From an uncultured Clostridia bacterium (GTDB taxonomy: Bacteria > Bacillota > Clostridia > Oscillospirales > Ruminococcaceae), in contig CANQCL010000015.1 in NCBI GenBank assembly GCA_947589215.1, positions 1-54,334 of the forward strand: a DNA stretch of 54,334 nt, read 5' to 3'. Below are positions 1-54,334 of this stretch, in pieces. Both the position numbers and the translations under genes were made by a program. Position 1 is the first letter of the stretch. The number at the start of each line of letters is the position of its first letter. A model generated the notes under the pieces. It did no database searches and was not told the origin of the DNA. It was given only the letters and a program-made list of their open reading frames with translations.

Positions 1-198
1 AAGACCATAGTAGACGCAGAGCTTGATGAAACATCTGAAAATCCTGTACAAAACAAAATTGTTGCTGCGAAAGTCAAAGAACAAGACGAGACAATTAATT
101 CATTGCAGGAAGATGTAGACAACCTATCCTTAAGCCTACAGCCAATGACGCCTGAAGAAGTAAGTCAGATGTTTGAAAGGGTATTCTATGGTGATTAG
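1..198 (+). CDS. C-terminal end of a phage tail/baseplate protein (partial)
   Basis: The reading frame is open from the first base to a TAG at 196-198, giving 65 residues of a gene that begins before the window. It contains a segment of the type TSENPVQNKIVAAK, a wording I know from tail-fibre and baseplate proteins of Firmicutes phages, followed by a short heptad-like stretch (residues about 27-45) that could form a coiled coil. The stop lies two bases before the next gene, so both are likely in one late operon. The exact structural role cannot be told from the fragment. Confidence 0.6.
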   Translation, partial: KTIVDAELDETSENPVQNKIVAAKVKEQDETINSLQEDVDNLSLSLQPMTPEEVSQMFERVFYGD

Positions 199-200
199 TT

Positions 201-794
201 ATGTCAGTTGTAAGTAATGAAAACATAGAAGAGTTATGGTCTCTTTTAAAGGCATATATAGACGAATACTTAGTATCAAAGAACAACTTACCAAGCCATG
301 CGTCACCAAGCACAACTTATGGTGTAGGCAACAGTTCTAATTATGGACATTTAAAATTGTCTGACAGTATAACCAGCACAAGTGGCATATCGGGTGGTGT
401 TGCTGCTACGCCTGCAGCAGTTAAAGCGGCAGCGGATAAATCTATTATTCCGCAATATGCTTACGGCACATTGCATTTTACTTCTGACGGAGGCTATGAT
501 ACAGAAAATTCATATCGAGTTATTAATTTTGTTCCTAGTATAATAAAAGTTTATTATACAGGTACAAGTTCGGCTTCCGGCTCTGGTGCAACCCCTCAAT
601 TGTGTACAATTCTTACCCCTCCAGCTTCATACAATAGCTCTAGTTACACGAATGCAACTACTACTTGGAGAGGAAATAAGCTGGTGAGTGGTTCTATAGC
701 TCAAATATCTAAAGGTAAAACTTATTACTGGCAACCAATGGGGAACATTGGTTATTACATATATGAAATTATGGGATATATGGAGACTACTTAA
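201..794 (+). CDS. Phage tail-fibre-like protein
   Basis: 197 residues with an ATG start two bases after the previous stop and no clear ribosome-binding site, which suggests translational coupling. Residues about 44-80 carry the motif GHLKLSDSI followed by GVAATPAAVKAAAD, typical of short tail-fibre repeats in phages and prophages. The remainder is rich in S, T, G and Y, as in receptor-binding tips, and has no signal peptide or membrane segment. The likely role is host attachment by the virion. It is the last structural gene: a strong terminator follows within three bases. The receptor-binding role is inferred from family and position. Confidence 0.65.
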   Translation: MSVVSNENIEELWSLLKAYIDEYLVSKNNLPSHASPSTTYGVGNSSNYGHLKLSDSITSTSGISGGVAATPAAVKAAADKSIIPQYAYGTLHFTSDGGYDTENSYRVINFVPSIIKVYYTGTSSASGSGATPQLCTILTPPASYNSSSYTNATTTWRGNKLVSGSIAQISKGKTYYWQPMGNIGYYIYEIMGYMETT

Positions 795-796
795 TT

Positions 797-829
797 AACC
801 CGCTCGGCAGTGTTGTCGGGCGGGTTTTT
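797..829 (+). terminator. Rho-independent terminator of the phage late operon
   Basis: GC-rich hairpin (AACCCGCTCGG against TCGGGCGGGTT, with wobble pairs) followed by TTTTTG, directly after the tail-fibre stop codon. Confidence 0.85.
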
Positions 830-900
830 GTTTTTGTTAAGTTGCACAATTTTCAGTTTTGTAAAAGCTACTGCAATACTATTGCAGTAATAGCAACAAG

Positions 901-935
901 AAAAGCACGATAAATAGGCGTTTATCGTGCTTTTT
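901..935. terminator. Perfect A/T-flanked hairpin, probably a bidirectional terminator
   Basis: AAAAGCACGATAAA pairs perfectly with TTTATCGTGCTTTT around a 6-base loop, with a run of A on one side and T on the other. It would end transcription from either direction. It lies in the 328-base gap between the tail-fibre gene and the YbjN-like gene. The rest of that gap holds only the promoter at 1059. Confidence 0.75.
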
Positions 936-1058
936 AATCTGGTGGAAGAGGTCACATTGGATTTAGGAAAAAATGGCTTAAAATCGAGGGTTTCAGACAG
1001 TCAAAGCGTAGTATTAACATTATAATTAATTTTTAAATAAAAAAATTATAAAATATAA

Positions 1059-1088
1059 TTGACAGCGCACGCTATATTGTGATAATAT
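1059..1088 (+). promoter_or_regulatory. Sigma-A type promoter for the YbjN-like gene
   Basis: TTGACA at 1059-1064 and GATAAT/TAATAT at 1081-1088 (16-18 base spacing), about 35 bases before the start codon at 1123. The perfect -35 box suggests independent, strong expression in the lysogen. Confidence 0.6.
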
Positions 1089-1122
1089 ATAATGGTAATA
1101 TAATTGAAAAGAGGACAAGCAA

Positions 1123-1542
1123 ATGAAAAAAGCAACTGAAAAATATATAAATAAATTAGATGAGTTAAAAATAAAATACGCAACAATTAAGAACGATTCT
1201 GATAACGGTGATGACATATTGACAATAGATTGGATAAGCCCTCAAAAGCAATCATATAGAATATTAGTCATTATAGGAGAAAAAGATGTAGCAATGCGAG
1301 TTTTCTCTATAGTTGAGGCTGACGAAACAAAAAGGAATCAATTGTTGGAATTATGCAATAGTCTTAATAATAAGTATAGATGGATTAAGTTTACGATATA
1401 CAATAAGGGCGAAATGTCGGCACAGATAGATGCACAATACAGTGAAAGTGATGCGGCGGAAATTTTGCCCCTATTGACAATGACTATGGTTCGCATAGTT
1501 AATGATGCTTTTTCAGAAATACTTCCTGTAATTTGGTCATAA
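1123..1542 (+). CDS. YbjN-like protein
   Basis: 139 residues, ATG start preceded by AGAGGA. The pattern (helical N-terminus, then alternating strands with DILTIDWIS and YRILVIIGEKDVAMRVFSIVEAD, and a C-terminal helix with IVNDAFSEILPVI) resembles the YbjN family (type III secretion chaperone-like fold), whose members are small adaptor or regulatory proteins of mostly unknown job. It has its own promoter between prophage terminators, so it may be a lysogenic-conversion (moron) gene. The family call comes from pattern memory only; function is not assigned. Confidence 0.5.
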   Translation: MKKATEKYINKLDELKIKYATIKNDSDNGDDILTIDWISPQKQSYRILVIIGEKDVAMRVFSIVEADETKRNQLLELCNSLNNKYRWIKFTIYNKGEMSAQIDAQYSESDAAEILPLLTMTMVRIVNDAFSEILPVIWS

Positions 1543-1573
1543 TAATTAATATTATATCAATAGAGGTGGTATT

Positions 1574-1786
1574 ATGAATAAATATTTATTAAGCATAATT
1601 TCAAAACCCGATATGTCTAATATAAATATGGCAGATATAGAGGCGTATAAGATAGCGGTAATTAATGAAATGATTAAGTGTGGTGCCAGTAGCGCACAAC
1701 TAAATCTTGTAAAAGAGGGAGCAATTAAATATGCCATAATAAACAAAAGAAAACCGGAGGATTTAGCATGGGCAATTATGCAATAA
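1574..1786 (+). CDS. Small protein of unknown function (70 aa)
   Basis: ATG start with a good AGAGGTGG site 8 bases upstream. The protein is mostly helical (MADIEAYKIAVINEMIKCG), soluble, and has no family I recognise. Its 3' end overlaps the next gene by 19 bases, and the ribosome-binding site of that gene (GGAGGA) lies inside it, so the two are translated as a pair. Its place in the prophage tail-end module suggests an accessory phage gene. Confidence 0.6.
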   Translation: MNKYLLSIISKPDMSNINMADIEAYKIAVINEMIKCGASSAQLNLVKEGAIKYAIINKRKPEDLAWAIMQ

Positions 1787-2385
1787 GTAAGGAACTTGAA
1801 AAAGCATATATTAGCATTGGTATTAAAAATTATGAATTGAATACTGCTACAGCAAAAGAATTTCACGACGCTTTGAAAATAGCAAAATCAGAAAATGATT
1901 ATGGGGCATTTGTAACATTGCACAATGAGTCTGAATATGAGGGTATGGAATTATTACTTACAAATGATAAAAAAGCAGGAGTGGCAATCACAACAGACAA
2001 TAATATTATTTCTGTTTTTAAAGGTGATAGCGCTATGAATAATGTTATATCTACATTATTACCCGCCGCTATAGAATTTGGAGGAAATAAATTAGACAAC
2101 TACAATGATGATAAATTATCCTCAATGTATAGCCTTTACGGGTTTATTCCGGTTTCAAAAACAAAATTTGACCCTAATTTTGCACCAGAAGACTGGAACT
2201 ATGAAAGAGATGGTATGCCAGATATATTGTTCTGGATACATAATGGAGATGAAGCATCTGAAATCGTAAAACATTTAGGGGATATATATGCATATGATAT
2301 TGATGTTAAGGAGTTTGAATCTTATAGTGATGCAGAAAATTATAGAGATAGTATCATAAAGAAAATGAAGGAAACGGATTTGTAA
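1768..2385 (+). CDS. Phage-encoded GNAT-like protein
   Basis: 205 residues with GGAGGA six bases before the ATG. Residues about 85-160 contain LLPAAIEFGGNKLDNY, then SLYGFIPVSKTKFDP, then APEDWNYERDGMPDILF. This linear pattern (…LY..GF.PV…F…YAP..W..ERDG.PDI.F) is one I recall from GNAT-fold domains encoded beside phage morphogenesis and MuF toxin genes. A substrate is unknown. It overlaps the 70-aa gene upstream, and nothing follows on this strand for about 600 bases. Alternatives are an immunity protein or a virion-packaged effector. The start is well fixed by the ribosome-binding site. Confidence 0.5.
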   Translation: MGNYAISKELEKAYISIGIKNYELNTATAKEFHDALKIAKSENDYGAFVTLHNESEYEGMELLLTNDKKAGVAITTDNNIISVFKGDSAMNNVISTLLPAAIEFGGNKLDNYNDDKLSSMYSLYGFIPVSKTKFDPNFAPEDWNYERDGMPDILFWIHNGDEASEIVKHLGDIYAYDIDVKEFESYSDAENYRDSIIKKMKETDL

Positions 2386-2540
2386 TAGAAAAATGTCTTA
2401 ATTAACTTTGTCAAGACTATTATAACAATTCTCAATCAGTATAGAAAAAATAGGGCACCGTCGCAACGCCACCCTTACAAAAAGCTTTTTGCTTTATTAT
2501 ATTACAATTATAGTATATCATGAAATATATAATTTGTCAA

Positions 2541-2999
2541 TTATTTTTTTAAAAAATTAATAGTCGATAAAATTAACTCATTTTTATTAAATATTTCTAA
2601 TTGTTTTTGACTAAAATCATCTAGTGTACTTTTTAACTCATTAATATTATGTTTCATAACATTGTAAGATGATAATTCTTTTAGAGAAAAAAGTACACAT
2701 ATCATTTCGTATAATGCTTTGCATTTCAGTTTAGGAGAATTTGTACTTAAACCAAGATCACTAACGAAATTACGTATTTGAGGTTTTATTTTTGAACTTT
2801 TATCAGATAAATTATTTAAAATACAATTATTATGTGCGCATGCATTTCGTATATTCTTAACTGATAATAGAACCTTATAAGGAATTGGTATTCTAGGATA
2901 TTCAAACCGATTTTTATCATAATAGAAATTATAAAAATGAAGCAAATCACCAAACGCAATCATTTCCATCATAGCCCATATGGGAATATCAAGATTGTA
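2541..2999 (-). pseudogene. Abi_2-type abortive-infection gene, N-terminal half missing
   Basis: The frame is open on the minus strand from 2999 to a stop at 2541, with an in-frame TAA at 3000-3002 just upstream. It contains IPIWAMMEMIAFGD followed by IRNACAHNN, the conserved middle and C-terminal core of Abi_2 (AbiD/AbiF-like) proteins, which normally run to about 300 residues. Only about 150 remain and the N-terminal half is gone. The first usable ATG is at 2972 with no ribosome-binding site. The R-x3-4-H region (RNACAH) that relates this family to HEPN nucleases is still present. Loss of the N-terminus coincides with a switch to unrelated coding sequence on the other strand. Confidence 0.7.
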
Positions 3000-3157
3000 T
3001 TAATGTTGGTGCAATTGTTAAAGAAGTGCCTTTAGAAAACAATAAATATCATTGTGAAATACATCGTAGCGAAGAAAAAGCTCAATTAACTCCTGGACAA
3101 GCTAGGAAATTATCTCGAATGGCTCAAGTTTATGATATAAAAAATAGTTATACATAA
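2975..3157 (+). pseudogene. C-terminal gene fragment without a start codon
   Basis: An open frame of 60 codons runs from just after a TAG at 2972-2974 to TAA at 3155-3157, with no start codon before an internal ATG near its end. The encoded segment (…VPLENNKYHCEIHRSEEKA, then LTPGQARKLSRMAQVYD) has natural protein composition but I do not recognise the family. It overlaps the broken end of the Abi_2 remnant, so the two fragments probably met at a deletion or recombination point near 2975-3000. A terminator follows at 3198. Confidence 0.45.
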
Positions 3158-3197
3158 CACATAACTTCTGTTAGGTTATATATCAAAACAATTTTTA

Positions 3198-3226
3198 AGA
3201 CATCTCATCTGAGGTGTCTTTTTTTG
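3198..3226 (+). terminator. Rho-independent terminator
   Basis: AAGACATCTCA pairs with TGAGGTGTCTT, followed by seven T. A second weaker hairpin of similar kind (AAGTCCTC…GAGGGCTTTTT) follows at about 3252-3297. Confidence 0.75.
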
Positions 3227-3451
3227 TTGTAGAATATTGTAAGACATAACTAAGTCCTCTAAGTTTAATACATCCGACTAGGAGGGCTTTTTGCTATAGT
3301 ATAAATAGAAAACGACTAAAAACAAATGTTTACTTTAAGGTCTTAGTCGATACACGATTTTTACACGTTTTTTGCGATTTTGCACTTTTTTGACCATTAA
3401 GCAAAATTATTTAACATTAGCAAATGCCTAAAATACGGGGTTCAAGCTAAA

Positions 3452-3566
3452 GACCGATAATAGATAAGAAGCTTAGATAGTGAATAATAGTTCCCGTCAC
3501 CTCGACCATAAAAATTCGTAATGCTTCGAGGTAATCGAGAAGTATTGCGAATTTTTATTATCGGTC
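3452..3566. other. Nested stem-loop between two att copies
   Basis: An outer 11-bp perfect inverted repeat (GACCGATAATA at 3452-3462 with TATTATCGGTC at 3556-3566) encloses att copy 1. An inner 19-bp stem (3509-3527 with 3539-3557) is fully paired if two G-U pairs are allowed, around an 11-base loop. The wobble pairs are compatible with selection on an RNA structure. The two stems share two bases at 3556-3557, so they would compete or stack. I know no RNA family that fits. Confidence 0.5.
3493..3508 (+). repeat. tRNA-3'-end-like att repeat, copy 1
   Basis: The 16-mer CCCGTCACCTCGACCA is identical to the sites at 3597 and 21764. It reads as the T-stem 3' strand, acceptor 3' strand, discriminator A and encoded CCA of a tRNA with acceptor CGAGGTG/CACCTCG, a C1-G72 pair suggestive of tRNA-Pro. 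The T-loop and the rest of the tRNA are absent here, so this is an element boundary and not a tRNA gene. It probably marks the right end of the upstream prophage or of a third small insertion. Confidence 0.7.
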
Positions 3567-3596
3567 GTAACGCAGACTTGAAACCACAGTCAACGT

Positions 3597-3612
3597 CCCG
3601 TCACCTCGACCA
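3597..3612 (+). repeat. tRNA-3'-end-like att repeat, copy 2 (left end of the integrative element)
   Basis: Same 16-mer as at 3493 and 21764, 104 bases downstream of copy 1. It is followed at once by a strong terminator hairpin, as after a tRNA gene. Together with 21764-21779 it bounds an 18.2-kb segment that contains integrase and excisionase genes. Confidence 0.7.
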
Positions 3613-3621
3613 GCAATGATT

Positions 3622-3653
3622 AGACGACTATCATCACGATAGTCGTCTTTTTT
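3622..3653 (+). terminator. Rho-independent terminator after att copy 2
   Basis: AGACGACTATC and GATAGTCGTCT form an 11-bp perfect stem around a short loop, followed by six T. The stem starts ten bases after the CCA of the att repeat. Confidence 0.85.
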
Positions 3654-3742
3654 GCTATATGGAATATGCCGTAATCGCTCAAAGTGCTATGAATATGGAC
3701 TTTTCAGATTAATTGGAAGTTGTGGAAAGTGAATGATGTGCT

Positions 3743-3889
3743 ATGGCTTTCTTTGAAAAGTTCATTGACACTTTTGGGCACGAGGGGTATACAAAACCGC
3801 AACATATTTTTAAAGCACTTATTGAATTTTATATTGTTATATGGTACAATATAGAAAATGTTGAATTTACGATAGGAGATTTATTATGA
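3743..3889 (+). CDS. Possible small ORF upstream of the LRR gene (48 aa)
   Basis: An ATG-started frame of 48 codons (MAFFEKFIDTFGHEG…) ends in TGA at 3887-3889, overlapping the ATG of the LRR gene by the classic ATGA. The ribosome-binding site is weak and the promoter of the LRR gene (3822-3850) lies inside it. It may be the decayed end of a former gene. I list it because of the overlap and natural composition, but a chance frame is quite possible. Confidence 0.25.
   Translation: MAFFEKFIDTFGHEGYTKPQHIFKALIEFYIVIWYNIENVEFTIGDLL
3822..3850 (+). promoter_or_regulatory. Promoter of the LRR surface-protein gene
   Basis: TTGAAT at 3822-3827 and TACAAT at 3845-3850 with an exact 17-base spacer, 35 bases upstream of the ATG at 3886. 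Confidence 0.65.
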
Positions 3890-6800
3890 CAAAAAGAATT
3901 TTATCAATTTTTACAACATTGATTATGGCAGTTAGTTTTGCAGGGGTTTTTCCTGCGATAACGGCAGGGGCATTGACCTATGGCGATTATATATACGAAA
4001 TATTATATGATGGTACAGTTGATATAACCGACTATAAAGGCAGTGCAACAACTCTTGCAATTCCGAGTACTATTGATGGAAAGATTGTTACAAGAATTAG
4101 AGGTCATGCGTTTGAATATCATGTAAGTTTAACAAATGTAACAATACCCGACAGCATAACAAGCATTGGTAGTTTTGCATTTCACCATTGCACCAATTTA
4201 ACTAACGTAGTCATTCCTAGTAGTGTAACAGGAATTGGCGAATGTGCATTTTGGGGCTGTTCTAGTTTATCTGAGATTACAGTTCCCAACAGTGTAGAGG
4301 AAATTGGACCACAGGCATTTTGCGGCTGTATCAGTTTAAAAGCAGTAACCATTCCAGGTAGCGTTACGGCGATTGAGAGTGATGTATTCTCCAACTGCGA
4401 TGAGCTTACGGAAGTGACCATTTCAGACGATGTACAGAGCATTGGGAATCGTGCGTTTGAATACTGTACCAGTTTAAAAGAAGTGACCATTCCGAGCAGT
4501 GTACGTAGCATAGGCGATGAGACATTTCGTGGTTGTTCTAGTTTGAGCATGGTTACTATTCCGGGTTTAATTGGCTATCATGCATTTTATGATTGCACCG
4601 CTTTGAACTCAGTCGTCATTTCAAAAGGGGGCGAAATAGGGCAAGGAGCATTTGGAGGGTGTAGTGGTTTAAACACGTTAATAATTTCTGACGTAACTAA
4701 AATAAAGTGGAATGCATTCTATGGCTGTACAAGCCTAACCGATGTCTATTACTCTGGCAGTAAGGAACAGTGGGATAAGATCGACATTTATTCCGGAAAT
4801 GATTGTTTGACAAATTCTATAATCCATTATGATTCGATTGGTGAAACTGATTTACCAAATTCTCCATCAAAACAACTATATTTTGTAGAACCTATCGCGA
4901 TTTTAGATGTCGGAGAAGCTCGTCAGCTTGTAGTTCACAGCCGCGATGTATCAAATGTAAACGGAGAGTTGGTATATTCCAATGATCAAGTGATGGACAA
5001 CAATGAGTTGGTTTGGAACAGTACTAATTATAAAGATAACAGCATTATAGAATTGAGTGATACCGGAGAGGTTACTGCGATCTCTAATGGAATAGAGTAT
5101 GTATCGGTTCACAGTAAAGATGATATAAGTTTGGGAACTTCCTGTCATATATTCGTCGGCAAGCCTAATGAATTCAGTTACACTGCAACCTATGATACCA
5201 AGCAGTATTACGCCGAAGGCGGATTTTTCAGCGAGAAATCATCCGTATCAGACTGTGTAGAAATTTATATGTTATTGGAAAATAAATTGGCGGACGAATT
5301 GAAGGATCTAACAGGTATTGAAGATGAACTCAATAGCGACGATGCCAAGACTCGCTTTAAGGTTATTGACCCTATTACGCTGACCGCCACAGTGAACGGA
5401 AACGACTTGTCTTTTAGCAGAGATGCATATACGAATACTTATTCCACAACATTTGACGCTCTGTCCGTCGAAAAAGCAGTTGATGATGTTCTGATGCTGT
5501 TTCCAACCGATGATATTAATATAGCTTCGTCGGGTAATACATATACCGTTAAGGTAACATTAGAATCTGAAAGTTTTGATACCGTAACGGAAGAATATAA
5601 TTTTACTATTGAAAATTTTAAGACCAAGAGTGCAAATGAACATATTACATTCACGACATCAAATGATTATAAAAAGTCAAAAGAAAATATTTATGGCGAA
5701 GCAATGGCAACTATGAAAAATGATGCAGAGTATTGGGTGTCCAAATTCTATTCTTTTGATTTTGAGAATTATTGCGAAGTAGTTTTTGCCGATGTTTTAG
5801 TTGAACTGATGGACGTAAATCAAATGAGACATATCTCGCTTCTTCCCGTCATAAAAGAGTGGGTCGGCAACTACAACACTATTCTTTCCTCAGTTTCTAA
5901 GATAGTTGAGGAAGATGGTTCATCAGGTATAAAAGTTCCTGATAATGCCGTTGATAAGCTGCTAAAGAAAAGTAAGTATGTAACCGACGGAATGGAAGTA
6001 GATGATGAACTTCGTGATCTCGTGGTAATGAAGTTGCACGAGAAAGTCAGTATCGATAAAATCAATTCTGTTTTTGCTGTAGTAGACAAAACGCAACAGT
6101 TTTACTCATTTTTCAAACTAGGTGTAAACATCACTAACGACATCGCCGATTATATTAACAGCGTTTCTATATTAAACACTTATAAGGAAATGAACGACGA
6201 TTTCAAAACCGTTATAAAACAACTTTATGATAATATCCCAGATTCTGAAAGCAAGCTAAAAAGTGCAGTAAATCACTATGTAAATCTTAACACCGATTTA
6301 GGACAGTCTGAGGAATATTTTTCTGAAGTCATATCATTATCAAAAAATATTACCCTTGATGTTTTTAAAACTGTATATAAAGCTCAATTTTCAGCAGCGC
6401 TTGTTAAATCTATAGGTTCAATATCAATAAAGGGCGGTGTAGCGCTGTCTTCAACGGCTGCATTTTCATCAATAAGTACAGGTTTAAGTGCAGGTACGAC
6501 ACTAGGATTATGCATAAGTGATTTTCTTTGCGACAACAGCGGTAAGTCGGTAGAACTTGGCAAAACGATTGCTATGTCTGAATTCTCACCGTTTGTTATA
6601 AGCACCTTAAATCACTATGAATCAAAGCTATATAGTGAAAGAAATGATACTGCGGTAGCAGAATTTGAAAATGCCTTTGCTCTGCACAAAGCAACGCAAA
6701 GCTATATTATGGAACACACCATAAAAGCATTGGAAACAAAGAGAGATTCCATAATTATAAAACTTTTTAGTAGAGACGACTATGACGAGTTGATTTCTGA

Positions 6801-7638
6801 TATTTTAGCACAAAAAAGTGCTATTGATAATTTAAAATGCCATACTGATATGCAAGAATCGACTGTTGTCAATAAAACCAAGGTAATAGCGATTAAATGT
6901 CCTGTCGACGTATATGTATATGATGAAAACGGTAAAGAGATTGTAAGAATAGTGAAAGATATCACAGAATATGTTGCAGAAGGAATAAATTTATTTATTG
7001 AAGATGGCAAGAAATATATTGCACTTCCTGCAAATCAAAATTATTCTTTGAAAATTGTTGCAACTGATAAAGGTGAAATGGAATATCGCGTTACTGAGTA
7101 TGGCGATGGAGTTGAGCGATTAAGAACGGTAACAATTTCAAAAATTCCTCTAATCACTGGACGAGTATTTACCGGAGAAATTGCTGAATCAATGGAAGTT
7201 TCATCTGACGATTACGCTTTAATGTACGTTGATTCGTCAGATACACCATCACAAAAACCAACCACCACTCCTACAACAACAAAATCTCCATCCACTAAAT
7301 CCCCAAAAATCGCTACAAAAACAAATATTAAATCAACCGTCATTAAGAAAGCCAAAGTAAAGAATCTAAAAGTAAAAGCAAAGGGCAAAAAGATAACGGT
7401 TTCCTGGAAAAAGATAAAGATTGCAAAAGGCTATCAGGTTCAAGTGGCGACGAATAAGAAATTTAAAAAGAAAAAGATAGTGTTTGATAAATTTACTAAA
7501 AAAAGAAAACTAATTATCAAAAGCAGTAAAATAAAGAGAAAAAAGACTTATTATGTACGAGTAAGAGCGTATGCAAAAATCAACGGTAAAAAAGTTAATG
7601 GCAAATGGAGCAAAAAAATAAGAGTTAAGATTAAATGA
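3886..7638 (+). CDS. Secreted LRR_5 (BspA-like) surface protein with Fn3-like C-terminus
   Basis: 1250 residues, ATG with AGGAG ten bases upstream. Residues 1-30 are a signal peptide (MTKRILSIF…, ending near ITAGA). About residues 65-320 hold some nine 23-residue LRR_5 repeats of the form L..VTIP.SV..IG..AF..C. Residues about 345-435 look like a bacterial Ig-like (Big_2) domain, followed by a long mixed helical region (about 590-1000), an S/T/P linker near 1120-1150 and a lysine-rich fibronectin-like domain (TVSWKKIKIAKGYQVQV) at the end. There is no LPXTG or membrane anchor. The basic C-terminus may bind cell-wall polymers. Adhesion is inferred from family. As element cargo it could alter host-surface binding of its carrier. 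The C-terminal domain resembles that of the protein at 29935-30885. Confidence 0.85.
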   Translation: MTKRILSIFTTLIMAVSFAGVFPAITAGALTYGDYIYEILYDGTVDITDYKGSATTLAIPSTIDGKIVTRIRGHAFEYHVSLTNVTIPDSITSIGSFAFHHCTNLTNVVIPSSVTGIGECAFWGCSSLSEITVPNSVEEIGPQAFCGCISLKAVTIPGSVTAIESDVFSNCDELTEVTISDDVQSIGNRAFEYCTSLKEVTIPSSVRSIGDETFRGCSSLSMVTIPGLIGYHAFYDCTALNSVVISKGGEIGQGAFGGCSGLNTLIISDVTKIKWNAFYGCTSLTDVYYSGSKEQWDKIDIYSGNDCLTNSIIHYDSIGETDLPNSPSKQLYFVEPIAILDVGEARQLVVHSRDVSNVNGELVYSNDQVMDNNELVWNSTNYKDNSIIELSDTGEVTAISNGIEYVSVHSKDDISLGTSCHIFVGKPNEFSYTATYDTKQYYAEGGFFSEKSSVSDCVEIYMLLENKLADELKDLTGIEDELNSDDAKTRFKVIDPITLTATVNGNDLSFSRDAYTNTYSTTFDALSVEKAVDDVLMLFPTDDINIASSGNTYTVKVTLESESFDTVTEEYNFTIENFKTKSANEHITFTTSNDYKKSKENIYGEAMATMKNDAEYWVSKFYSFDFENYCEVVFADVLVELMDVNQMRHISLLPVIKEWVGNYNTILSSVSKIVEEDGSSGIKVPDNAVDKLLKKSKYVTDGMEVDDELRDLVVMKLHEKVSIDKINSVFAVVDKTQQFYSFFKLGVNITNDIADYINSVSILNTYKEMNDDFKTVIKQLYDNIPDSESKLKSAVNHYVNLNTDLGQSEEYFSEVISLSKNITLDVFKTVYKAQFSAALVKSIGSISIKGGVALSSTAAFSSISTGLSAGTTLGLCISDFLCDNSGKSVELGKTIAMSEFSPFVISTLNHYESKLYSERNDTAVAEFENAFALHKATQSYIMEHTIKALETKRDSIIIKLFSRDDYDELISDILAQKSAIDNLKCHTDMQESTVVNKTKVIAIKCPVDVYVYDENGKEIVRIVKDITEYVAEGINLFIEDGKKYIALPANQNYSLKIVATDKGEMEYRVTEYGDGVERLRTVTISKIPLITGRVFTGEIAESMEVSSDDYALMYVDSSDTPSQKPTTTPTTTKSPSTKSPKIATKTNIKSTVIKKAKVKNLKVKAKGKKITVSWKKIKIAKGYQVQVATNKKFKKKKIVFDKFTKKRKLIIKSSKIKRKKTYYVRVRAYAKINGKKVNGKWSKKIRVKIK

Positions 7639-7662
7639 CAAAAACGCTCAAGGTAATGAAAT

Positions 7663-7698
7663 GCTCCCCAAAAGTTATACGTAATGACTTTTGGGGAA
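7663..7698 (+). terminator. Stem-loop after the LRR gene
   Basis: GCTCCCCAAAAGT and ACTTTTGGGGAAC form a 12-13 bp stem around about ten bases, 25 bases after the stop. There is no T-run, so it is either a weak terminator or an mRNA 3'-stabilising hairpin. Confidence 0.5.
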
Positions 7699-7771
7699 CA
7701 ATTAAAAGTACATTTATTTTATAGCTTCTTGTGAATTAGCACTAAATTATAAATATATATTATCATCTTGA

Positions 7772-7802
7772 TAGCCCAATGTAGTAAATCTGCATTGGGC
7801 TT
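7772..7802 (+). terminator. Hairpin upstream of the DUF960 gene
   Basis: AGCCCAATG and CATTGGGCT form a 9-bp perfect stem followed by TTAATTTATTT. It sits only 24 bases before the DUF960 start, so it could be a terminator of upstream transcription or part of that gene's 5' UTR. Confidence 0.5.
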
Positions 7803-7826
7803 AATTTATTTCAAGGAGGAATATAT

Positions 7827-8126
7827 ATGTTTAAAAATCAAAGATATGTAACAAAAGGAGTGAGTGAGAGGATACCTGTTGAATTACAAGTGCTGATGTG
7901 GTCGGCAATTAATAGTATGATAGTGAATAAAAAAGATTATCTTCAGGTTTTTACACTTAATCCGCGAGAAATTAATGGCGTGAAAATGCAGCATATTAAA
8001 CATTCACAGGAGCAGCCTGATTATGTTAATGAGTTTTATGTCATTGTCGACAATGTCGTCAGCGAAAAGGTTTATATAATAGATGATGTAACCCATTCTA
8101 CTATGCTGTTAGCAGAAGAATACTGA
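7827..8126 (+). CDS. DUF960 protein
   Basis: 99 residues with AAGGAGG before the ATG. The opening RYVTKGVSERIPVELQVLMW and the ending (YIIDDVTHSTMLLAEEY) match the DUF960 family, small soluble proteins common in Firmicutes plasmids, integrative elements and phages. Their function is unknown. It is the first of several small genes running towards 9586 in the same direction and presumably co-transcribed. It has no membrane segment. Confidence 0.8.
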   Translation: MFKNQRYVTKGVSERIPVELQVLMWSAINSMIVNKKDYLQVFTLNPREINGVKMQHIKHSQEQPDYVNEFYVIVDNVVSEKVYIIDDVTHSTMLLAEEY

Positions 8127-8172
8127 CCTATTGCTTTTTGTGGCAATAGGTCTTTTTGTTTGGAGGTCTTAA

Positions 8173-8487
8173 ATGATTACTTTAGGAACGAAAAAGGAAA
8201 TGTACAAGATAAAGGATTTTGAAGAATTACTGAAAAAAGATATTGAAGCCATGTTAAATATTCTTGACTCGAACTACGGAACAGAACGCAACTATTTCAG
8301 AGAGGGCGGTTTCGTCAGCATTGTCGGCACTGTCGACGATTTTCACAATCTTTTTTCTAACTGGAAAATTGACTTGAAAAATGACATTAGTGAATATTCA
8401 ATCAGTATATGCGGATATATCAAAAAGCTGTTTATTCTAAACTCTGATTTTGCAATAATTACTTATACTTTGGAGGAATTACTATGA
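8173..8487 (+). CDS. Hypothetical protein of mobile elements (104 aa)
   Basis: ATG preceded by GGAGG. Helical N-terminus (FEELLKKDIEAMLNILDS) followed by strands (FVSIVGTVDDFHNLF). No family is recognised and no membrane segment is seen. Its last codons overlap the next gene's start by four bases (ATGA), and that gene's ribosome-binding site (GGAGG) is inside it, so the two are translationally coupled. Probably an accessory protein of the element. Confidence 0.65.
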   Translation: MITLGTKKEMYKIKDFEELLKKDIEAMLNILDSNYGTERNYFREGGFVSIVGTVDDFHNLFSNWKIDLKNDISEYSISICGYIKKLFILNSDFAIITYTLEELL

Positions 8488-9122
8488 AAACTACAATATC
8501 AAATATCAAAACGACACTCGTTACATCTGATGACGGAGTATATACATATTCAATTACTAAAACATTAGATGATGTAGAGGGAGATAAGGCTATAATCGTA
8601 CTACTCTACCCTACCCGCACAGAAGAAAACATTAACAGTAATGATACAACTGATTCACATTTAATAGCGCATATGCGTGATATGAATCTATCTGAAATTA
8701 CTATTATAAATCTATTCTCAAAAGTGGTTAAAGCTAAGCTCTCTGCAAAGGGCTTGACAGTTGATGAAAGTAATATGCAATATATTGAAAACGAGATAAT
8801 GAATCAAAAAGATTTTAAAGCTAAGAAATTCATACTTGCGTATGGGAGCAGTATGCAGACCTGTGAAGCATGTGATGAAAGCAAGAAAAGGATTTTAAAG
8901 CTATTCAGAAAGTATAATGCTGACGGTACTGTATATCAGCTTGCAACAAGGTCTATGCCAAATGAATACTGCCCTCACCCATTATGGTTAGGCATAAGAT
9001 GTAGATTTTCAAAATGGTATCTTACTGAATGTATTAATCTTCCAGAAAAAGCTGTTGAAGAATCAAAGAAAAATAAAAGGTCTAAGAAAGTTAAAGACAG
9101 AGAAATAATTATTTTGAAATAG
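8484..9122 (+). CDS. DUF1643-like protein
   Basis: 212 residues starting in a four-base overlap with the gene before. The segment AIIVLLYPTRTEENINSND…IINLFSKVVKAKL resembles the DUF1643 pattern (a PS..A/T motif, then a D-T pair and a VNLF motif), a family found mainly in phages and mobile elements with unknown biochemical role. The C-terminal 30 residues are strongly basic (KKNKRSKKVKDRE), which could bind nucleic acid. C-x2-C (TCEACDE) at about 130-136 is a possible half metal site. The family assignment is moderate. Confidence 0.5.
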   Translation: MKTTISNIKTTLVTSDDGVYTYSITKTLDDVEGDKAIIVLLYPTRTEENINSNDTTDSHLIAHMRDMNLSEITIINLFSKVVKAKLSAKGLTVDESNMQYIENEIMNQKDFKAKKFILAYGSSMQTCEACDESKKRILKLFRKYNADGTVYQLATRSMPNEYCPHPLWLGIRCRFSKWYLTECINLPEKAVEESKKNKRSKKVKDREIIILK

Positions 9123-9132
9123 AGGGATTAAT

Positions 9133-9198
9133 ATGCACTGGTACTGTATCGGCTTTGGAATCACACTTGCTATACTGTTGATAGTAGGTAAAAAGTAA
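9133..9198 (+). CDS. Tiny membrane peptide (21 aa)
   Basis: ATG preceded by AGAGGG. The peptide is one hydrophobic segment (CIGFGITLAILLIVG) ending in KK. It lies between two ordinary element genes with close spacing on both sides and the next gene has its own AGGAGGG site. Its size and single hydrophobic helix match small phage membrane peptides. Function unknown. Confidence 0.45.
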   Translation: MHWYCIGFGITLAILLIVGKK

Positions 9199-9213
9199 CG
9201 AGGAGGGATTTGA

Positions 9214-9336
9214 ATGTTTTTAGCTTTTCTGACAACAGTTGCAAGCACAACAGCTATTCAACTATTTACTGCTGGAAGCATAGCCGCTGTTGCTTTATAT
9301 ACTGGAACAACAAGAATTAAGGTTAAGGTAAAGTGA
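9214..9336 (+). CDS. Small membrane protein (40 aa)
   Basis: A strong AGGAGGG lies seven bases before the ATG. The protein is a hydrophobic helix of about 30 residues (FLTTVASTTAIQLFTAG…) with a basic tail (RIKVKVK), so one membrane segment with a positive cytoplasmic end is expected. The ribosome-binding site is the main support for its reality. Function unknown. Confidence 0.55.
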   Translation: MFLAFLTTVASTTAIQLFTAGSIAAVALYTGTTRIKVKVK

Positions 9337-9340
9337 TAAT

Positions 9341-9586
9341 TTGAATAATGATGACTACAAATGCTATAACAAAATATATCAGGAATTGATCGAAATAATC
9401 GGTTTTGAAAATACACTTAAAATATACAACACATACAACGGACAACAACTTTTACTTCCCAAAAGATTGTATTCTAAAGAATATGTAGAAATGAAAGTCA
9501 AAGAAGAATATGACGGTACTAACATAAAGAAGTTAGCACAGAAGTATTCATATACTGAAAGATGGATATATGATAAGGTAAAATAA
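9341..9586 (+). CDS. Mor-type transcriptional regulator (CD3324-like)
   Basis: 81 residues with a TTG start, since the only nearby ATG is out of frame. The sequence has IYQELIEIIGFENTLKIYNTY, then G.QLLLPKRLYSKEYV and a C-terminal helix-turn-helix (IKKLAQKYSYTERWIYDKVK). This order (dimerisation helix, LP-R motif, HTH) is that of Mor/C activator-like small regulators found in Firmicutes phages and integrative elements. It may activate the downstream genes. The three 9-base repeats at 9645 would be natural candidates for its binding site. A terminator follows. Confidence 0.7.
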   Translation: MNNDDYKCYNKIYQELIEIIGFENTLKIYNTYNGQQLLLPKRLYSKEYVEMKVKEEYDGTNIKKLAQKYSYTERWIYDKVK

Positions 9587-9594
9587 TATAATCT

Positions 9595-9637
9595 AATTTA
9601 GGGGCTATAGGTTTACAATGGCTCCTAAATTTTTTTG
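9595..9637 (+). terminator. Rho-independent terminator
   Basis: ATTTAGGGGCT pairs with GGCTCCTAAAT (one wobble), followed by seven T, just after the Mor-like gene. Confidence 0.8.
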
Positions 9638-9644
9638 CTAAAAA

Positions 9645-9671
9645 TGCCGACAGTGCCGACAATACCGACGG
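9645..9671 (+). repeat. Three 9-base direct repeats (iteron-like) before the orphan gene
   Basis: TGCCGACAG, TGCCGACAA and TACCGACGG follow each other without gaps, with the core CCGAC repeated every nine bases. They end 26 bases before the -35 box at 9697, a usual place for an activator or repressor site. The GC-rich core stands out in AT-rich surroundings. Confidence 0.5.
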
Positions 9672-9696
9672 AGTACACCAAATTATCTTGAAATTA

Positions 9697-9725
9697 TTGC
9701 ATTAATAAACATAAAATGGTATGAT
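9697..9725 (+). promoter_or_regulatory. Promoter of the 413-aa orphan gene
   Basis: TTGCAT at 9697-9702 and TATGAT at 9720-9725 with a 17-base spacer. Confidence 0.5.
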
Positions 9726-9748
9726 GTTAGGGAAGGGTGGTATTGTTA

Positions 9749-10990
9749 ATGAGTGGACCAACACCAGAAGAACAAGAAAGAAAAAAATATGAATTTGATG
9801 ATTGGTTTGATGCCAATATGAAAAATAAAGAATCTGTGCCAATTGGTACACTTCTCAGAGCAACAGACTGTATTAGTAATATAAAATATAGTAGTAAAGG
9901 TAAGGGATTTTATAAACTATTTTCAAATTTTTTTGAGACTTATTTAATAGATGTCAAAGTACTGAAAGAATTTGATAGACCGAATGACTATAGAAAAGTT
10001 CCTTCAAAATATTGGGGTTTGTTTTATTTCTTTATGGAAAAACTATATCCTCCTAATGGTTCCAAATTAAAGAATGAGTTTCTTTATATTTTCTTCAGAT
10101 CTAAAGATGAAATAAAATATAGAAATGAATTTGACATTCAAAAGTCAGTGTATAGATTAATTTATGAAATTAGAAACCTATATAAAGGATATATATTAAA
10201 CCATGAACAACATCTTTTTAATGCTTTTGGACAATCTTATTCAATACCATTTTCATCGCTAAGAGAAATTCAAAACGAATATATTCTAAAAAACTATAAA
10301 AGTTTTTGTAATAGTGAAGATATATCTGCATTAGAAAAATATATAAAGGATAATTTTGGTAATAAAGAAAAATTTAAATTGTATATAAATAATCTATTTA
10401 ATGATGAAACTGGTTATACAAAGGAATTTATTGAACTATGGGGAAAAGTCAAAAAGGCAGCTAGTAATACAAACGATTTCCCACAATTTTGTTGTTTATG
10501 TGACGAGGAAAAATCTAAAACATTCAACGAAGATGAATTTGAAATATTACTTAATAGTTTTTTACATTCATTTAAATTAAGAACATTTTACGAGGAAATT
10601 GAAAAGAATTATATTGATCCAATAAGATACTTACAGGCTATTGTGGATATAAACTATATCTCTAGCATTTTAAAATCGACTGATAGTTCAGAAACTCCAT
10701 ATAATAAAGAACTTCTGAATATCAAAGATTATATAAAAGAAAAATATGAAAAAATTCTCGAAGGTTTTATTTCAGATTATCATGAATTTACACATCAACA
10801 TAATCTAGATGAAATTTCAGATGACAGGATATTAGAGAAACTTAATTTGGCTATAACTTATGAAAACATAAATGAGGTAATAAAGAATAATAGAATCCTG
10901 TGCGACAGTTTAAATAAACATAAAATATTTACTAAATATATTGGTAACGTATCACCAATTATAGACAAGATTAAATATCATAGTTTTTAA
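9749..10990 (+). CDS. Orphan protein of unknown function (413 aa)
   Basis: I do not recognise this protein. The ATG at 9749 is chosen because GGGAAGGGTGG lies eight bases upstream. A GTG four codons earlier overlaps that site. It is rich in K, E, N, Y and F, predominantly helical, and has no signal peptide or membrane helix. A small cysteine cluster (CCLCDEE) occurs near residue 250. It has its own promoter, an upstream triple repeat and its own terminator, so it is a self-contained unit inserted between regulatory and replication genes of the element. Its base composition is more AT-rich than that of its neighbours. Such solitary genes in elements are often defence or anti-phage genes, but nothing in the sequence proves this. 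Confidence 0.7.
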   Translation: MSGPTPEEQERKKYEFDDWFDANMKNKESVPIGTLLRATDCISNIKYSSKGKGFYKLFSNFFETYLIDVKVLKEFDRPNDYRKVPSKYWGLFYFFMEKLYPPNGSKLKNEFLYIFFRSKDEIKYRNEFDIQKSVYRLIYEIRNLYKGYILNHEQHLFNAFGQSYSIPFSSLREIQNEYILKNYKSFCNSEDISALEKYIKDNFGNKEKFKLYINNLFNDETGYTKEFIELWGKVKKAASNTNDFPQFCCLCDEEKSKTFNEDEFEILLNSFLHSFKLRTFYEEIEKNYIDPIRYLQAIVDINYISSILKSTDSSETPYNKELLNIKDYIKEKYEKILEGFISDYHEFTHQHNLDEISDDRILEKLNLAITYENINEVIKNNRILCDSLNKHKIFTKYIGNVSPIIDKIKYHSF

Positions 10991-11022
10991 GAGGAGGCTC
11001 AAAAACCTTCTCTTTTTTTAAT
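10988..11022 (+). terminator. Rho-independent terminator
   Basis: AAGAGGAGG pairs with CCTTCTCTT (one wobble), followed by seven T. It overlaps the stop codon of the orphan gene. Confidence 0.75.
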
Positions 11023-11101
11023 ATAAAGCGGTGTAAAAATTTTTTTGAAGAAATACACTAAAAAAAATGACAATCAGCTTTTTATTTGCTAACATATACT
11101 C

Positions 11102-11113
11102 ACAACATGTTGT
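11102..11113. promoter_or_regulatory. 12-bp perfect palindrome, possible operator
   Basis: ACAACATGTTGT lies about 80 bases before the replication/integration operon (11194). It is followed immediately by TATAAC. The rest of the gap shows no clear -35/-10 pair with standard spacing. A repressor site is plausible but unproven. Confidence 0.4.
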
Positions 11114-11193
11114 ATAACATTTAATGAAAAAAGGGATCCCAATGATATTATACTACCTAACACAAAAAATAATTATCCAGGAGGAAAAACATC

Positions 11194-11796
11194 ATGGTAG
11201 TTCATACTGAAAAACAACAGCAGAAAATAGAAGCTGCTAAACAGTGGCGAAAGAAGATGGGGCTTAGAGACCCAGAAGAAGTAGCTGATGAAGATAGCAA
11301 CGTTATAGAGTATATCTATAACGAAGAGCACAAATCAATCATCAGGAGTAATTTTGACAAACTCAGAAGAGCGGATGCTTGGTTTAATGAGATTAGAAGT
11401 GGAAATTTCGCTGATAACTTTGAAAAAACATGGAATCTACCTACTGGCGCACATTATGGCATAATCGCCGAAATGTACTACAAAAACGCTGGTACTTTCG
11501 ACGAGGCTGTAATATTAAAAATCATCACAGATAAAGGTAAGATTTTTTGTAGTAAATTGAGATCAAGGGGTATGTTTAGCCCTTGGCGGTTGGCATGTGC
11601 ACGCTGTTTAAGTGGCGACCAAGCTGACATATACACTTATTCTTTTGAGGGTGTAATTGTAAAGTTTGAAGTCTCAACCAAAACCTATGATTCTGGTAAA
11701 GTATTCACAAAAATTACACAGCTAGATTTCATGTCAGATGATGAATATAACATCATATTGCAGTCTAGCAGCTATCAGAAAGGGGGTACTGAATAA
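11194..11796 (+). CDS. Hypothetical protein of the replication/integration operon (200 aa)
   Basis: ATG with CAGGAGG nine bases upstream. A charged helical N-terminus (about 1-70, with KQWRKKMGL) precedes a compact part containing IIAEMYYKNAGTFDEAVILKI and IFCSKLRSRGMFSPWRLACARCLSG. Two cysteines in ACARC could be part of a metal site. Its TAA overlaps the ATG of the ATPase gene (TAATG), so the two are translationally coupled. Position suggests a partner of the ATPase in element replication or mobilisation. Family not recognised. Confidence 0.65.
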   Translation: MVVHTEKQQQKIEAAKQWRKKMGLRDPEEVADEDSNVIEYIYNEEHKSIIRSNFDKLRRADAWFNEIRSGNFADNFEKTWNLPTGAHYGIIAEMYYKNAGTFDEAVILKIITDKGKIFCSKLRSRGMFSPWRLACARCLSGDQADIYTYSFEGVIVKFEVSTKTYDSGKVFTKITQLDFMSDDEYNIILQSSSYQKGGTE

Positions 11797-13277
11797 TGCG
11801 TAAGGAAAAAAATCAGAGTATGGGGTTGGCTTCTTTGAAAAGCCAACCATTCACACAAGTAATTATGCAAAAAGTTACTTGCATAAAGAATTCTGAGGGT
11901 ATGCCTTATTGTATTTTCAAGAAAGACACAGAATCTAAGGTCTTTGATCTTTCTAGTGTTGAATTTCATAATGAGATTTCTAATCTGTATTATGAAATCC
12001 ATGGTGAATTCATCGAGCCAATGGAGGCAAGGCGAAATATTGATGGCATAATTGCATTAGCTTGTCAATCAAAGGATGAACGAACTGTAGGAACACGTGT
12101 TATTCAAGAACAGGATAGATTAATATATAATCTCGATAATGATAATAAGATAGTTGTAATCACAGAGGATTTTGTGAAGATAGTAGACAACAGTGATTGC
12201 AAATCACTGTTTATACATACACAACAAATGAAATCTCAGGTTGAACCTGATTTAACTGCACAGCCAGAGGTGCTTATGCCGTTAATCAAAGAACTTTTTA
12301 TTATAGATGAACAGCAGTATCTGTTGCTGATAGTGTATCTATGCACATTGTTTGTTAAAGATATACAACACCCGTTGCTTGTTGCCTATGGTGACTATGG
12401 AGCAGGTAAATCTACGGCTTTGAAAACTATTACGTCTATTATTGATCCAACCAAAAGGGATCTGCTATATCTTAATAAATCTAATATACGGGATTTACAG
12501 GTTGCACTTACTAAGAATTATTACACAGCATTTGATAATGTAACGGGTAAGCTTAGTGATGATATGATGAATATGTTTTGCCAGGTCGTAACTGGCGGAA
12601 ATATAAGTATACGCCGACTTTATACTACAAATGATGAGATTGTTTTATCGTTGCAAAGGTGTTTAGCTATGAACGGTACTGATGTAATCGGTACAAGAAA
12701 TGATTTATTAGATCGTTCATTGCTTTTGAAATTTAAAAGAATGTCAGAAAATCGCGCTTTAAGTGAAGAAGCCTATGCAGGAAAATTGAATAAATGCTTG
12801 CCACTAATACTGGATGCTATTTTTAATATTCTAAGCAAGGCTATGAAGTTGCATAACAGTAGCAGTTATTCTCTGCCTAAAAAACCTCGTATGCTTGCAT
12901 GGACTGAATGGGGTTACTGTATAGCAGAAAGTATTAAAACAGGATATGGTATGTTTGTGCATGATTATTGTGATAATTTATCAGGCTCAAATAATATCAC
13001 TATAGACGAAAATCCATATATTTCGTGTATTGTCAAATATATAAAAGAGCATGGAAGCTTTAAAGGGTCGTCAACTGATTTTCTTGAGAAGATTATTGAT
13101 TATGCTGCGAATAATGGATATGATTTTAGAAATAAAGCGTTTCCAAGCTGCAATACACAAGTGTGGCAGAAAATGAAGGATTACAGGGTTACTCTAAAAT
13201 CTGTAGGTATAGCTATATATGAACCTGTAAATGTAGGTAAATATAGAGAAATAAAGATTTTACTGGAGGAAAAATAA
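11796..13277 (+). CDS. P-loop ATPase of integrative elements, probable replication helicase-like protein
   Basis: 493 residues. Walker A is GDYGAGKST at residues 199-207, followed by a hydrophobic strand with AFDNV (about 240-250, Walker B/sensor region) and an arginine-rich region (TRNDLLDRSLLLKFKR) like the sensor/arginine finger of superfamily III or D5-type helicases. The N-terminal 190 residues are unlike a primase domain, so it differs from P4-alpha and D5 primase-helicases. Proteins of this kind sit between a small gene and xis-int in many Firmicutes elements, and are thought to support element replication after excision. Directly downstream are excisionase (2-base gap) and integrase. 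Confidence 0.7.
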   Translation: MRKEKNQSMGLASLKSQPFTQVIMQKVTCIKNSEGMPYCIFKKDTESKVFDLSSVEFHNEISNLYYEIHGEFIEPMEARRNIDGIIALACQSKDERTVGTRVIQEQDRLIYNLDNDNKIVVITEDFVKIVDNSDCKSLFIHTQQMKSQVEPDLTAQPEVLMPLIKELFIIDEQQYLLLIVYLCTLFVKDIQHPLLVAYGDYGAGKSTALKTITSIIDPTKRDLLYLNKSNIRDLQVALTKNYYTAFDNVTGKLSDDMMNMFCQVVTGGNISIRRLYTTNDEIVLSLQRCLAMNGTDVIGTRNDLLDRSLLLKFKRMSENRALSEEAYAGKLNKCLPLILDAIFNILSKAMKLHNSSSYSLPKKPRMLAWTEWGYCIAESIKTGYGMFVHDYCDNLSGSNNITIDENPYISCIVKYIKEHGSFKGSSTDFLEKIIDYAANNGYDFRNKAFPSCNTQVWQKMKDYRVTLKSVGIAIYEPVNVGKYREIKILLEEK

Positions 13278-13279
13278 TT

Positions 13280-13471
13280 ATGAAACAATTATTAACAATT
13301 AAAGAATGCAGTTCAATACTAAATCTTAATTACAGAACGGTACTTAAATTAATTAATAATGGCTTTATCAATTCTATTCGTATAGGAAGAACTCATCGAG
13401 TGAATCCTAAAGAACTTGAAAAGTTTATGAATTCGGCAAACGAAGATAGTATTATTTATGAGATGAAATAA
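13280..13471 (+). CDS. xis: Excisionase-family helix-turn-helix protein
   Basis: 63 residues, ATG with GGAGG ten bases upstream. The sequence LTIKECSSILNLNYRTVLKLI…GFINSIRIGRTHRVNPKELEKFM is the winged-helix excisionase domain (DNA-binding helix, wing with RIGR.HRV). It is two bases behind the ATPase gene and 13 before the integrase, the usual xis-int order. Expected to bend DNA at the attachment sites and tilt the integrase towards excision. A purely regulatory role is possible. Confidence 0.8.
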   Translation: MKQLLTIKECSSILNLNYRTVLKLINNGFINSIRIGRTHRVNPKELEKFMNSANEDSIIYEMK

Positions 13472-13484
13472 GGGGGACTTAAAT

Positions 13485-14669
13485 ATGGCTTCACTAACAA
13501 CAATAGGCACAGGTGCTACAAAGCAATACAAGCTGACATGGGATATTAATACGACCGACGGAACAAGAAAACGTCGGTCGAAAACCTTCCCTGTTGGTAC
13601 ACCGTTTTCTTTGATAAAGTCGTACAAATTGAAAGTAGAGCAGGAGTATCTTCTAGGCGAACTACAGCTTGTAGAGAACACAAAAACCGTATCAGATATG
13701 ATTACGATTTATCTTGAAACATATACTAAGTTTATATCTCCAAGCACATTGAAAGGCTATAAATCAATCATATATAATCATAAGGATAAGAAAGGTATTC
13801 TTGATTATTGGGGAGATACATATCTTCACAAAATAACCGTTGATTCTGCACAGAAGTATGTAAATTTCCTTGTTGACTGTGGACTGGCTCCAAAGACAGT
13901 AAGAAGCTATGTTAATATGATGTCAATACTTTTTCAGCTTGCAGACGAGTTGTCATATATCAGGAGAGGATACAACCCATTTTCACATTTAAGAATGCCA
14001 CCAAAACAAATCAAACCTATTGAGGTATTCACAGAAAATGAAATACGAACACTTATACACAAGGCAAAAGAAACGGAAAATGAAATGGTATTACTTATAC
14101 TTATCTTAGGTGCATTATGCGGTTTAAGACGAGGAGAAATGGCAGGCTTAAAATATGAAAACATCTCACTTGATGATCTATATCCTGAGATACATATAAC
14201 AGAGAATGTAATTAAAGTAGACAGGATAATATATGAGAAATCACCTAAAACAAGTGCAGGTGTACGCTCAATTCCATTAGGAACAGAAACTGTTGAGATT
14301 TTGAAGAAGGCAAAAGCAAATTATGAGAAACGCAAAGCTGAAAATCCAGATTGGGTTGATTCAGGTCATGTCCTATATCAGGAAGATAGCGGATTAGCCA
14401 TGCTACCAAAAGTGATTGGCAGGAGATATAAAAAGTTTTTGAATGACACCGACATTCCATATCGTAACTTACATATATTAAGGCATACATTTGCAAGTCT
14501 TTTAGCTAAGAACGGAGCAAGCCCAAAGGATCTACAATCATTACTCGGACATTCTGATTCATATACGAGTATTCAGATATATACTCACAGCTACAAGGAT
14601 GTACAGAGAAAGAATACTACGCTTCTTGATAATAAGATATTTAATGTTAGTAACAGCAAAACAGGATAG
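13485..14669 (+). CDS. int: Tyrosine recombinase (integrase)
   Basis: 394 residues, ATG at 13485 with AGGGGG upstream. Residues 1-60 form an arm-type DNA-binding domain, 68-165 the SAM-like core-binding domain and about 180-385 the catalytic domain. Catalytic residues are visible: R215 (GLRRGE), K255 region (SPKTSAG), H330 and R333 (HILRH), H356 (LLGHSD) and Y366 (IYTH). All are intact, so the enzyme is probably active. It should recombine the tRNA 3'-end sites at 3597 and 21764. Its last codons (encoding NSKTG) form the start of repeat R1, and homologous integrase tails recur at 17041 and 21563. Confidence 0.92.
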   Translation: MASLTTIGTGATKQYKLTWDINTTDGTRKRRSKTFPVGTPFSLIKSYKLKVEQEYLLGELQLVENTKTVSDMITIYLETYTKFISPSTLKGYKSIIYNHKDKKGILDYWGDTYLHKITVDSAQKYVNFLVDCGLAPKTVRSYVNMMSILFQLADELSYIRRGYNPFSHLRMPPKQIKPIEVFTENEIRTLIHKAKETENEMVLLILILGALCGLRRGEMAGLKYENISLDDLYPEIHITENVIKVDRIIYEKSPKTSAGVRSIPLGTETVEILKKAKANYEKRKAENPDWVDSGHVLYQEDSGLAMLPKVIGRRYKKFLNDTDIPYRNLHILRHTFASLLAKNGASPKDLQSLLGHSDSYTSIQIYTHSYKDVQRKNTTLLDNKIFNVSNSKTG

Positions 14670-14781
14670 AAAAATCCCTAAGGTGAGAAATTCATCTTAG
14701 GGATAATTTTTTTCGTAAGAACGAATAAAAAGTAGAAGTTTTATTTAAAAATTAAATGTTTATACTTTTGTAATGACACAA
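14655..14781 (+). repeat. Integrase-tail repeat R1
   Basis: Starts in the final codons of the integrase (AGCAAAACAGG, then the stop), runs through its terminator and a stretch with TTATTTAAAAA and AAATGTTTATACTTTT, and ends at GACACAA. The same order of blocks recurs in R2 (17041-17255) and, with an internal deletion of about 60 bases, in R3 (21563-21693). R1 is the copy attached to the live integrase. Its end supplies the ATG-ACA-CAA start of the methyltransferase remnant. Confidence 0.75.
14674..14713 (+). terminator. Integrase terminator (in R1)
   Basis: ATCCCTAAGGTGA pairs with TCATCTTAGGGAT (one wobble), followed by seven T. The same hairpin is found in R2 at 17095-17133 and in R3 at about 21587-21616, where the T-run is replaced by A. 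Confidence 0.85.
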
Positions 14782-15066
14782 AACTCTGTTAACGGATTAA
14801 GTAATGATGCCAAATGGCGTAGAAACTGGTCACCATATTTTCCAAGGAATACTATGCTTTGTTATTCTCAAGAGGGAGATATGGTACTTGATCAATTCGT
14901 AGGTGAAACTCTTTTTGAATCAAAGTTATTAAATAGAAATATAGTCGGCGTAGATGATAATGACGAAGCACTATTACGTTGGTGCGAAAAAGTAAGTTTT
15001 GAATATGAGTCTGATAAAGGTAAGGAATCTATAAAGGTGATATTTTTGAATAATATCAGAGATTAA
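14773..15066 (+). pseudogene. C-terminal remnant of a DNA adenine methyltransferase
   Basis: 97 codons. The segment SNDAKWRRNWSPYFPRN…MVLDQFVG…LNRNIVGVD matches the C-terminal part of beta-class N6-adenine or N4-cytosine methyltransferases, where DQFVGSGTTL is the AdoMet-binding motif I. Here the GSGTT core is replaced by GETLF, so AdoMet binding is probably lost, and no DPPY/NPPY catalytic motif remains. The ATG and first three codons come from repeat R1, so the remnant was cut at the repeat. Dead gene, possibly the leftover of an earlier restriction system. Confidence 0.75.
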
Positions 15067-15131
15067 GTGATAGAAGTAGTCAATGCAGAAATATTTTAAA
15101 TAAATGAGCTTTTGTATAGCAGGACAGATTA

Positions 15132-15980
15132 TTAACTGTCTGTTATAGAAAACTTCGGATTAGTAAGAACAATTTCTACAATATCAGAGAAACAAGATAT
15201 AACGTTATATTTGGTAATCGGAGCAGCACCTGGATGGCCTGAATGGCATCGCATATCATAGCAGCCTACAAGCCGAGTTCTTTCATTAGAATCAATCAGC
15301 TGCATACCCTCAATAACCCATAATACATCACTATCAAATACCATTCGCAATTCGCTCAATGAATGGATATTGTATTCCTTGGCAAATCGCTTAAATCTAC
15401 CAGTAGTTTGTAGTTTCATCTGCGTTGATGTAGCATTAAAAATATCAAACCCTTTATTCTCAATCACTTTATGTATACGATCAATACCAGCGCACCATAG
15501 CAGCACGGTTGCCGCTTTCAAGTAACCACTTTCCCAGCATCCTAACGCCTCTTTTAAATACTCATTTTCATCAGTATCTGATATTTTTTCTAAAAGCGCT
15601 TGGACGTCATCATTAAACTCATAATGATTTTCTTCAGGAGACATTGCATCTGTCTGCAAAAAGATAACCACATTATCGTTAAAATCAATAGAAACACAAT
15701 CGATTTGCTTTATATAAGAAGCTCTCCGACTAGCTTTATCAGACAGCTTCAAAATTTCTCTAAAAGCCTGATTGTATTTATCAACTATTTCTTTAGAAAT
15801 GCCACAAGATATCAAATTTTTTGATAACAGCTCAAACCATTTGCTGGCCAACTCCGCATATGCTTGACGTTCTTCTTTGCTGTTGACATTTATAGAGTCA
15901 GCCTTTTTTAATAATGCTTTTGCAGCTTTTATGTCATTCCAAAGTGATTTTGCATTTTGCGTCAGCTCTTGTATGGTCAT
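15132..15980 (-). CDS. HEPN-type putative RNase of a two-gene defence operon
   Basis: 282 residues. The N-terminal 100 residues are helical. A conserved-looking core from 125 (CWESGYLKAATVLLWCAGIDRI) is followed at 244-249 by R-C-H-S-G-H, the R-x4-H signature of HEPN ribonucleases, then PGAAPI. This layout (a paired helix SGYYRAAVVLLWCA… and a late RxxxxHP) is that of HEPN domains of the DUF4145/Apea type found in defence loci. Gap of two bases to the upstream partner gene, which has a CIRCE operator. A toxin or abortive-infection nuclease held by its partner is the favoured reading. RNase activity is inferred from the motif only. Confidence 0.6.
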   Translation of the reverse strand: MTIQELTQNAKSLWNDIKAAKALLKKADSINVNSKEERQAYAELASKWFELLSKNLISCGISKEIVDKYNQAFREILKLSDKASRRASYIKQIDCVSIDFNDNVVIFLQTDAMSPEENHYEFNDDVQALLEKISDTDENEYLKEALGCWESGYLKAATVLLWCAGIDRIHKVIENKGFDIFNATSTQMKLQTTGRFKRFAKEYNIHSLSELRMVFDSDVLWVIEGMQLIDSNERTRLVGCYDMRCHSGHPGAAPITKYNVISCFSDIVEIVLTNPKFSITDS

Positions 15981-15982
15981 TT

Positions 15983-16633
15983 TTACTCACCCTTGGCCAA
16001 ATCGAGCAAAACCTTTGCCAACTCTTTTTTTCCTTCAGCAGATAATACGATACTTAAATTCTTGTCATATTTTTCAGGCCAATTTTCCCATAAGGAATTA
16101 TTGTTTTTAAAATATGAAGTAAAATTGGCGGAATTATAGCATTTCATTGCATTGCACCGTGCCCTTACGTCTTCACAATTGAATGACATTTCACCGTTGC
16201 TATCAGAAAACGCATTTTCAAAAGCTGTAAGTAAAGCAATGCGTATTTGACACTCTGACATATTTGTGCTATTCAGCGAATCATACAGCGGCTTTAACTT
16301 TTCGTCCTCTTTATAGTATAGATAGTTGATTTGTTCATTGGATATGTTATTAGAGGTTAAAAAGCGCTGGACCTTAACATGAAATTCTTTCATAGAGATT
16401 TCTGTATTAAAATCTCTATTTTCTTCACTATCATTTTCATTTTGTACATCCACAACAGATATCTTTGCGTCAGCCACAGGAGTAACTGCTTTAGTTTCTA
16501 AAATGTCATTCTGACCGTTATCCGATAAATAATTCTCCAAAAGTAGTTCGAAACACTTTTCTTGTAACGACTCAGGACATTGCTTTACAATCTCAATAAT
16601 ATCCTTAATTTCGGTTTTAAGACTTTGATACAT
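15983..16633 (-). CDS. Partner protein of the HEPN gene (216 aa)
   Basis: ATG at 16633, chosen because AAGGAG lies nine bases upstream and the CIRCE site and promoter lie just beyond. Longer readings would run through the operator. The N-terminal 40 residues are helical (IKDIIEIVKQCPESLQEKCFELL), the middle is acidic and flexible, and the C-terminal 130 residues look like a compact helical domain ending SAEGKKELAKVLLDLAKGE. No family is recognised. As first gene of the operon, two bases from the HEPN gene, it may be the antitoxin, a sensor or an adaptor. The C-terminal part could be a winged-helix fold. Confidence 0.6.
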   Translation of the reverse strand: MYQSLKTEIKDIIEIVKQCPESLQEKCFELLLENYLSDNGQNDILETKAVTPVADAKISVVDVQNENDSEENRDFNTEISMKEFHVKVQRFLTSNNISNEQINYLYYKEDEKLKPLYDSLNSTNMSECQIRIALLTAFENAFSDSNGEMSFNCEDVRARCNAMKCYNSANFTSYFKNNNSLWENWPEKYDKNLSIVLSAEGKKELAKVLLDLAKGE

Positions 16634-16653
16634 TTTATGCTCTCCTTTATGTT

Positions 16654-16680
16654 TTAGCGCTCGTCTTAACCGAGTGCTAA
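16654..16680 (-). promoter_or_regulatory. CIRCE operator (HrcA site) of the HEPN operon
   Basis: TTAGCGCTC, nine spacer bases, GAGTGCTAA. The CIRCE consensus is TTAGCACTC-N9-GAGTGCTAA, so 17 of 18 conserved positions match and the spacer is exactly nine. It lies 12 bases downstream of the -10 box, in the 5' untranslated region, where HrcA-controlled groE and dnaK operons carry it. This implies repression by the host HrcA and release on heat or protein-folding stress. Confidence 0.88.
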
Positions 16681-16691
16681 TCTTAACTTGA

Positions 16692-16720
16692 AGTATAGCA
16701 TATATGGTATCAGTTGTCAA
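16692..16720 (-). promoter_or_regulatory. Sigma-A promoter of the HEPN operon
   Basis: On the minus strand TTGACA (16720-16715) and TATACT (16697-16692) with a 17-base spacer, a near-perfect housekeeping promoter. Transcription should start just before the CIRCE element. Confidence 0.85.
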
Positions 16721-16733
16721 GCATTTGTACAAA

Positions 16734-17040
16734 ATATTGATAATTATGATTAAGAATATAATTTTAAATGCTTGTGTCCTATATGCAACATAAGTATCAT
16801 GTTAGTATACTGATACAAAAAATTTTCGCATTTGCCCTATTTTCTGGGATTTGTGTTTGATATGACATTCGGATTTGAATAATGACCTCCACACACCGCT
16901 GCTACACACCCATTTGGTCAAAAGAAATGTGGGAAAGAGCGCACCCACCAAATGCCATCTTTCAAGCCATCATGAGTAATTAAGTCAGCTTTTATATATT
17001 TACTTTTACTGCACTCAACTCAGCTTATTTTCAGTAAATT
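16734..17040. other. Intergenic stretch with decayed coding sequence
   Basis: No intact gene is seen. A 33-codon frame on the plus strand (16882-16983, MTSTHRCYTPIWSKEMWERA…) has protein-like composition and lacks a ribosome-binding site. It may be a fragment of a lost cargo gene. The stretch leads directly into the integrase-tail repeat R2. Confidence 0.4.
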
Positions 17041-17255
17041 GCTCCTGAGACAAGGAAATTTTTAATGATAGCGATACCAAAACAGGTTAGAAAAATCCCT
17101 AAGGTGAAAACTTCATCTTAGGGATAATTTTTCATATGAATGGCTAAGGCCAATCGTTAAAAAGTATAATCATTATTTAAAAATGAAATGTTTATACTTT
17201 TCCTGTGACACAACAACGTCACTATCAAATATTAAACCAGTAAGTTTGGCACCAC
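17041..17255 (+). repeat. Integrase-tail repeat R2
   Basis: Begins with codons that align to the integrase C-terminus: read as LL-(1-base shift)-DKEIFNDSDTKTG-stop against LLDNKIFNVSNSKTG-stop of the live enzyme. This is followed by the same terminator hairpin (17095-17133), the TTATTTAAAAATGAAATGTTTATACTTTT block and GTGACACAAC. Homology to R3 then continues through ACGTCACTATCAA to GTTTGGCACCAC. The truncated ATPase gene ends inside it. Confidence 0.75.
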
Positions 17256-17791
17256 AATGCGATTGCCGTTAAATTTGTATTTTTACCTCTCAACTTCTGT
17301 TCTCTTGTAATCCAACCGTCTTTGCTCCTTAGTCGTTCTTTTATTTTACTAATCTTATAGTTCGGTGAAGAGATATTTTTACTATCTTCAAAACTATTTG
17401 TCTTTTGTTCCTCTGCATCTCTTAATGCCATAATGTCATTAATTTGATCTTTATGTTTTTGGATTTTACTATTTAGTTCATTTTGTTCACCAAAAAGAAT
17501 TACAGCATCTAATCCTTCACTCTTGACATCTACGTTTCTTTTGATGAAATCTTCATTAAATACAGCAATGTTACTTTCAGGAATTAAAAGTGTCGTGTTA
17601 TCACGACTTATTGTTTCTGTTGATAAATCAGATTCACTATTTTGGATAGCTTTAGATAATGTGCTCTTGCCGCTTCCGTTCTTTCCATATATTATACTTA
17701 TACGAGATTTCTCTTTATTAAAAAACATAAGAGATGTTTTAGCTGAAAAGCAACGTCCTTTTATTCTAATTCCTCTTAATTTTTCAATCAT
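17225..17791 (-). pseudogene. Truncated AAA ATPase (RloC/PrrC-like N-terminus)
   Basis: 188 residues with Walker A GKNGSGKST at 36-44 and the opening MIEKLRGIRIKG, typical of SMC/AAA_13-type ATPases such as the N-terminal half of RloC/PrrC anticodon nucleases. Those proteins exceed 500 residues and carry signature, Walker B and nuclease parts, which are missing here. The last 11 residues and stop come from repeat R2, so the gene was cut at the repeat boundary near 17255. It lies 24 bases behind the restriction gene, like PrrC beside a type I system, which suggests an intact RM-plus-nuclease ancestor. Probably non-functional. Confidence 0.75.
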
Positions 17792-17815
17792 ATTATGCTA
17801 ATCTCCTGTTATAAA

Positions 17816-19540
17816 TCAAATGATTATCTCGTCATTACACTCAAATTTTGCAAAAACGTCCCCATAACTGAGCCTACCAGATTTTATTTCTTCTGCAAGT
17901 AGCAAGAGATTTACCGAGTTGATAGCAGCACCGTTAATATGCGACCTACGGCTGATATTTTCAAGTCTGTCCTTAAAACCACCTGTAAATTCCCCAGAAA
18001 CAAAAGCAAAATTAAATTTATTCACATCATCATTGAAAATCGTCCACCATTCATTAGGATTAATAGATTTGTCACGTTTCTGATTTTCTTCAATATAGCG
18101 GAGCATTTCATCAGCCTGTTTAATTGGCAAAGAATATCCTTTGCTATAAGCTTTGTTGTCAATTATTAATCCGTTTTTATCGTAGAATACACATACATCA
18201 GGCTTACGTGCATCACCCAATCTTGAACCTTTGAACTCCAATTCTCCCGTTAAAAGGTCTGCTGTTTGTAATTCGTATTCTCTGTCTGCCTTGCCATCAA
18301 ATCCGAGATCGATTAATACAAGATACTTGTGATTGATGTGAGAAAGTTTTCTGCGTATTTTGTCCTTCAGTAAAGAAAGATCAGACTTTGATGCATCTAT
18401 TGACTTAATACTGTCGGGAATATCAAGTTCGATAATTCTATCCATTATCTTATATTTGTTCTCATTCCTATTTACATTGATACCAATGTTTATCAAACCT
18501 TGTATGTCATCGGAAATGGTTCCTTTGTCCTCAGTCATACCATTAGCCTGTAAATGAGAGATTATTTCCTCTAAACTGCGATATGTAGAAGATAAATACT
18601 TTATTAGATATGTTCTACGATTACGAAGATAATCTCTATCAGACGGTTTGGTTGATAGCATATCCCACATAACTCTTTTGTCTATACGTTTGAATTTTGA
18701 AGTTCCTCTTGCGTATTTCAACACCTTTTTACCCTCAAGAGTGATTTGATATGATTGGGTAATAGTATCAGTATACGTCATATATCCTAAATCAGCAGTT
18801 ACGCTCTTTGATACCTGCATTACCCATTTGACACTTTTAAGCCAAGCACAAATTGTACGGACATATTTATCAGATGTTCCCTCTGTATCGGATAACAGCT
18901 TATTTCTTTCCTCAGAGCTAACAGCAGAACTAAGCCCTTGCAAAATAAGATTCTGAGGAATAGAGGTAAATCCAGCTTCACCTACGAATCCGATCTGACA
19001 GCCAATCTCAAACTTTGTCATAATGTTACCGTTTTCAAGCAGACTTAAAACACGACAGACAGGAGGATATGAAAGAAATGCTTCGGTCAATATATCCTTT
19101 TCTTCTTTGCTGTCATCTGCTGAAACAGCATATCTATATCCCAGCTCACTAATACTGCAAGTATCTTTCTCATGATTATAATTAAGAAAACCCATACTTA
19201 CCGCCCAACGCAAAAACGAATCAGCAGGCCAGTCGCCTTGATATTCCTTTCTTTGTCCAGGAAGAACAGCTTGAATTATGCCTGAACAAGGAGAATTGGT
19301 GCGAGTATATCCTTTGGGAGTACCTTTCCCTTTAAGAAGCATGTATGGAATATTCATCTTGTTCGAGCTAAGATGCTTTATCATATCGTCTTTTTGATAT
19401 TCTTCTGAGATAAGTCTTGGTATCTTATCTTTTCTTAAAAGTTTATTTATATCTGAATCAGGAACAAACACTCTGACAACATTTTTTAGATTTGATATAG
19501 TGTATGCTTCTTGTACCCAACCAAATGTTCTTTCTGCCAT
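17816..19540 (-). CDS. AlwI-family type IIS restriction endonuclease
   Basis: 574 residues. ATG at 19540 is chosen because TTGGAGGACATC places GGAGG five bases upstream. Sequence landmarks (ERTFGWVQEAYTISNLK at the N-terminus, GDWPADSFLRWAVSMGFL, and near the C-terminus VLIDLGFDGKAD…ELQTADLL and KPDVCVFYDKNGLIIDNKAY) match the AlwI-like family. The C-terminal part has a PD-(D/E)XK-like arrangement (KPDV…IIDNKAY). AlwI cuts near the asymmetric GGATC site. Two adenine methyltransferases precede it in the operon, as needed to protect both strands of an asymmetric site. Specificity is inferred from family only. Confidence 0.85.
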   Translation of the reverse strand: MAERTFGWVQEAYTISNLKNVVRVFVPDSDINKLLRKDKIPRLISEEYQKDDMIKHLSSNKMNIPYMLLKGKGTPKGYTRTNSPCSGIIQAVLPGQRKEYQGDWPADSFLRWAVSMGFLNYNHEKDTCSISELGYRYAVSADDSKEEKDILTEAFLSYPPVCRVLSLLENGNIMTKFEIGCQIGFVGEAGFTSIPQNLILQGLSSAVSSEERNKLLSDTEGTSDKYVRTICAWLKSVKWVMQVSKSVTADLGYMTYTDTITQSYQITLEGKKVLKYARGTSKFKRIDKRVMWDMLSTKPSDRDYLRNRRTYLIKYLSSTYRSLEEIISHLQANGMTEDKGTISDDIQGLINIGINVNRNENKYKIMDRIIELDIPDSIKSIDASKSDLSLLKDKIRRKLSHINHKYLVLIDLGFDGKADREYELQTADLLTGELEFKGSRLGDARKPDVCVFYDKNGLIIDNKAYSKGYSLPIKQADEMLRYIEENQKRDKSINPNEWWTIFNDDVNKFNFAFVSGEFTGGFKDRLENISRRSHINGAAINSVNLLLLAEEIKSGRLSYGDVFAKFECNDEIII

Positions 19541-19552
19541 GATGTCCTCCAA

Positions 19553-20401
19553 TCAGTAGTTTGTTATCAGAACTTCTTTAGTAACATTTTCACGGTTATT
19601 TGTATGATAGTTACAGTTATTGTAATTGAAATTGATATTATGTATACTGTATCCGTTGTTTGATATCCACTCTATTATAGCATCGTTTGTAAGTCCCTTA
19701 TGCTCTATAACGTTGGATAGTGCAAAATTCACTCCACGCTCTGAGAGTTCAGTCAGTAATTTAAGCAGTTCCAGATCATCATTCTCCGTCCAACCTCTAA
19801 ATCCCCGCTTACCATCATTATAACTTCCGCAAGTAAGGAGATAGGGAGGGTCAGCGTATATAAAATCGCCTGTTTTGAGAATATCATAGTCAAAGTCATA
19901 GAAATCAACTGCGGAGAAATGTATATCATCTATCTGCTGTTTGAACAAGATAAGATTATTACGCATAATCTCGTTGAAACTGCTTCTATTTCTGCCAAAT
20001 GGATTATTATAATCGTGACTGCTGTTAAATCTAAACTGATAATTGAAGCTGAAACACATAAGAACATATAGATCCAAAGGATTCTTTGTTTGATTATAGT
20101 AGCCACGAAAAGCCTTATATCCACTTTCATTGGTTTTGCTAAGTTGCCATTTTTCTATTGTGCTGTCTATATATTCAAGGATATAATCAACGTCATATTT
20201 TTGAAACTCTTTAAGAATTCCTATAACATGGTAGTTAATGTCATTAGCATATACATTATTTGCATCAGTATTTATACTAACATCACAACCGCCACAAAAT
20301 AAGTCAACGAAAGTATCTATATTTTCTGGAAAAAATTCTTGAATAGAGTTTATAATCCTATACTTATTTCCTATATAATTAAAAGGTGCTTTAACAATCA
20401 T
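19553..20401 (-). CDS. DNA adenine methyltransferase 1 of the AlwI-like system (Dam/DpnII class)
   Basis: 282 residues, ATG preceded by AAGGAGG. Order of motifs is that of alpha-class (D12) N6-adenine methyltransferases: motif X (FNYIGNKYR, 7-15), motif I (FVDLFCGGCDV, 31-41) and the catalytic motif IV DPPY at 184-187. Length equals that of Dam-like enzymes. Starts one base after the stop of the second methyltransferase and ends 12 bases before the endonuclease start. Expected to methylate one strand of the target. All motifs are intact. Confidence 0.9.
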   Translation of the reverse strand: MIVKAPFNYIGNKYRIINSIQEFFPENIDTFVDLFCGGCDVSINTDANNVYANDINYHVIGILKEFQKYDVDYILEYIDSTIEKWQLSKTNESGYKAFRGYYNQTKNPLDLYVLMCFSFNYQFRFNSSHDYNNPFGRNRSSFNEIMRNNLILFKQQIDDIHFSAVDFYDFDYDILKTGDFIYADPPYLLTCGSYNDGKRGFRGWTENDDLELLKLLTELSERGVNFALSNVIEHKGLTNDAIIEWISNNGYSIHNINFNYNNCNYHTNNRENVTKEVLITNY

Positions 20402-20402
20402 A

Positions 20403-21428
20403 TTAATGCCTCCTTAAAAGGTATAACTGTTCTTTTAGTCCCTTTTTATTGTTTGAGATTTTGTTCTTGTATCTTCTGTAATCATACTCAAAAAGTTTAA
20501 AGCTATTGTCGACAGCATATCGTCTGCAAATATCCGAAAGTTCATCTGTTGATAGCAGAGCTTCATTATTGTAGCTTATCAGAATATATCTGCTTTGACA
20601 GTCTCTTATCATAGTTTCAAATGCAGAAGCTACAGTGTTTTTTTTGCAAAACACCGACTTCTGATTACCATACGTACGCATACCTGTTACACCGTATATA
20701 ATAGGGTAATCATATTTTGCAATAGTTTCAAGAATATGATAATTCGGAAGATACTCTCTTGAATTATAGGGGGGATCAGCGTACAAAAGATCACATTTCA
20801 TTGATAAAAGCTCTGTAAAGTCTTTGTTATAACTTTCGTTTTTCTTCCCATTATTTATAATAACAGGCTCGGTCAATTCAAGTTTTTTATATGTACGTTC
20901 ATCCCAGAATTTAAGATAAGCAGCATAAACACCTGTTATGTTTGAAACAAAAGGAACGGCACTTATCAGTGAGGATAGAAGATAGAAATATTCGTTATCA
21001 TCAATCAGTTGTTCTGTGTGCCACTTTTCAATTGTAAGTCTTATTATATCAATTTTTAAAGCGTTTTCAGGTTGGAAGTACATTCGGTTACATTCTCCAA
21101 CAGGACTGTAGTTGTTATATATAAAGCATTCATCGGTTTGAAAATCTGTATCTGAAATTGTTAACTTATTCAGATATTTTATAGGGTCTGTTATTCCTAA
21201 AGTTTTGAAAGTCGGTTTTCTATTCAATGCGATTACTGACCTTGACATAACATAACTGAAATATAGAAAATCATTACTGATTGTTCTGTATCCTTTTGAT
21301 TTAAAATTGCTTGAAACTACTCCAGAACCTGCGAACAAATCAAGCACCAATGATACATTCGGAATCTCAGCAGATATGACATTATTTATATTTTCTAATA
21401 AAAGACCTTTTCCTCCGATGTATCGCAT
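20403..21428 (-). CDS. DNA adenine methyltransferase 2 of the AlwI-like system (D12 class)
   Basis: 341 residues. ATG at 21428, with GGGAGAG four bases upstream. Upstream in-frame codons run across the promoter. Motif X (MRYIGGKGLL, 1-10), motif I (VLDLFAGSG, 28-36) and motif IV DPPY (218-221) are present. It is only distantly similar to the neighbouring methyltransferase and is longer, which fits enzymes that modify the two different strands of an asymmetric site. First gene of the operon, behind a strong promoter, so protection is made before the endonuclease. Confidence 0.88.
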   Translation of the reverse strand: MRYIGGKGLLLENINNVISAEIPNVSLVLDLFAGSGVVSSNFKSKGYRTISNDFLYFSYVMSRSVIALNRKPTFKTLGITDPIKYLNKLTISDTDFQTDECFIYNNYSPVGECNRMYFQPENALKIDIIRLTIEKWHTEQLIDDNEYFYLLSSLISAVPFVSNITGVYAAYLKFWDERTYKKLELTEPVIINNGKKNESYNKDFTELLSMKCDLLYADPPYNSREYLPNYHILETIAKYDYPIIYGVTGMRTYGNQKSVFCKKNTVASAFETMIRDCQSRYILISYNNEALLSTDELSDICRRYAVDNSFKLFEYDYRRYKNKISNNKKGLKEQLYLLRRH

Positions 21429-21468
21429 AATCTCTCCCACTTTAAATAAGTATACTAATCCATTTTTT

Positions 21469-21497
21469 ATTATATCACGAAAGGACAAGAACGTCAA
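21469..21497 (-). promoter_or_regulatory. Promoter of the restriction-modification operon
   Basis: Minus-strand TTGACG (21497-21492) and TATAAT (21474-21469) with a 17-base spacer, 41 bases before the ATG. No controller-protein gene or C-box is seen. Confidence 0.8.
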
Positions 21498-21562
21498 TGA
21501 ACTAACTTTATATTTTTCTTCAACTCTGTAGGTTTACAATAGATATGTAACAAAAATAAGCG

Positions 21563-21693
21563 GTAATAGCAAAACAGGTTAGAAAAATCCCTAAGGTGAA
21601 AACTCATCTTAGGGATAAAAAATAAAATATTTCTATTTGTCCGATGACACAACATCGTCACTATCAACTCCAACGCTTCATGTTTGACACCAC
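21563..21693 (+). repeat. Integrase-tail repeat R3
   Basis: AATAGCAAAACAGG-T-TAG repeats the NSKTG-stop end of the integrase, followed by the same hairpin, a shortened version of the AT-rich block and the GATGACACAACATCGTCACTATCAA sequence up to GTTTGACACCAC, shared with R2. The att core lies 71 bases further on, so R3 probably preserves the original junction of integrase tail and attachment site. Confidence 0.75.
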
Positions 21694-21763
21694 TTTTAGT
21701 ACGGAGAAGATACCGTAAACAACGGTTTCTCGGGCTAATTTTTACTTTTATTCGCTTTCAAGT

Positions 21764-21779
21764 CCCGTCACCTCGACCA
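21764..21779 (+). repeat. tRNA-3'-end-like att repeat, copy 3 (right end of the element)
   Basis: Identical to the 16-mers at 3493 and 3597. Here it is preceded by TTCAAGT, so 23 bases match a tRNA from the T-loop to CCA, the longest match of the three. This is the expected right attachment site, next to integrase-derived sequence R3. Confidence 0.75.
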
Positions 21780-22185
21780 GCGGCGAGCCGCCGCAGGCAG
21801 TTCGCGTTTCACATTTTGCGGAACGTGAATTTTTTGTATCTCGCGATTTTACTTATATAAATTAATCAACTATTTATGTTACTTTGTACTCATTGCCGCC
21901 TTTGGTAAATTCGCTAAAGGTGGTAATTTTTATACAACGGCGGGCTAAAAATTGATGTAGTAATGGTCTGTTATTTGTACTTCGTATTTTGTGAAAGCGA
22001 ATTTTTTGTATCTCGCATTAGCAGTGAAATCTATTTACAAAGTATTTATATCGGCGAGCCTCCGCAGGCGAATCACGTACATTATTAGTGCGTGGTTTTT
22101 ATTTTTATAACTTTCAAAAAATATTTTTATTTATGTAACCTTTTACCCTTTATAATTGTTATTATAGTGAAAGGCTTTTCAAAGT
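21780..22185. other. Intergenic region with two interleaved repeat pairs
   Basis: No gene is seen. CGGCGAGCCGCCGCAGGC (21781) recurs as CGGCGAGCCTCCGCAGGC (22052), and GAATTTTTTGTATCTCGC (21827) recurs exactly at 21999, giving an order A-B-B-A. A hairpin (ATTGCCGCCTTT with AAAGGTGGTAAT, about 21892-21936, followed by T) could be a terminator. Another possible hairpin (CACGTACATTATTAGTGCGTG) lies near 22075-22101. The GC-rich copies stand out in AT-rich DNA. Confidence 0.5.
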
Positions 22186-22683
22186 ATGGGCGGTGAAATT
22201 GTGAAAGAGTGCGAATTTATAAGTGCAGTGGAACGAAATAATCAGCGGCTGTTTCTTATAGCGCTGTCATTCACTCACAATCACACGGATTCAGAAGACA
22301 TATTGCAAAATGTTTTTCTAAAACTATGGAAATACCAAAAACCGTTTGAGGATACTTCTCATATTGACAAATGGCTGACACAAGTTTGCGTCAATGAAAG
22401 CAAAAATTACATAAAATCACCATTCAAGAAACGTTCTGTTCCTTTGGAAAACGCCGATAGCAAATATCAATTTGACAATGAATATAACTATGATTTGTTT
22501 AAAGCTGTAATGAGTCTTCCGAAAAAGCAGAGCACAGTCATTCACCTATTTTACTATGAAGATTTATCCGTAAAAGAAATCGCAGATGTACTGAAAATAA
22601 AAGATTCCGCCGTCAAAACAAGACTTCACCGTGCACGAACACAATTAAAACAATTATTAGGAGATGAATGGAACAATGAATAA
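22186..22683 (+). CDS. ECF-type RNA polymerase sigma factor
   Basis: 165 residues with region 2 (about 10-75: ALSFTHNHTDSEDILQNVFLKLWKY) and region 4 (about 105-160: MSLPKKQSTVIHLFYYEDLSVKEIADVL…VKTRLHRAR), the two-domain plan of ECF sigma factors. A sequence GTAACC about 45 bases upstream with GTTATT 17 bases after it could be its own ECF-type promoter. The gene overlaps the next by eight bases, and that product has the look of a membrane anti-sigma factor. The stimulus is unknown. Confidence 0.88.
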   Translation: MGGEIVKECEFISAVERNNQRLFLIALSFTHNHTDSEDILQNVFLKLWKYQKPFEDTSHIDKWLTQVCVNESKNYIKSPFKKRSVPLENADSKYQFDNEYNYDLFKAVMSLPKKQSTVIHLFYYEDLSVKEIADVLKIKDSAVKTRLHRARTQLKQLLGDEWNNE

Positions 22684-23215
22684 AGAGTATTATAGGAACG
22701 CTTTTTCAAAGGTCTGTCCATCTGAAGAAGCTATTGAAAGGATGTTATGTATGACAGAGACAAGGAAAAAAACCTTCAGACATAAGGGTCTGATAATCGT
22801 ATTGGCAGTAATCGCAGCTTTGGTATGCGGAACTTTCACAGTAAATGCCACTACGGATGGAAAATTATTCGGCAATATCAGGGTTATTTTAAACGGTGAG
22901 GAAGTCAACCCCGAAGAGCATAATATTAAATGTAAAGCGTATGTCGATGAGGAAGGCAGAAAAATAATAGTTGAAGAAACATATAATCCTGATGGTACAC
23001 TACAAGGAGGAGGAGGATTATACTCGGGTTTTAGTGAAAGCGACATTGAAAAAGGTATGTTTAAAGACGTTGATAAATTGCTAGAGGGAGATGTAGGTTC
23101 GTTTAAAGAAGACAAGAATGCTAATGTAGATGTAAACATTACCGATATAACTACTGCTGATGGTGCTAGACATATAAGTTCATGTATTATTGATAATAAT
23201 GAAAGTGAAGAATAA
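22676..23215 (+). CDS. Putative membrane anti-sigma factor
   Basis: 179 residues. ATG at 22676 is preferred, since AGGAG at 22659 is 12 bases upstream while the earlier ATG at 22664 touches that site. Residues 1-35 are cytoplasmic with PSEEAIERMLCMTE, a short motif seen in Firmicutes anti-sigma partners. A transmembrane helix follows (GLIIVLAVIAALVCGTFTV), then an extracellular domain (KLFGNIRVILNGEEV…). Its overlap with the sigma gene implies equal synthesis. Expected to hold the sigma factor at the membrane. Confidence 0.7.
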   Translation: MNKEYYRNAFSKVCPSEEAIERMLCMTETRKKTFRHKGLIIVLAVIAALVCGTFTVNATTDGKLFGNIRVILNGEEVNPEEHNIKCKAYVDEEGRKIIVEETYNPDGTLQGGGGLYSGFSESDIEKGMFKDVDKLLEGDVGSFKEDKNANVDVNITDITTADGARHISSCIIDNNESEE

Positions 23216-23248
23216 TAAATTATACTATAATTAAAAGTTAATCATTGA

Positions 23249-23280
23249 GGGAGATAAGATTTTTCTTATCTCCTTTTTAT
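23249..23280 (+). terminator. Rho-independent terminator of the sigma/anti-sigma operon
   Basis: GGAGATAAGA pairs perfectly with TCTTATCTCC, followed by TTTTTATTTT. Confidence 0.85.
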
Positions 23281-23378
23281 TTTGCAAATTTAATATAAAA
23301 CCCTCTTGAAAACCCATATTATTTATGTTAAACTTTCTTTAAATTGATTAATTTTAATCGCTGGAAGGACGATATAAA

Positions 23379-24152
23379 ATGCCTAAAATTTGTAAAAGCT
23401 GCGGTAAAGAGTATACAGGCGAATTCTGCGAGCATTGCGGGTACGGAAACCCAAATTTAGAGATAAAAGCCGCAAAAAAATATGAAACAAAAATCCCTGA
23501 AAGATTTCTCCCGCCCGAAGAACAGGAACGTCTTGCAAAGGAGCGTTTAGCACAAGGAAAAAAACCAAAAACAATAACGACCAAGCAAAAAAGAAACCAA
23601 AAAATCCTGCTATTAATTCTTGTTATCGCACTTGCAGGAATTATATTTTTTGTTCTCTATAATCAAGGTATGTTCTCAAGTAACGATCCTAACGAGCTGG
23701 TGAATCAATATTTTACCTCAATATCTGAAATGGATTATGATAAATACAATGCTTGCTTTTCATCTGACCTTGCCAAAGAAAATAACAAGGGAATAAAATC
23801 TCAGGGGCTCGATAAGGACACGGCTATGGAAACTTTGTATTCCGATTATATAAACGTGTTCGGAAAAGGCTTTAAAAGCACAGTAAAAATCGATGAAACC
23901 TTAGATATGGATAAAGGCGATGTAATCGAGCAGGAAATGGATTATCAAGAACAATACGGAAAAAGCGTAAGCTTAGAAGAAGGAAAAATCGTTAAAACGA
24001 CAGTAAAATTTGAGGGTTCTAAGTCAAGCGAAGATGTAAAGTTTGAAGTGTATGTAGCTAGAATCGGCGCAAAGTGGTGTATTTTAAATGTCAAGGAGAC
24101 TGACGATGTTCAGTCAACCTCGCAGATTTCTGATTTGACTAACGCTGGATAA
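23379..24152 (+). CDS. Zinc-ribbon membrane protein
   Basis: 257 residues, ATG with GGAAGGA upstream. Residues 1-25 are a zinc ribbon (C-x2-C at CKSC and C-x2-C at CEHC). A basic linker leads to one membrane helix (ILLLILVIALAGIIFFVLY, about 73-92). The external part (SNDPNELVNQYFTSISEMDYDKYNACF…) looks like an NTF2-like/DUF4878-type domain. The zinc ribbon would face the cytoplasm. Proteins of this plan are common in Ruminococcus-like bacteria and of unknown function. It precedes the beta-galactosidase by 18 bases, which may reflect co-transcription only. Confidence 0.65.
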   Translation: MPKICKSCGKEYTGEFCEHCGYGNPNLEIKAAKKYETKIPERFLPPEEQERLAKERLAQGKKPKTITTKQKRNQKILLLILVIALAGIIFFVLYNQGMFSSNDPNELVNQYFTSISEMDYDKYNACFSSDLAKENNKGIKSQGLDKDTAMETLYSDYINVFGKGFKSTVKIDETLDMDKGDVIEQEMDYQEQYGKSVSLEEGKIVKTTVKFEGSKSSEDVKFEVYVARIGAKWCILNVKETDDVQSTSQISDLTNAG

Positions 24153-24170
24153 AAAAGAAAGGAATATAAT

Positions 24171-26213
24171 ATGAACAGCAAATTTGTTATCACTCCAAAG
24201 CTTCCCAAGCTTCTTCACGGCGCTGACTATAATCCCGAACAGTGGCTGAAGGTTGACGGAGTTTTTGAAAAAGATATCGAGTATATGAAAAAGGCTGGCT
24301 TTAACTGCGTTACTTTGGGAGTTTTTTCTTGGTCAATGCTGGAGCCTGATGACGGAGTATATGATTTTTCCTGGATGGACAAGGTAATAAATACTCTTTA
24401 CGAAAATGGTATCTATACTATTCTTGCAACACCGACAGGGGCAAGACCTGTATGGCTTACACACAAATACCCGGAGGTCTCAAGGGTAGAGAAAAACAGA
24501 GTGCAAAATCTTCACGGCGGAAGACACAACCACTGCTACACCTCTCCTGTTTACAGACGAAAAACTAAAGAGATAAATACCCGTTTAGCGGAGAGATATG
24601 CAAATAATCCTGCCGTAATTATGTGGCATATTTCTAATGAACTTAGCGGTCAATGCTACTGCGATAAATGCCAGTCTGCTTTCAGAGAATGGCTGAAAAA
24701 CAAGTACAATAACGATTTGGAGGCTCTCAACGACGCTTGGTATACAATTTTTTGGAGTCAGAAATACTCAGACTGGGAGCAAATTGAAGCTCCTGCCGAC
24801 AATGGTATGTCTGTTCTTCACGGGCTTAACCTCGACTGGAACAGATTTTGCACAGAGCAGACGCTTGACTTTTACCGTGAGGAAGTCAAAGCTGTTAAAT
24901 CTGTAAATCCCGATATTCCCTGCACGATTAATATGATGGCAATGTTTACGGAGATAGACTACTATAAGTTTTTAAATGATGTCGACGTGATTTCATGGGA
25001 TTCCTACCCCTGCTGGCACACAGGCGACGACTACTGGAACGCAATGTCTACTGCGTTTAACCACGACCTTATGCGCTCATACAAAAACCAGCCGTTTATG
25101 ATGATGGAGAACACCCCGTCTACCGCAAATTGGTGCGGAGTTTCACGTCTGCGCCACCCAAATCTGCTTGAACTCACCTCTATGCAGGCTTTGGCTCACG
25201 GCTCAAACACTGTTCAGTATTTTCAATGGAGACAGTCAAACGGCTCTTGTGAAAAGTGGCACGGTGCGGTTATTTCTCATAGAGGAAAAGACGACACTAT
25301 GGTTTTCAGAAACGTGGCAAAGGTCGGAGAAGACCTCAAAAAGCTGAGCGATGACTTATATAACGCCGACATCAATCCAAAGGTTGCAATAATATTCGAC
25401 ACCGAAAACAAGTGGGCGATAGATGACGGAAAAGGTCCGAGAAACATTGGAATGAAGTACAACGAAGCTTGTCTCTGCCACTATGCGCCGTTTTGGGAGG
25501 CTGGTATCCCCTGTGACGTTATAGATTCAACCGCAAGCTTTGAAAGATACGACTCGCTTATCGCCCCAATGCTTTATATGCTCAAAAACGGCGTTGCAGA
25601 CCGTCTTAAAAGCTTTGTGAAAAACGGCGGAACACTAGTCGGCACATATTTCACAGGGCTTGCTAATGAAACCGACCTCTGCTTTAACGGTGATTTACCG
25701 GCGCAAGGCTTATCGGAGGTATTCGGGCTTTGGCAGGAGGATTTCGACGCTCTGTACGACCACCAGGAAAACCAAATAGCCGTTGACGGACAAAAGGCAG
25801 GCTTTAAGGGAACATTTAAAACATCAGTTATGTGTGACCTTGTCCACCCAACAACCGCAAATGTGCTAGGTACATTCACCAAAGACTGGTATGCAGGCTG
25901 GCCCGCTTTGCTTGAGAACAAGTACGGCAAAGGCTCGGCTTTCTATATAGCTTCATTTGCGGATATTACTTTCTTAAAAGAGCTTTATTCCGTCATTTGC
26001 AAAAGGCTCGGCATTGAAAGAAACCTTGACGTTGATCTGCCGAAAAACGTCACTGTCGGAAAGCGTGGGAATATCTATTTCTTTCAGAATTTCAATGACC
26101 ACGAAGAAACAATTAACCTTTCAAATGAAATGCAGTTTACAAACGCTCTTACAGGAGAGAAAATAACAAAACGTGTGGTTATTCCGCCATACGGTGTTAT
26201 TGTAGCAAAATAG
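24171..26213 (+). CDS. Beta-galactosidase, glycoside hydrolase family 42
   Basis: 680 residues, ATG with AAAGGAA upstream and no signal peptide, so cytoplasmic. The TIM barrel shows GADYNPEQW at 17-25, the acid/base Glu157 in MWHISNE and the nucleophile Glu313 in MMMENTPS. C122, C162, C164 and C167 (HCYTS, QCYCDKC) fit the trimer-stabilising zinc site of GH42. The trimerisation domain (about 390-600) and small C-terminal beta domain are present, so length is complete. It hydrolyses terminal beta-galactosides from imported oligosaccharides. No transporter is adjacent in the window. Confidence 0.93.
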   Translation: MNSKFVITPKLPKLLHGADYNPEQWLKVDGVFEKDIEYMKKAGFNCVTLGVFSWSMLEPDDGVYDFSWMDKVINTLYENGIYTILATPTGARPVWLTHKYPEVSRVEKNRVQNLHGGRHNHCYTSPVYRRKTKEINTRLAERYANNPAVIMWHISNELSGQCYCDKCQSAFREWLKNKYNNDLEALNDAWYTIFWSQKYSDWEQIEAPADNGMSVLHGLNLDWNRFCTEQTLDFYREEVKAVKSVNPDIPCTINMMAMFTEIDYYKFLNDVDVISWDSYPCWHTGDDYWNAMSTAFNHDLMRSYKNQPFMMMENTPSTANWCGVSRLRHPNLLELTSMQALAHGSNTVQYFQWRQSNGSCEKWHGAVISHRGKDDTMVFRNVAKVGEDLKKLSDDLYNADINPKVAIIFDTENKWAIDDGKGPRNIGMKYNEACLCHYAPFWEAGIPCDVIDSTASFERYDSLIAPMLYMLKNGVADRLKSFVKNGGTLVGTYFTGLANETDLCFNGDLPAQGLSEVFGLWQEDFDALYDHQENQIAVDGQKAGFKGTFKTSVMCDLVHPTTANVLGTFTKDWYAGWPALLENKYGKGSAFYIASFADITFLKELYSVICKRLGIERNLDVDLPKNVTVGKRGNIYFFQNFNDHEETINLSNEMQFTNALTGEKITKRVVIPPYGVIVAK

Positions 26214-26309
26214 CATTAATCAGGCACATATGTTAGAGATATGAAAATAAATACATCATACTTTACTCAAAGTAAATGGAATAGTATTGGTTTAATAGGA
26301 GGAAACATA

Positions 26310-28172
26310 ATGAAAAAAATATCTATTTGTATGCTAAGTTTAATAATATGTTCGATTTGTCTTTTGCCCATAAATGTTTCAGGATATACTTATCCTGACA
26401 ATTATAAATGGGAATATAGTCATGATAAAGGCTCATCTGATTATTATAATGTAAATATAGATAATATTTATTATGATATTGCTATTTATGATGATATACT
26501 TGTAACTCCATCTGGCAGTAAAGGAACATATTACGTATATGCTAGGTTTGCAAAAACTAAAGGTGATACTCTTAAATTCCCGGAAACAATCTTTTTTAAA
26601 GGTAGAAATGTTAAAATTAAAGAGATTTGTATAGATGACTCACATACAGGGAGGCATTACGGAAAATGGAAGATGCCATATAAAAATGTTATTATACCTG
26701 ATTCAGTAGAGAGTGCAGATTTTCAGTATGCAAAATTTACAAAAATTGAAAAGATATATGTTCCAAAGAAAACACAAGTTTTAGGTGGGTTATCAGACTA
26801 TCCAAAATTAAAAGTTATAATTGATAAAAACAATCCTAATATTAAAATGAAAAACGGAGCTATATATTCAAAGAACGGCAAAAAGCTGTTATCTCTTGTA
26901 AATAGTAAAAAGACATACAAAGTTTCAAAAGGAACTACGAAAATAGATTTTTTTGGCGTAAAAAAACTGGAAAAGGTTTATCTGCCTGCTTCACTTAAAA
27001 CAATAACTTTTAATGCGTTTGGAAAATGCAGCAACATCAAAACTGTAAAGATAAATAGCAGTACAAAAAAGATAGGTTGTGACGCATTTGAAAAATGTAC
27101 ATCACTAGAAAGAATAGACTTGCCGAAAAATCTTGAAGGAATAGGTTTTTCAGCATTTATGGATTGTTATGCTTTAAAAGAATTTGTTATACCAAAAAAG
27201 GTTAAAAAAATTAAATTTTGGACTTTCAAAAACTGCGCTGAACTTTCAAGGGTTAAAATTGAAAGTCAGGAGAGATCGCCTAAAATAGAGGATACTGCTT
27301 TTGAAAACACAGCTGAGGGGATTGAATTTATTGTAAAAAATCAAAAAGTAGCCGACCAGCTTAAAGAGCAGCTCAGTCAAAACAAAAAAGGCGTGAAAAA
27401 AGCAAAAATTTTAATAGGAGATAAAGTCGTTTATGATAATATAAACTGCAAATCAAAAAAATTTCAGAAAGCTTACGATATTATAACGACACAAAACGGT
27501 ATTAAATATAGGTTCTTTAACGACGGAGATTCTTTTAATAATACAATACAGAATGATATAATTGATATACTCTTAAAATCAAAGAAAATCGAAATTCCCA
27601 ATACGGTGAATTACAGAAATAAGATTTATAAAATCGATTCTGTTAGGTTTGACGAGTATGTAAATCCGAAATCAGCAAAAACTTGCGAAAAACTAATTGC
27701 AGATGATTTTTATGAATTAATAAATATTCGTAAGTGGAATAGTTTGAAAGAAATAAAAGCCACAAATATAAAATATCTTTTTGAAAATATTGTTAGCTGT
27801 GATGAATTAAAGAAAATGTATGTTAGCGGTACCAGTGATTGTGAATGTTTTCTCTCCAACATTTCACAGAATAAGCATTTGAAGAATATCACTTTGAAAA
27901 ATATTGATGTAATAGCAAATGAGTCTATAAACGAATGTAAAAATCTAAAAACTATCATTCTTTCAGGAAAGGTAGGATATATTCAGAAAAAAGCAATTTG
28001 CAAATGTGATAATCTGAAAGTAATAAAAATTCAAACTAAAAATAAAATTCAAATACAAAAAAAGGCATTTATAGATGTACCTAAAGGCTGTAAAATATAC
28101 GTAAAAAATAAATCTATGAAAAATGCTGTGAAGAAAGCGGGATTTAAAGGCAAAGTCATAATTATGAAGTAA
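26310..28172 (+). CDS. Secreted LRR_5 (BspA-like) protein
   Basis: 620 residues. ATG at 26310 is chosen because ATAGGAGG is six bases upstream and a clean signal peptide follows (MKKISICMLSLIICSICLLPINVSG). Two blocks of LRR_5 repeats are seen (about 165-320 and 430-600, pattern F..CS.IK.V.I…IG..AF..C), separated by a lysine-rich stretch. There is no membrane or LPXTG anchor. It differs from the LRR protein at 3886 in lacking the Fn3-like C-terminus. A surface-binding role is inferred from family. Confidence 0.8.
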   Translation: MKKISICMLSLIICSICLLPINVSGYTYPDNYKWEYSHDKGSSDYYNVNIDNIYYDIAIYDDILVTPSGSKGTYYVYARFAKTKGDTLKFPETIFFKGRNVKIKEICIDDSHTGRHYGKWKMPYKNVIIPDSVESADFQYAKFTKIEKIYVPKKTQVLGGLSDYPKLKVIIDKNNPNIKMKNGAIYSKNGKKLLSLVNSKKTYKVSKGTTKIDFFGVKKLEKVYLPASLKTITFNAFGKCSNIKTVKINSSTKKIGCDAFEKCTSLERIDLPKNLEGIGFSAFMDCYALKEFVIPKKVKKIKFWTFKNCAELSRVKIESQERSPKIEDTAFENTAEGIEFIVKNQKVADQLKEQLSQNKKGVKKAKILIGDKVVYDNINCKSKKFQKAYDIITTQNGIKYRFFNDGDSFNNTIQNDIIDILLKSKKIEIPNTVNYRNKIYKIDSVRFDEYVNPKSAKTCEKLIADDFYELINIRKWNSLKEIKATNIKYLFENIVSCDELKKMYVSGTSDCECFLSNISQNKHLKNITLKNIDVIANESINECKNLKTIILSGKVGYIQKKAICKCDNLKVIKIQTKNKIQIQKKAFIDVPKGCKIYVKNKSMKNAVKKAGFKGKVIIMK

Positions 28173-28372
28173 ATTAAAAGCAGATGGTTGGTGGAAAACT
28201 AAAATATGACAAAAAAAGAAGAAGTATTATATTACTTTAAATAATATAAAATAGACAGGCAGGTCGATCTGCCTAGAAATCGTAAAAAATAATGAATAAT
28301 TTTTTATACTTCCAAAACGATACCTTACAAAAATTATGTATATTTTTTGTGCAAAATTATCCTTTTATTTTC

Positions 28373-28401
28373 TTGAAAGCGTTACAAATTTAGGCTATAA
28401 T
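28373..28401 (+). promoter_or_regulatory. Promoter of the iron alcohol dehydrogenase gene
   Basis: TTGAAA at 28373-28378 and TATAAT at 28396-28401, spacer exactly 17. The -35 box overlaps TTGAAAGCGTTACA, which resembles a catabolite-responsive element but differs at two conserved positions, so CcpA control is only a possibility. The stretch from 28173 to here holds a small hairpin (AGGCAG…CTGCCT at about 28257) and nothing else I can identify. Confidence 0.75.
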
Positions 28402-28447
28402 AAAGATGTAGTTAAGCTATAACTAAAAAATAAAGGAGTTTTAAACT

Positions 28448-29599
28448 ATGGCAAACAGAATGATTTTAAACGAGACCTCATATTTCGGAGCAGGAGCTAT
28501 TTCAGAAATAGTTACCGAAGCAAAAGCAAGAGGCTTTAAAAAGGCGCTTATTGTAACAGATAAGGACTTGATAAAGTTCAATGTTGTAAAGAAAGTAACA
28601 GATTTACTGGATAAGGCGTCTTTGGCTTATGAAATCTTCGACGAGGTTAAGGCAAACCCAACAGTAGATATTGTAAAAAGCGGAGTTGATACCTTTAAAA
28701 ACGCAGGCGCTGATTATTTGATTGCAATAGGCGGAGGCTCGCCTATTGACACAGCAAAGGGTATAGGAATTATCATAAACAACCCCGAGTTTTCCGATGT
28801 TATTTCTCTTGAGGGTGTTGCGGAAACTAAAAAACCATGCGTACCGATTATTGCAGTGCCCACGACAGCAGGAACTGCCGCAGAGGTAACGATAAACTAC
28901 GTTATCACAGACACCGAAAAGAAGAGAAAGTTCGTATGCGTTGACCCGCACGACATTCCTGTTGTAGCTATAGTTGACAGTGATATGATGTCGTCAATGC
29001 CAAAAGGTTTGACAGCATCAACGGGTATGGACGCTCTTACCCATGCAATAGAAGGTTACACAACTCTCGCCGCATGGGAGCTTACAGATATGATGCACCT
29101 TAAAGCAATCGAGATTATTTCACGTTCACTGAGAGCTGCTTGCGACAACGATCCAAAGGGACGTGAAGATATGGCGCTCGGTCAATACATTGCAGGAATG
29201 GGATTCTCAAATGTAGGACTTGGCGTTGTTCACGGAATGGCTCACCCTCTCGGAGCTTTCTACGACACACCTCACGGTATCGCAAATGCTGTACTGCTGC
29301 CATATGTAATGGAATACAACGCTGAATACACTGGCGAGAAGTTCAGAGATATTGCAAAGGCAATGGGCGTTCAGGGAACAGAGTCGATGTCTCAGGAGGA
29401 ATACAGAAAGGCCGCAGTTGACGCAGTTAAACAGCTTTCAAAAGATGTTGGAATTCCTGCTAAACTTCACGAGATCGGAGTTAAGGAAGAAGATCTGCAA
29501 GCACTTGCAGAGTCTGCATTTGCAGACGTTTGCACAGGCGGCAACCCAAGACCATGCACAGTTGAGTCGATTCTTGAGATTTACAAAACAGCGTTTTAA
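28448..29599 (+). CDS. fucO: Iron-dependent alcohol dehydrogenase, lactaldehyde reductase type
   Basis: 383 residues, ATG with AAAGGAG upstream. The N-terminal Rossmann part holds GGGSPID at 95-101. The iron ligands are D195, H199, H262 and H276. The opening MANRMILNETSYFGAGA and overall length match FucO-type lactaldehyde reductases. These reduce lactaldehyde from fucose or rhamnose breakdown to 1,2-propanediol with NADH. No fucose or rhamnose gene is adjacent, so a general fermentative role is also possible. Single-gene unit with its own promoter and terminator. Confidence 0.88.
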   Translation: MANRMILNETSYFGAGAISEIVTEAKARGFKKALIVTDKDLIKFNVVKKVTDLLDKASLAYEIFDEVKANPTVDIVKSGVDTFKNAGADYLIAIGGGSPIDTAKGIGIIINNPEFSDVISLEGVAETKKPCVPIIAVPTTAGTAAEVTINYVITDTEKKRKFVCVDPHDIPVVAIVDSDMMSSMPKGLTASTGMDALTHAIEGYTTLAAWELTDMMHLKAIEIISRSLRAACDNDPKGREDMALGQYIAGMGFSNVGLGVVHGMAHPLGAFYDTPHGIANAVLLPYVMEYNAEYTGEKFRDIAKAMGVQGTESMSQEEYRKAAVDAVKQLSKDVGIPAKLHEIGVKEEDLQALAESAFADVCTGGNPRPCTVESILEIYKTAF

Positions 29600-29621
29600 C
29601 AATATTCTTTTCTATAAAAGC

Positions 29622-29656
29622 AAAAAGACCGTTTCTTATGAGACGGTCTTTTTTTA
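29622..29656. terminator. Rho-independent terminator, probably shared by convergent genes
   Basis: AAAAAGACCGT pairs with ACGGTCTTTTT around a short loop, with A on one side and T on the other, so it can stop fucO and readthrough from the minus-strand cluster. Confidence 0.85.
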
Positions 29657-29758
29657 ATATTACTAAAAGTATAATGCTAATAATTTATTGCAAATTGGAT
29701 TATAGAAATCAATAACCGCAATACTGATACGCTTAGTTTCAGGTTGCGATTCTATATA

Positions 29759-29928
29759 TTATCTTTTCATTGATTTCTCAATTTCGCTGATTGTCGGAGG
29801 ATTTAGCTGTAAAGGGTATCTTGACGAGCAGGCACTAGAAATAGCCTTATATACAATTATCGCGCAGTTCTACAAGCCTTCATAGATGTCATCAAAATAC
29901 AGAAAATCAAGTTCAATAGACTTATCCT
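29759..29928 (-). pseudogene. Small decayed coding remnant
   Basis: On the minus strand a single frame reads KDKSIELDFLYFDDIYEGL, an in-frame TAG, then NCAIIVYKAISSACSSRY and PLQLNPPTISEIEKSMKR before TAA. The composition on both sides of the stop is protein-like. No start codon or ribosome-binding site is seen. I do not recognise the family. It fills most of the gap between the fucO terminator and the end of the pilus cluster. Confidence 0.4.
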
Positions 29929-29934
29929 TACAAA

Positions 29935-30885
29935 CTATTTAACCCTAACTTTTTTTAAATTCTTATTCCACTTACTATATACCATGCGTACATTACCAAA
30001 TGCATCTCTGTAGGTTGCATATGCCCGTAATCTTATATTATAAGTCTTATTGCTCTGTATATTATTCTTAATGGTTAACTTTTTCTTTGATGTATGAATA
30101 TTATACACAAGGTTTTTAAAATTTTTCTTTTTTGATAACTGTACCTGATAGCCGTTTGCTTTCTTAATCTTTTTCCATCTCACAGTTATCTTTTTCTTTG
30201 CATTACTTTTTGCTGTAAAATTTGTGATTTTTGCCTTATTCATTGCTTTTTTTGCAGATGATTTATCCTTTGAAACCTCTGAAGCACTACGTGTAGTTCG
30301 AGCTGGTATAATAGTTGTTGTTCTTTTAGTGTATGAATAACCACAACGCTTGCAATTATAATATGTAGTAAATGAATATGCCTCGACATCAAAATCATGA
30401 TTATGTGGAGTGATTGTTAAGCTTAAAGTAGTTGTTGCATTTCCTAAGGCTTCATAATCAGGTGTATTAAATGGATAATATCCTATCTCAATATAATAAG
30501 TTTGACCTTTTGTACATTCCGCTACTGATTTTACATCATTATAATATTGATTATAATATCCACCGTAGTCAACACTTTTACCGTAGCTGTCTGTTACATA
30601 TACAGACGCATCTGATGTTCCATCTGTTCTTGATTTCCATCCTGTTAATGTAAAGTTAAAATAACCGGTATATGGCGCTACAAATAAGTAATACTTTCCA
30701 CTTTCGGCATAATAATTATCGTAAAACTCGCCATACTTTAATGTAACTGATTTTGTTTCGCTAAGTGATATTGTTTCCGCCGTTTGCACACTATTTATGC
30801 TATAAGCATATGCCGTACCGGCAGTAGTGAATACGTTTATTATCATTATAAGCATTGTAAATAAGCCTAAAAATTTTTTTGTCAT
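29935..30885 (-). CDS. Secreted protein with PPC-like and Fn3-like domains
   Basis: 316 residues. ATG at 30885 is chosen because GGAGGAAAG lies just upstream. A start five codons earlier would overlap that site. A signal peptide (MTKKFLGLFTMLIMIINVF…AYA) is followed by a beta domain (about 40-170) resembling pre-peptidase C-terminal domains, a C-x2-C pair (CKRCGY) with nearby histidines, and a basic fibronectin-like C-terminus (ITVRWKKIKKANGYQVQL). That C-terminus is homologous by eye to that of the LRR protein at 3886-7638. Last gene of the long minus-strand cluster, 26 bases behind the giant protein. Probably a wall-associated accessory of the surface structure. Confidence 0.7.
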   Translation of the reverse strand: MTKKFLGLFTMLIMIINVFTTAGTAYAYSINSVQTAETISLSETKSVTLKYGEFYDNYYAESGKYYLFVAPYTGYFNFTLTGWKSRTDGTSDASVYVTDSYGKSVDYGGYYNQYYNDVKSVAECTKGQTYYIEIGYYPFNTPDYEALGNATTTLSLTITPHNHDFDVEAYSFTTYYNCKRCGYSYTKRTTTIIPARTTRSASEVSKDKSSAKKAMNKAKITNFTAKSNAKKKITVRWKKIKKANGYQVQLSKKKNFKNLVYNIHTSKKKLTIKNNIQSNKTYNIRLRAYATYRDAFGNVRMVYSKWNKNLKKVRVK

Positions 30886-30910
30886 TTTTCTTTCCTCCAT
30901 ATAAATTAAT

Positions 30911-33900
30911 TTAATTTCTATATTGACTTTCAGTCTTACGCTTTTTTAGAACAACCAAAACAATTATTCCGAATGCTATTAAAATTAGACCGCCAATAGA
31001 TCCAAAGAACAATATCTTATTATTGTAGTAACGAACTAAAATATTGGTCGTTACATAGAAATCAGTGATTTCTTCTACATACTCATTTTCTGCTGCATCT
31101 GCTGCAACAACTTCAACAGTATGTGCGCTGATTGAATCGCCAAGAATATTAAATGTAAAGTTTCCCCCGTCTGCAATAAGATTCTCAAGTTCTTCATCTG
31201 TCCAATTTTTATATTCTTTACCATCAAGATAAACAATAACGGAAGCAAGATTCAGGTTATCATTTACCGACATCCGAACTTTCTTGTTTTCTTCAGCATA
31301 TGTTTTTCCATTTTCAAGGTTATTAACGTTAATAGTTGGTAGTGTCTTGTCAATACCAAATTCAATTTCGGCATACTTTGTATCAAGAGTATTTTCTGCA
31401 ACATTTCCGGCAACATCTTCTGAATGAATGGTCAATCTATAAACACCGTCATCTTTAAAATTGTTTTTGAAGATTGTATATTTATACTTATACCATTGAT
31501 TGCTACCACCGCTAACATCCGTTTTATAACCCGTATGTTCATTCAGCGTAATTGTTTTATCGTTTTTAAAAAGAGTAATCTTAATATTTTTAAGTTTGTT
31601 TGGATTAATTTCTGTAACCACAATATCTACCGGTGTTTTTGCATAAGAGCCGTTAAGTTCCGTAGTTTCAGTGCTAAACAAATAAGTTGAACCAAAACGG
31701 TTGACAGAAAAATTCAATTTTTGAGTTCTCATGTTTCCTGCTTTATCAGTTAACGATGCGGTAAGCGTATAAATATCATCAATACTTTTTTCTTTTTTAA
31801 AGTTATTGAATGTGAATATACGGCCATTATGTATATCAGTGTAAGAACCTTCGATAGTTGTAATTTTACCTCTATTGGCACCCTCCAAATTAATGCTTAC
31901 TCTACTGTTATCGAAATTTGTATCCGAATAAGATATAACAGGAATAACATCACCTCTGTTTGCTGAGTTATTTGCTACTCCTTTAATTTTTATCTTAGGG
32001 GCTGTTTTATCAATATAGAAAGTCTGTTTTTTAAAATCAGCAGCTTTATTTCCTGCCTTATCCGCAAATGAAATATCTAAAGTGTATAAAGCATCATTGT
32101 TAAAACTAATCGTTGCGGTATGTTTGTTTCCATTCGATGACCAACCGCTTACAGACGGATTATCAATAGCTACGCCATCATCTGTTGACGTCAAATCAAT
32201 TTGAACACGATCCGCATTGAAATTATGTTCTGTAATAACGATTGTTGCCGTACGATCCGACTTATAGTAATAAGTGTTTTCTGCAGAATTATTATCATAA
32301 GAAACATCTATCATAGAAATTGTTTTATCAATTGTAAATTTCGTTCCAGCCACTGTTGAATCTGCATATTTAATGCTTTTACACCTATTACCCGCAAGAT
32401 CCGTGTAGGCTATAGCAAATTTATAATCACCATCTGCAGAGTAAGTGATGGTTGCCGTCCAAGAAGTGTTATCTTTATTGCCCTGACCTTTAGTTTTTTT
32501 CCAAGAGGTAACGGCAGGTATAATACCATCTGTATTTGTGATTGTTAACTTTACATCATCAGCTTTAAAGTTTCTCTCAGTAATAACAATTGTTGCTGTT
32601 CTATTTGCTTTAAAGTAGTTGCCGCTGTCAGCACTATTATTATCATAGGAGATATTTATAGCTGGTGCAGTTGTATCAATTTTAATCGATATCTTATCAT
32701 CTGAAGCATTTAAAGAATTGTCGACTGCATAAACAACAATACTAATGTTATTGCTATTATTCTTTGAACTGTCAACAGTGATTTCACCCGTCCAGGTTTG
32801 ACGTAAATCTTTTTGTGCAGGATTAATTTTTGTAAAATTATAAAGCGTTCCGCTTTGAGTAGGCTCAGTGCTGCTTACTGCTTTATCAAATACTTTATAA
32901 GATACATTTTTCAGACCAGAATATGTACCTCCAATCTTCGGATCAGTTACTTTAATTGAAACTTTGACATCATCATTATAAATACCGTTTATAGGTTGTT
33001 TTGGTTTAATTGAAATTTTCGGAGCAATCACTTCTTCAAGAGGTTTTTTACTATCTACTATCAAACCGTTAGTACTTATATAAGTGTAATTTCCTGCTTG
33101 ATCAGTAATCTTAATATATACAATAAACTGTTCATCTTCCGTGACACTAAAGCCTTTAAAATCAGTCCAAGTCATAATTTTATCAAGCCTATCTTTGGTC
33201 AGAGCTGTTGTGGCATCACTTGCATTCGTTGATGCCATTTTATAGCATTTCACACTTGCAACTGGAGAAGTAATATCATCCGTCGTTCCTGAAATCGTAA
33301 TTTTTGAGTTTGACCAAAAGCCGAATGTAAGCTCATTTCTTAATTTGCTCCATTCGTCCTCACGTCCTTCAGCAGATTTAGCTTTAACCGTTCCTACAGG
33401 TGCCGTTGTATCAACAGTAAACTTATATGAAGCTACAGAATTATGCGTGTCCGGTGTTTCATTACTATTATCAGCTTTATCAGTATATTCAATTGCGAAT
33501 GTATAGTTTGCATCCTTTTCAAATGCAATTGTAGCTGTATGAGTTGAAGCATCAGGTTGATTTTCATCATCAATAGTTGTCCATGAACTGATAGTGTATG
33601 AATTCTCAACACTATTTCCCTTAACATCAACCGCATTTATTGCAATACCTTTGGTTGCTGCTTCTGAATCAAAATGATGATTTCTTTCTGTAATGACAAC
33701 TGTTGCCGTGCGAACTGCATTGAAATAAGTATTCCCTTTGTTGTCATGGTTGTTATTGTATGTAATATCAATTTTAGGCGCTGTAACATCAACATCAAGT
33801 TTAACAAATTTTGTGTTTTCATTTCCTGCATTATCAACTGTTTTTATATAAACAACAACATTGCAGCTATTATTAAGATATGGATTAACTGTAATATTTC

Positions 33901-36900
33901 CTTTCCATTCATTTACTAGATCAGCCTGTACAGGCTTAGAAACATTAAAAGTAAAAAGATTTCCTTTTTGTGTTGGATGTTCGACATCGTTATCTTTTAC
34001 AACCCAATAATCTACGGTTTTAATGCCAGAATAAGGTTTGGCATCCGTAATTTTTACATCTACATTAATGCCGTCATTATAAGTAAGTCCATACAATCCA
34101 TTTGTATTCGCTTCTTCTGCTGTAATTTCTATATTACTTGCTATTTTATCTACAATATATCCATCAGAATTGATATAGATATAATTTCCTGCATAGTCAA
34201 TTATTTTAAGATATACAACAAACTGTTCATCTGACTCAATGCTAAAATCCTTATAATCGCTGAATGTCTGATTTTCCAATTCAGCAGCAGTCAATACTAT
34301 TGGATTTTCAGTTTTGAAATATTCAACAATTACAGGACTTGTATCGTCATTAGATGTTGATGTAACATCTGCTCTGACATTGCTGTACAAACCGAAAGTT
34401 AAAACATCAAGAAGTTTATCCCATGTGTTTACATTTACAGAAACAGTCCCCTTAGGATTATTTTTATCTACTGTAAATGTATATGGTGTTTCACAGCCTG
34501 TCACATCAACTTCGTTGTTTTGATTACCCGCATCATTTGTATAACTAAAAGACCATGTGTAGTTGGCATCCGTTGAAAACAGAACTTTTGCGGTATGTAT
34601 ATCACCGTCGTTACTCCATTCGCTAATCATAGATGATGTATCCAAATCTATTTGTTTGCTACTATAATCTGAAACATCATCTATTTTAATACCTTCAGTT
34701 GCCTTTTCCTCGTTAAACACCGACGCTCTGTCAACGATTGTAATAGTGGCCGTTCTGTCTGAAGCAAAATATCCTCTTCCATCAACTATCCTATTTGCAT
34801 TATTATTATCAAAGCTTACAGAAACAGTCGGTTGCTCAATGTTGATAGCAAGCGCAACTTCTTTTTCTAACGTATTTCCTGCGTTGTCACTTACTGTTAC
34901 TATAACCTTAACATTATCAGAATTGTTCTTAGTCGGATCAACTGTAATAGAACCGAACCAATCTTTTTTCAATTGTGATTTTGTTGGATTCGTAATATCA
35001 AAAGTATAAAGATTATCAGATTGAGTCGGACTTTGTTCATTATTATCATTAATAACTTTATAATCAATTGACTTAATCCCGGAATATGTGTTTCCAGTAA
35101 CAATTTCCTCGTTTACTTTTATATCAACTTTAATTCCGTTTTCTACATAATCTAGTCCGTAGAAACCTTTTTCATTTGGACTTTCTGGTGTTAAAGTAAC
35201 TTCACTTTTGGTATTATCAAGAATTACGCCATTTGAACTAATATATAGTACGTTTCCTGCATAATCGGCAATCCTTGCATAAACAACAAACTGTTCATCA
35301 GGTTTAACAGTATAAATTTCTGTTGTAAACTTTGCTTCATTATAAAGAGTTAAAATTTCATCTTCCGTCAAAGCCTCATCTGAATTCGATTTATAATACT
35401 TAATATCATTAATAGGAGATGTTTTATCATAGCCCTCAGCAATAGCTGTAACACTGTAATTTTTACAAATCCCAAAAGTCAAGGCAAAAATCAATTGATC
35501 CTCCCACTTATCTGTATCAATAGTAATTTTTCCAGTGGGAGCTAGTGTGTCTACTGTAAATTCATATACCGATTCTCCAAATGCTTTTATGTTTTCATCG
35601 TTAATACTATCTGCTTTATTTTTATATGAAATTTTCCAAACATAATGTGCATCCGTACTAAACGTAACAGTTGCAGTATGCTTATCCCCGCTATGAGTCC
35701 ATTTGCTTATCATTAAAGATTTTGAAATATTAACTGATTTTCCTTTAACATCTGTAGCTTTTATATCAATTCCATCATTTGCGGCTACTTCATCAAACGT
35801 AGTTGCCCTATCAACAATTGTAATAGAAGCCGTTCTTGTGTCATTATAATAGCCTTCCGCTGCTTCGCTGTCGAGAGTACCGTCAATTGAAACACTGATT
35901 GTTGGCTCAGTTATATTGATTTTCAATTCTGATGTAATTTCTTTCTCATTACCAGCTCTATCGGTTACCCTCAAGTGAACAACAACATTATCACTATTAT
36001 TGCTTTGAGCATTGACAACTATGTTACCGCTATATTGATTTTTAATTTCATCACCTAGCACATAGGTATATAGCTCTTCTCTTTGTGTTACTTTACCATC
36101 ACAAGAAACCCAATATTCTACTGTGTTCAGTCCTGAATAATCACCTGTATCTTCCACTTCAACAGCAAGCGATACATTATCATTATAATAGCCATTAATA
36201 TTGGCATCATCAGGTTTCAATACAAGCGTAGAACCATCTTCATCAATGACTATTTTTAGCGGATTTATCTCTGTAATATTAGTTATTTCGTGCCAACCAA
36301 AATCATAACGCAACTGAATTTTCTTTATTATTTTAGTTGTTGTAATGTCTACAGATTTATTATTTATACCTCCGGCGGTACTATTATCAGAATATATGAT
36401 TTTAATACCTTGCTTGTCTGTTGTAAACTTAACCGTACTTCCTTTTGTAAACACATACAAAGTACCATCCATATTAGATCTGACAGCATCTTCAGAGTTA
36501 AATTCAACATTGCTCATGCTGGCAGCATCACATAATTTAAACGTAACACTAATTGTTTTATCTCCAGTTACATTATCAATGTTTAATACTAAATCATCTT
36601 CATCATTTTCTTTAACAGATGATTTTACATCAACACCATTAACCTTAACTTCATCTATAGTATATCCTGTGTTTGGATTTATAGTTATATTTGCACTCTC
36701 GCCATAATCGACCTCTAAATTCTCTATTTTAACTGAGCCGTTCTCTCCCACATCAGCTGTAACCTTGTAAACTAGCGGAGCAAAAGTGATTTCAACTGTA
36801 TAATCCTTATCGGCTGTTAATGTTTTTTTATAAGGATTATCTTTGTCATATGTATTATCTAAGAATACTTCATCATTATTTCCGTTAATAACAACATTTT

Positions 36901-37936
36901 TAACTCTGTAAGTTTCTTTAGGAGTTGCGGTTATCGAAATATTTTCACCTTTTTTAACAGTCACATCACCACCGACACATTCTGGATCTGTTTCTACAGA
37001 CCCACGATTGTTGTCGTATGATATTGTTATTTTATAAATTTTTATAAATGCAACATTAATATTTGTATTTGCGTTTATTTTGAAAGATTTAAAAAATGTT
37101 GTTGCATCAGAAATTGTCTGAGAATCTCCATCAATAGTAACTGTAGAAATCTGATAACCGTTATCAGCTGTAACTGAAAGTGTTATATTACTGTTTTCAT
37201 CAAATTCTACTGATGAATCTACTTGTTTTCCATCCAAGCTTACAGTGCCGCCGTCATTTTTTGATATATTAACCATATAAGTCTTAACAAATATTACAGA
37301 AATATTAACATTTTCATTTGCAGTAATATCTTTTTCAAACAGCTTTTTATTAGATATATCCGCACTTACTCCGTCTATTTTTACTTCTTTTATGTACGAA
37401 CCTGTATTTGGGGTTAATTTCAACTTTACAGTACTTCCAGCATTAACAGTAACCGTACTAGTTTCTGAACTATTTAATTCTACAGTGCCGTCACCAGTCT
37501 TAGTAACAGATACGGTAACGGTTTCAAGGGCACCTTTTGCGATAATAATATCAATATTATCCTGAACATTTGTAACTGTTTTTGTTGCATTTTTAGAATT
37601 ATATCCTGTCTTAGAAACAATATAGCTGATCTCAACTTTTTTCCCATCAGCAATTTCATCAGAATAATTACTCATATCAGAAACAATAGCCTCACCATTT
37701 GCAGTGCAAATATTTCCGCTTGTCTTTGATATGCCATCTACATCAATTTCATATGAAATACTTGCATCGTCCAATAACTTGCCCTTGATGTCCTTAATAG
37801 TAAAAGTAAATTCTCCTGAATTATCCTCTAAACTTGCCGTAACAGATAACGGCAAAATACTAACTGCCATAATAACAACTAGTACAATTGATAAAACCTG
37901 ATTTACAATTCTCAATCTTGAATTAACCATTTTCAT
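30911..37936 (-). CDS. Giant membrane-anchored surface protein of repeated Ig-like modules
   Basis: 2341 residues. ATG at 37936 is used because AAGGAG lies four bases upstream and the start overlaps the previous gene by 14 bases. After a signal peptide come a Cna/carboxypeptidase-regulatory-like domain (about 45-130) and four InlB-B/Bacterial-repeat-like domains (about 135-470, pattern GTV.L…NY.I..V.IDG). A long series of modules follows. The marker LTFG[IFL][CWY].N occurs three times about 290 residues apart, and the marker YF.…RTAT.VI.ER five times. A C-terminal membrane helix (FFGSIGGLILIAFGIIVLVV) and basic tail anchor it, with no LPXTG. Probably a long adhesin stalk co-expressed with the Tad pilus. 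Confidence 0.8.
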   Translation of the reverse strand: MKMVNSRLRIVNQVLSIVLVVIMAVSILPLSVTASLEDNSGEFTFTIKDIKGKLLDDASISYEIDVDGISKTSGNICTANGEAIVSDMSNYSDEIADGKKVEISYIVSKTGYNSKNATKTVTNVQDNIDIIIAKGALETVTVSVTKTGDGTVELNSSETSTVTVNAGSTVKLKLTPNTGSYIKEVKIDGVSADISNKKLFEKDITANENVNISVIFVKTYMVNISKNDGGTVSLDGKQVDSSVEFDENSNITLSVTADNGYQISTVTIDGDSQTISDATTFFKSFKINANTNINVAFIKIYKITISYDNNRGSVETDPECVGGDVTVKKGENISITATPKETYRVKNVVINGNNDEVFLDNTYDKDNPYKKTLTADKDYTVEITFAPLVYKVTADVGENGSVKIENLEVDYGESANITINPNTGYTIDEVKVNGVDVKSSVKENDEDDLVLNIDNVTGDKTISVTFKLCDAASMSNVEFNSEDAVRSNMDGTLYVFTKGSTVKFTTDKQGIKIIYSDNSTAGGINNKSVDITTTKIIKKIQLRYDFGWHEITNITEINPLKIVIDEDGSTLVLKPDDANINGYYNDNVSLAVEVEDTGDYSGLNTVEYWVSCDGKVTQREELYTYVLGDEIKNQYSGNIVVNAQSNNSDNVVVHLRVTDRAGNEKEITSELKINITEPTISVSIDGTLDSEAAEGYYNDTRTASITIVDRATTFDEVAANDGIDIKATDVKGKSVNISKSLMISKWTHSGDKHTATVTFSTDAHYVWKISYKNKADSINDENIKAFGESVYEFTVDTLAPTGKITIDTDKWEDQLIFALTFGICKNYSVTAIAEGYDKTSPINDIKYYKSNSDEALTEDEILTLYNEAKFTTEIYTVKPDEQFVVYARIADYAGNVLYISSNGVILDNTKSEVTLTPESPNEKGFYGLDYVENGIKVDIKVNEEIVTGNTYSGIKSIDYKVINDNNEQSPTQSDNLYTFDITNPTKSQLKKDWFGSITVDPTKNNSDNVKVIVTVSDNAGNTLEKEVALAINIEQPTVSVSFDNNNANRIVDGRGYFASDRTATITIVDRASVFNEEKATEGIKIDDVSDYSSKQIDLDTSSMISEWSNDGDIHTAKVLFSTDANYTWSFSYTNDAGNQNNEVDVTGCETPYTFTVDKNNPKGTVSVNVNTWDKLLDVLTFGLYSNVRADVTSTSNDDTSPVIVEYFKTENPIVLTAAELENQTFSDYKDFSIESDEQFVVYLKIIDYAGNYIYINSDGYIVDKIASNIEITAEEANTNGLYGLTYNDGINVDVKITDAKPYSGIKTVDYWVVKDNDVEHPTQKGNLFTFNVSKPVQADLVNEWKGNITVNPYLNNSCNVVVYIKTVDNAGNENTKFVKLDVDVTAPKIDITYNNNHDNKGNTYFNAVRTATVVITERNHHFDSEAATKGIAINAVDVKGNSVENSYTISSWTTIDDENQPDASTHTATIAFEKDANYTFAIEYTDKADNSNETPDTHNSVASYKFTVDTTAPVGTVKAKSAEGREDEWSKLRNELTFGFWSNSKITISGTTDDITSPVASVKCYKMASTNASDATTALTKDRLDKIMTWTDFKGFSVTEDEQFIVYIKITDQAGNYTYISTNGLIVDSKKPLEEVIAPKISIKPKQPINGIYNDDVKVSIKVTDPKIGGTYSGLKNVSYKVFDKAVSSTEPTQSGTLYNFTKINPAQKDLRQTWTGEITVDSSKNNSNNISIVVYAVDNSLNASDDKISIKIDTTAPAINISYDNNSADSGNYFKANRTATIVITERNFKADDVKLTITNTDGIIPAVTSWKKTKGQGNKDNTSWTATITYSADGDYKFAIAYTDLAGNRCKSIKYADSTVAGTKFTIDKTISMIDVSYDNNSAENTYYYKSDRTATIVITEHNFNADRVQIDLTSTDDGVAIDNPSVSGWSSNGNKHTATISFNNDALYTLDISFADKAGNKAADFKKQTFYIDKTAPKIKIKGVANNSANRGDVIPVISYSDTNFDNSRVSINLEGANRGKITTIEGSYTDIHNGRIFTFNNFKKEKSIDDIYTLTASLTDKAGNMRTQKLNFSVNRFGSTYLFSTETTELNGSYAKTPVDIVVTEINPNKLKNIKITLFKNDKTITLNEHTGYKTDVSGGSNQWYKYKYTIFKNNFKDDGVYRLTIHSEDVAGNVAENTLDTKYAEIEFGIDKTLPTINVNNLENGKTYAEENKKVRMSVNDNLNLASVIVYLDGKEYKNWTDEELENLIADGGNFTFNILGDSISAHTVEVVAADAAENEYVEEITDFYVTTNILVRYYNNKILFFGSIGGLILIAFGIIVLVVLKKRKTESQYRN

Positions 37937-38426
37937 TTTTCTCCTTATCTTTAACATTTTTTAAATACATCTTTAAGCATTTATAATTCTTACCATTGAA
38001 AAAGCAATGAAAATTAATTGACAAAAATAATATGGCTACACATGAAATAATAACCTGCTCATTTTTAATTTTGATGAAATAGAATATTATTGTTAAAACT
38101 ATAAAGATAAATAATATGCCATCACAAATCTTTGCTTCGTTATTCTGAAAAAATGAAATTATACCAACGTGATTATTACTGCAAATGAAACCTTTCTTTT
38201 TAATTAACTGTTTTTCAATTTGCTTACGTAAAAAATTTGCTTTCCAAAAAAATACTTGCTCAAAAATAACGCCAAACCAAAATATACCTCCAATTGCATA
38301 GGTACTTAATCTCACACCACCATAGCAATTTATTCTTATTAAGGGTATAAAGCCAACAGATATACTTGAAACAACAGGAAATAGCAATGATAATATAAAA
38401 TATCGTTTAAATTTTTTTATCAACAT
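37923..38426 (-). CDS. Integral membrane protein of unknown function (167 aa)
   Basis: ATG at 38426. About four hydrophobic segments are visible (FILSLLFPVVSSISVGFIPLI, GGIFWFGVIFEQVFFW, GILFIFIVLTIIFYFI, VIISCVAILFLSINF). The C-terminus is highly charged (KNVKDKEKNENG). No family is recognised. Its last 14 bases overlap the start of the giant surface protein, so translation of the two is coupled, which suggests a role in insertion or anchoring of that protein. Confidence 0.65.
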   Translation of the reverse strand: MLIKKFKRYFILSLLFPVVSSISVGFIPLIRINCYGGVRLSTYAIGGIFWFGVIFEQVFFWKANFLRKQIEKQLIKKKGFICSNNHVGIISFFQNNEAKICDGILFIFIVLTIIFYFIKIKNEQVIISCVAILFLSINFHCFFNGKNYKCLKMYLKNVKDKEKNENG

Positions 38427-38444
38427 AAAATTACCTTTTCTCCA

Positions 38445-38972
38445 TTACTCAATTATTTCGGAACTTGAAGTAAAACTAATGTCAAAATCAACAGAAAAAT
38501 CATTTGTGTTTTGATCTTGAGTAATAAATGTAGTTTCACTTGTGTTAAATTCCGATGCTAATACTGTTGTTTCGTTTTGTTCCGTATTCAACACAGTGGT
38601 TTTAGGATTGCTTATAACACTAAATTCTTTGTCAGACGGTGCAAGTTCTGCAGTTAAAAAACCATCAGTTGTTGAATTTGATTCTAAACCAGTTATTCTC
38701 CGTTTAAAATTTTCAGATGTAGAAATTCTGTCAGTGATTTTCTCTATTCTCTCTCGTGCAGCATGTGCATAAGCTGATTTATATGCTTTGTCTTCGGATT
38801 TCTCATTTTGCCGACGAATATTCTCTATAGCTTTTCTTGCAGTAGTACCGGTAACATCTCCAAACAATTTGGGAACATCTAATATGAAAAATAATGATAT
38901 AGCTATCATTAGTAATACCGCTGCTGCAATATACGAAATAAATGATAAAGTCTGTATTAATTCCACTGACAT
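38445..38972 (-). CDS. Single-pass membrane protein with long disordered tail (175 aa)
   Basis: ATG with GGAGG upstream. One N-terminal membrane helix (ISYIAAAVLLMIAISLFFILD) is followed by a basic helical stretch (ARKAIENIRRQNEKSEDK…ARERIEKITDRI) and an S/T-rich C-terminal half (ETTVLASEFNTSETTFITQ). The many T-x-F/L sites in the tail make it a possible substrate of the kinase encoded five bases upstream and a ligand for the FHA protein. This is inference. No known family. Confidence 0.6.
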   Translation of the reverse strand: MSVELIQTLSFISYIAAAVLLMIAISLFFILDVPKLFGDVTGTTARKAIENIRRQNEKSEDKAYKSAYAHAARERIEKITDRISTSENFKRRITGLESNSTTDGFLTAELAPSDKEFSVISNPKTTVLNTEQNETTVLASEFNTSETTFITQDQNTNDFSVDFDISFTSSSEIIE

Positions 38973-38977
38973 ATTAG

Positions 38978-40675
38978 TTACCTCCTTCCCGTACCGAAAG
39001 CTGTTTCAACGGCCGCTTTTGTATCATTCAACAGGCCTATTATATCTTCTTTCTTCTTATCAGTTTTTTCAGTTGTGGTATCTATAGTTTCAACTATTGA
39101 TTCAATATTCTGAATTATGTTTTCAAGTTCATTTTTAGTTACTTCATCAGCCTTAAACTTAGTTGCATATTGTTGAATTGCGCTGCGAGAAAGTTCTAAT
39201 AATTCTAGCCGAACTATTTCACTTTCGTTTTCATCTTTTGCAACAGTATCCATAAGTTCAGTTAAATTTTTAAATAACGGTTTATACTTTCCCTTGTCGC
39301 TAGCTTCAGTTATTGCAGTTGTGATATCCCGATAAAATATGCCGATATTCGCATACACCTTTGCCATTCCAATATTTTTATAATCGCTAGGGGCATTATT
39401 TATAACATCCTGAAACCATTCGATAGAACTCTTAGCATTTGTAATCTGATTATCGCTGCCGTCGCCATAATTATAGTAATACCAAAATAATTTTCCAGTT
39501 TCAAAACAAATTTCTATGTAATCCTTAATATTAGCTTGTAGTTTTGATTTGTTATTGGCAATCAATCTCTCCAATTGCTTAGCCTCATCTACTGTGAATA
39601 CAGAATCATTATCCTTATACGTTTGTATCAAGCCAAGATATGCTTGTTTGTTTCCGGCATGATTGGGAATCTCAATACAGTCTTCATATAATTTAATTTT
39701 TTCATCATAATCAACTGTCTTTAATGCTTCATCTATTTTGCTTTGATATGTGTTTGCCGCCTTTTGTGTTGCAATAAGATTTAATGACAGACCTCCAACT
39801 CCGAATATTAATGACATGGCACCAACTGCAATAAATACTCCTAACTTTTTCTTTTGTTTTTTCTTGAATTTTTCATCTATTTCTTCATAATGGTCTAGCG
39901 CATACATTAATTCCGCAGCTGATTGATACCTATCATTGGGATTTCGCTGAGTACATTTTTGTATTATACGCTCAAGTCCGCTAGAAAGCCCCGGATTTAT
40001 TTCTCTAATCGGCTTAATCTCATAAGGGGGTTCACTCGGATTACACCCGGTTACAAGATGATAGAGCGTCGCTCCCAAACAATATATATCAGTCCTTGCA
40101 TCCGTCTGTCCCATGCCGCCAAATTGTTCAGGTGCTGCATATCCAACTGTTCCAAGACAGGTCGTATCTTCAAGATTCTTTTCTTTAAATTCGCGTGCAG
40201 TACCGAAATCTATTAGAGTAAGATTCCCATCTGGTTTTAACATAATATTTGCCGGCTTCATATCACGATATATAATTGCCGGTTCACGGGAATGAAGATA
40301 ACCTAAAACATCACATAACTGCTTTGCCCACTCAATGACAAAATCTTGAGACTGAGCGCCATATTCTTCAAGTACTTTACTTAATGAATTACCCTCTATA
40401 TAATCCATAACGATAAGAAATATCTTATCATCTTCAATAACATCAATAATACTTGGAAGATTAGGGTGTCGAAGCTTCTTTAACATATCTGTTTCGACAA
40501 TTAAACCTTGCTTAACTGCCTCAAAATCAAGAATACCATCTTTTCTAACTTCTTTAACAGCCCATGTTTTATTAGCCTTTTCATTTATTGCCATATAAAC
40601 AACACTCATACCGCCATGACCAATTTCACTCAAAATTTTATATTTGCCGTCAACGAGCGAACCAATTTCAAGCAT
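38978..40675 (-). CDS. Membrane Ser/Thr protein kinase (PrkC-like, without PASTA)
   Basis: 565 residues, ATG with GGAGGGG upstream. Kinase domain at about 10-262: glycine loop IGHGGMSVVY, Lys41 (WAVKEV), catalytic YRDMKPAN (136-143, with Y replacing the usual H of HRD), DFG at 156-158, and APE at 181-183. A membrane helix at 278-301 leads to a helical external region of about 260 residues resembling TPR-type solenoids, not the PASTA repeats of wall-sensing kinases. The next gene upstream is a PP2C phosphatase. The substrate is unknown. The FHA protein and the T-rich membrane protein nearby are the obvious candidates. Confidence 0.9.
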   Translation of the reverse strand: MLEIGSLVDGKYKILSEIGHGGMSVVYMAINEKANKTWAVKEVRKDGILDFEAVKQGLIVETDMLKKLRHPNLPSIIDVIEDDKIFLIVMDYIEGNSLSKVLEEYGAQSQDFVIEWAKQLCDVLGYLHSREPAIIYRDMKPANIMLKPDGNLTLIDFGTAREFKEKNLEDTTCLGTVGYAAPEQFGGMGQTDARTDIYCLGATLYHLVTGCNPSEPPYEIKPIREINPGLSSGLERIIQKCTQRNPNDRYQSAAELMYALDHYEEIDEKFKKKQKKKLGVFIAVGAMSLIFGVGGLSLNLIATQKAANTYQSKIDEALKTVDYDEKIKLYEDCIEIPNHAGNKQAYLGLIQTYKDNDSVFTVDEAKQLERLIANNKSKLQANIKDYIEICFETGKLFWYYYNYGDGSDNQITNAKSSIEWFQDVINNAPSDYKNIGMAKVYANIGIFYRDITTAITEASDKGKYKPLFKNLTELMDTVAKDENESEIVRLELLELSRSAIQQYATKFKADEVTKNELENIIQNIESIVETIDTTTEKTDKKKEDIIGLLNDTKAAVETAFGTGRR

Positions 40676-40704
40676 TTTCTTCCCCTCCGAGATGTGATAT
40701 TTCT

Positions 40705-41472
40705 TTAAAAAGTTCTGATTGATAGAACGGTAATGTTATCTCGTTCCTGTCTTTGCTTATTTATATCAATTAGCTTATTCATATTTGCTTTCATACCGTC
40801 TGCATCTGTCATTACATTTGGTTGTAAGTAATTAAACATTTCATCTTCACTAATCTCATGTCTAAATCCATCACTGCAAAGCATATATACTGCATTAAGC
40901 TTTGTATCGCCAAAAAACAAATCAGGATATACAGCATCTGAAGCACCGACACATTGTAATAGAACGCTTCTTCGCGAGTCGATTTTTGCTTCTTCTTCTG
41001 TAATATTTCCAAGTACAACTTCTCTTGCTACAAACGTCTGATCTTTAGTTAACACTTTTACAGAATCGTCTATTTCGTACGCTCGTGTATCGCCTACATT
41101 AATGATATAATACCTAGACTCAGTAATCAGCATAGCTGTTACTGTAGTTCCGAGACTAACACCGCTTGTTTTCCCATAATATTTTATTTTTTCATTATAT
41201 TCAGTTACTATGCCGACCCATTCATTACGAATATCAATATCGGTTATGCCCTTTTCGCATAATACAGGCAGCTTGTTATTTGCCCAATTGCAAAAAGCGC
41301 TTACTACAGTTGCACTGGCAACCTCGCCTTTTTCAAGACCGCCCATACCATCGCATACAACCGCAAATACCATTTTACCATTTTTCGTTGTAATTACTTT
41401 AGCTCCATAACTATCTTGATTAGTCGTCTTTATATTTCCTATATCTGTACTTGCCGCTATAATATAATTCAT
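40705..41472 (-). CDS. PP2C-type Ser/Thr protein phosphatase
   Basis: 255 residues. ATG at 41472 overlaps the stop of the small gene upstream as TGATG, which fixes the start better than the TTG one codon earlier. Metal-binding motifs of PP2C are complete: STDIGNIKTTNQDS near the start, VCDGMGG, NVGDTRAY, LCSDGF and the final RDN. No membrane segment is seen, so it acts in the cytoplasm, opposing the kinase encoded 29 bases downstream. Confidence 0.92.
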   Translation of the reverse strand: MNYIIAASTDIGNIKTTNQDSYGAKVITTKNGKMVFAVVCDGMGGLEKGEVASATVVSAFCNWANNKLPVLCEKGITDIDIRNEWVGIVTEYNEKIKYYGKTSGVSLGTTVTAMLITESRYYIINVGDTRAYEIDDSVKVLTKDQTFVAREVVLGNITEEEAKIDSRRSVLLQCVGASDAVYPDLFFGDTKLNAVYMLCSDGFRHEISEDEMFNYLQPNVMTDADGMKANMNKLIDINKQRQERDNITVLSIRTF

Positions 41473-41600
41473 CAAGAATTTCTATCCTTTCCAATAAAAT
41501 GGTATGCTGCTGACACAATCATAGCAATAGCAATAAAAAGAATCACTTTAAGTATAATTAACCGCAGCACTATTAATTCTAAAATAAGAATTAAACACAC
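41472..41600 (-). CDS. Tiny membrane protein between FHA and phosphatase genes (42 aa)
   Basis: A GTG-started frame of 42 codons reads VCLILILELIVLRLIILKV, then ILFIAIAMIVSAAYHFIGK and ends DRNS. It is strongly hydrophobic with a charged tail. Its TGA overlaps the phosphatase ATG (TGATG), a sign of coupled translation, and the GTG lies nine bases after the FHA gene stop. No ribosome-binding site is seen, and the frame is the same as that of the FHA gene, so readthrough of the TAG is another formal possibility. Confidence 0.45.
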   Translation of the reverse strand: MCLILILELIVLRLIILKVILFIAIAMIVSAAYHFIGKDRNS

Positions 41601-41609
41601 TATATTAAA

Positions 41610-43148
41610 CTAAAAAAGCCTAAATTCAAAATCCTCATTAGCTAAACGAATTTTGCTTCCTTGCTCTATTTCAACCTCAGCATTACTTTTTAGCATTTGC
41701 CCGTTTAAATATGTATGATTAGTGGAGTTTGTATCAACAATATAATATTTACCCTCACGAGTAATAATATTTGCGTGACTACGGCTGATGGCTGTATTAT
41801 CTCCTATGAAATAATCCACATAGCTTCTTTCTTTACCAATTTTAAACACAGATTTATTCAAGAGTATCTTTTCATTATTTTTTGAGCGGATTAAATAAGG
41901 TGTAACAGTTTGAAACTGCTGAACACCGGCATTTAATACAGTAGTTTCACCTATTAATCCTCCCCCAAGAACTGTTGTTTCTCCAAAGTTCATCGGTCGG
42001 CTTTGCGGTGCGCTCTTAGGCGCTGATGATTGCTGATACACTGATTGATCATGTATTACGGTTTTTCCCATATTTTGCGGCACTGACCCTTGAGTCTGCT
42101 TCTTGTTTACCGACTGTTGTATTGGTTGAGCCTGATTAGATGATTGATTAGGTTGCCCGGGGATAGCAAAATCAACATTTGGTGTATAAGGTGTTTCTGA
42201 AACCTTATTCAGATTATTATTCTTTGGCAGCACATTTTGTTTTACCTGCACTGGAACTTCCGTACTTCTCCTTGCGGCCTTCTGCGCTTTGTACACCTCC
42301 ACATTTTCTTTGTTGTAATGCATAAGTAACGAAAACAGTGTAATTTTCTTTTCACATTTAACTGCTGTCGGCTTTTGAATAGGTTGATTAGGTGCATTGA
42401 CTGTCTGTGATTTTTTACTTTCAATATTTTGAATGTTCATTTCAGGATTGGCAGTTGGTATTTGAACAGGCTGAGACATTATTTTAGATTGCACAGGAAT
42501 CTTTTTCTCTTTTTGCGGAACAACAGGTTGTTGAACTTCCGAATTGTTTTGAATTACAGGCTGTGTTTTTATTGTTCTTTCCAAAACACTTCCATTACTA
42601 ATACTTTCCAACACTGATTTAAAATCAACTAAAGAAAATGTAGGTGCGCTGTTTAAATAATTGATTATTTTTGCAATATAATCACAATTTTCTGTTTGAT
42701 CAAATTGTGTATTGAACATTATATCCTTGAAGAAAGAACCTAAATTGATATTTTCATTAGCATCGCTTACTATCGGTAAACAAATAAGAACCGTTTCGCA
42801 AGTCGACACATCGGTGAAAATATAATCTAAATCCATAAGAATTGTATTTATATCAATCATATAATCTTCTGCTGAAAGCATAGCATCTACTATGCCTTTA
42901 AAGACACCTAATAAACGTTTTTTATTAACCGGACCAGAAAAGTACTGCTTTACGGAAACTTTTGATGATACGTTATATTTTATATATTTTGTGTCATCTA
43001 TTTGCGTAAACACAGTTGAAGCAAGGCCCGATATTTTATTATTTGTAAGCATACCCAAACTCATAGTATCAAGATTATCTACCTGCTCGATTTCATAAAC
43101 CAAATATGTGTTTGTACCTTGATTTTCAAATGTGAAACTCACTACCAT
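41610..43148 (-). CDS. FHA-domain protein with DUF6382-type N-terminus
   Basis: 512 residues from the ATG at 43148 (a GTG directly before it is also possible). The N-terminal 190 residues (FTFENQGTNTYLVYEI…MDLDYIFTDVSTCETVLICLP) match the DUF6382 domain that accompanies FHA domains in Clostridia. A proline/glutamine-rich linker (about 195-420) follows, with several T-V-L/T-V-I sites. The C-terminal FHA domain (about 425-512) has the phosphothreonine-binding residues in ISRSHANI and a late TNSTNHTYLNG. It probably reads kinase phosphorylation and links it to the Tad machinery, since it is encoded between pilus and kinase genes. Confidence 0.82.
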   Translation of the reverse strand: MVVSFTFENQGTNTYLVYEIEQVDNLDTMSLGMLTNNKISGLASTVFTQIDDTKYIKYNVSSKVSVKQYFSGPVNKKRLLGVFKGIVDAMLSAEDYMIDINTILMDLDYIFTDVSTCETVLICLPIVSDANENINLGSFFKDIMFNTQFDQTENCDYIAKIINYLNSAPTFSLVDFKSVLESISNGSVLERTIKTQPVIQNNSEVQQPVVPQKEKKIPVQSKIMSQPVQIPTANPEMNIQNIESKKSQTVNAPNQPIQKPTAVKCEKKITLFSLLMHYNKENVEVYKAQKAARRSTEVPVQVKQNVLPKNNNLNKVSETPYTPNVDFAIPGQPNQSSNQAQPIQQSVNKKQTQGSVPQNMGKTVIHDQSVYQQSSAPKSAPQSRPMNFGETTVLGGGLIGETTVLNAGVQQFQTVTPYLIRSKNNEKILLNKSVFKIGKERSYVDYFIGDNTAISRSHANIITREGKYYIVDTNSTNHTYLNGQMLKSNAEVEIEQGSKIRLANEDFEFRLF

Positions 43149-43160
43149 CACCGTCCAAAC

Positions 43161-44474
43161 TTAATGATTATATTTATAAAGCTTTACTATTTCCCAACTA
43201 TTTTCATCTTTAACAAATGCTGTGCCCGCCGAAGAAAAATTTAAACAGTCACTATATTGCAAATCAATAATCTGATTCTCTGATACATCAATATATCCCC
43301 ACTTATTATCATCATCACATACAGCGGCCAGACCCATAGAAAAAGATTTGGCGTTTTGATATTTAGGACTGATTACTGTTTTTCCTGAATAATCAACAAA
43401 TCCCCAAAGCTCACCTCTCATAATAGCGGCATAATCTCCATTTAAAAATAATCTTGCATTTTCAAAAGTTTCAGAACCAATCCGTTTACCTTTGCTGTCT
43501 ATCATAATATACTCATCATCTGTTTTTACAAATATACGGTCTTTCTGACAACATATACCTCTGTCATCAAGAATAACATTCGAATATGTAATATCATTTA
43601 TAGATTTTCCATCAGCATCAATAATTTTCCATCCGCTGCTCTCTTTCACAGCGGCTACTCCGCCACTGAACGAACCAGCATATTCATAATTACCAAACCT
43701 TTTTTTAAAATTTATATCAAAGAAGCTATATACACCATTAATACATACGGGGAATAAATCATTATTGTATAAACCAACCCCTGTTATATTACCATCTATA
43801 GACTCTGAAATATTATACAAATATTCACCTTCATCATTCATAAAATACCAGGTGTTTTCAGTATCACATATCGGTACTATGCCATTTGCAAAATACCCTA
43901 TTTTGTTGAATTTTGGATTGATTTTATTCATACCTTCAACCGTTGCTAAACCCCATATATTTTTTTCACAAACACCTACATAATCTGAACTGTATTGTGT
44001 TATTTCTTCAAAAGGCAATGAATCATTAAAAGATAAAAACTGCATATTTTTTCGATAATTTTCTATAACTGCAGACGAAAGCTTTCGCCCGTCAAAATCA
44101 TCTAAAGTGGAATAAGCATCTGAATACTTTTCTAATTTTAAACATACTTGAATCATTTTTTCATACGGCTTTACTTCATTAGGAAATTCGCTTATTATTT
44201 CTTCGCACCATTTCTTTGAAGAATCAAATTTCCCTGCATTATAATACATGTCAGAAATTGCTATATAATAATCTACATTATTGTCAATATTTATTGCCTC
44301 GTTGTAGTACGAAACCGCCCTATCATATAAGCCTTGCTCTGAACAGTTCTGTGCTTTTTTAACTAATTCATTAACTTCATTTTTCTCAGATATAGCCCCG
44401 GAAATCATACTGTATAATGAAATAGTCATTAATGCAACAGCCGCTACAGGAACTAATTTTCTATAATTTTTCAA
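43161..44474 (-). CDS. Membrane protein with TPR and WG repeats
   Basis: 437 residues. TTG at 44474 is the start, because AGGAGG lies ten bases upstream and any earlier start would include that site. A membrane helix near the N-terminus (LVPVAAVALMTISLYSMI) is followed by two or three TPR-like repeats (about 35-130) and six or more WG repeats (about 155-430: WG[LFY]…, GYFANGIVPI, AGSFSGGVAAV, WGFVDYSGK, WGYIDVSENQ), which form a beta-propeller-like surface. It is likely exposed and involved in protein contacts. The gene separates prepilin peptidase and FHA genes. Confidence 0.75.
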   Translation of the reverse strand: MKNYRKLVPVAAVALMTISLYSMISGAISEKNEVNELVKKAQNCSEQGLYDRAVSYYNEAINIDNNVDYYIAISDMYYNAGKFDSSKKWCEEIISEFPNEVKPYEKMIQVCLKLEKYSDAYSTLDDFDGRKLSSAVIENYRKNMQFLSFNDSLPFEEITQYSSDYVGVCEKNIWGLATVEGMNKINPKFNKIGYFANGIVPICDTENTWYFMNDEGEYLYNISESIDGNITGVGLYNNDLFPVCINGVYSFFDINFKKRFGNYEYAGSFSGGVAAVKESSGWKIIDADGKSINDITYSNVILDDRGICCQKDRIFVKTDDEYIMIDSKGKRIGSETFENARLFLNGDYAAIMRGELWGFVDYSGKTVISPKYQNAKSFSMGLAAVCDDDNKWGYIDVSENQIIDLQYSDCLNFSSAGTAFVKDENSWEIVKLYKYNH

Positions 44475-44487
44475 TATCCTGTACCTC

Positions 44488-45156
44488 CTATACACCAGAT
44501 AGAATTATACTCGTAAATGTGCCCGCTAAAATGAACGGGGCAAAAGGTATCGCATCCTTTCGTTTTTTCTTTTTTGATGCCAATAAAATTACAGCCGCCA
44601 CAAAAGAAAAGAAAATAGATACAAACATTGAGTAACAGATTCCCTCAATACCAAGCATAAACCCCATTAGAATCATCAACTTTAAGTCACCCATACCTAG
44701 ACTTCCTTTAGATATTAGCATACATAAAAAGCAAACAGCAGATGCTCCAACTACTGCAATCACCTCATATATAACAGTTGCTAATACTGTATTAAAAGAG
44801 AAGATAAATTCACATATCAATAAAGCAATGCGTATAATCAAGCCATAAATTATAAGTTTGTTAGGAATACGATATTCTTTGTAATCTGATATTGCTATTG
44901 GCCACAGTATAGCTATAAGTGAAATTCTCTTAGCAATATATATAGTGCTCAATTGATAAAACAAGTCCAATACTAATGTGATAGCAATAAGGCTAGCAAG
45001 TATAACAATAAAGACAATTATGCTTTTGCATTGTTTTGGTATAATACCGCCTAATCTAATTTCTTTATCGGACAGGAAAATCTTTTCTCTTTGCATATAA
45101 ATATAATCCCCCAACGAGAGAATGATTGTTCCAATTATCAATAAAATAAATTTCAA
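44488..45156 (-). CDS. tadV: Prepilin peptidase of the Tad system (A24 family)
   Basis: 222 residues from a TTG at 45156, with GGGAGG seven bases upstream. Several membrane helices are present and both catalytic aspartates are visible: D91 in ISDYKEYRIPN and D157 in SLGMGDLKL (the GxGD motif). It lacks the N-terminal methylase domain, as usual for TadV/CpaA enzymes. It cleaves the leaders of the Flp-type pilin and TadE-like pseudopilins encoded upstream. The C-terminus ends in a helix after a KKKKRKD loop. Confidence 0.85.
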   Translation of the reverse strand: MKFILLIIGTIILSLGDYIYMQREKIFLSDKEIRLGGIIPKQCKSIIVFIVILASLIAITLVLDLFYQLSTIYIAKRISLIAILWPIAISDYKEYRIPNKLIIYGLIIRIALLICEFIFSFNTVLATVIYEVIAVVGASAVCFLCMLISKGSLGMGDLKLMILMGFMLGIEGICYSMFVSIFFSFVAAVILLASKKKKRKDAIPFAPFILAGTFTSIILSGV

Positions 45157-45175
45157 ATCACTGCCTCCCACTTGC

Positions 45176-45826
45176 TTATTCCGAACCAACCCATGCACGG
45201 GTTTTCGCACATAATTCAAAATTTAATTTCATGTCAATATCAAGTAATTTTACAACAGTAACTTGATAACGTACATCCAGTAGTATATCTGCATCTTCGC
45301 CGTCTTTAAACAATCTAGTTTTGTGATAAGATAAACCGCTCATACCATTTTTTATTCCCAAACCTTTTAAAAATTTATCGGGATCAGAACCAAAATGTTT
45401 TCTCATTAATAATCGCGCTACTTCACCAGTAACATCTCCCTTTACTTGATCAATTCCCTGATTTAAAACATAATATAAAAAGCTTTCTGCATTTTCAGGG
45501 CTTGAAGCTATTGAAGCTGCGCTTTTAGAAACGCCTTTAAAAGCATCATACAAATCATTCACTTCTGAAAGATTTGTACTTAAAATCGACTCGGCAGAAC
45601 CGCCATTTGCCACTAAATTTGCCTGCCTGTCATTTAAACCTGTAAGATCATACACATATGAATACTTTGATATCTCTTTTGCCGTAGAATTAAGAGCAGC
45701 ACTTATCCTGGATTGTGCCATACAAATATGAAACATACTGTAAATTGTCAACAAAGCAAATATAAAAAATGTCAACGATAAAGTTGCTTCAATAATTATT
45801 GCTCCATGTTCTAATTTTGTATCCAT
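45176..45826 (-). CDS. TadE-like pseudopilin
   Basis: 216 residues. ATG at 45826 has GAGGAG eight bases upstream. The N-terminus (EHGAIIIEATLSLTFFIFALLTIYSMFHI) is the TadE signature: a G-A cleavage site, glutamate six residues later and a long hydrophobic helix, as processed by the A24 peptidase. The rest is a periplasm-like external domain without recognisable motif. It ends 19 bases before the peptidase gene. This is the second TadE-like protein in the cluster. Confidence 0.75.
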   Translation of the reverse strand: MDTKLEHGAIIIEATLSLTFFIFALLTIYSMFHICMAQSRISAALNSTAKEISKYSYVYDLTGLNDRQANLVANGGSAESILSTNLSEVNDLYDAFKGVSKSAASIASSPENAESFLYYVLNQGIDQVKGDVTGEVARLLMRKHFGSDPDKFLKGLGIKNGMSGLSYHKTRLFKDGEDADILLDVRYQVTVVKLLDIDMKLNFELCAKTRAWVGSE

Positions 45827-45999
45827 ACTTATTCTCCTCATAACGCTTAAAATATGACTATTTACACTTGCGTTTTTCTTTGACACTTAATCTAAAAACA
45901 TAACAGTCCAATACCGCATCTGGTAAATAATAAAATAGACATAACTGCCAACCTCGTACGAGTCCATGTTTGAAAACAGTGTCTTAGATTTCTAAGATT

Positions 46000-48900
46000 T
46001 TAATAACCTCTTGTAATGTTTATTGTCATTGATCTCCAACCTTTGCTGGTTGATAAATCCCCTAAATTGTCAATTGCCAAAAATCTTGACCACATTGGCT
46101 CAACAATAACTGTTGCTTTAAAATTAAAATAGACTTGTGCTTTTGACAATGCAAAATTGTTTTTATTAGTCGAAAGTGCTATGTTTGCTTGAATTACATC
46201 TGCAGTTCTTGTATAGATAACATTTTCGTTATTGCCGATAAGCTTTATAAATAAGAATACTTTAAGATAATCACTATACTGCAATGATACTCTATTGCTT
46301 GATTCGGGTGTAGACTGGCTTTCTCCCATAAATACGGATTTATAGTTGCAATATAAATCATTTTTTTGCTTACACAAAACAACTGGTAATCCTTCTTTTA
46401 AATATTTTATATCAACACCAGCTTCTGCTGCCGTTATTGCCAAGCAAGCAACAGTTTTCGTAAGCTCTGCAGGTATATACGCAAACGCTTCAAGAGCATC
46501 AGCTATTAAATTTAATGGTTCATCATCCCAGTAATTTTGAAAAACTGCCGATATATCTAGCGCATATCTGATCATGTAAATTTTAGCATAAGCTGTCGTC
46601 TTATTTACTGAATTGCTTGGTTTACCATATAAAATGTATTCAACTTCGCTGCCATAAGCCCAATTGTTTTTCTCGTTACGAGGAGTTAGGGTCAATGTTT
46701 TATAATCATTTGATCCCTCCCATTTAGATCTTACTTCCTTGTACTTTTCCTCTGCTTCACTAGCTTTTAGCCCATTCTGAACCGATGGGTCCAATTGACT
46801 GTAACATCCTTCCTTAGCAAAAGTGTCGTAGGTAAACATACTGAAAACATAGTCTGTCATATATAAATCATCGCGCATATTAACAAGTGAATTCATGAAA
46901 GTTTCACCGAAATTTGAAAAGATTTCTGAGGTAAATTTACTTACCTCACCTATCTTCGCTGTAACAGACTGTTTTTCCACTGAGCCTTCACCTTTCGATG
47001 GCAATGTCGCACCGCTCCAGTCGCCAAAGTTATTTCCGATTATATTTTCAGAAGTGTTGACATCATCTGTATTTTCGGACTTTTTTGAAATTTTAGAATC
47101 TACTTCTTCAGCTGATTCTTCATCGTCAACGGTTTTCCCGTCAAACACCTGAGGAGATGCGTTTACTGGCGCATCAAACTTTTTCTTCATCCACTCATAT
47201 AACTCAAGCTTTGTTTTTTGCAAATTAAGATTAAAAGAATCAGTAATTACATATGCATCTCCATCGTCAATAGATGTGCTTGTTGTATTATCATGAATTT
47301 CAACACGCTGTATCTGTTTACCGATAGAAAAAGAAAATGTATTATTTGTATATTGTATTAATGCGTTTTTATTTCTGACAATTTTACTTGAGTCCAAACC
47401 AGCTGCATTGCGAAATTTATTATAGTCAGAAATATTAATAATCGGCATAGAATTGTACTTAAAATTTTTTAAATCATCTCGAAATGTTTTACATAATGTT
47501 TGAATGTTGTTCAAACGATCAACTAAATCTGTAACAGATTTATCAGTAAACAACTCTATTCCAGTTGTCTCTAACTCCTCAATTTTTTTACGATCTTTTT
47601 TTGCTAGATCGCTGTCTTGTAGTTCTGAATCATTAGCTGCTGTTTTCCACTTTTCAAACGCTTTTTTATACTTTTCCAAAAGATTTTTTAACTTATTTGT
47701 TTCATCTTTTGCCACTTTAGCAAGATTGAAAGCTTCATTAAAATCATTTTGATATTTATAAACTTTATTTCTAATATTGTATATCTCATTTACAGTTGTT
47801 AAAGCTAGCTTGTTCCTATTTTCGTTAGTGTTTACAGCCACGATTTGACTGCTTATTTTTCTATAAGCACTTGATCCGTCGCCGTTAATTATCTCTGATT
47901 TGTATGTACTATTGTATTTTGTTATAAGCGTATTATAAATGCTTTGCAATGATAATTTATCGCTTAAATCAGGAATGTCATAAGTAACATATTTATTAGG
48001 AACATCAGATTTATTCATCAGTTCACCCATTGAATTTTCGTCAGCATTTTTAACAGCATTTTTTAATTTCGCAGTTGCCTGACCAAGTACGGAAGCCTTT
48101 AAAGTATAATCATAATACTCCTTAGAACAGGTTGATGTTAAAACAACCCAATACTGTATTGGATAATCTGTACCTGACAGTTCTCCTACTTTCTCCCAAG
48201 CTGTATTCAACGAAGAACGAGCTGTTATATAGTCGTTTAATGCCGTGTTAAATTTTTTTAAGAGTTCTTTTATTTTAGAAGCACTTGCTTTTTCACTACT
48301 GTTATATTTAAAAACACTTATAGCCCTTTCTTGAATTAAATTTATGGAAAGCGTACCAGATGTATCATGGGTATTGTAAAGGTTCATAACCATTTTTTCA
48401 TGGGCACTCTTAAAAATGCTTTCAAAACTATTTCCTGAGCCATCAGGAGAAGCAAGAAATTTAGCAAGATCATTAAGATATTCTTCATCGTTGAACTTTC
48501 TTTCGGTCCAAGTCTGATAGTTTTCATATTTTTTTATTGCTTTGTATGCTTTTTCTGCTTGTTTTATCAATTTTTTCTCAGCGTCATAAAAGTCTTTTTT
48601 CGCATCAACCATATCTGTTTCCTTTGACGCGTTGGAAACTTGTGCTGCAACATCCGAGTCTGTTATTTTTTTGAATAAATCAGCAACACCGTTGATGGGT
48701 GCTCGGTATTTCATAAATTCAATAATCTGAGATTTCAATAAAGCCGGATTATTTAGTGATCCATCTTTAGCAGCAGTAATTTTTACATCACCATCTGCTG
48801 AAAGCCTCAGCATATCTCTTATATCATCGTCTCCCGCAAAAGCCGAAAGAACCTCATCAACATACGCTTCTGCATCTGATGTAGTTACTCCGGTAGAGAC

Positions 48901-49167
48901 CATGCTGTCTATAAAATACTGTTTTGACAGCTCAATTACCTCACTTGAATTTTGACATGATGCAAGCAACCCAAAATAATCTTTTAAATTCTTATCATAA
49001 TCAGACAATACAGTATTAAGAGCTAAATCGGCAGATGTTGAAACAACCTCCTGCGACAGTTTCGTTCTGCTGACATCTAAAAATAATCCGGATACAGTTA
49101 TTGTTGGCAATAATATAATGACCAGAAAAATTGATATTGCACCCTTTTTCTTTTGAATAAATTTCAA
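46000..49167 (-). CDS. Large TadG-like (DUF5702-type) Tad-locus protein
   Basis: 1055 residues from a TTG at 49167, with GGAGG eight bases upstream. The N-terminus KKKGAISIFLVIILLPTITVSGLFLDVSR is the TadG/Tad-like membrane anchor. Long charged helical stretches with coiled-coil character (about 150-560) follow, then an acidic D/E/S region (about 690-730) and a C-terminal globular part. Clostridial Tad loci often carry such an oversized protein; the name DUF5702 is from memory. It may be a tip or scaffold of the pilus. A gap of 170 bases without a gene separates it from the next cluster gene. Confidence 0.75.
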   Translation of the reverse strand: MKFIQKKKGAISIFLVIILLPTITVSGLFLDVSRTKLSQEVVSTSADLALNTVLSDYDKNLKDYFGLLASCQNSSEVIELSKQYFIDSMVSTGVTTSDAEAYVDEVLSAFAGDDDIRDMLRLSADGDVKITAAKDGSLNNPALLKSQIIEFMKYRAPINGVADLFKKITDSDVAAQVSNASKETDMVDAKKDFYDAEKKLIKQAEKAYKAIKKYENYQTWTERKFNDEEYLNDLAKFLASPDGSGNSFESIFKSAHEKMVMNLYNTHDTSGTLSINLIQERAISVFKYNSSEKASASKIKELLKKFNTALNDYITARSSLNTAWEKVGELSGTDYPIQYWVVLTSTCSKEYYDYTLKASVLGQATAKLKNAVKNADENSMGELMNKSDVPNKYVTYDIPDLSDKLSLQSIYNTLITKYNSTYKSEIINGDGSSAYRKISSQIVAVNTNENRNKLALTTVNEIYNIRNKVYKYQNDFNEAFNLAKVAKDETNKLKNLLEKYKKAFEKWKTAANDSELQDSDLAKKDRKKIEELETTGIELFTDKSVTDLVDRLNNIQTLCKTFRDDLKNFKYNSMPIINISDYNKFRNAAGLDSSKIVRNKNALIQYTNNTFSFSIGKQIQRVEIHDNTTSTSIDDGDAYVITDSFNLNLQKTKLELYEWMKKKFDAPVNASPQVFDGKTVDDEESAEEVDSKISKKSENTDDVNTSENIIGNNFGDWSGATLPSKGEGSVEKQSVTAKIGEVSKFTSEIFSNFGETFMNSLVNMRDDLYMTDYVFSMFTYDTFAKEGCYSQLDPSVQNGLKASEAEEKYKEVRSKWEGSNDYKTLTLTPRNEKNNWAYGSEVEYILYGKPSNSVNKTTAYAKIYMIRYALDISAVFQNYWDDEPLNLIADALEAFAYIPAELTKTVACLAITAAEAGVDIKYLKEGLPVVLCKQKNDLYCNYKSVFMGESQSTPESSNRVSLQYSDYLKVFLFIKLIGNNENVIYTRTADVIQANIALSTNKNNFALSKAQVYFNFKATVIVEPMWSRFLAIDNLGDLSTSKGWRSMTINITRGY

Positions 49168-49182
49168 AATTACTTCCTCCTG

Positions 49183-49797
49183 TTAATTTTCAGTGAATGC
49201 TCCAACTGCGCTTTTTATTTTGTCAGTTATACCATACTCTTCGCTGTAATCCATAATCATATCTATGTTACGAATAAACTCTGCTGAATCATCTGCTGCT
49301 GTAACAGTCGAGCAACTGTACCTATATAAAGACGGAGAACCAAATAAGCGCATGGGAATAAGTTGTATTGAATATTCGATTTCTACATAGGCGGTCTGAT
49401 ATACTACATAATTTTTTATCTTACAGGTTTTTACCGTTCCATTAATTTTCATACCCGAAAAAAGTCCTGTTCCGGTTTTATTAATAAGTTTTTCTATTTG
49501 ATCTTTTGCCTTACTTTCAGCCTCAGAGTTACCAAGTAAATATCTATATGGTTTAACATTTACTTCCGTACAATCTGTAGTTATTGAATCTTCTAACAAA
49601 AGAGGATTGGTATAAACAGCAGAAAGATACTCTGCCCCCCTTATTGCAATTGCATCCATTTTCGCTTGCTGATAAAACATATTACCCAAAAACATCAATA
49701 AAATAACCACAAAAATGACAATAGGAAATACAAGAGCTGCCTCAATAACTTCAACAGCTCCGTATTCTTTTTTAATTATTTCCTTAAAATTCGTCAT
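49183..49797 (-). CDS. tadE: TadE-like pseudopilin
   Basis: 204 residues, ATG at 49797. The segment KEYGAVEVIEAALVFPIVIFVVILLMFLG shows the leader cleavage site (G-A), the conserved glutamates and the hydrophobic helix of TadE. Lies between the Flp-type pilin and the large TadG-like gene, the usual order. The ribosome-binding site (AGGAG) is 14 bases upstream, longer than usual. Confidence 0.8.
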   Translation of the reverse strand: MTNFKEIIKKEYGAVEVIEAALVFPIVIFVVILLMFLGNMFYQQAKMDAIAIRGAEYLSAVYTNPLLLEDSITTDCTEVNVKPYRYLLGNSEAESKAKDQIEKLINKTGTGLFSGMKINGTVKTCKIKNYVVYQTAYVEIEYSIQLIPMRLFGSPSLYRYSCSTVTAADDSAEFIRNIDMIMDYSEEYGITDKIKSAVGAFTEN

Positions 49798-49883
49798 ATT
49801 ATTTAATACTTCTCCTATTTCATTTTGGTTCTGATGCCGGACAGTTTGTCCGGCAGTTATTTTTAATTAGAACCGCATAAAGT

Positions 49884-50102
49884 CTACATACCATCAATTG
49901 CGTTTCCGGCTTTTGTGGTAATCTTTCCGATTAATGTTTCAATCAGCTCTGAAATTTGGTCCTTAAAAAGCAGTGCTAAAGCAACTGCGACAGCAATTAA
50001 AACAATAATAGCAATAACGTTAACTTCGCCACGCTCATTTTTTAAAAAATCCTGTACTGTCAATTTAGCTTTTATATACATAAAGCCAATAAAAGATAGC
50101 AT
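49884..50102 (-). CDS. flp: Flp-type type IVb pilin subunit
   Basis: 72 residues, ATG with AAGGAG three bases upstream. KNERGEVNVIAIIVLIAVAVALALLF is the processed pilin core: basic leader ending in G, E at position +1, and a 20-residue hydrophobic helix. The mature part is only about 47 residues. This is the major pilin candidate and the only such gene in the window. A hairpin-like GC-rich stretch (GCCGGACAGTTTGTCCGGC, about 49836-49854) between pilin and tadE could be a partial terminator that raises the pilin to assembly-protein ratio. Confidence 0.85.
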   Translation of the reverse strand: MLSFIGFMYIKAKLTVQDFLKNERGEVNVIAIIVLIAVAVALALLFKDQISELIETLIGKITTKAGNAIDGM

Positions 50103-50151
50103 TTCATTCTCTCCTTTCTTTAGAGTTTATGTAAATTTGGTCATTGACCAG

Positions 50152-51030
50152 CTATACATCAAGGTTTGTAAAAATTGGAATTATTATCATGATAAGAATT
50201 CCAATAAACATAATAAACATAGGAATCATTAATTTTGTATTAGCTTTTGCTCCTGCACGATTTATTCTTTGTTGTTTCATATCCCATATTTCATTACTTT
50301 GAGCCTGAAGCATTATAGATAAATCTTTATTACCTTTTTCCAACCCTTGAATAATTGTTGACGCAAATTTCTTAATTTCCGGTATAATACATCTAACACC
50401 AAAACGACGTATTGCTTCTGCTTCTGAAACACCATTTTCCATATCATCACAGGAACGACGCATTTCTTGATAAATAGTCGTATCACTTGCATATGCAACT
50501 TCATTCCATGCCTCACGCATAATCATTCCGGCGTTAACCAGTAAAGCAAGTTTAGAAACTATTTCCGAAAAATCGTTTAAAAGCTCGTCTGAACGCTTTT
50601 GTATTTTTTTCTCTGACAAAGTCAAAAAATAGTAAACTGACACTAAAGACATCACTATACAAAGAATCAATATTATTATTTCTCTACTTAGCCCGTATAG
50701 AATAAATCCAAAAAGTAAAATCAACAATCCAAAGGTAATACTTTGCGAATAGATTACACGAAGATAATATTCAACAAACTTTGCTTCATAAAGTACAGCC
50801 AATTCTGTTCTTAATTTACGGTCGCGTTTGCTTTTATACTTAAAAGAAAGCATTTCTGTCACAGTATATCCCATGCTATACAATTCTTTTAAAGGGTATT
50901 CTTTTTCATCAAGACTTACAAATAAATCATTATGTTTGCTTGACAGAAAAAACAATATCAGCCATAAAATCAAGTATACACAGCCAATACCCATAACGAG
51001 TATATCTTTCAAAGATAAAAAATTTAACAC
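50152..51030 (-). CDS. tadC: Tad inner-membrane platform protein TadC
   Basis: 292 residues, GTG start at 51030 with AGGAGG ten bases upstream. It has the type II secretion F fold: membrane helices near residues 10-30, about 100-140 and at the C-terminus (LMIPMFIMFIGILIMIIIPIF), with the GMIMREAWNEVA cytoplasmic helix typical of TadC. It pairs with TadB to form the platform on which the ATPase acts. 20 bases separate it from tadB. Confidence 0.88.
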   Translation of the reverse strand: MLNFLSLKDILVMGIGCVYLILWLILFFLSSKHNDLFVSLDEKEYPLKELYSMGYTVTEMLSFKYKSKRDRKLRTELAVLYEAKFVEYYLRVIYSQSITFGLLILLFGFILYGLSREIIILILCIVMSLVSVYYFLTLSEKKIQKRSDELLNDFSEIVSKLALLVNAGMIMREAWNEVAYASDTTIYQEMRRSCDDMENGVSEAEAIRRFGVRCIIPEIKKFASTIIQGLEKGNKDLSIMLQAQSNEIWDMKQQRINRAGAKANTKLMIPMFIMFIGILIMIIIPIFTNLDV

Positions 51031-51050
51031 AATAGGTTAACCTCCTATGC

Positions 51051-51914
51051 TTAGACTTTTATTTCCATAATTTTTTTACCAACAAAATAAGCTATAATAA
51101 ACAAACCAATTGCAATTGTTGTAGAAACCAAACCGGTCAATGTAACAAATTTTGAAGAAAATTCAGGACTCATAACTTTAATTATTCCAATTAACAAAAT
51201 AGGCATAATTATCATTATCATTTGATCCAACTTGCTACCGGAGACAGTAGTTTCAATATCTTCTTTTATCTCCATTTTTTGACTTAAAATCGCATGGGTA
51301 TTTTGAAGTACTTCCTGAACATTTCCGCCTTTTCTATAACAAATTTTAAAAACATTAGCAAAACTTTGTATATCATCAATACCACTTCTTTTACCAAAAT
51401 CCTCAAGAAGATCCTCAATATTGAAGTTACTCTGTATGCCGGACAAAATAACCTCTAATTCTTTGATAATGTAACTTTCCTCGTCATACTGCACTCTTAA
51501 ATCATTGTATACTGCATTAAAAGAGTTAAAGACATTATTTCCTGCACCTAAAGAAGTCGTAATTCCATCAAGCATATCTCTAAATTGAGTACTTACTTCT
51601 TTTCGACGTTTTTCTATTATTTGGTTTCTCCTGATTGGTAAGAACATTTTTCCGGATATAATTCCTACAATTGTTGGTATAAGTATGTTTAGTACATATG
51701 TTACCGTTGTTGCATTTCCATACTTGTCTTTACCAATACCTCCGTAAAATAAGAATCCAACCACAGCACCTACTACAAATGCAAGTAAGAAATAAATTGT
51801 TTTTTCTTTTTTACTGAAATAATATACTTTATAATTAAGTGTTTCTAAATGAGTTGGAGATAAATAATATTGGGGTTCTGCATTTGTCTTATCTTTTTTC
51901 TTAAACAATCCCAT
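51051..51914 (-). CDS. tadB: Tad inner-membrane platform protein TadB
   Basis: 287 residues. ATG at 51914 has GAGGTG seven bases upstream. A TTG five codons earlier would swallow that site. Membrane helices lie at about 30-55, 65-90 and in the C-terminal 60 residues, and the cytoplasmic part holds RKEVSTQFRDMLDGITTSLGAG, a recognisable T2SSF segment. The start lies 11 bases after the tadA stop. Confidence 0.88.
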   Translation of the reverse strand: MGLFKKKDKTNAEPQYYLSPTHLETLNYKVYYFSKKEKTIYFLLAFVVGAVVGFLFYGGIGKDKYGNATTVTYVLNILIPTIVGIISGKMFLPIRRNQIIEKRRKEVSTQFRDMLDGITTSLGAGNNVFNSFNAVYNDLRVQYDEESYIIKELEVILSGIQSNFNIEDLLEDFGKRSGIDDIQSFANVFKICYRKGGNVQEVLQNTHAILSQKMEIKEDIETTVSGSKLDQMIMIIMPILLIGIIKVMSPEFSSKFVTLTGLVSTTIAIGLFIIAYFVGKKIMEIKV

Positions 51915-51925
51915 TTTTATGCACC

Positions 51926-53164
51926 TCAAATTTCTGATCTTATACCGGACAATCTAAGTTTAAAATCATTTATTATTGGATTTTTTGTTCTTTTTAAACT
52001 TCCGGAAACTTTTTCTAGCGTACTGTTTTCATCTTCTTCAAATACATAAAGAGGATTTAATACAATTTCACCATTTTCATATGCCACAACTTCTGTGATT
52101 TCCATTGTTTTTCTTGACTTATCTCTAAGCCTTGAAAGATGAATAATAATGTCAACAGCAGATGCAATTTGTTGTCTAATAGCTTCTAAAGGCAACCCGA
52201 CTGAACCCTGCAAAACCATCGTTTCCAAACGACTTAACATATCCTCTGTCGAGTTTGCATGACCTGTAGAAAGAGAACCATCATGCCCTGTATTCATTGC
52301 CTGAAGCATGTCTAATGCTTCACCGCCACGCACCTCACCTACCACAATTCTTTCGGGTCTCATACGGAGTGATGATTTAATTAAATCTCTAATAGTAATT
52401 TGACCAGCTCCGGTAGCATTAGCATTTCTTGTTTCAAGACTAACAAGATTTTCTATGCCTGTTATTTGCAATTCCGCAGAATCCTCTATAGTAATAACTC
52501 GTTCGTCTTTAGGAATGTAGTTAGACAATGCATTAAGAAAGGTAGTTTTACCTGAACCAGTTCCACCGCTGATAAATATATTATATTTAGCCTTAACCAG
52601 CATTTCTAATTTATCTGCTATTTCTTGAGTTAATGAACCATATTGTATAAGCTTTTCTATTGTCATTGGTGTTTTTGAAAATTTTCTGATTGTTACCGTA
52701 GGACCGCATAACGCTATCGGCGGTAAAACAACATTAACACGCGAACCATCTGGTAATCTTGTATCACAAATAGGGTTTGCTTGATTGACCTCTCTACCGG
52801 CTAGACCAACAATCCTCTGAATAATATCTTCTAATCTTCGTTGACTTTCAAATTTTTTATTTAGCTTGAATAAGCGGCCATTTTGTTCTATAAAAATATT
52901 TTCTGGACCGTTAATCATTACTTCAGTAATAGAGTCATCATAAAGAATACTATCTAACAGTCCGAACCCGCGTATTGAACTATATACTTGTTGTACTATT
53001 GAAACCCTTTGTTCTATTGAACAATATACATTACCGATTTTTTGAATTACTATTTCTTCAATCTTAGCTTCTAATTCTTCATCATTGATTTTATTCAATG
53101 AAAGATTCTCAGTGATATATCTTTTTATTTCGGTAAATATTTGCTGTTCTTGCTCAAAATCCAC
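51926..53164 (-). CDS. tadA: Tad pilus ATPase TadA (CpaF family)
   Basis: 412 residues, GTG start with GGGGG eight bases upstream. Walker A is GGTGSGKTT (200-208), Asp box VITIED (223-228), Walker B IVVGEVRG (273-280) and His box GHDGSLSTGHANS (293-305), all intact. This secretion ATPase powers pilus extension, and in some Tad systems also retraction. It starts 17 bases after the TadZ-like gene. Confidence 0.95.
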   Translation of the reverse strand: MDFEQEQQIFTEIKRYITENLSLNKINDEELEAKIEEIVIQKIGNVYCSIEQRVSIVQQVYSSIRGFGLLDSILYDDSITEVMINGPENIFIEQNGRLFKLNKKFESQRRLEDIIQRIVGLAGREVNQANPICDTRLPDGSRVNVVLPPIALCGPTVTIRKFSKTPMTIEKLIQYGSLTQEIADKLEMLVKAKYNIFISGGTGSGKTTFLNALSNYIPKDERVITIEDSAELQITGIENLVSLETRNANATGAGQITIRDLIKSSLRMRPERIVVGEVRGGEALDMLQAMNTGHDGSLSTGHANSTEDMLSRLETMVLQGSVGLPLEAIRQQIASAVDIIIHLSRLRDKSRKTMEITEVVAYENGEIVLNPLYVFEEDENSTLEKVSGSLKRTKNPIINDFKLRLSGIRSEI

Positions 53165-53181
53165 TTACTTTTCCCCCATTG

Positions 53182-54246
53182 TTATATTTTTATTTTTTCA
53201 AAAATACTAAGCGCTGATAATTGTTCAATAATTTGTTCGTTTGTCGCATGTTCGTATCGCGGAGCACCACCAATAATTTTAATTTCTATATTATCTAATA
53301 CCTTACTGATTTTATTACTAAACTTGTTATACACCAAAGCCATACGATTAGTTATAGGAGATTCTTCTCCTTGTTCTTTCACCGCAATAGCGTTATATGC
53401 TCTAAATATTTTCATGTTTGAAGTTTCAGAACCATCTCCTACGATTACCAGAGTATGCACTTTACGGTATATATCTAAACTCGATTTGCTAATATCAAAA
53501 TTTGAATCTATAATAATGTAGTCATAAAAGCCTGTAAGTTGAAGTTCAGAGATAAGCCTTAATATTTCATCTGTACCAAGTTCTAGCATATCCAATGCGA
53601 TTTGAGTTTGAGAATAAAAATATACACCTCTTTTATCATGCTTTACACAACTTTCAAGCTTCATTGAAAGATTTGCTTTCTTGCTCTTTAGCACAAAAAT
53701 TATATCGCTCATATCAAATTGTCCTTCAGCAGAAAAGAAAATATCTGATGAACCAAATTTTTCTAAATTTAAATATAAAGTCTTTTTTCCTTGCCTAGCA
53801 AAATGCAAAGCACAAGCAGCTGCCATTGTTGAACTTCCCGTACCTCCACTAGGAGAGCCAAAGGCAATTACTCTGCAATCTTCATCAGAAATTTTTAATC
53901 CTGTTATATTTCCTGCTTTTTCTGAATAAATACTTAATAGTTGCTTATAAATTAAGTCTGCTTTTTGGAATTTGCAAATAGCTTGCTGATTATTAAACAT
54001 ATCAATATCTACTGAATCTACAAAATATGCAAATGCACAACGACTTGGCAATTTCGTTGTATCTATCTCAAAAGAATCACTTGCTATAAACACATCGATC
54101 TTTACATTATTCAAAGTTTGCAATGCAACATCAGGATTTGTGAAAGAATACACTTCAAATTTTTCAGAATATTTAGTTCCAAATACGGAAACAATTTTAT
54201 TTAGATAGCTCTTATCTTTTTCTAAAATTGCTAATTTAATTTTCAT
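53182..54246 (-). CDS. tadZ: TadZ/CpaE-like MinD-family localisation ATPase
   Basis: 354 residues, ATG with GAGGG five bases upstream. Residues 1-115 form a receiver-like domain without clear phosphorylation aspartate (as in TadZ/CpaE). The rest is a MinD/ParA ATPase with SPSGGTGSST in place of the deviant Walker A (K replaced, as often in TadZ) and IIDSNFD as Walker B. TadZ places the pilus machine at a cell site. First cluster gene visible; the 88 bases upstream in the window hold only the inverted repeat at 54264. Confidence 0.82.
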   Translation of the reverse strand: MKIKLAILEKDKSYLNKIVSVFGTKYSEKFEVYSFTNPDVALQTLNNVKIDVFIASDSFEIDTTKLPSRCAFAYFVDSVDIDMFNNQQAICKFQKADLIYKQLLSIYSEKAGNITGLKISDEDCRVIAFGSPSGGTGSSTMAAACALHFARQGKKTLYLNLEKFGSSDIFFSAEGQFDMSDIIFVLKSKKANLSMKLESCVKHDKRGVYFYSQTQIALDMLELGTDEILRLISELQLTGFYDYIIIDSNFDISKSSLDIYRKVHTLVIVGDGSETSNMKIFRAYNAIAVKEQGEESPITNRMALVYNKFSNKISKVLDNIEIKIIGGAPRYEHATNEQIIEQLSALSIFEKIKI

Positions 54247-54263
54247 ACAATCCCTCGCTATTT

Positions 54264-54284
54264 TTGTGATTTAAAATTTCACAA
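54264..54284. promoter_or_regulatory. Inverted repeat before the Tad cluster
   Basis: TTGTGA, nine bases, TCACAA: two perfect 6-base arms just downstream of a minus-strand TATAAT (about 54285-54290), and 18 bases before the tadZ start. It may be an operator, but no matching -35 box is clear and the spacer is longer than in CRP sites. Confidence 0.3.
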
Positions 54285-54334
54285 TTATACTCTTAATAAT
54301 GAAGCAGGATTTTTTTGCGTAGAACTAAAGGTTC

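Follow-up and report, generated by a model that had tools for sequence, protein, structure and literature searches.

CIRCE is the DNA switch that normally turns on bacterial chaperones under stress, and the locus described here raises the question of what such a switch does in front of a two-gene operon on a mobile element. The DNA analysed (hereafter the window) is a contig of 54,334 nucleotides that belongs to a 1.98-Mb genome with a completeness of 99.99%. On the minus strand, the sequence reads in order TTGACA, 17 nt, TATACT, 11 nt, CIRCE, 20 nt including AAAGGAGAG, and the ATG of gene 1. The features of the operon are as follows.

16715 to 16720, minus strand: −35 element TTGACA (direct reading; promoter score 11/12)
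16692 to 16697, minus strand: −10 element TATACT, 17 nt from the −35 element (direct reading and promoter scoring)
16654 to 16680, no strand assigned: CIRCE operator, the predicted HrcA site (1/18 mismatch; identical in the sister species)
16640 to 16648, minus strand: ribosome-binding site AAAGGAGAG (direct reading)
15983 to 16633, minus strand: gene 1, 216 aa, start re-assigned, ending 2 nt before gene 2
15132 to 15980, minus strand: gene 2, 282 aa, HEPN-superfamily protein and probable RNase (phrog_27609, hhalign and profile match to Dandelion-HEPN)
15234 to 15251, minus strand: R244-C-H-S-G-H249, the HEPN R-x4-H motif of gene 2 (R244 and H249 invariant in the alignment)

Reading of the sequence identified TTAGCGCTC-N9-GAGTGCTAA at 16654-16680 as a CIRCE operator that deviates from the consensus at one of 18 positions, an inner one. 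It is the sole CIRCE with up to three mismatches in the whole window, and none of 100 dinucleotide shuffles of the window contained such a site. Sites with no more than one mismatch arise by chance at a rate of 8.0e-10 per position, which over 1.98 Mb amounts to about 0.0016; five were observed in the genome. The sequence-only reading had placed the operator directly behind a TTGACA/TATACT promoter with a spacing of 17, and this was borne out. Its location in the leader of a two-gene operon also holds, provided that the start of gene 1 is moved: the open reading frame as called by the program begins at a TTG upstream of the promoter; the ATG at 16633, downstream of AAAGGAGAG, is the plausible start. 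With this start, CIRCE is a true leader element.

The repressor that would act on this site is available. The same genome encodes HrcA (E 1.1e-50) in an open 362-aa frame without stops, so that the absence of HrcA, which the sequence-only reading had named as fatal to its proposal, was not found. With one mismatch or none allowed, CIRCE stands at five places in the genome: before htpG, groES-groEL, hrcA-grpE, hsp20 and the two-gene operon. Raising the limit to two mismatches left the other sites at four, all fronting chaperone-type genes or hrcA; two more places, including one next to the hsp20 site, carry three mismatches, and the backwards control gave one match per strand. The distance of CIRCE behind the −10 element is 4 nt at htpG, 5 nt at hrcA and 16-18 nt at groES, while the hsp20 site has no clear promoter (best score 8/12).

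The same picture was obtained in the genus, where CIRCE marks chaperone-type promoters almost exclusively. All 15 genomes carry it, with 61 sites of up to two mismatches versus two in the backwards control, and every one of the 61 was placed (55 contexts outside the own genome and the sister-species operon, and the other 6 loci). Fifty-eight are chaperone-type: 53 lie at groES, hrcA, htpG or hsp20, as determined by tblastn with the host's own chaperones, and five precede a ClpB-like gene, by reading of the sequence. The remaining three are the two-gene operon, in its own genome and in that of a sister species (G012), and a CD-NTase/CBASS locus (L150) in the genome G004. Five genomes of the genus (G001, G006, G008, G011 and G014; loci L157, L161, L173, L177 and L199) have no CIRCE at hsp20 and have one before a ClpB-like gene; the HrcA regulon thus varies within the genus.

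At the level of the family, the short-leader CIRCE pattern is present in 149 of 217 genomes. Our sample comprised 70 loci among the sites listed, corresponding to 69 distinct sites; 40 had been picked mostly for a purine-rich stretch before the ATG and 30 had not been picked. HrcA, HtpG, GroES, ClpB or Hsp20 genes follow 67 of these sites, one fronts a RarA-like gene by reading, and one is unassigned; defence genes stand behind none of the 69. A short-leader CIRCE as the mark of defence operons was therefore rejected, given that 67 of 69 sites serve chaperone-type genes or hrcA. The RarA case, in G034 (L224, the same site as L281), is a perfect CIRCE before a gene that reads as a RarA/MgsA-like AAA ATPase. 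We judge it very probable that HrcA controls the two-gene operon.

CIRCE sites were also seen in viral DNA, 115 of them in 105 stretches of IMG/VR contigs (L017-L121). By simple blastp with the host references, 35 adjoin a GroES, Hsp20 or HtpG homologue, a count that is too low, since inspection by eye suggests Hsp20-like genes in L076 and L106 as well. A good promoter (at least 10/12) lies beside 18 of the 115 sites, versus 2.2% of 2100 random places. The phage-like contigs L041, L052 and L105 have two or three sites each, and in L066, L070 and L087 a longer inverted repeat, located between small genes, encloses the CIRCE.

We then consider what the operon encodes. Gene 2 gave no family over the curated cut-off in Pfam or the other collections searched, and on its own it retrieved nothing at E ≤10 from the profiles of solved structures in the PDB; its AlphaFold model, made without relatives, had a mean pLDDT of 39.1 and was too poor for use. 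Remote homology was more informative. Residues 134-273 matched phrog_27609 (E 3.3e-6), a Rhizobium plasmid protein was found with 22.7% identity (E 4e-3), and a search of 291 genomes of the class with phrog_27609 recovered, in addition to gene 2, three matches of nearly full length. When gene 2 was aligned with four remote relatives, F181, I229, L237, R244 and H249 were the only invariant residues. The RCHSGH sequence that the sequence-only reading had taken as an R-x4-H signature of the second product thus lies at residues 244-249, and the R and H of the HEPN R-x4-6-H pattern are the same in 5/5 sequences. Comparison by hhalign of gene 2 with the four relatives, gene 2 being left out of their profile, yielded E 6.1e-7 and a probability of 92.1. 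The profile of all five sequences matched Dandelion-HEPN (PDB 9wx2; E 1.3e-4), with the R and H aligned, and Dandelion (PDB 9wxf; E 5.4e-4). Among the relatives, the Rhizobium protein matched PD-T7-3 (E 1.4e-9) and the other three had no convincing match to a defence model; Pfam matches of the relatives to HepT-like, DUF4145 and Abi_C were all below cut-off.

The match to phrog_27609, the conserved R and H, the Dandelion-HEPN profile match and the hhalign result together support the view that gene 2 encodes a HEPN-domain protein, as had been proposed, and it is likely to be an RNase of this superfamily. The description of the locus as a HEPN-type defence operon is thereby supported in its HEPN half; its defence half stays a proposal, neither gene 1 nor gene 2 matching any family of PADLOC-DB 2.0.0 at E ≤1. 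On balance we lean towards an immune role of the operon.

Gene 1 appears to be an orphan with no trusted relative. Searches of Pfam, NCBIfam, PHROGs and the PDB returned weak, chance-level matches only, viral contigs and plasmids gave no match, and the AlphaFold model made without relatives (pLDDT 38.9) was unusable. Its C-terminal part is possibly a winged helix. No Pfam nucleotidyltransferase matched gene 1 at E ≤1, so the pairing that defines HEPN-MNT toxin-antitoxin systems was not found. A candidate homologue in G253, the only match other than gene 1 itself in 398 genomes of the phylum, has 28% identity with five stops in frame and was taken as a chance match.

The surroundings of the operon are those of a mobile element built from cassettes, of which the main features are listed below.

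13485 to 14669, plus strand: tyrosine integrase of the element (Pfam Phage_integrase, E 3.8e-19)
14628 to 14784, plus strand: direct repeat copy 1 (3′ end of the integrase gene and hairpin), one cassette edge
14773 to 15066, plus strand: DNA methylase gene fragment, inside the HEPN cassette (N6_N4_Mtase, E 4.1e-5, below the curated cut-off)
17049 to 17228, plus strand: direct repeat copy 2, the other cassette edge
17816 to 21497, minus strand: FokI-type restriction-modification module, a separate neighbouring cassette (Pfam, PADLOC; absent at this place in the sister species)

The HEPN operon is flanked by direct repeats similar to the 3′ terminus of the integrase gene (13485-14669), and a third, partial copy is located at 21566-21667. 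The FokI-type module carries two methylases. Its cassette is missing in G012, where the sequence runs from one repeat copy to the next with a single repeat left (L009 3641-3803). The direct repeats are seen to separate the cargo cassettes, HEPN operon on one side and FokI-type restriction-modification on the other, and short fragments of an AAA_13 ATPase (17225-17791) and of the methylase (14773-15066) sit at the cassette edges, probably as remnants of earlier defence cargo. A stretch of 123 bp occurs in the left part of the window (3492-3614) and, with 99% identity, in the sister species (L009 3535-3657), where it lies close to the right end of the element; it is bordered by direct repeats of TCCCGTCACCTCGACCA, and the right end of the window has one such repeat without insert. 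The integrase itself was recovered only from its own genome in 148 genomes of the family (E ≤1e-80; G012 is not listed in this sample), and viral contigs gave no match.

This context bears on whether the operon is directed against phages at all. The operon might instead be a general stress effector, in which an RNase induced by heat or protein damage reduces translation, thus sparing the chaperones, phage being irrelevant. CIRCE does respond to stress, according to the accessible part of PMC3842655, and the two genes are without match to a known defence model. Core stress genes, however, would hardly be expected on an integrase-bearing element, between direct repeats and adjoining a restriction-modification cassette, and the absence of gene 2 from the other 13 genomes of the genus is typical of defence cargo rather than of such genes. 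We consider this explanation improbable, and prefer a mobile operon with an immune role.

A second copy of the operon, 99.5% identical, is present in the sister species of the same genus (G012; MAG contig CANRJA010000001.1, here L009, from the uncultured Clostridia bacterium isolate Lapin-024). The distribution of gene 2 is otherwise narrow. Two matches were obtained in 100 relatives, its own and that of G012, and none in the other 13 genomes of the genus; 398 genomes of the phylum gave its own copy only, and genome_contigs (84,980 species, searched with degenerate peptides, which detects close relatives only) gave one match. Viral contigs and phages had none, and plasmids had remote matches only, one at E ≤0.01 and three at E ≤10. 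Among the 100 relatives, the 398 phylum genomes and genome_contigs, the two-gene operon had no independent homologue.

Between the two species, the 87-bp leader, measured from the −35 element to the ATG, is unchanged; gene 1 has 2 changes in 651 positions (0.3%), gene 2 has 6 in 849 (0.7%), and the methylase fragment differs by 0.9%. Six of the eight coding changes are silent and both frames are open. Divergence is higher in the edges of the cassette and outside it: one repeat differs by 1.3% and the other by 3.5%, the stretch upstream of the leader by 2.3%, the integrase part by 3.8%, and the replication part by 2.6% and 6.0%. With only two near-identical copies at hand, the unchanged leader may be due to recent transfer, and it would fit a recent exchange of the cassette between the species as well as constraint. 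The sequence-only reading held that homologues lacking CIRCE but keeping their other promoter elements would speak against it; the one close homologue keeps an identical CIRCE, which at 99.5% identity is a weak test. An origin of the CIRCE leader of the HEPN operon by copying from elsewhere in the genome is not supported: the leader has no second copy, and its best other match is 28 bases long (E 0.027).

These comparisons also argue against a relic, that is, a HEPN-like protein that is no nuclease or a CIRCE that is decaying and unbound. Such a state would agree with the lack of a curated HEPN model over cut-off and with the one mismatch in the operator, but R and H are the same in all of the very distant relatives aligned, and between the species silent changes dominate (6/8) in two open frames behind an unchanged leader. 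We regard a relic as very unlikely.

The CBASS locus detected in the genus survey provides a second type of operon behind CIRCE. In G004, a perfect CIRCE lies 23 nt before the cyclase ATG that aligns with the start in another genome, G023; two in-frame ATGs are closer. The operon encodes a cyclase (PADLOC Cyclase, E 1.1e-86; Pfam SMODS, 9.5e-10), an E2 protein (PADLOC, 2.1e-94) and an S_4TM effector (4TM; Pfam, 3.5e-14), which by these matches is a CBASS architecture. The promoter and about 800 bp before it resemble the htpG upstream region of the same genome, the main pieces being 96.7% identical over 457 and 89.5% over 401 bases. The two htpG-like promoters sit at opposite ends of a single contig and differ in sequence, so the CBASS promoter is read as an apparent duplicate of the htpG promoter; a mixture of strains in the assembly is another possible source of the two copies.

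G023 is from another genus (75% complete, 380 contigs) and has a perfect CIRCE 22 nt before the cyclase ATG. Its cyclase is 65% identical to that of G004 over 406 aa, and an E2 frame downstream is 56.5% identical over 161 aa. This frame ends after 162 codons (219 aa in G004), about 50 nt before the end of the contig, and no effector was seen there. The operon may not be intact: CBASS is represented in full in G004 (cyclase, E2 and S_4TM) and in part in G023 (cyclase and E2 frame).

We also looked for CIRCE at other cyclase loci. A SMODS search of 297 genomes of the family gave 11 matches in 10 genomes; one locus has a clearly perfect CIRCE (G023), one a CIRCE with two mismatches (G995), and nine have none with up to four mismatches within 2.2-3.5 kb, only about 110 upstream bases being covered for L208. 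The locus L202 has a chance-level match with five mismatches. G995 was not counted as a third CBASS case, as a frame of about 40 codons and a hairpin intervene. At this locus (L203 602-628, L291) the two-mismatch CIRCE stands behind a good promoter and leads the basic frame of about 40 codons, and a hairpin that looks by eye like a terminator separates this frame from a CBASS operon with a 2TM effector and a cyclase. Related CBASS cyclases in two (of 130) class genomes and in five of 43 matching plasmid records had no CIRCE with up to five mismatches. CIRCE is thus not a general feature of CBASS; the loci covered show it with a single CBASS lineage of this family, and it rarely stands in front of defence genes.

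The CBASS operons help to weigh another explanation, in which the element borrows the host HrcA as a leash that keeps a toxic operon low, the response to stress being a by-product without benefit against phage. By consensus the promoter is strong (11/12) and it lies directly before the operator, so that constant repression would cut the cost, and the G004 operon behind its apparently duplicated htpG promoter could have arisen by accident alone. Yet a perfect CIRCE has been kept before cyclases of 65% identity in two genera, which suggests selection, and the HEPN leader has stayed unchanged while the surrounding element diverges, which suggests either selection or recent transfer. A leash of this kind seems to us unlikely, though it is the most credible of the alternatives. 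As evidence from sequence, the regulatory claim is strong, and it rests on two unrelated operon types, HEPN and CBASS.

The reading that we favour, with somewhat more confidence than doubt, is that of a mobile HEPN RNase operon repressed by the host HrcA and released by protein-folding stress. In the unstressed cell, HrcA kept active by free GroEL would occupy the CIRCE between the −10 element and the ribosome-binding site and prevent transcription. Unfolded protein, resulting from heat, from other damage or plausibly from mass synthesis of phage proteins, would occupy the chaperones, and HrcA would lose its activity. The operon would then be induced along with groESL, hrcA-grpE, htpG and hsp20. 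Gene 2 is predicted to cleave RNA through R244 and H249, and growth would be slowed or stopped, which might protect against phage; gene 1, which would be translated first, most likely restrains or triggers gene 2. At the level of sequence, the basis of this mechanism is the operator, the promoter geometry, the HrcA gene, the HEPN motif with its remote homology, the mobile context and the CIRCE-led CBASS of the family. Against it count the lack of a defence model for either protein and of a solved structure matching gene 2 alone, and the rarity of the pairing of CIRCE with defence. That infection itself is sensed through HrcA, the further step taken by the sequence-only reading, is an inference. 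The accessible part of a study of the Campylobacter jejuni phage carrier state (PMC4534711) speaks against simple phage sensing, for the HspR/HrcA heat-shock regulons are repressed there; its authors point to phage-encoded chaperones.

Compared with the class I heat-shock regulon of HrcA and CIRCE, the locus is alike in its operator, in the location of this operator behind the −10 element and in the presence of the HrcA gene, and it differs in that the genes controlled are a mobile HEPN operon and not chaperones. Targets of HrcA other than chaperones have some precedent: in Lactobacillus plantarum, as far as the accessible text of PMC3842655 goes, hrcA mutants showed changes in an integrase gene and in one whose function is unknown, and a predicted cis-element (HrcA or CtsR) lies before a prophage operon. 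A transcriptional repressor over immune genes is likewise known from CapW/BrxR (WYL), RptR and CapK-CapS. In the portions available of the respective papers, these regulators are encoded with or beside their operons (PMC12255303, PMC9122588, PMC13373217; for BrxR, PMC9122589 and PMC9122601), and the signal of CapK-CapS is DNA damage. Measured against these portions, the operon studied here has the operator alone as a local component, whereas the repressor is the chaperone regulator of the host.

PD-T7-3 and Dandelion (PDB 9wx2, 9wxf), names that are database labels, are linked to gene 2 through the match of the Rhizobium relative to the former and of the five-sequence profile to Dandelion-HEPN; gene 2 differs in that its HEPN-like part is C-terminal, behind an N-terminal half peculiar to it, in that a partner gene lies upstream, and in that it has no direct match to either. 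The CBASS operons of G004 (E2, 4TM effector) and G023 (cyclase, E2) are also led by CIRCE, in the same family, and are of a known abortive-infection kind; they have no protein in common with the HEPN operon, and the promoter in G004 is the apparent second copy of that of htpG. The open-licence literature yielded nothing that links HrcA with CBASS, or CIRCE/HrcA with abortive infection, and, judged by titles, nothing relevant on HrcA with HEPN and no CIRCE-phage work on defence. A defence precedent for HrcA/CIRCE control was thus not found in this literature, and such absence is weak evidence.

How suicidal immune systems are kept quiet and then switched on is a current question. One broader answer would be that mobile abortive-infection systems of unrelated kinds (HEPN and CBASS) have in this family been put under the host HrcA by means of CIRCE promoters, one of them an apparently duplicated htpG promoter, so that immunity is armed by the state of the cell's chaperones; we hold the chances of this proposal to be evenly balanced. 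If it is true, a host chaperone repressor ties protein-folding stress to immunity, one switch could answer very different phages, and a phage that brings its own GroES/GroEL could hold systems of this kind in the off state. With the CBASS cases, a link between HrcA and immunity becomes testable in an established kind of system.
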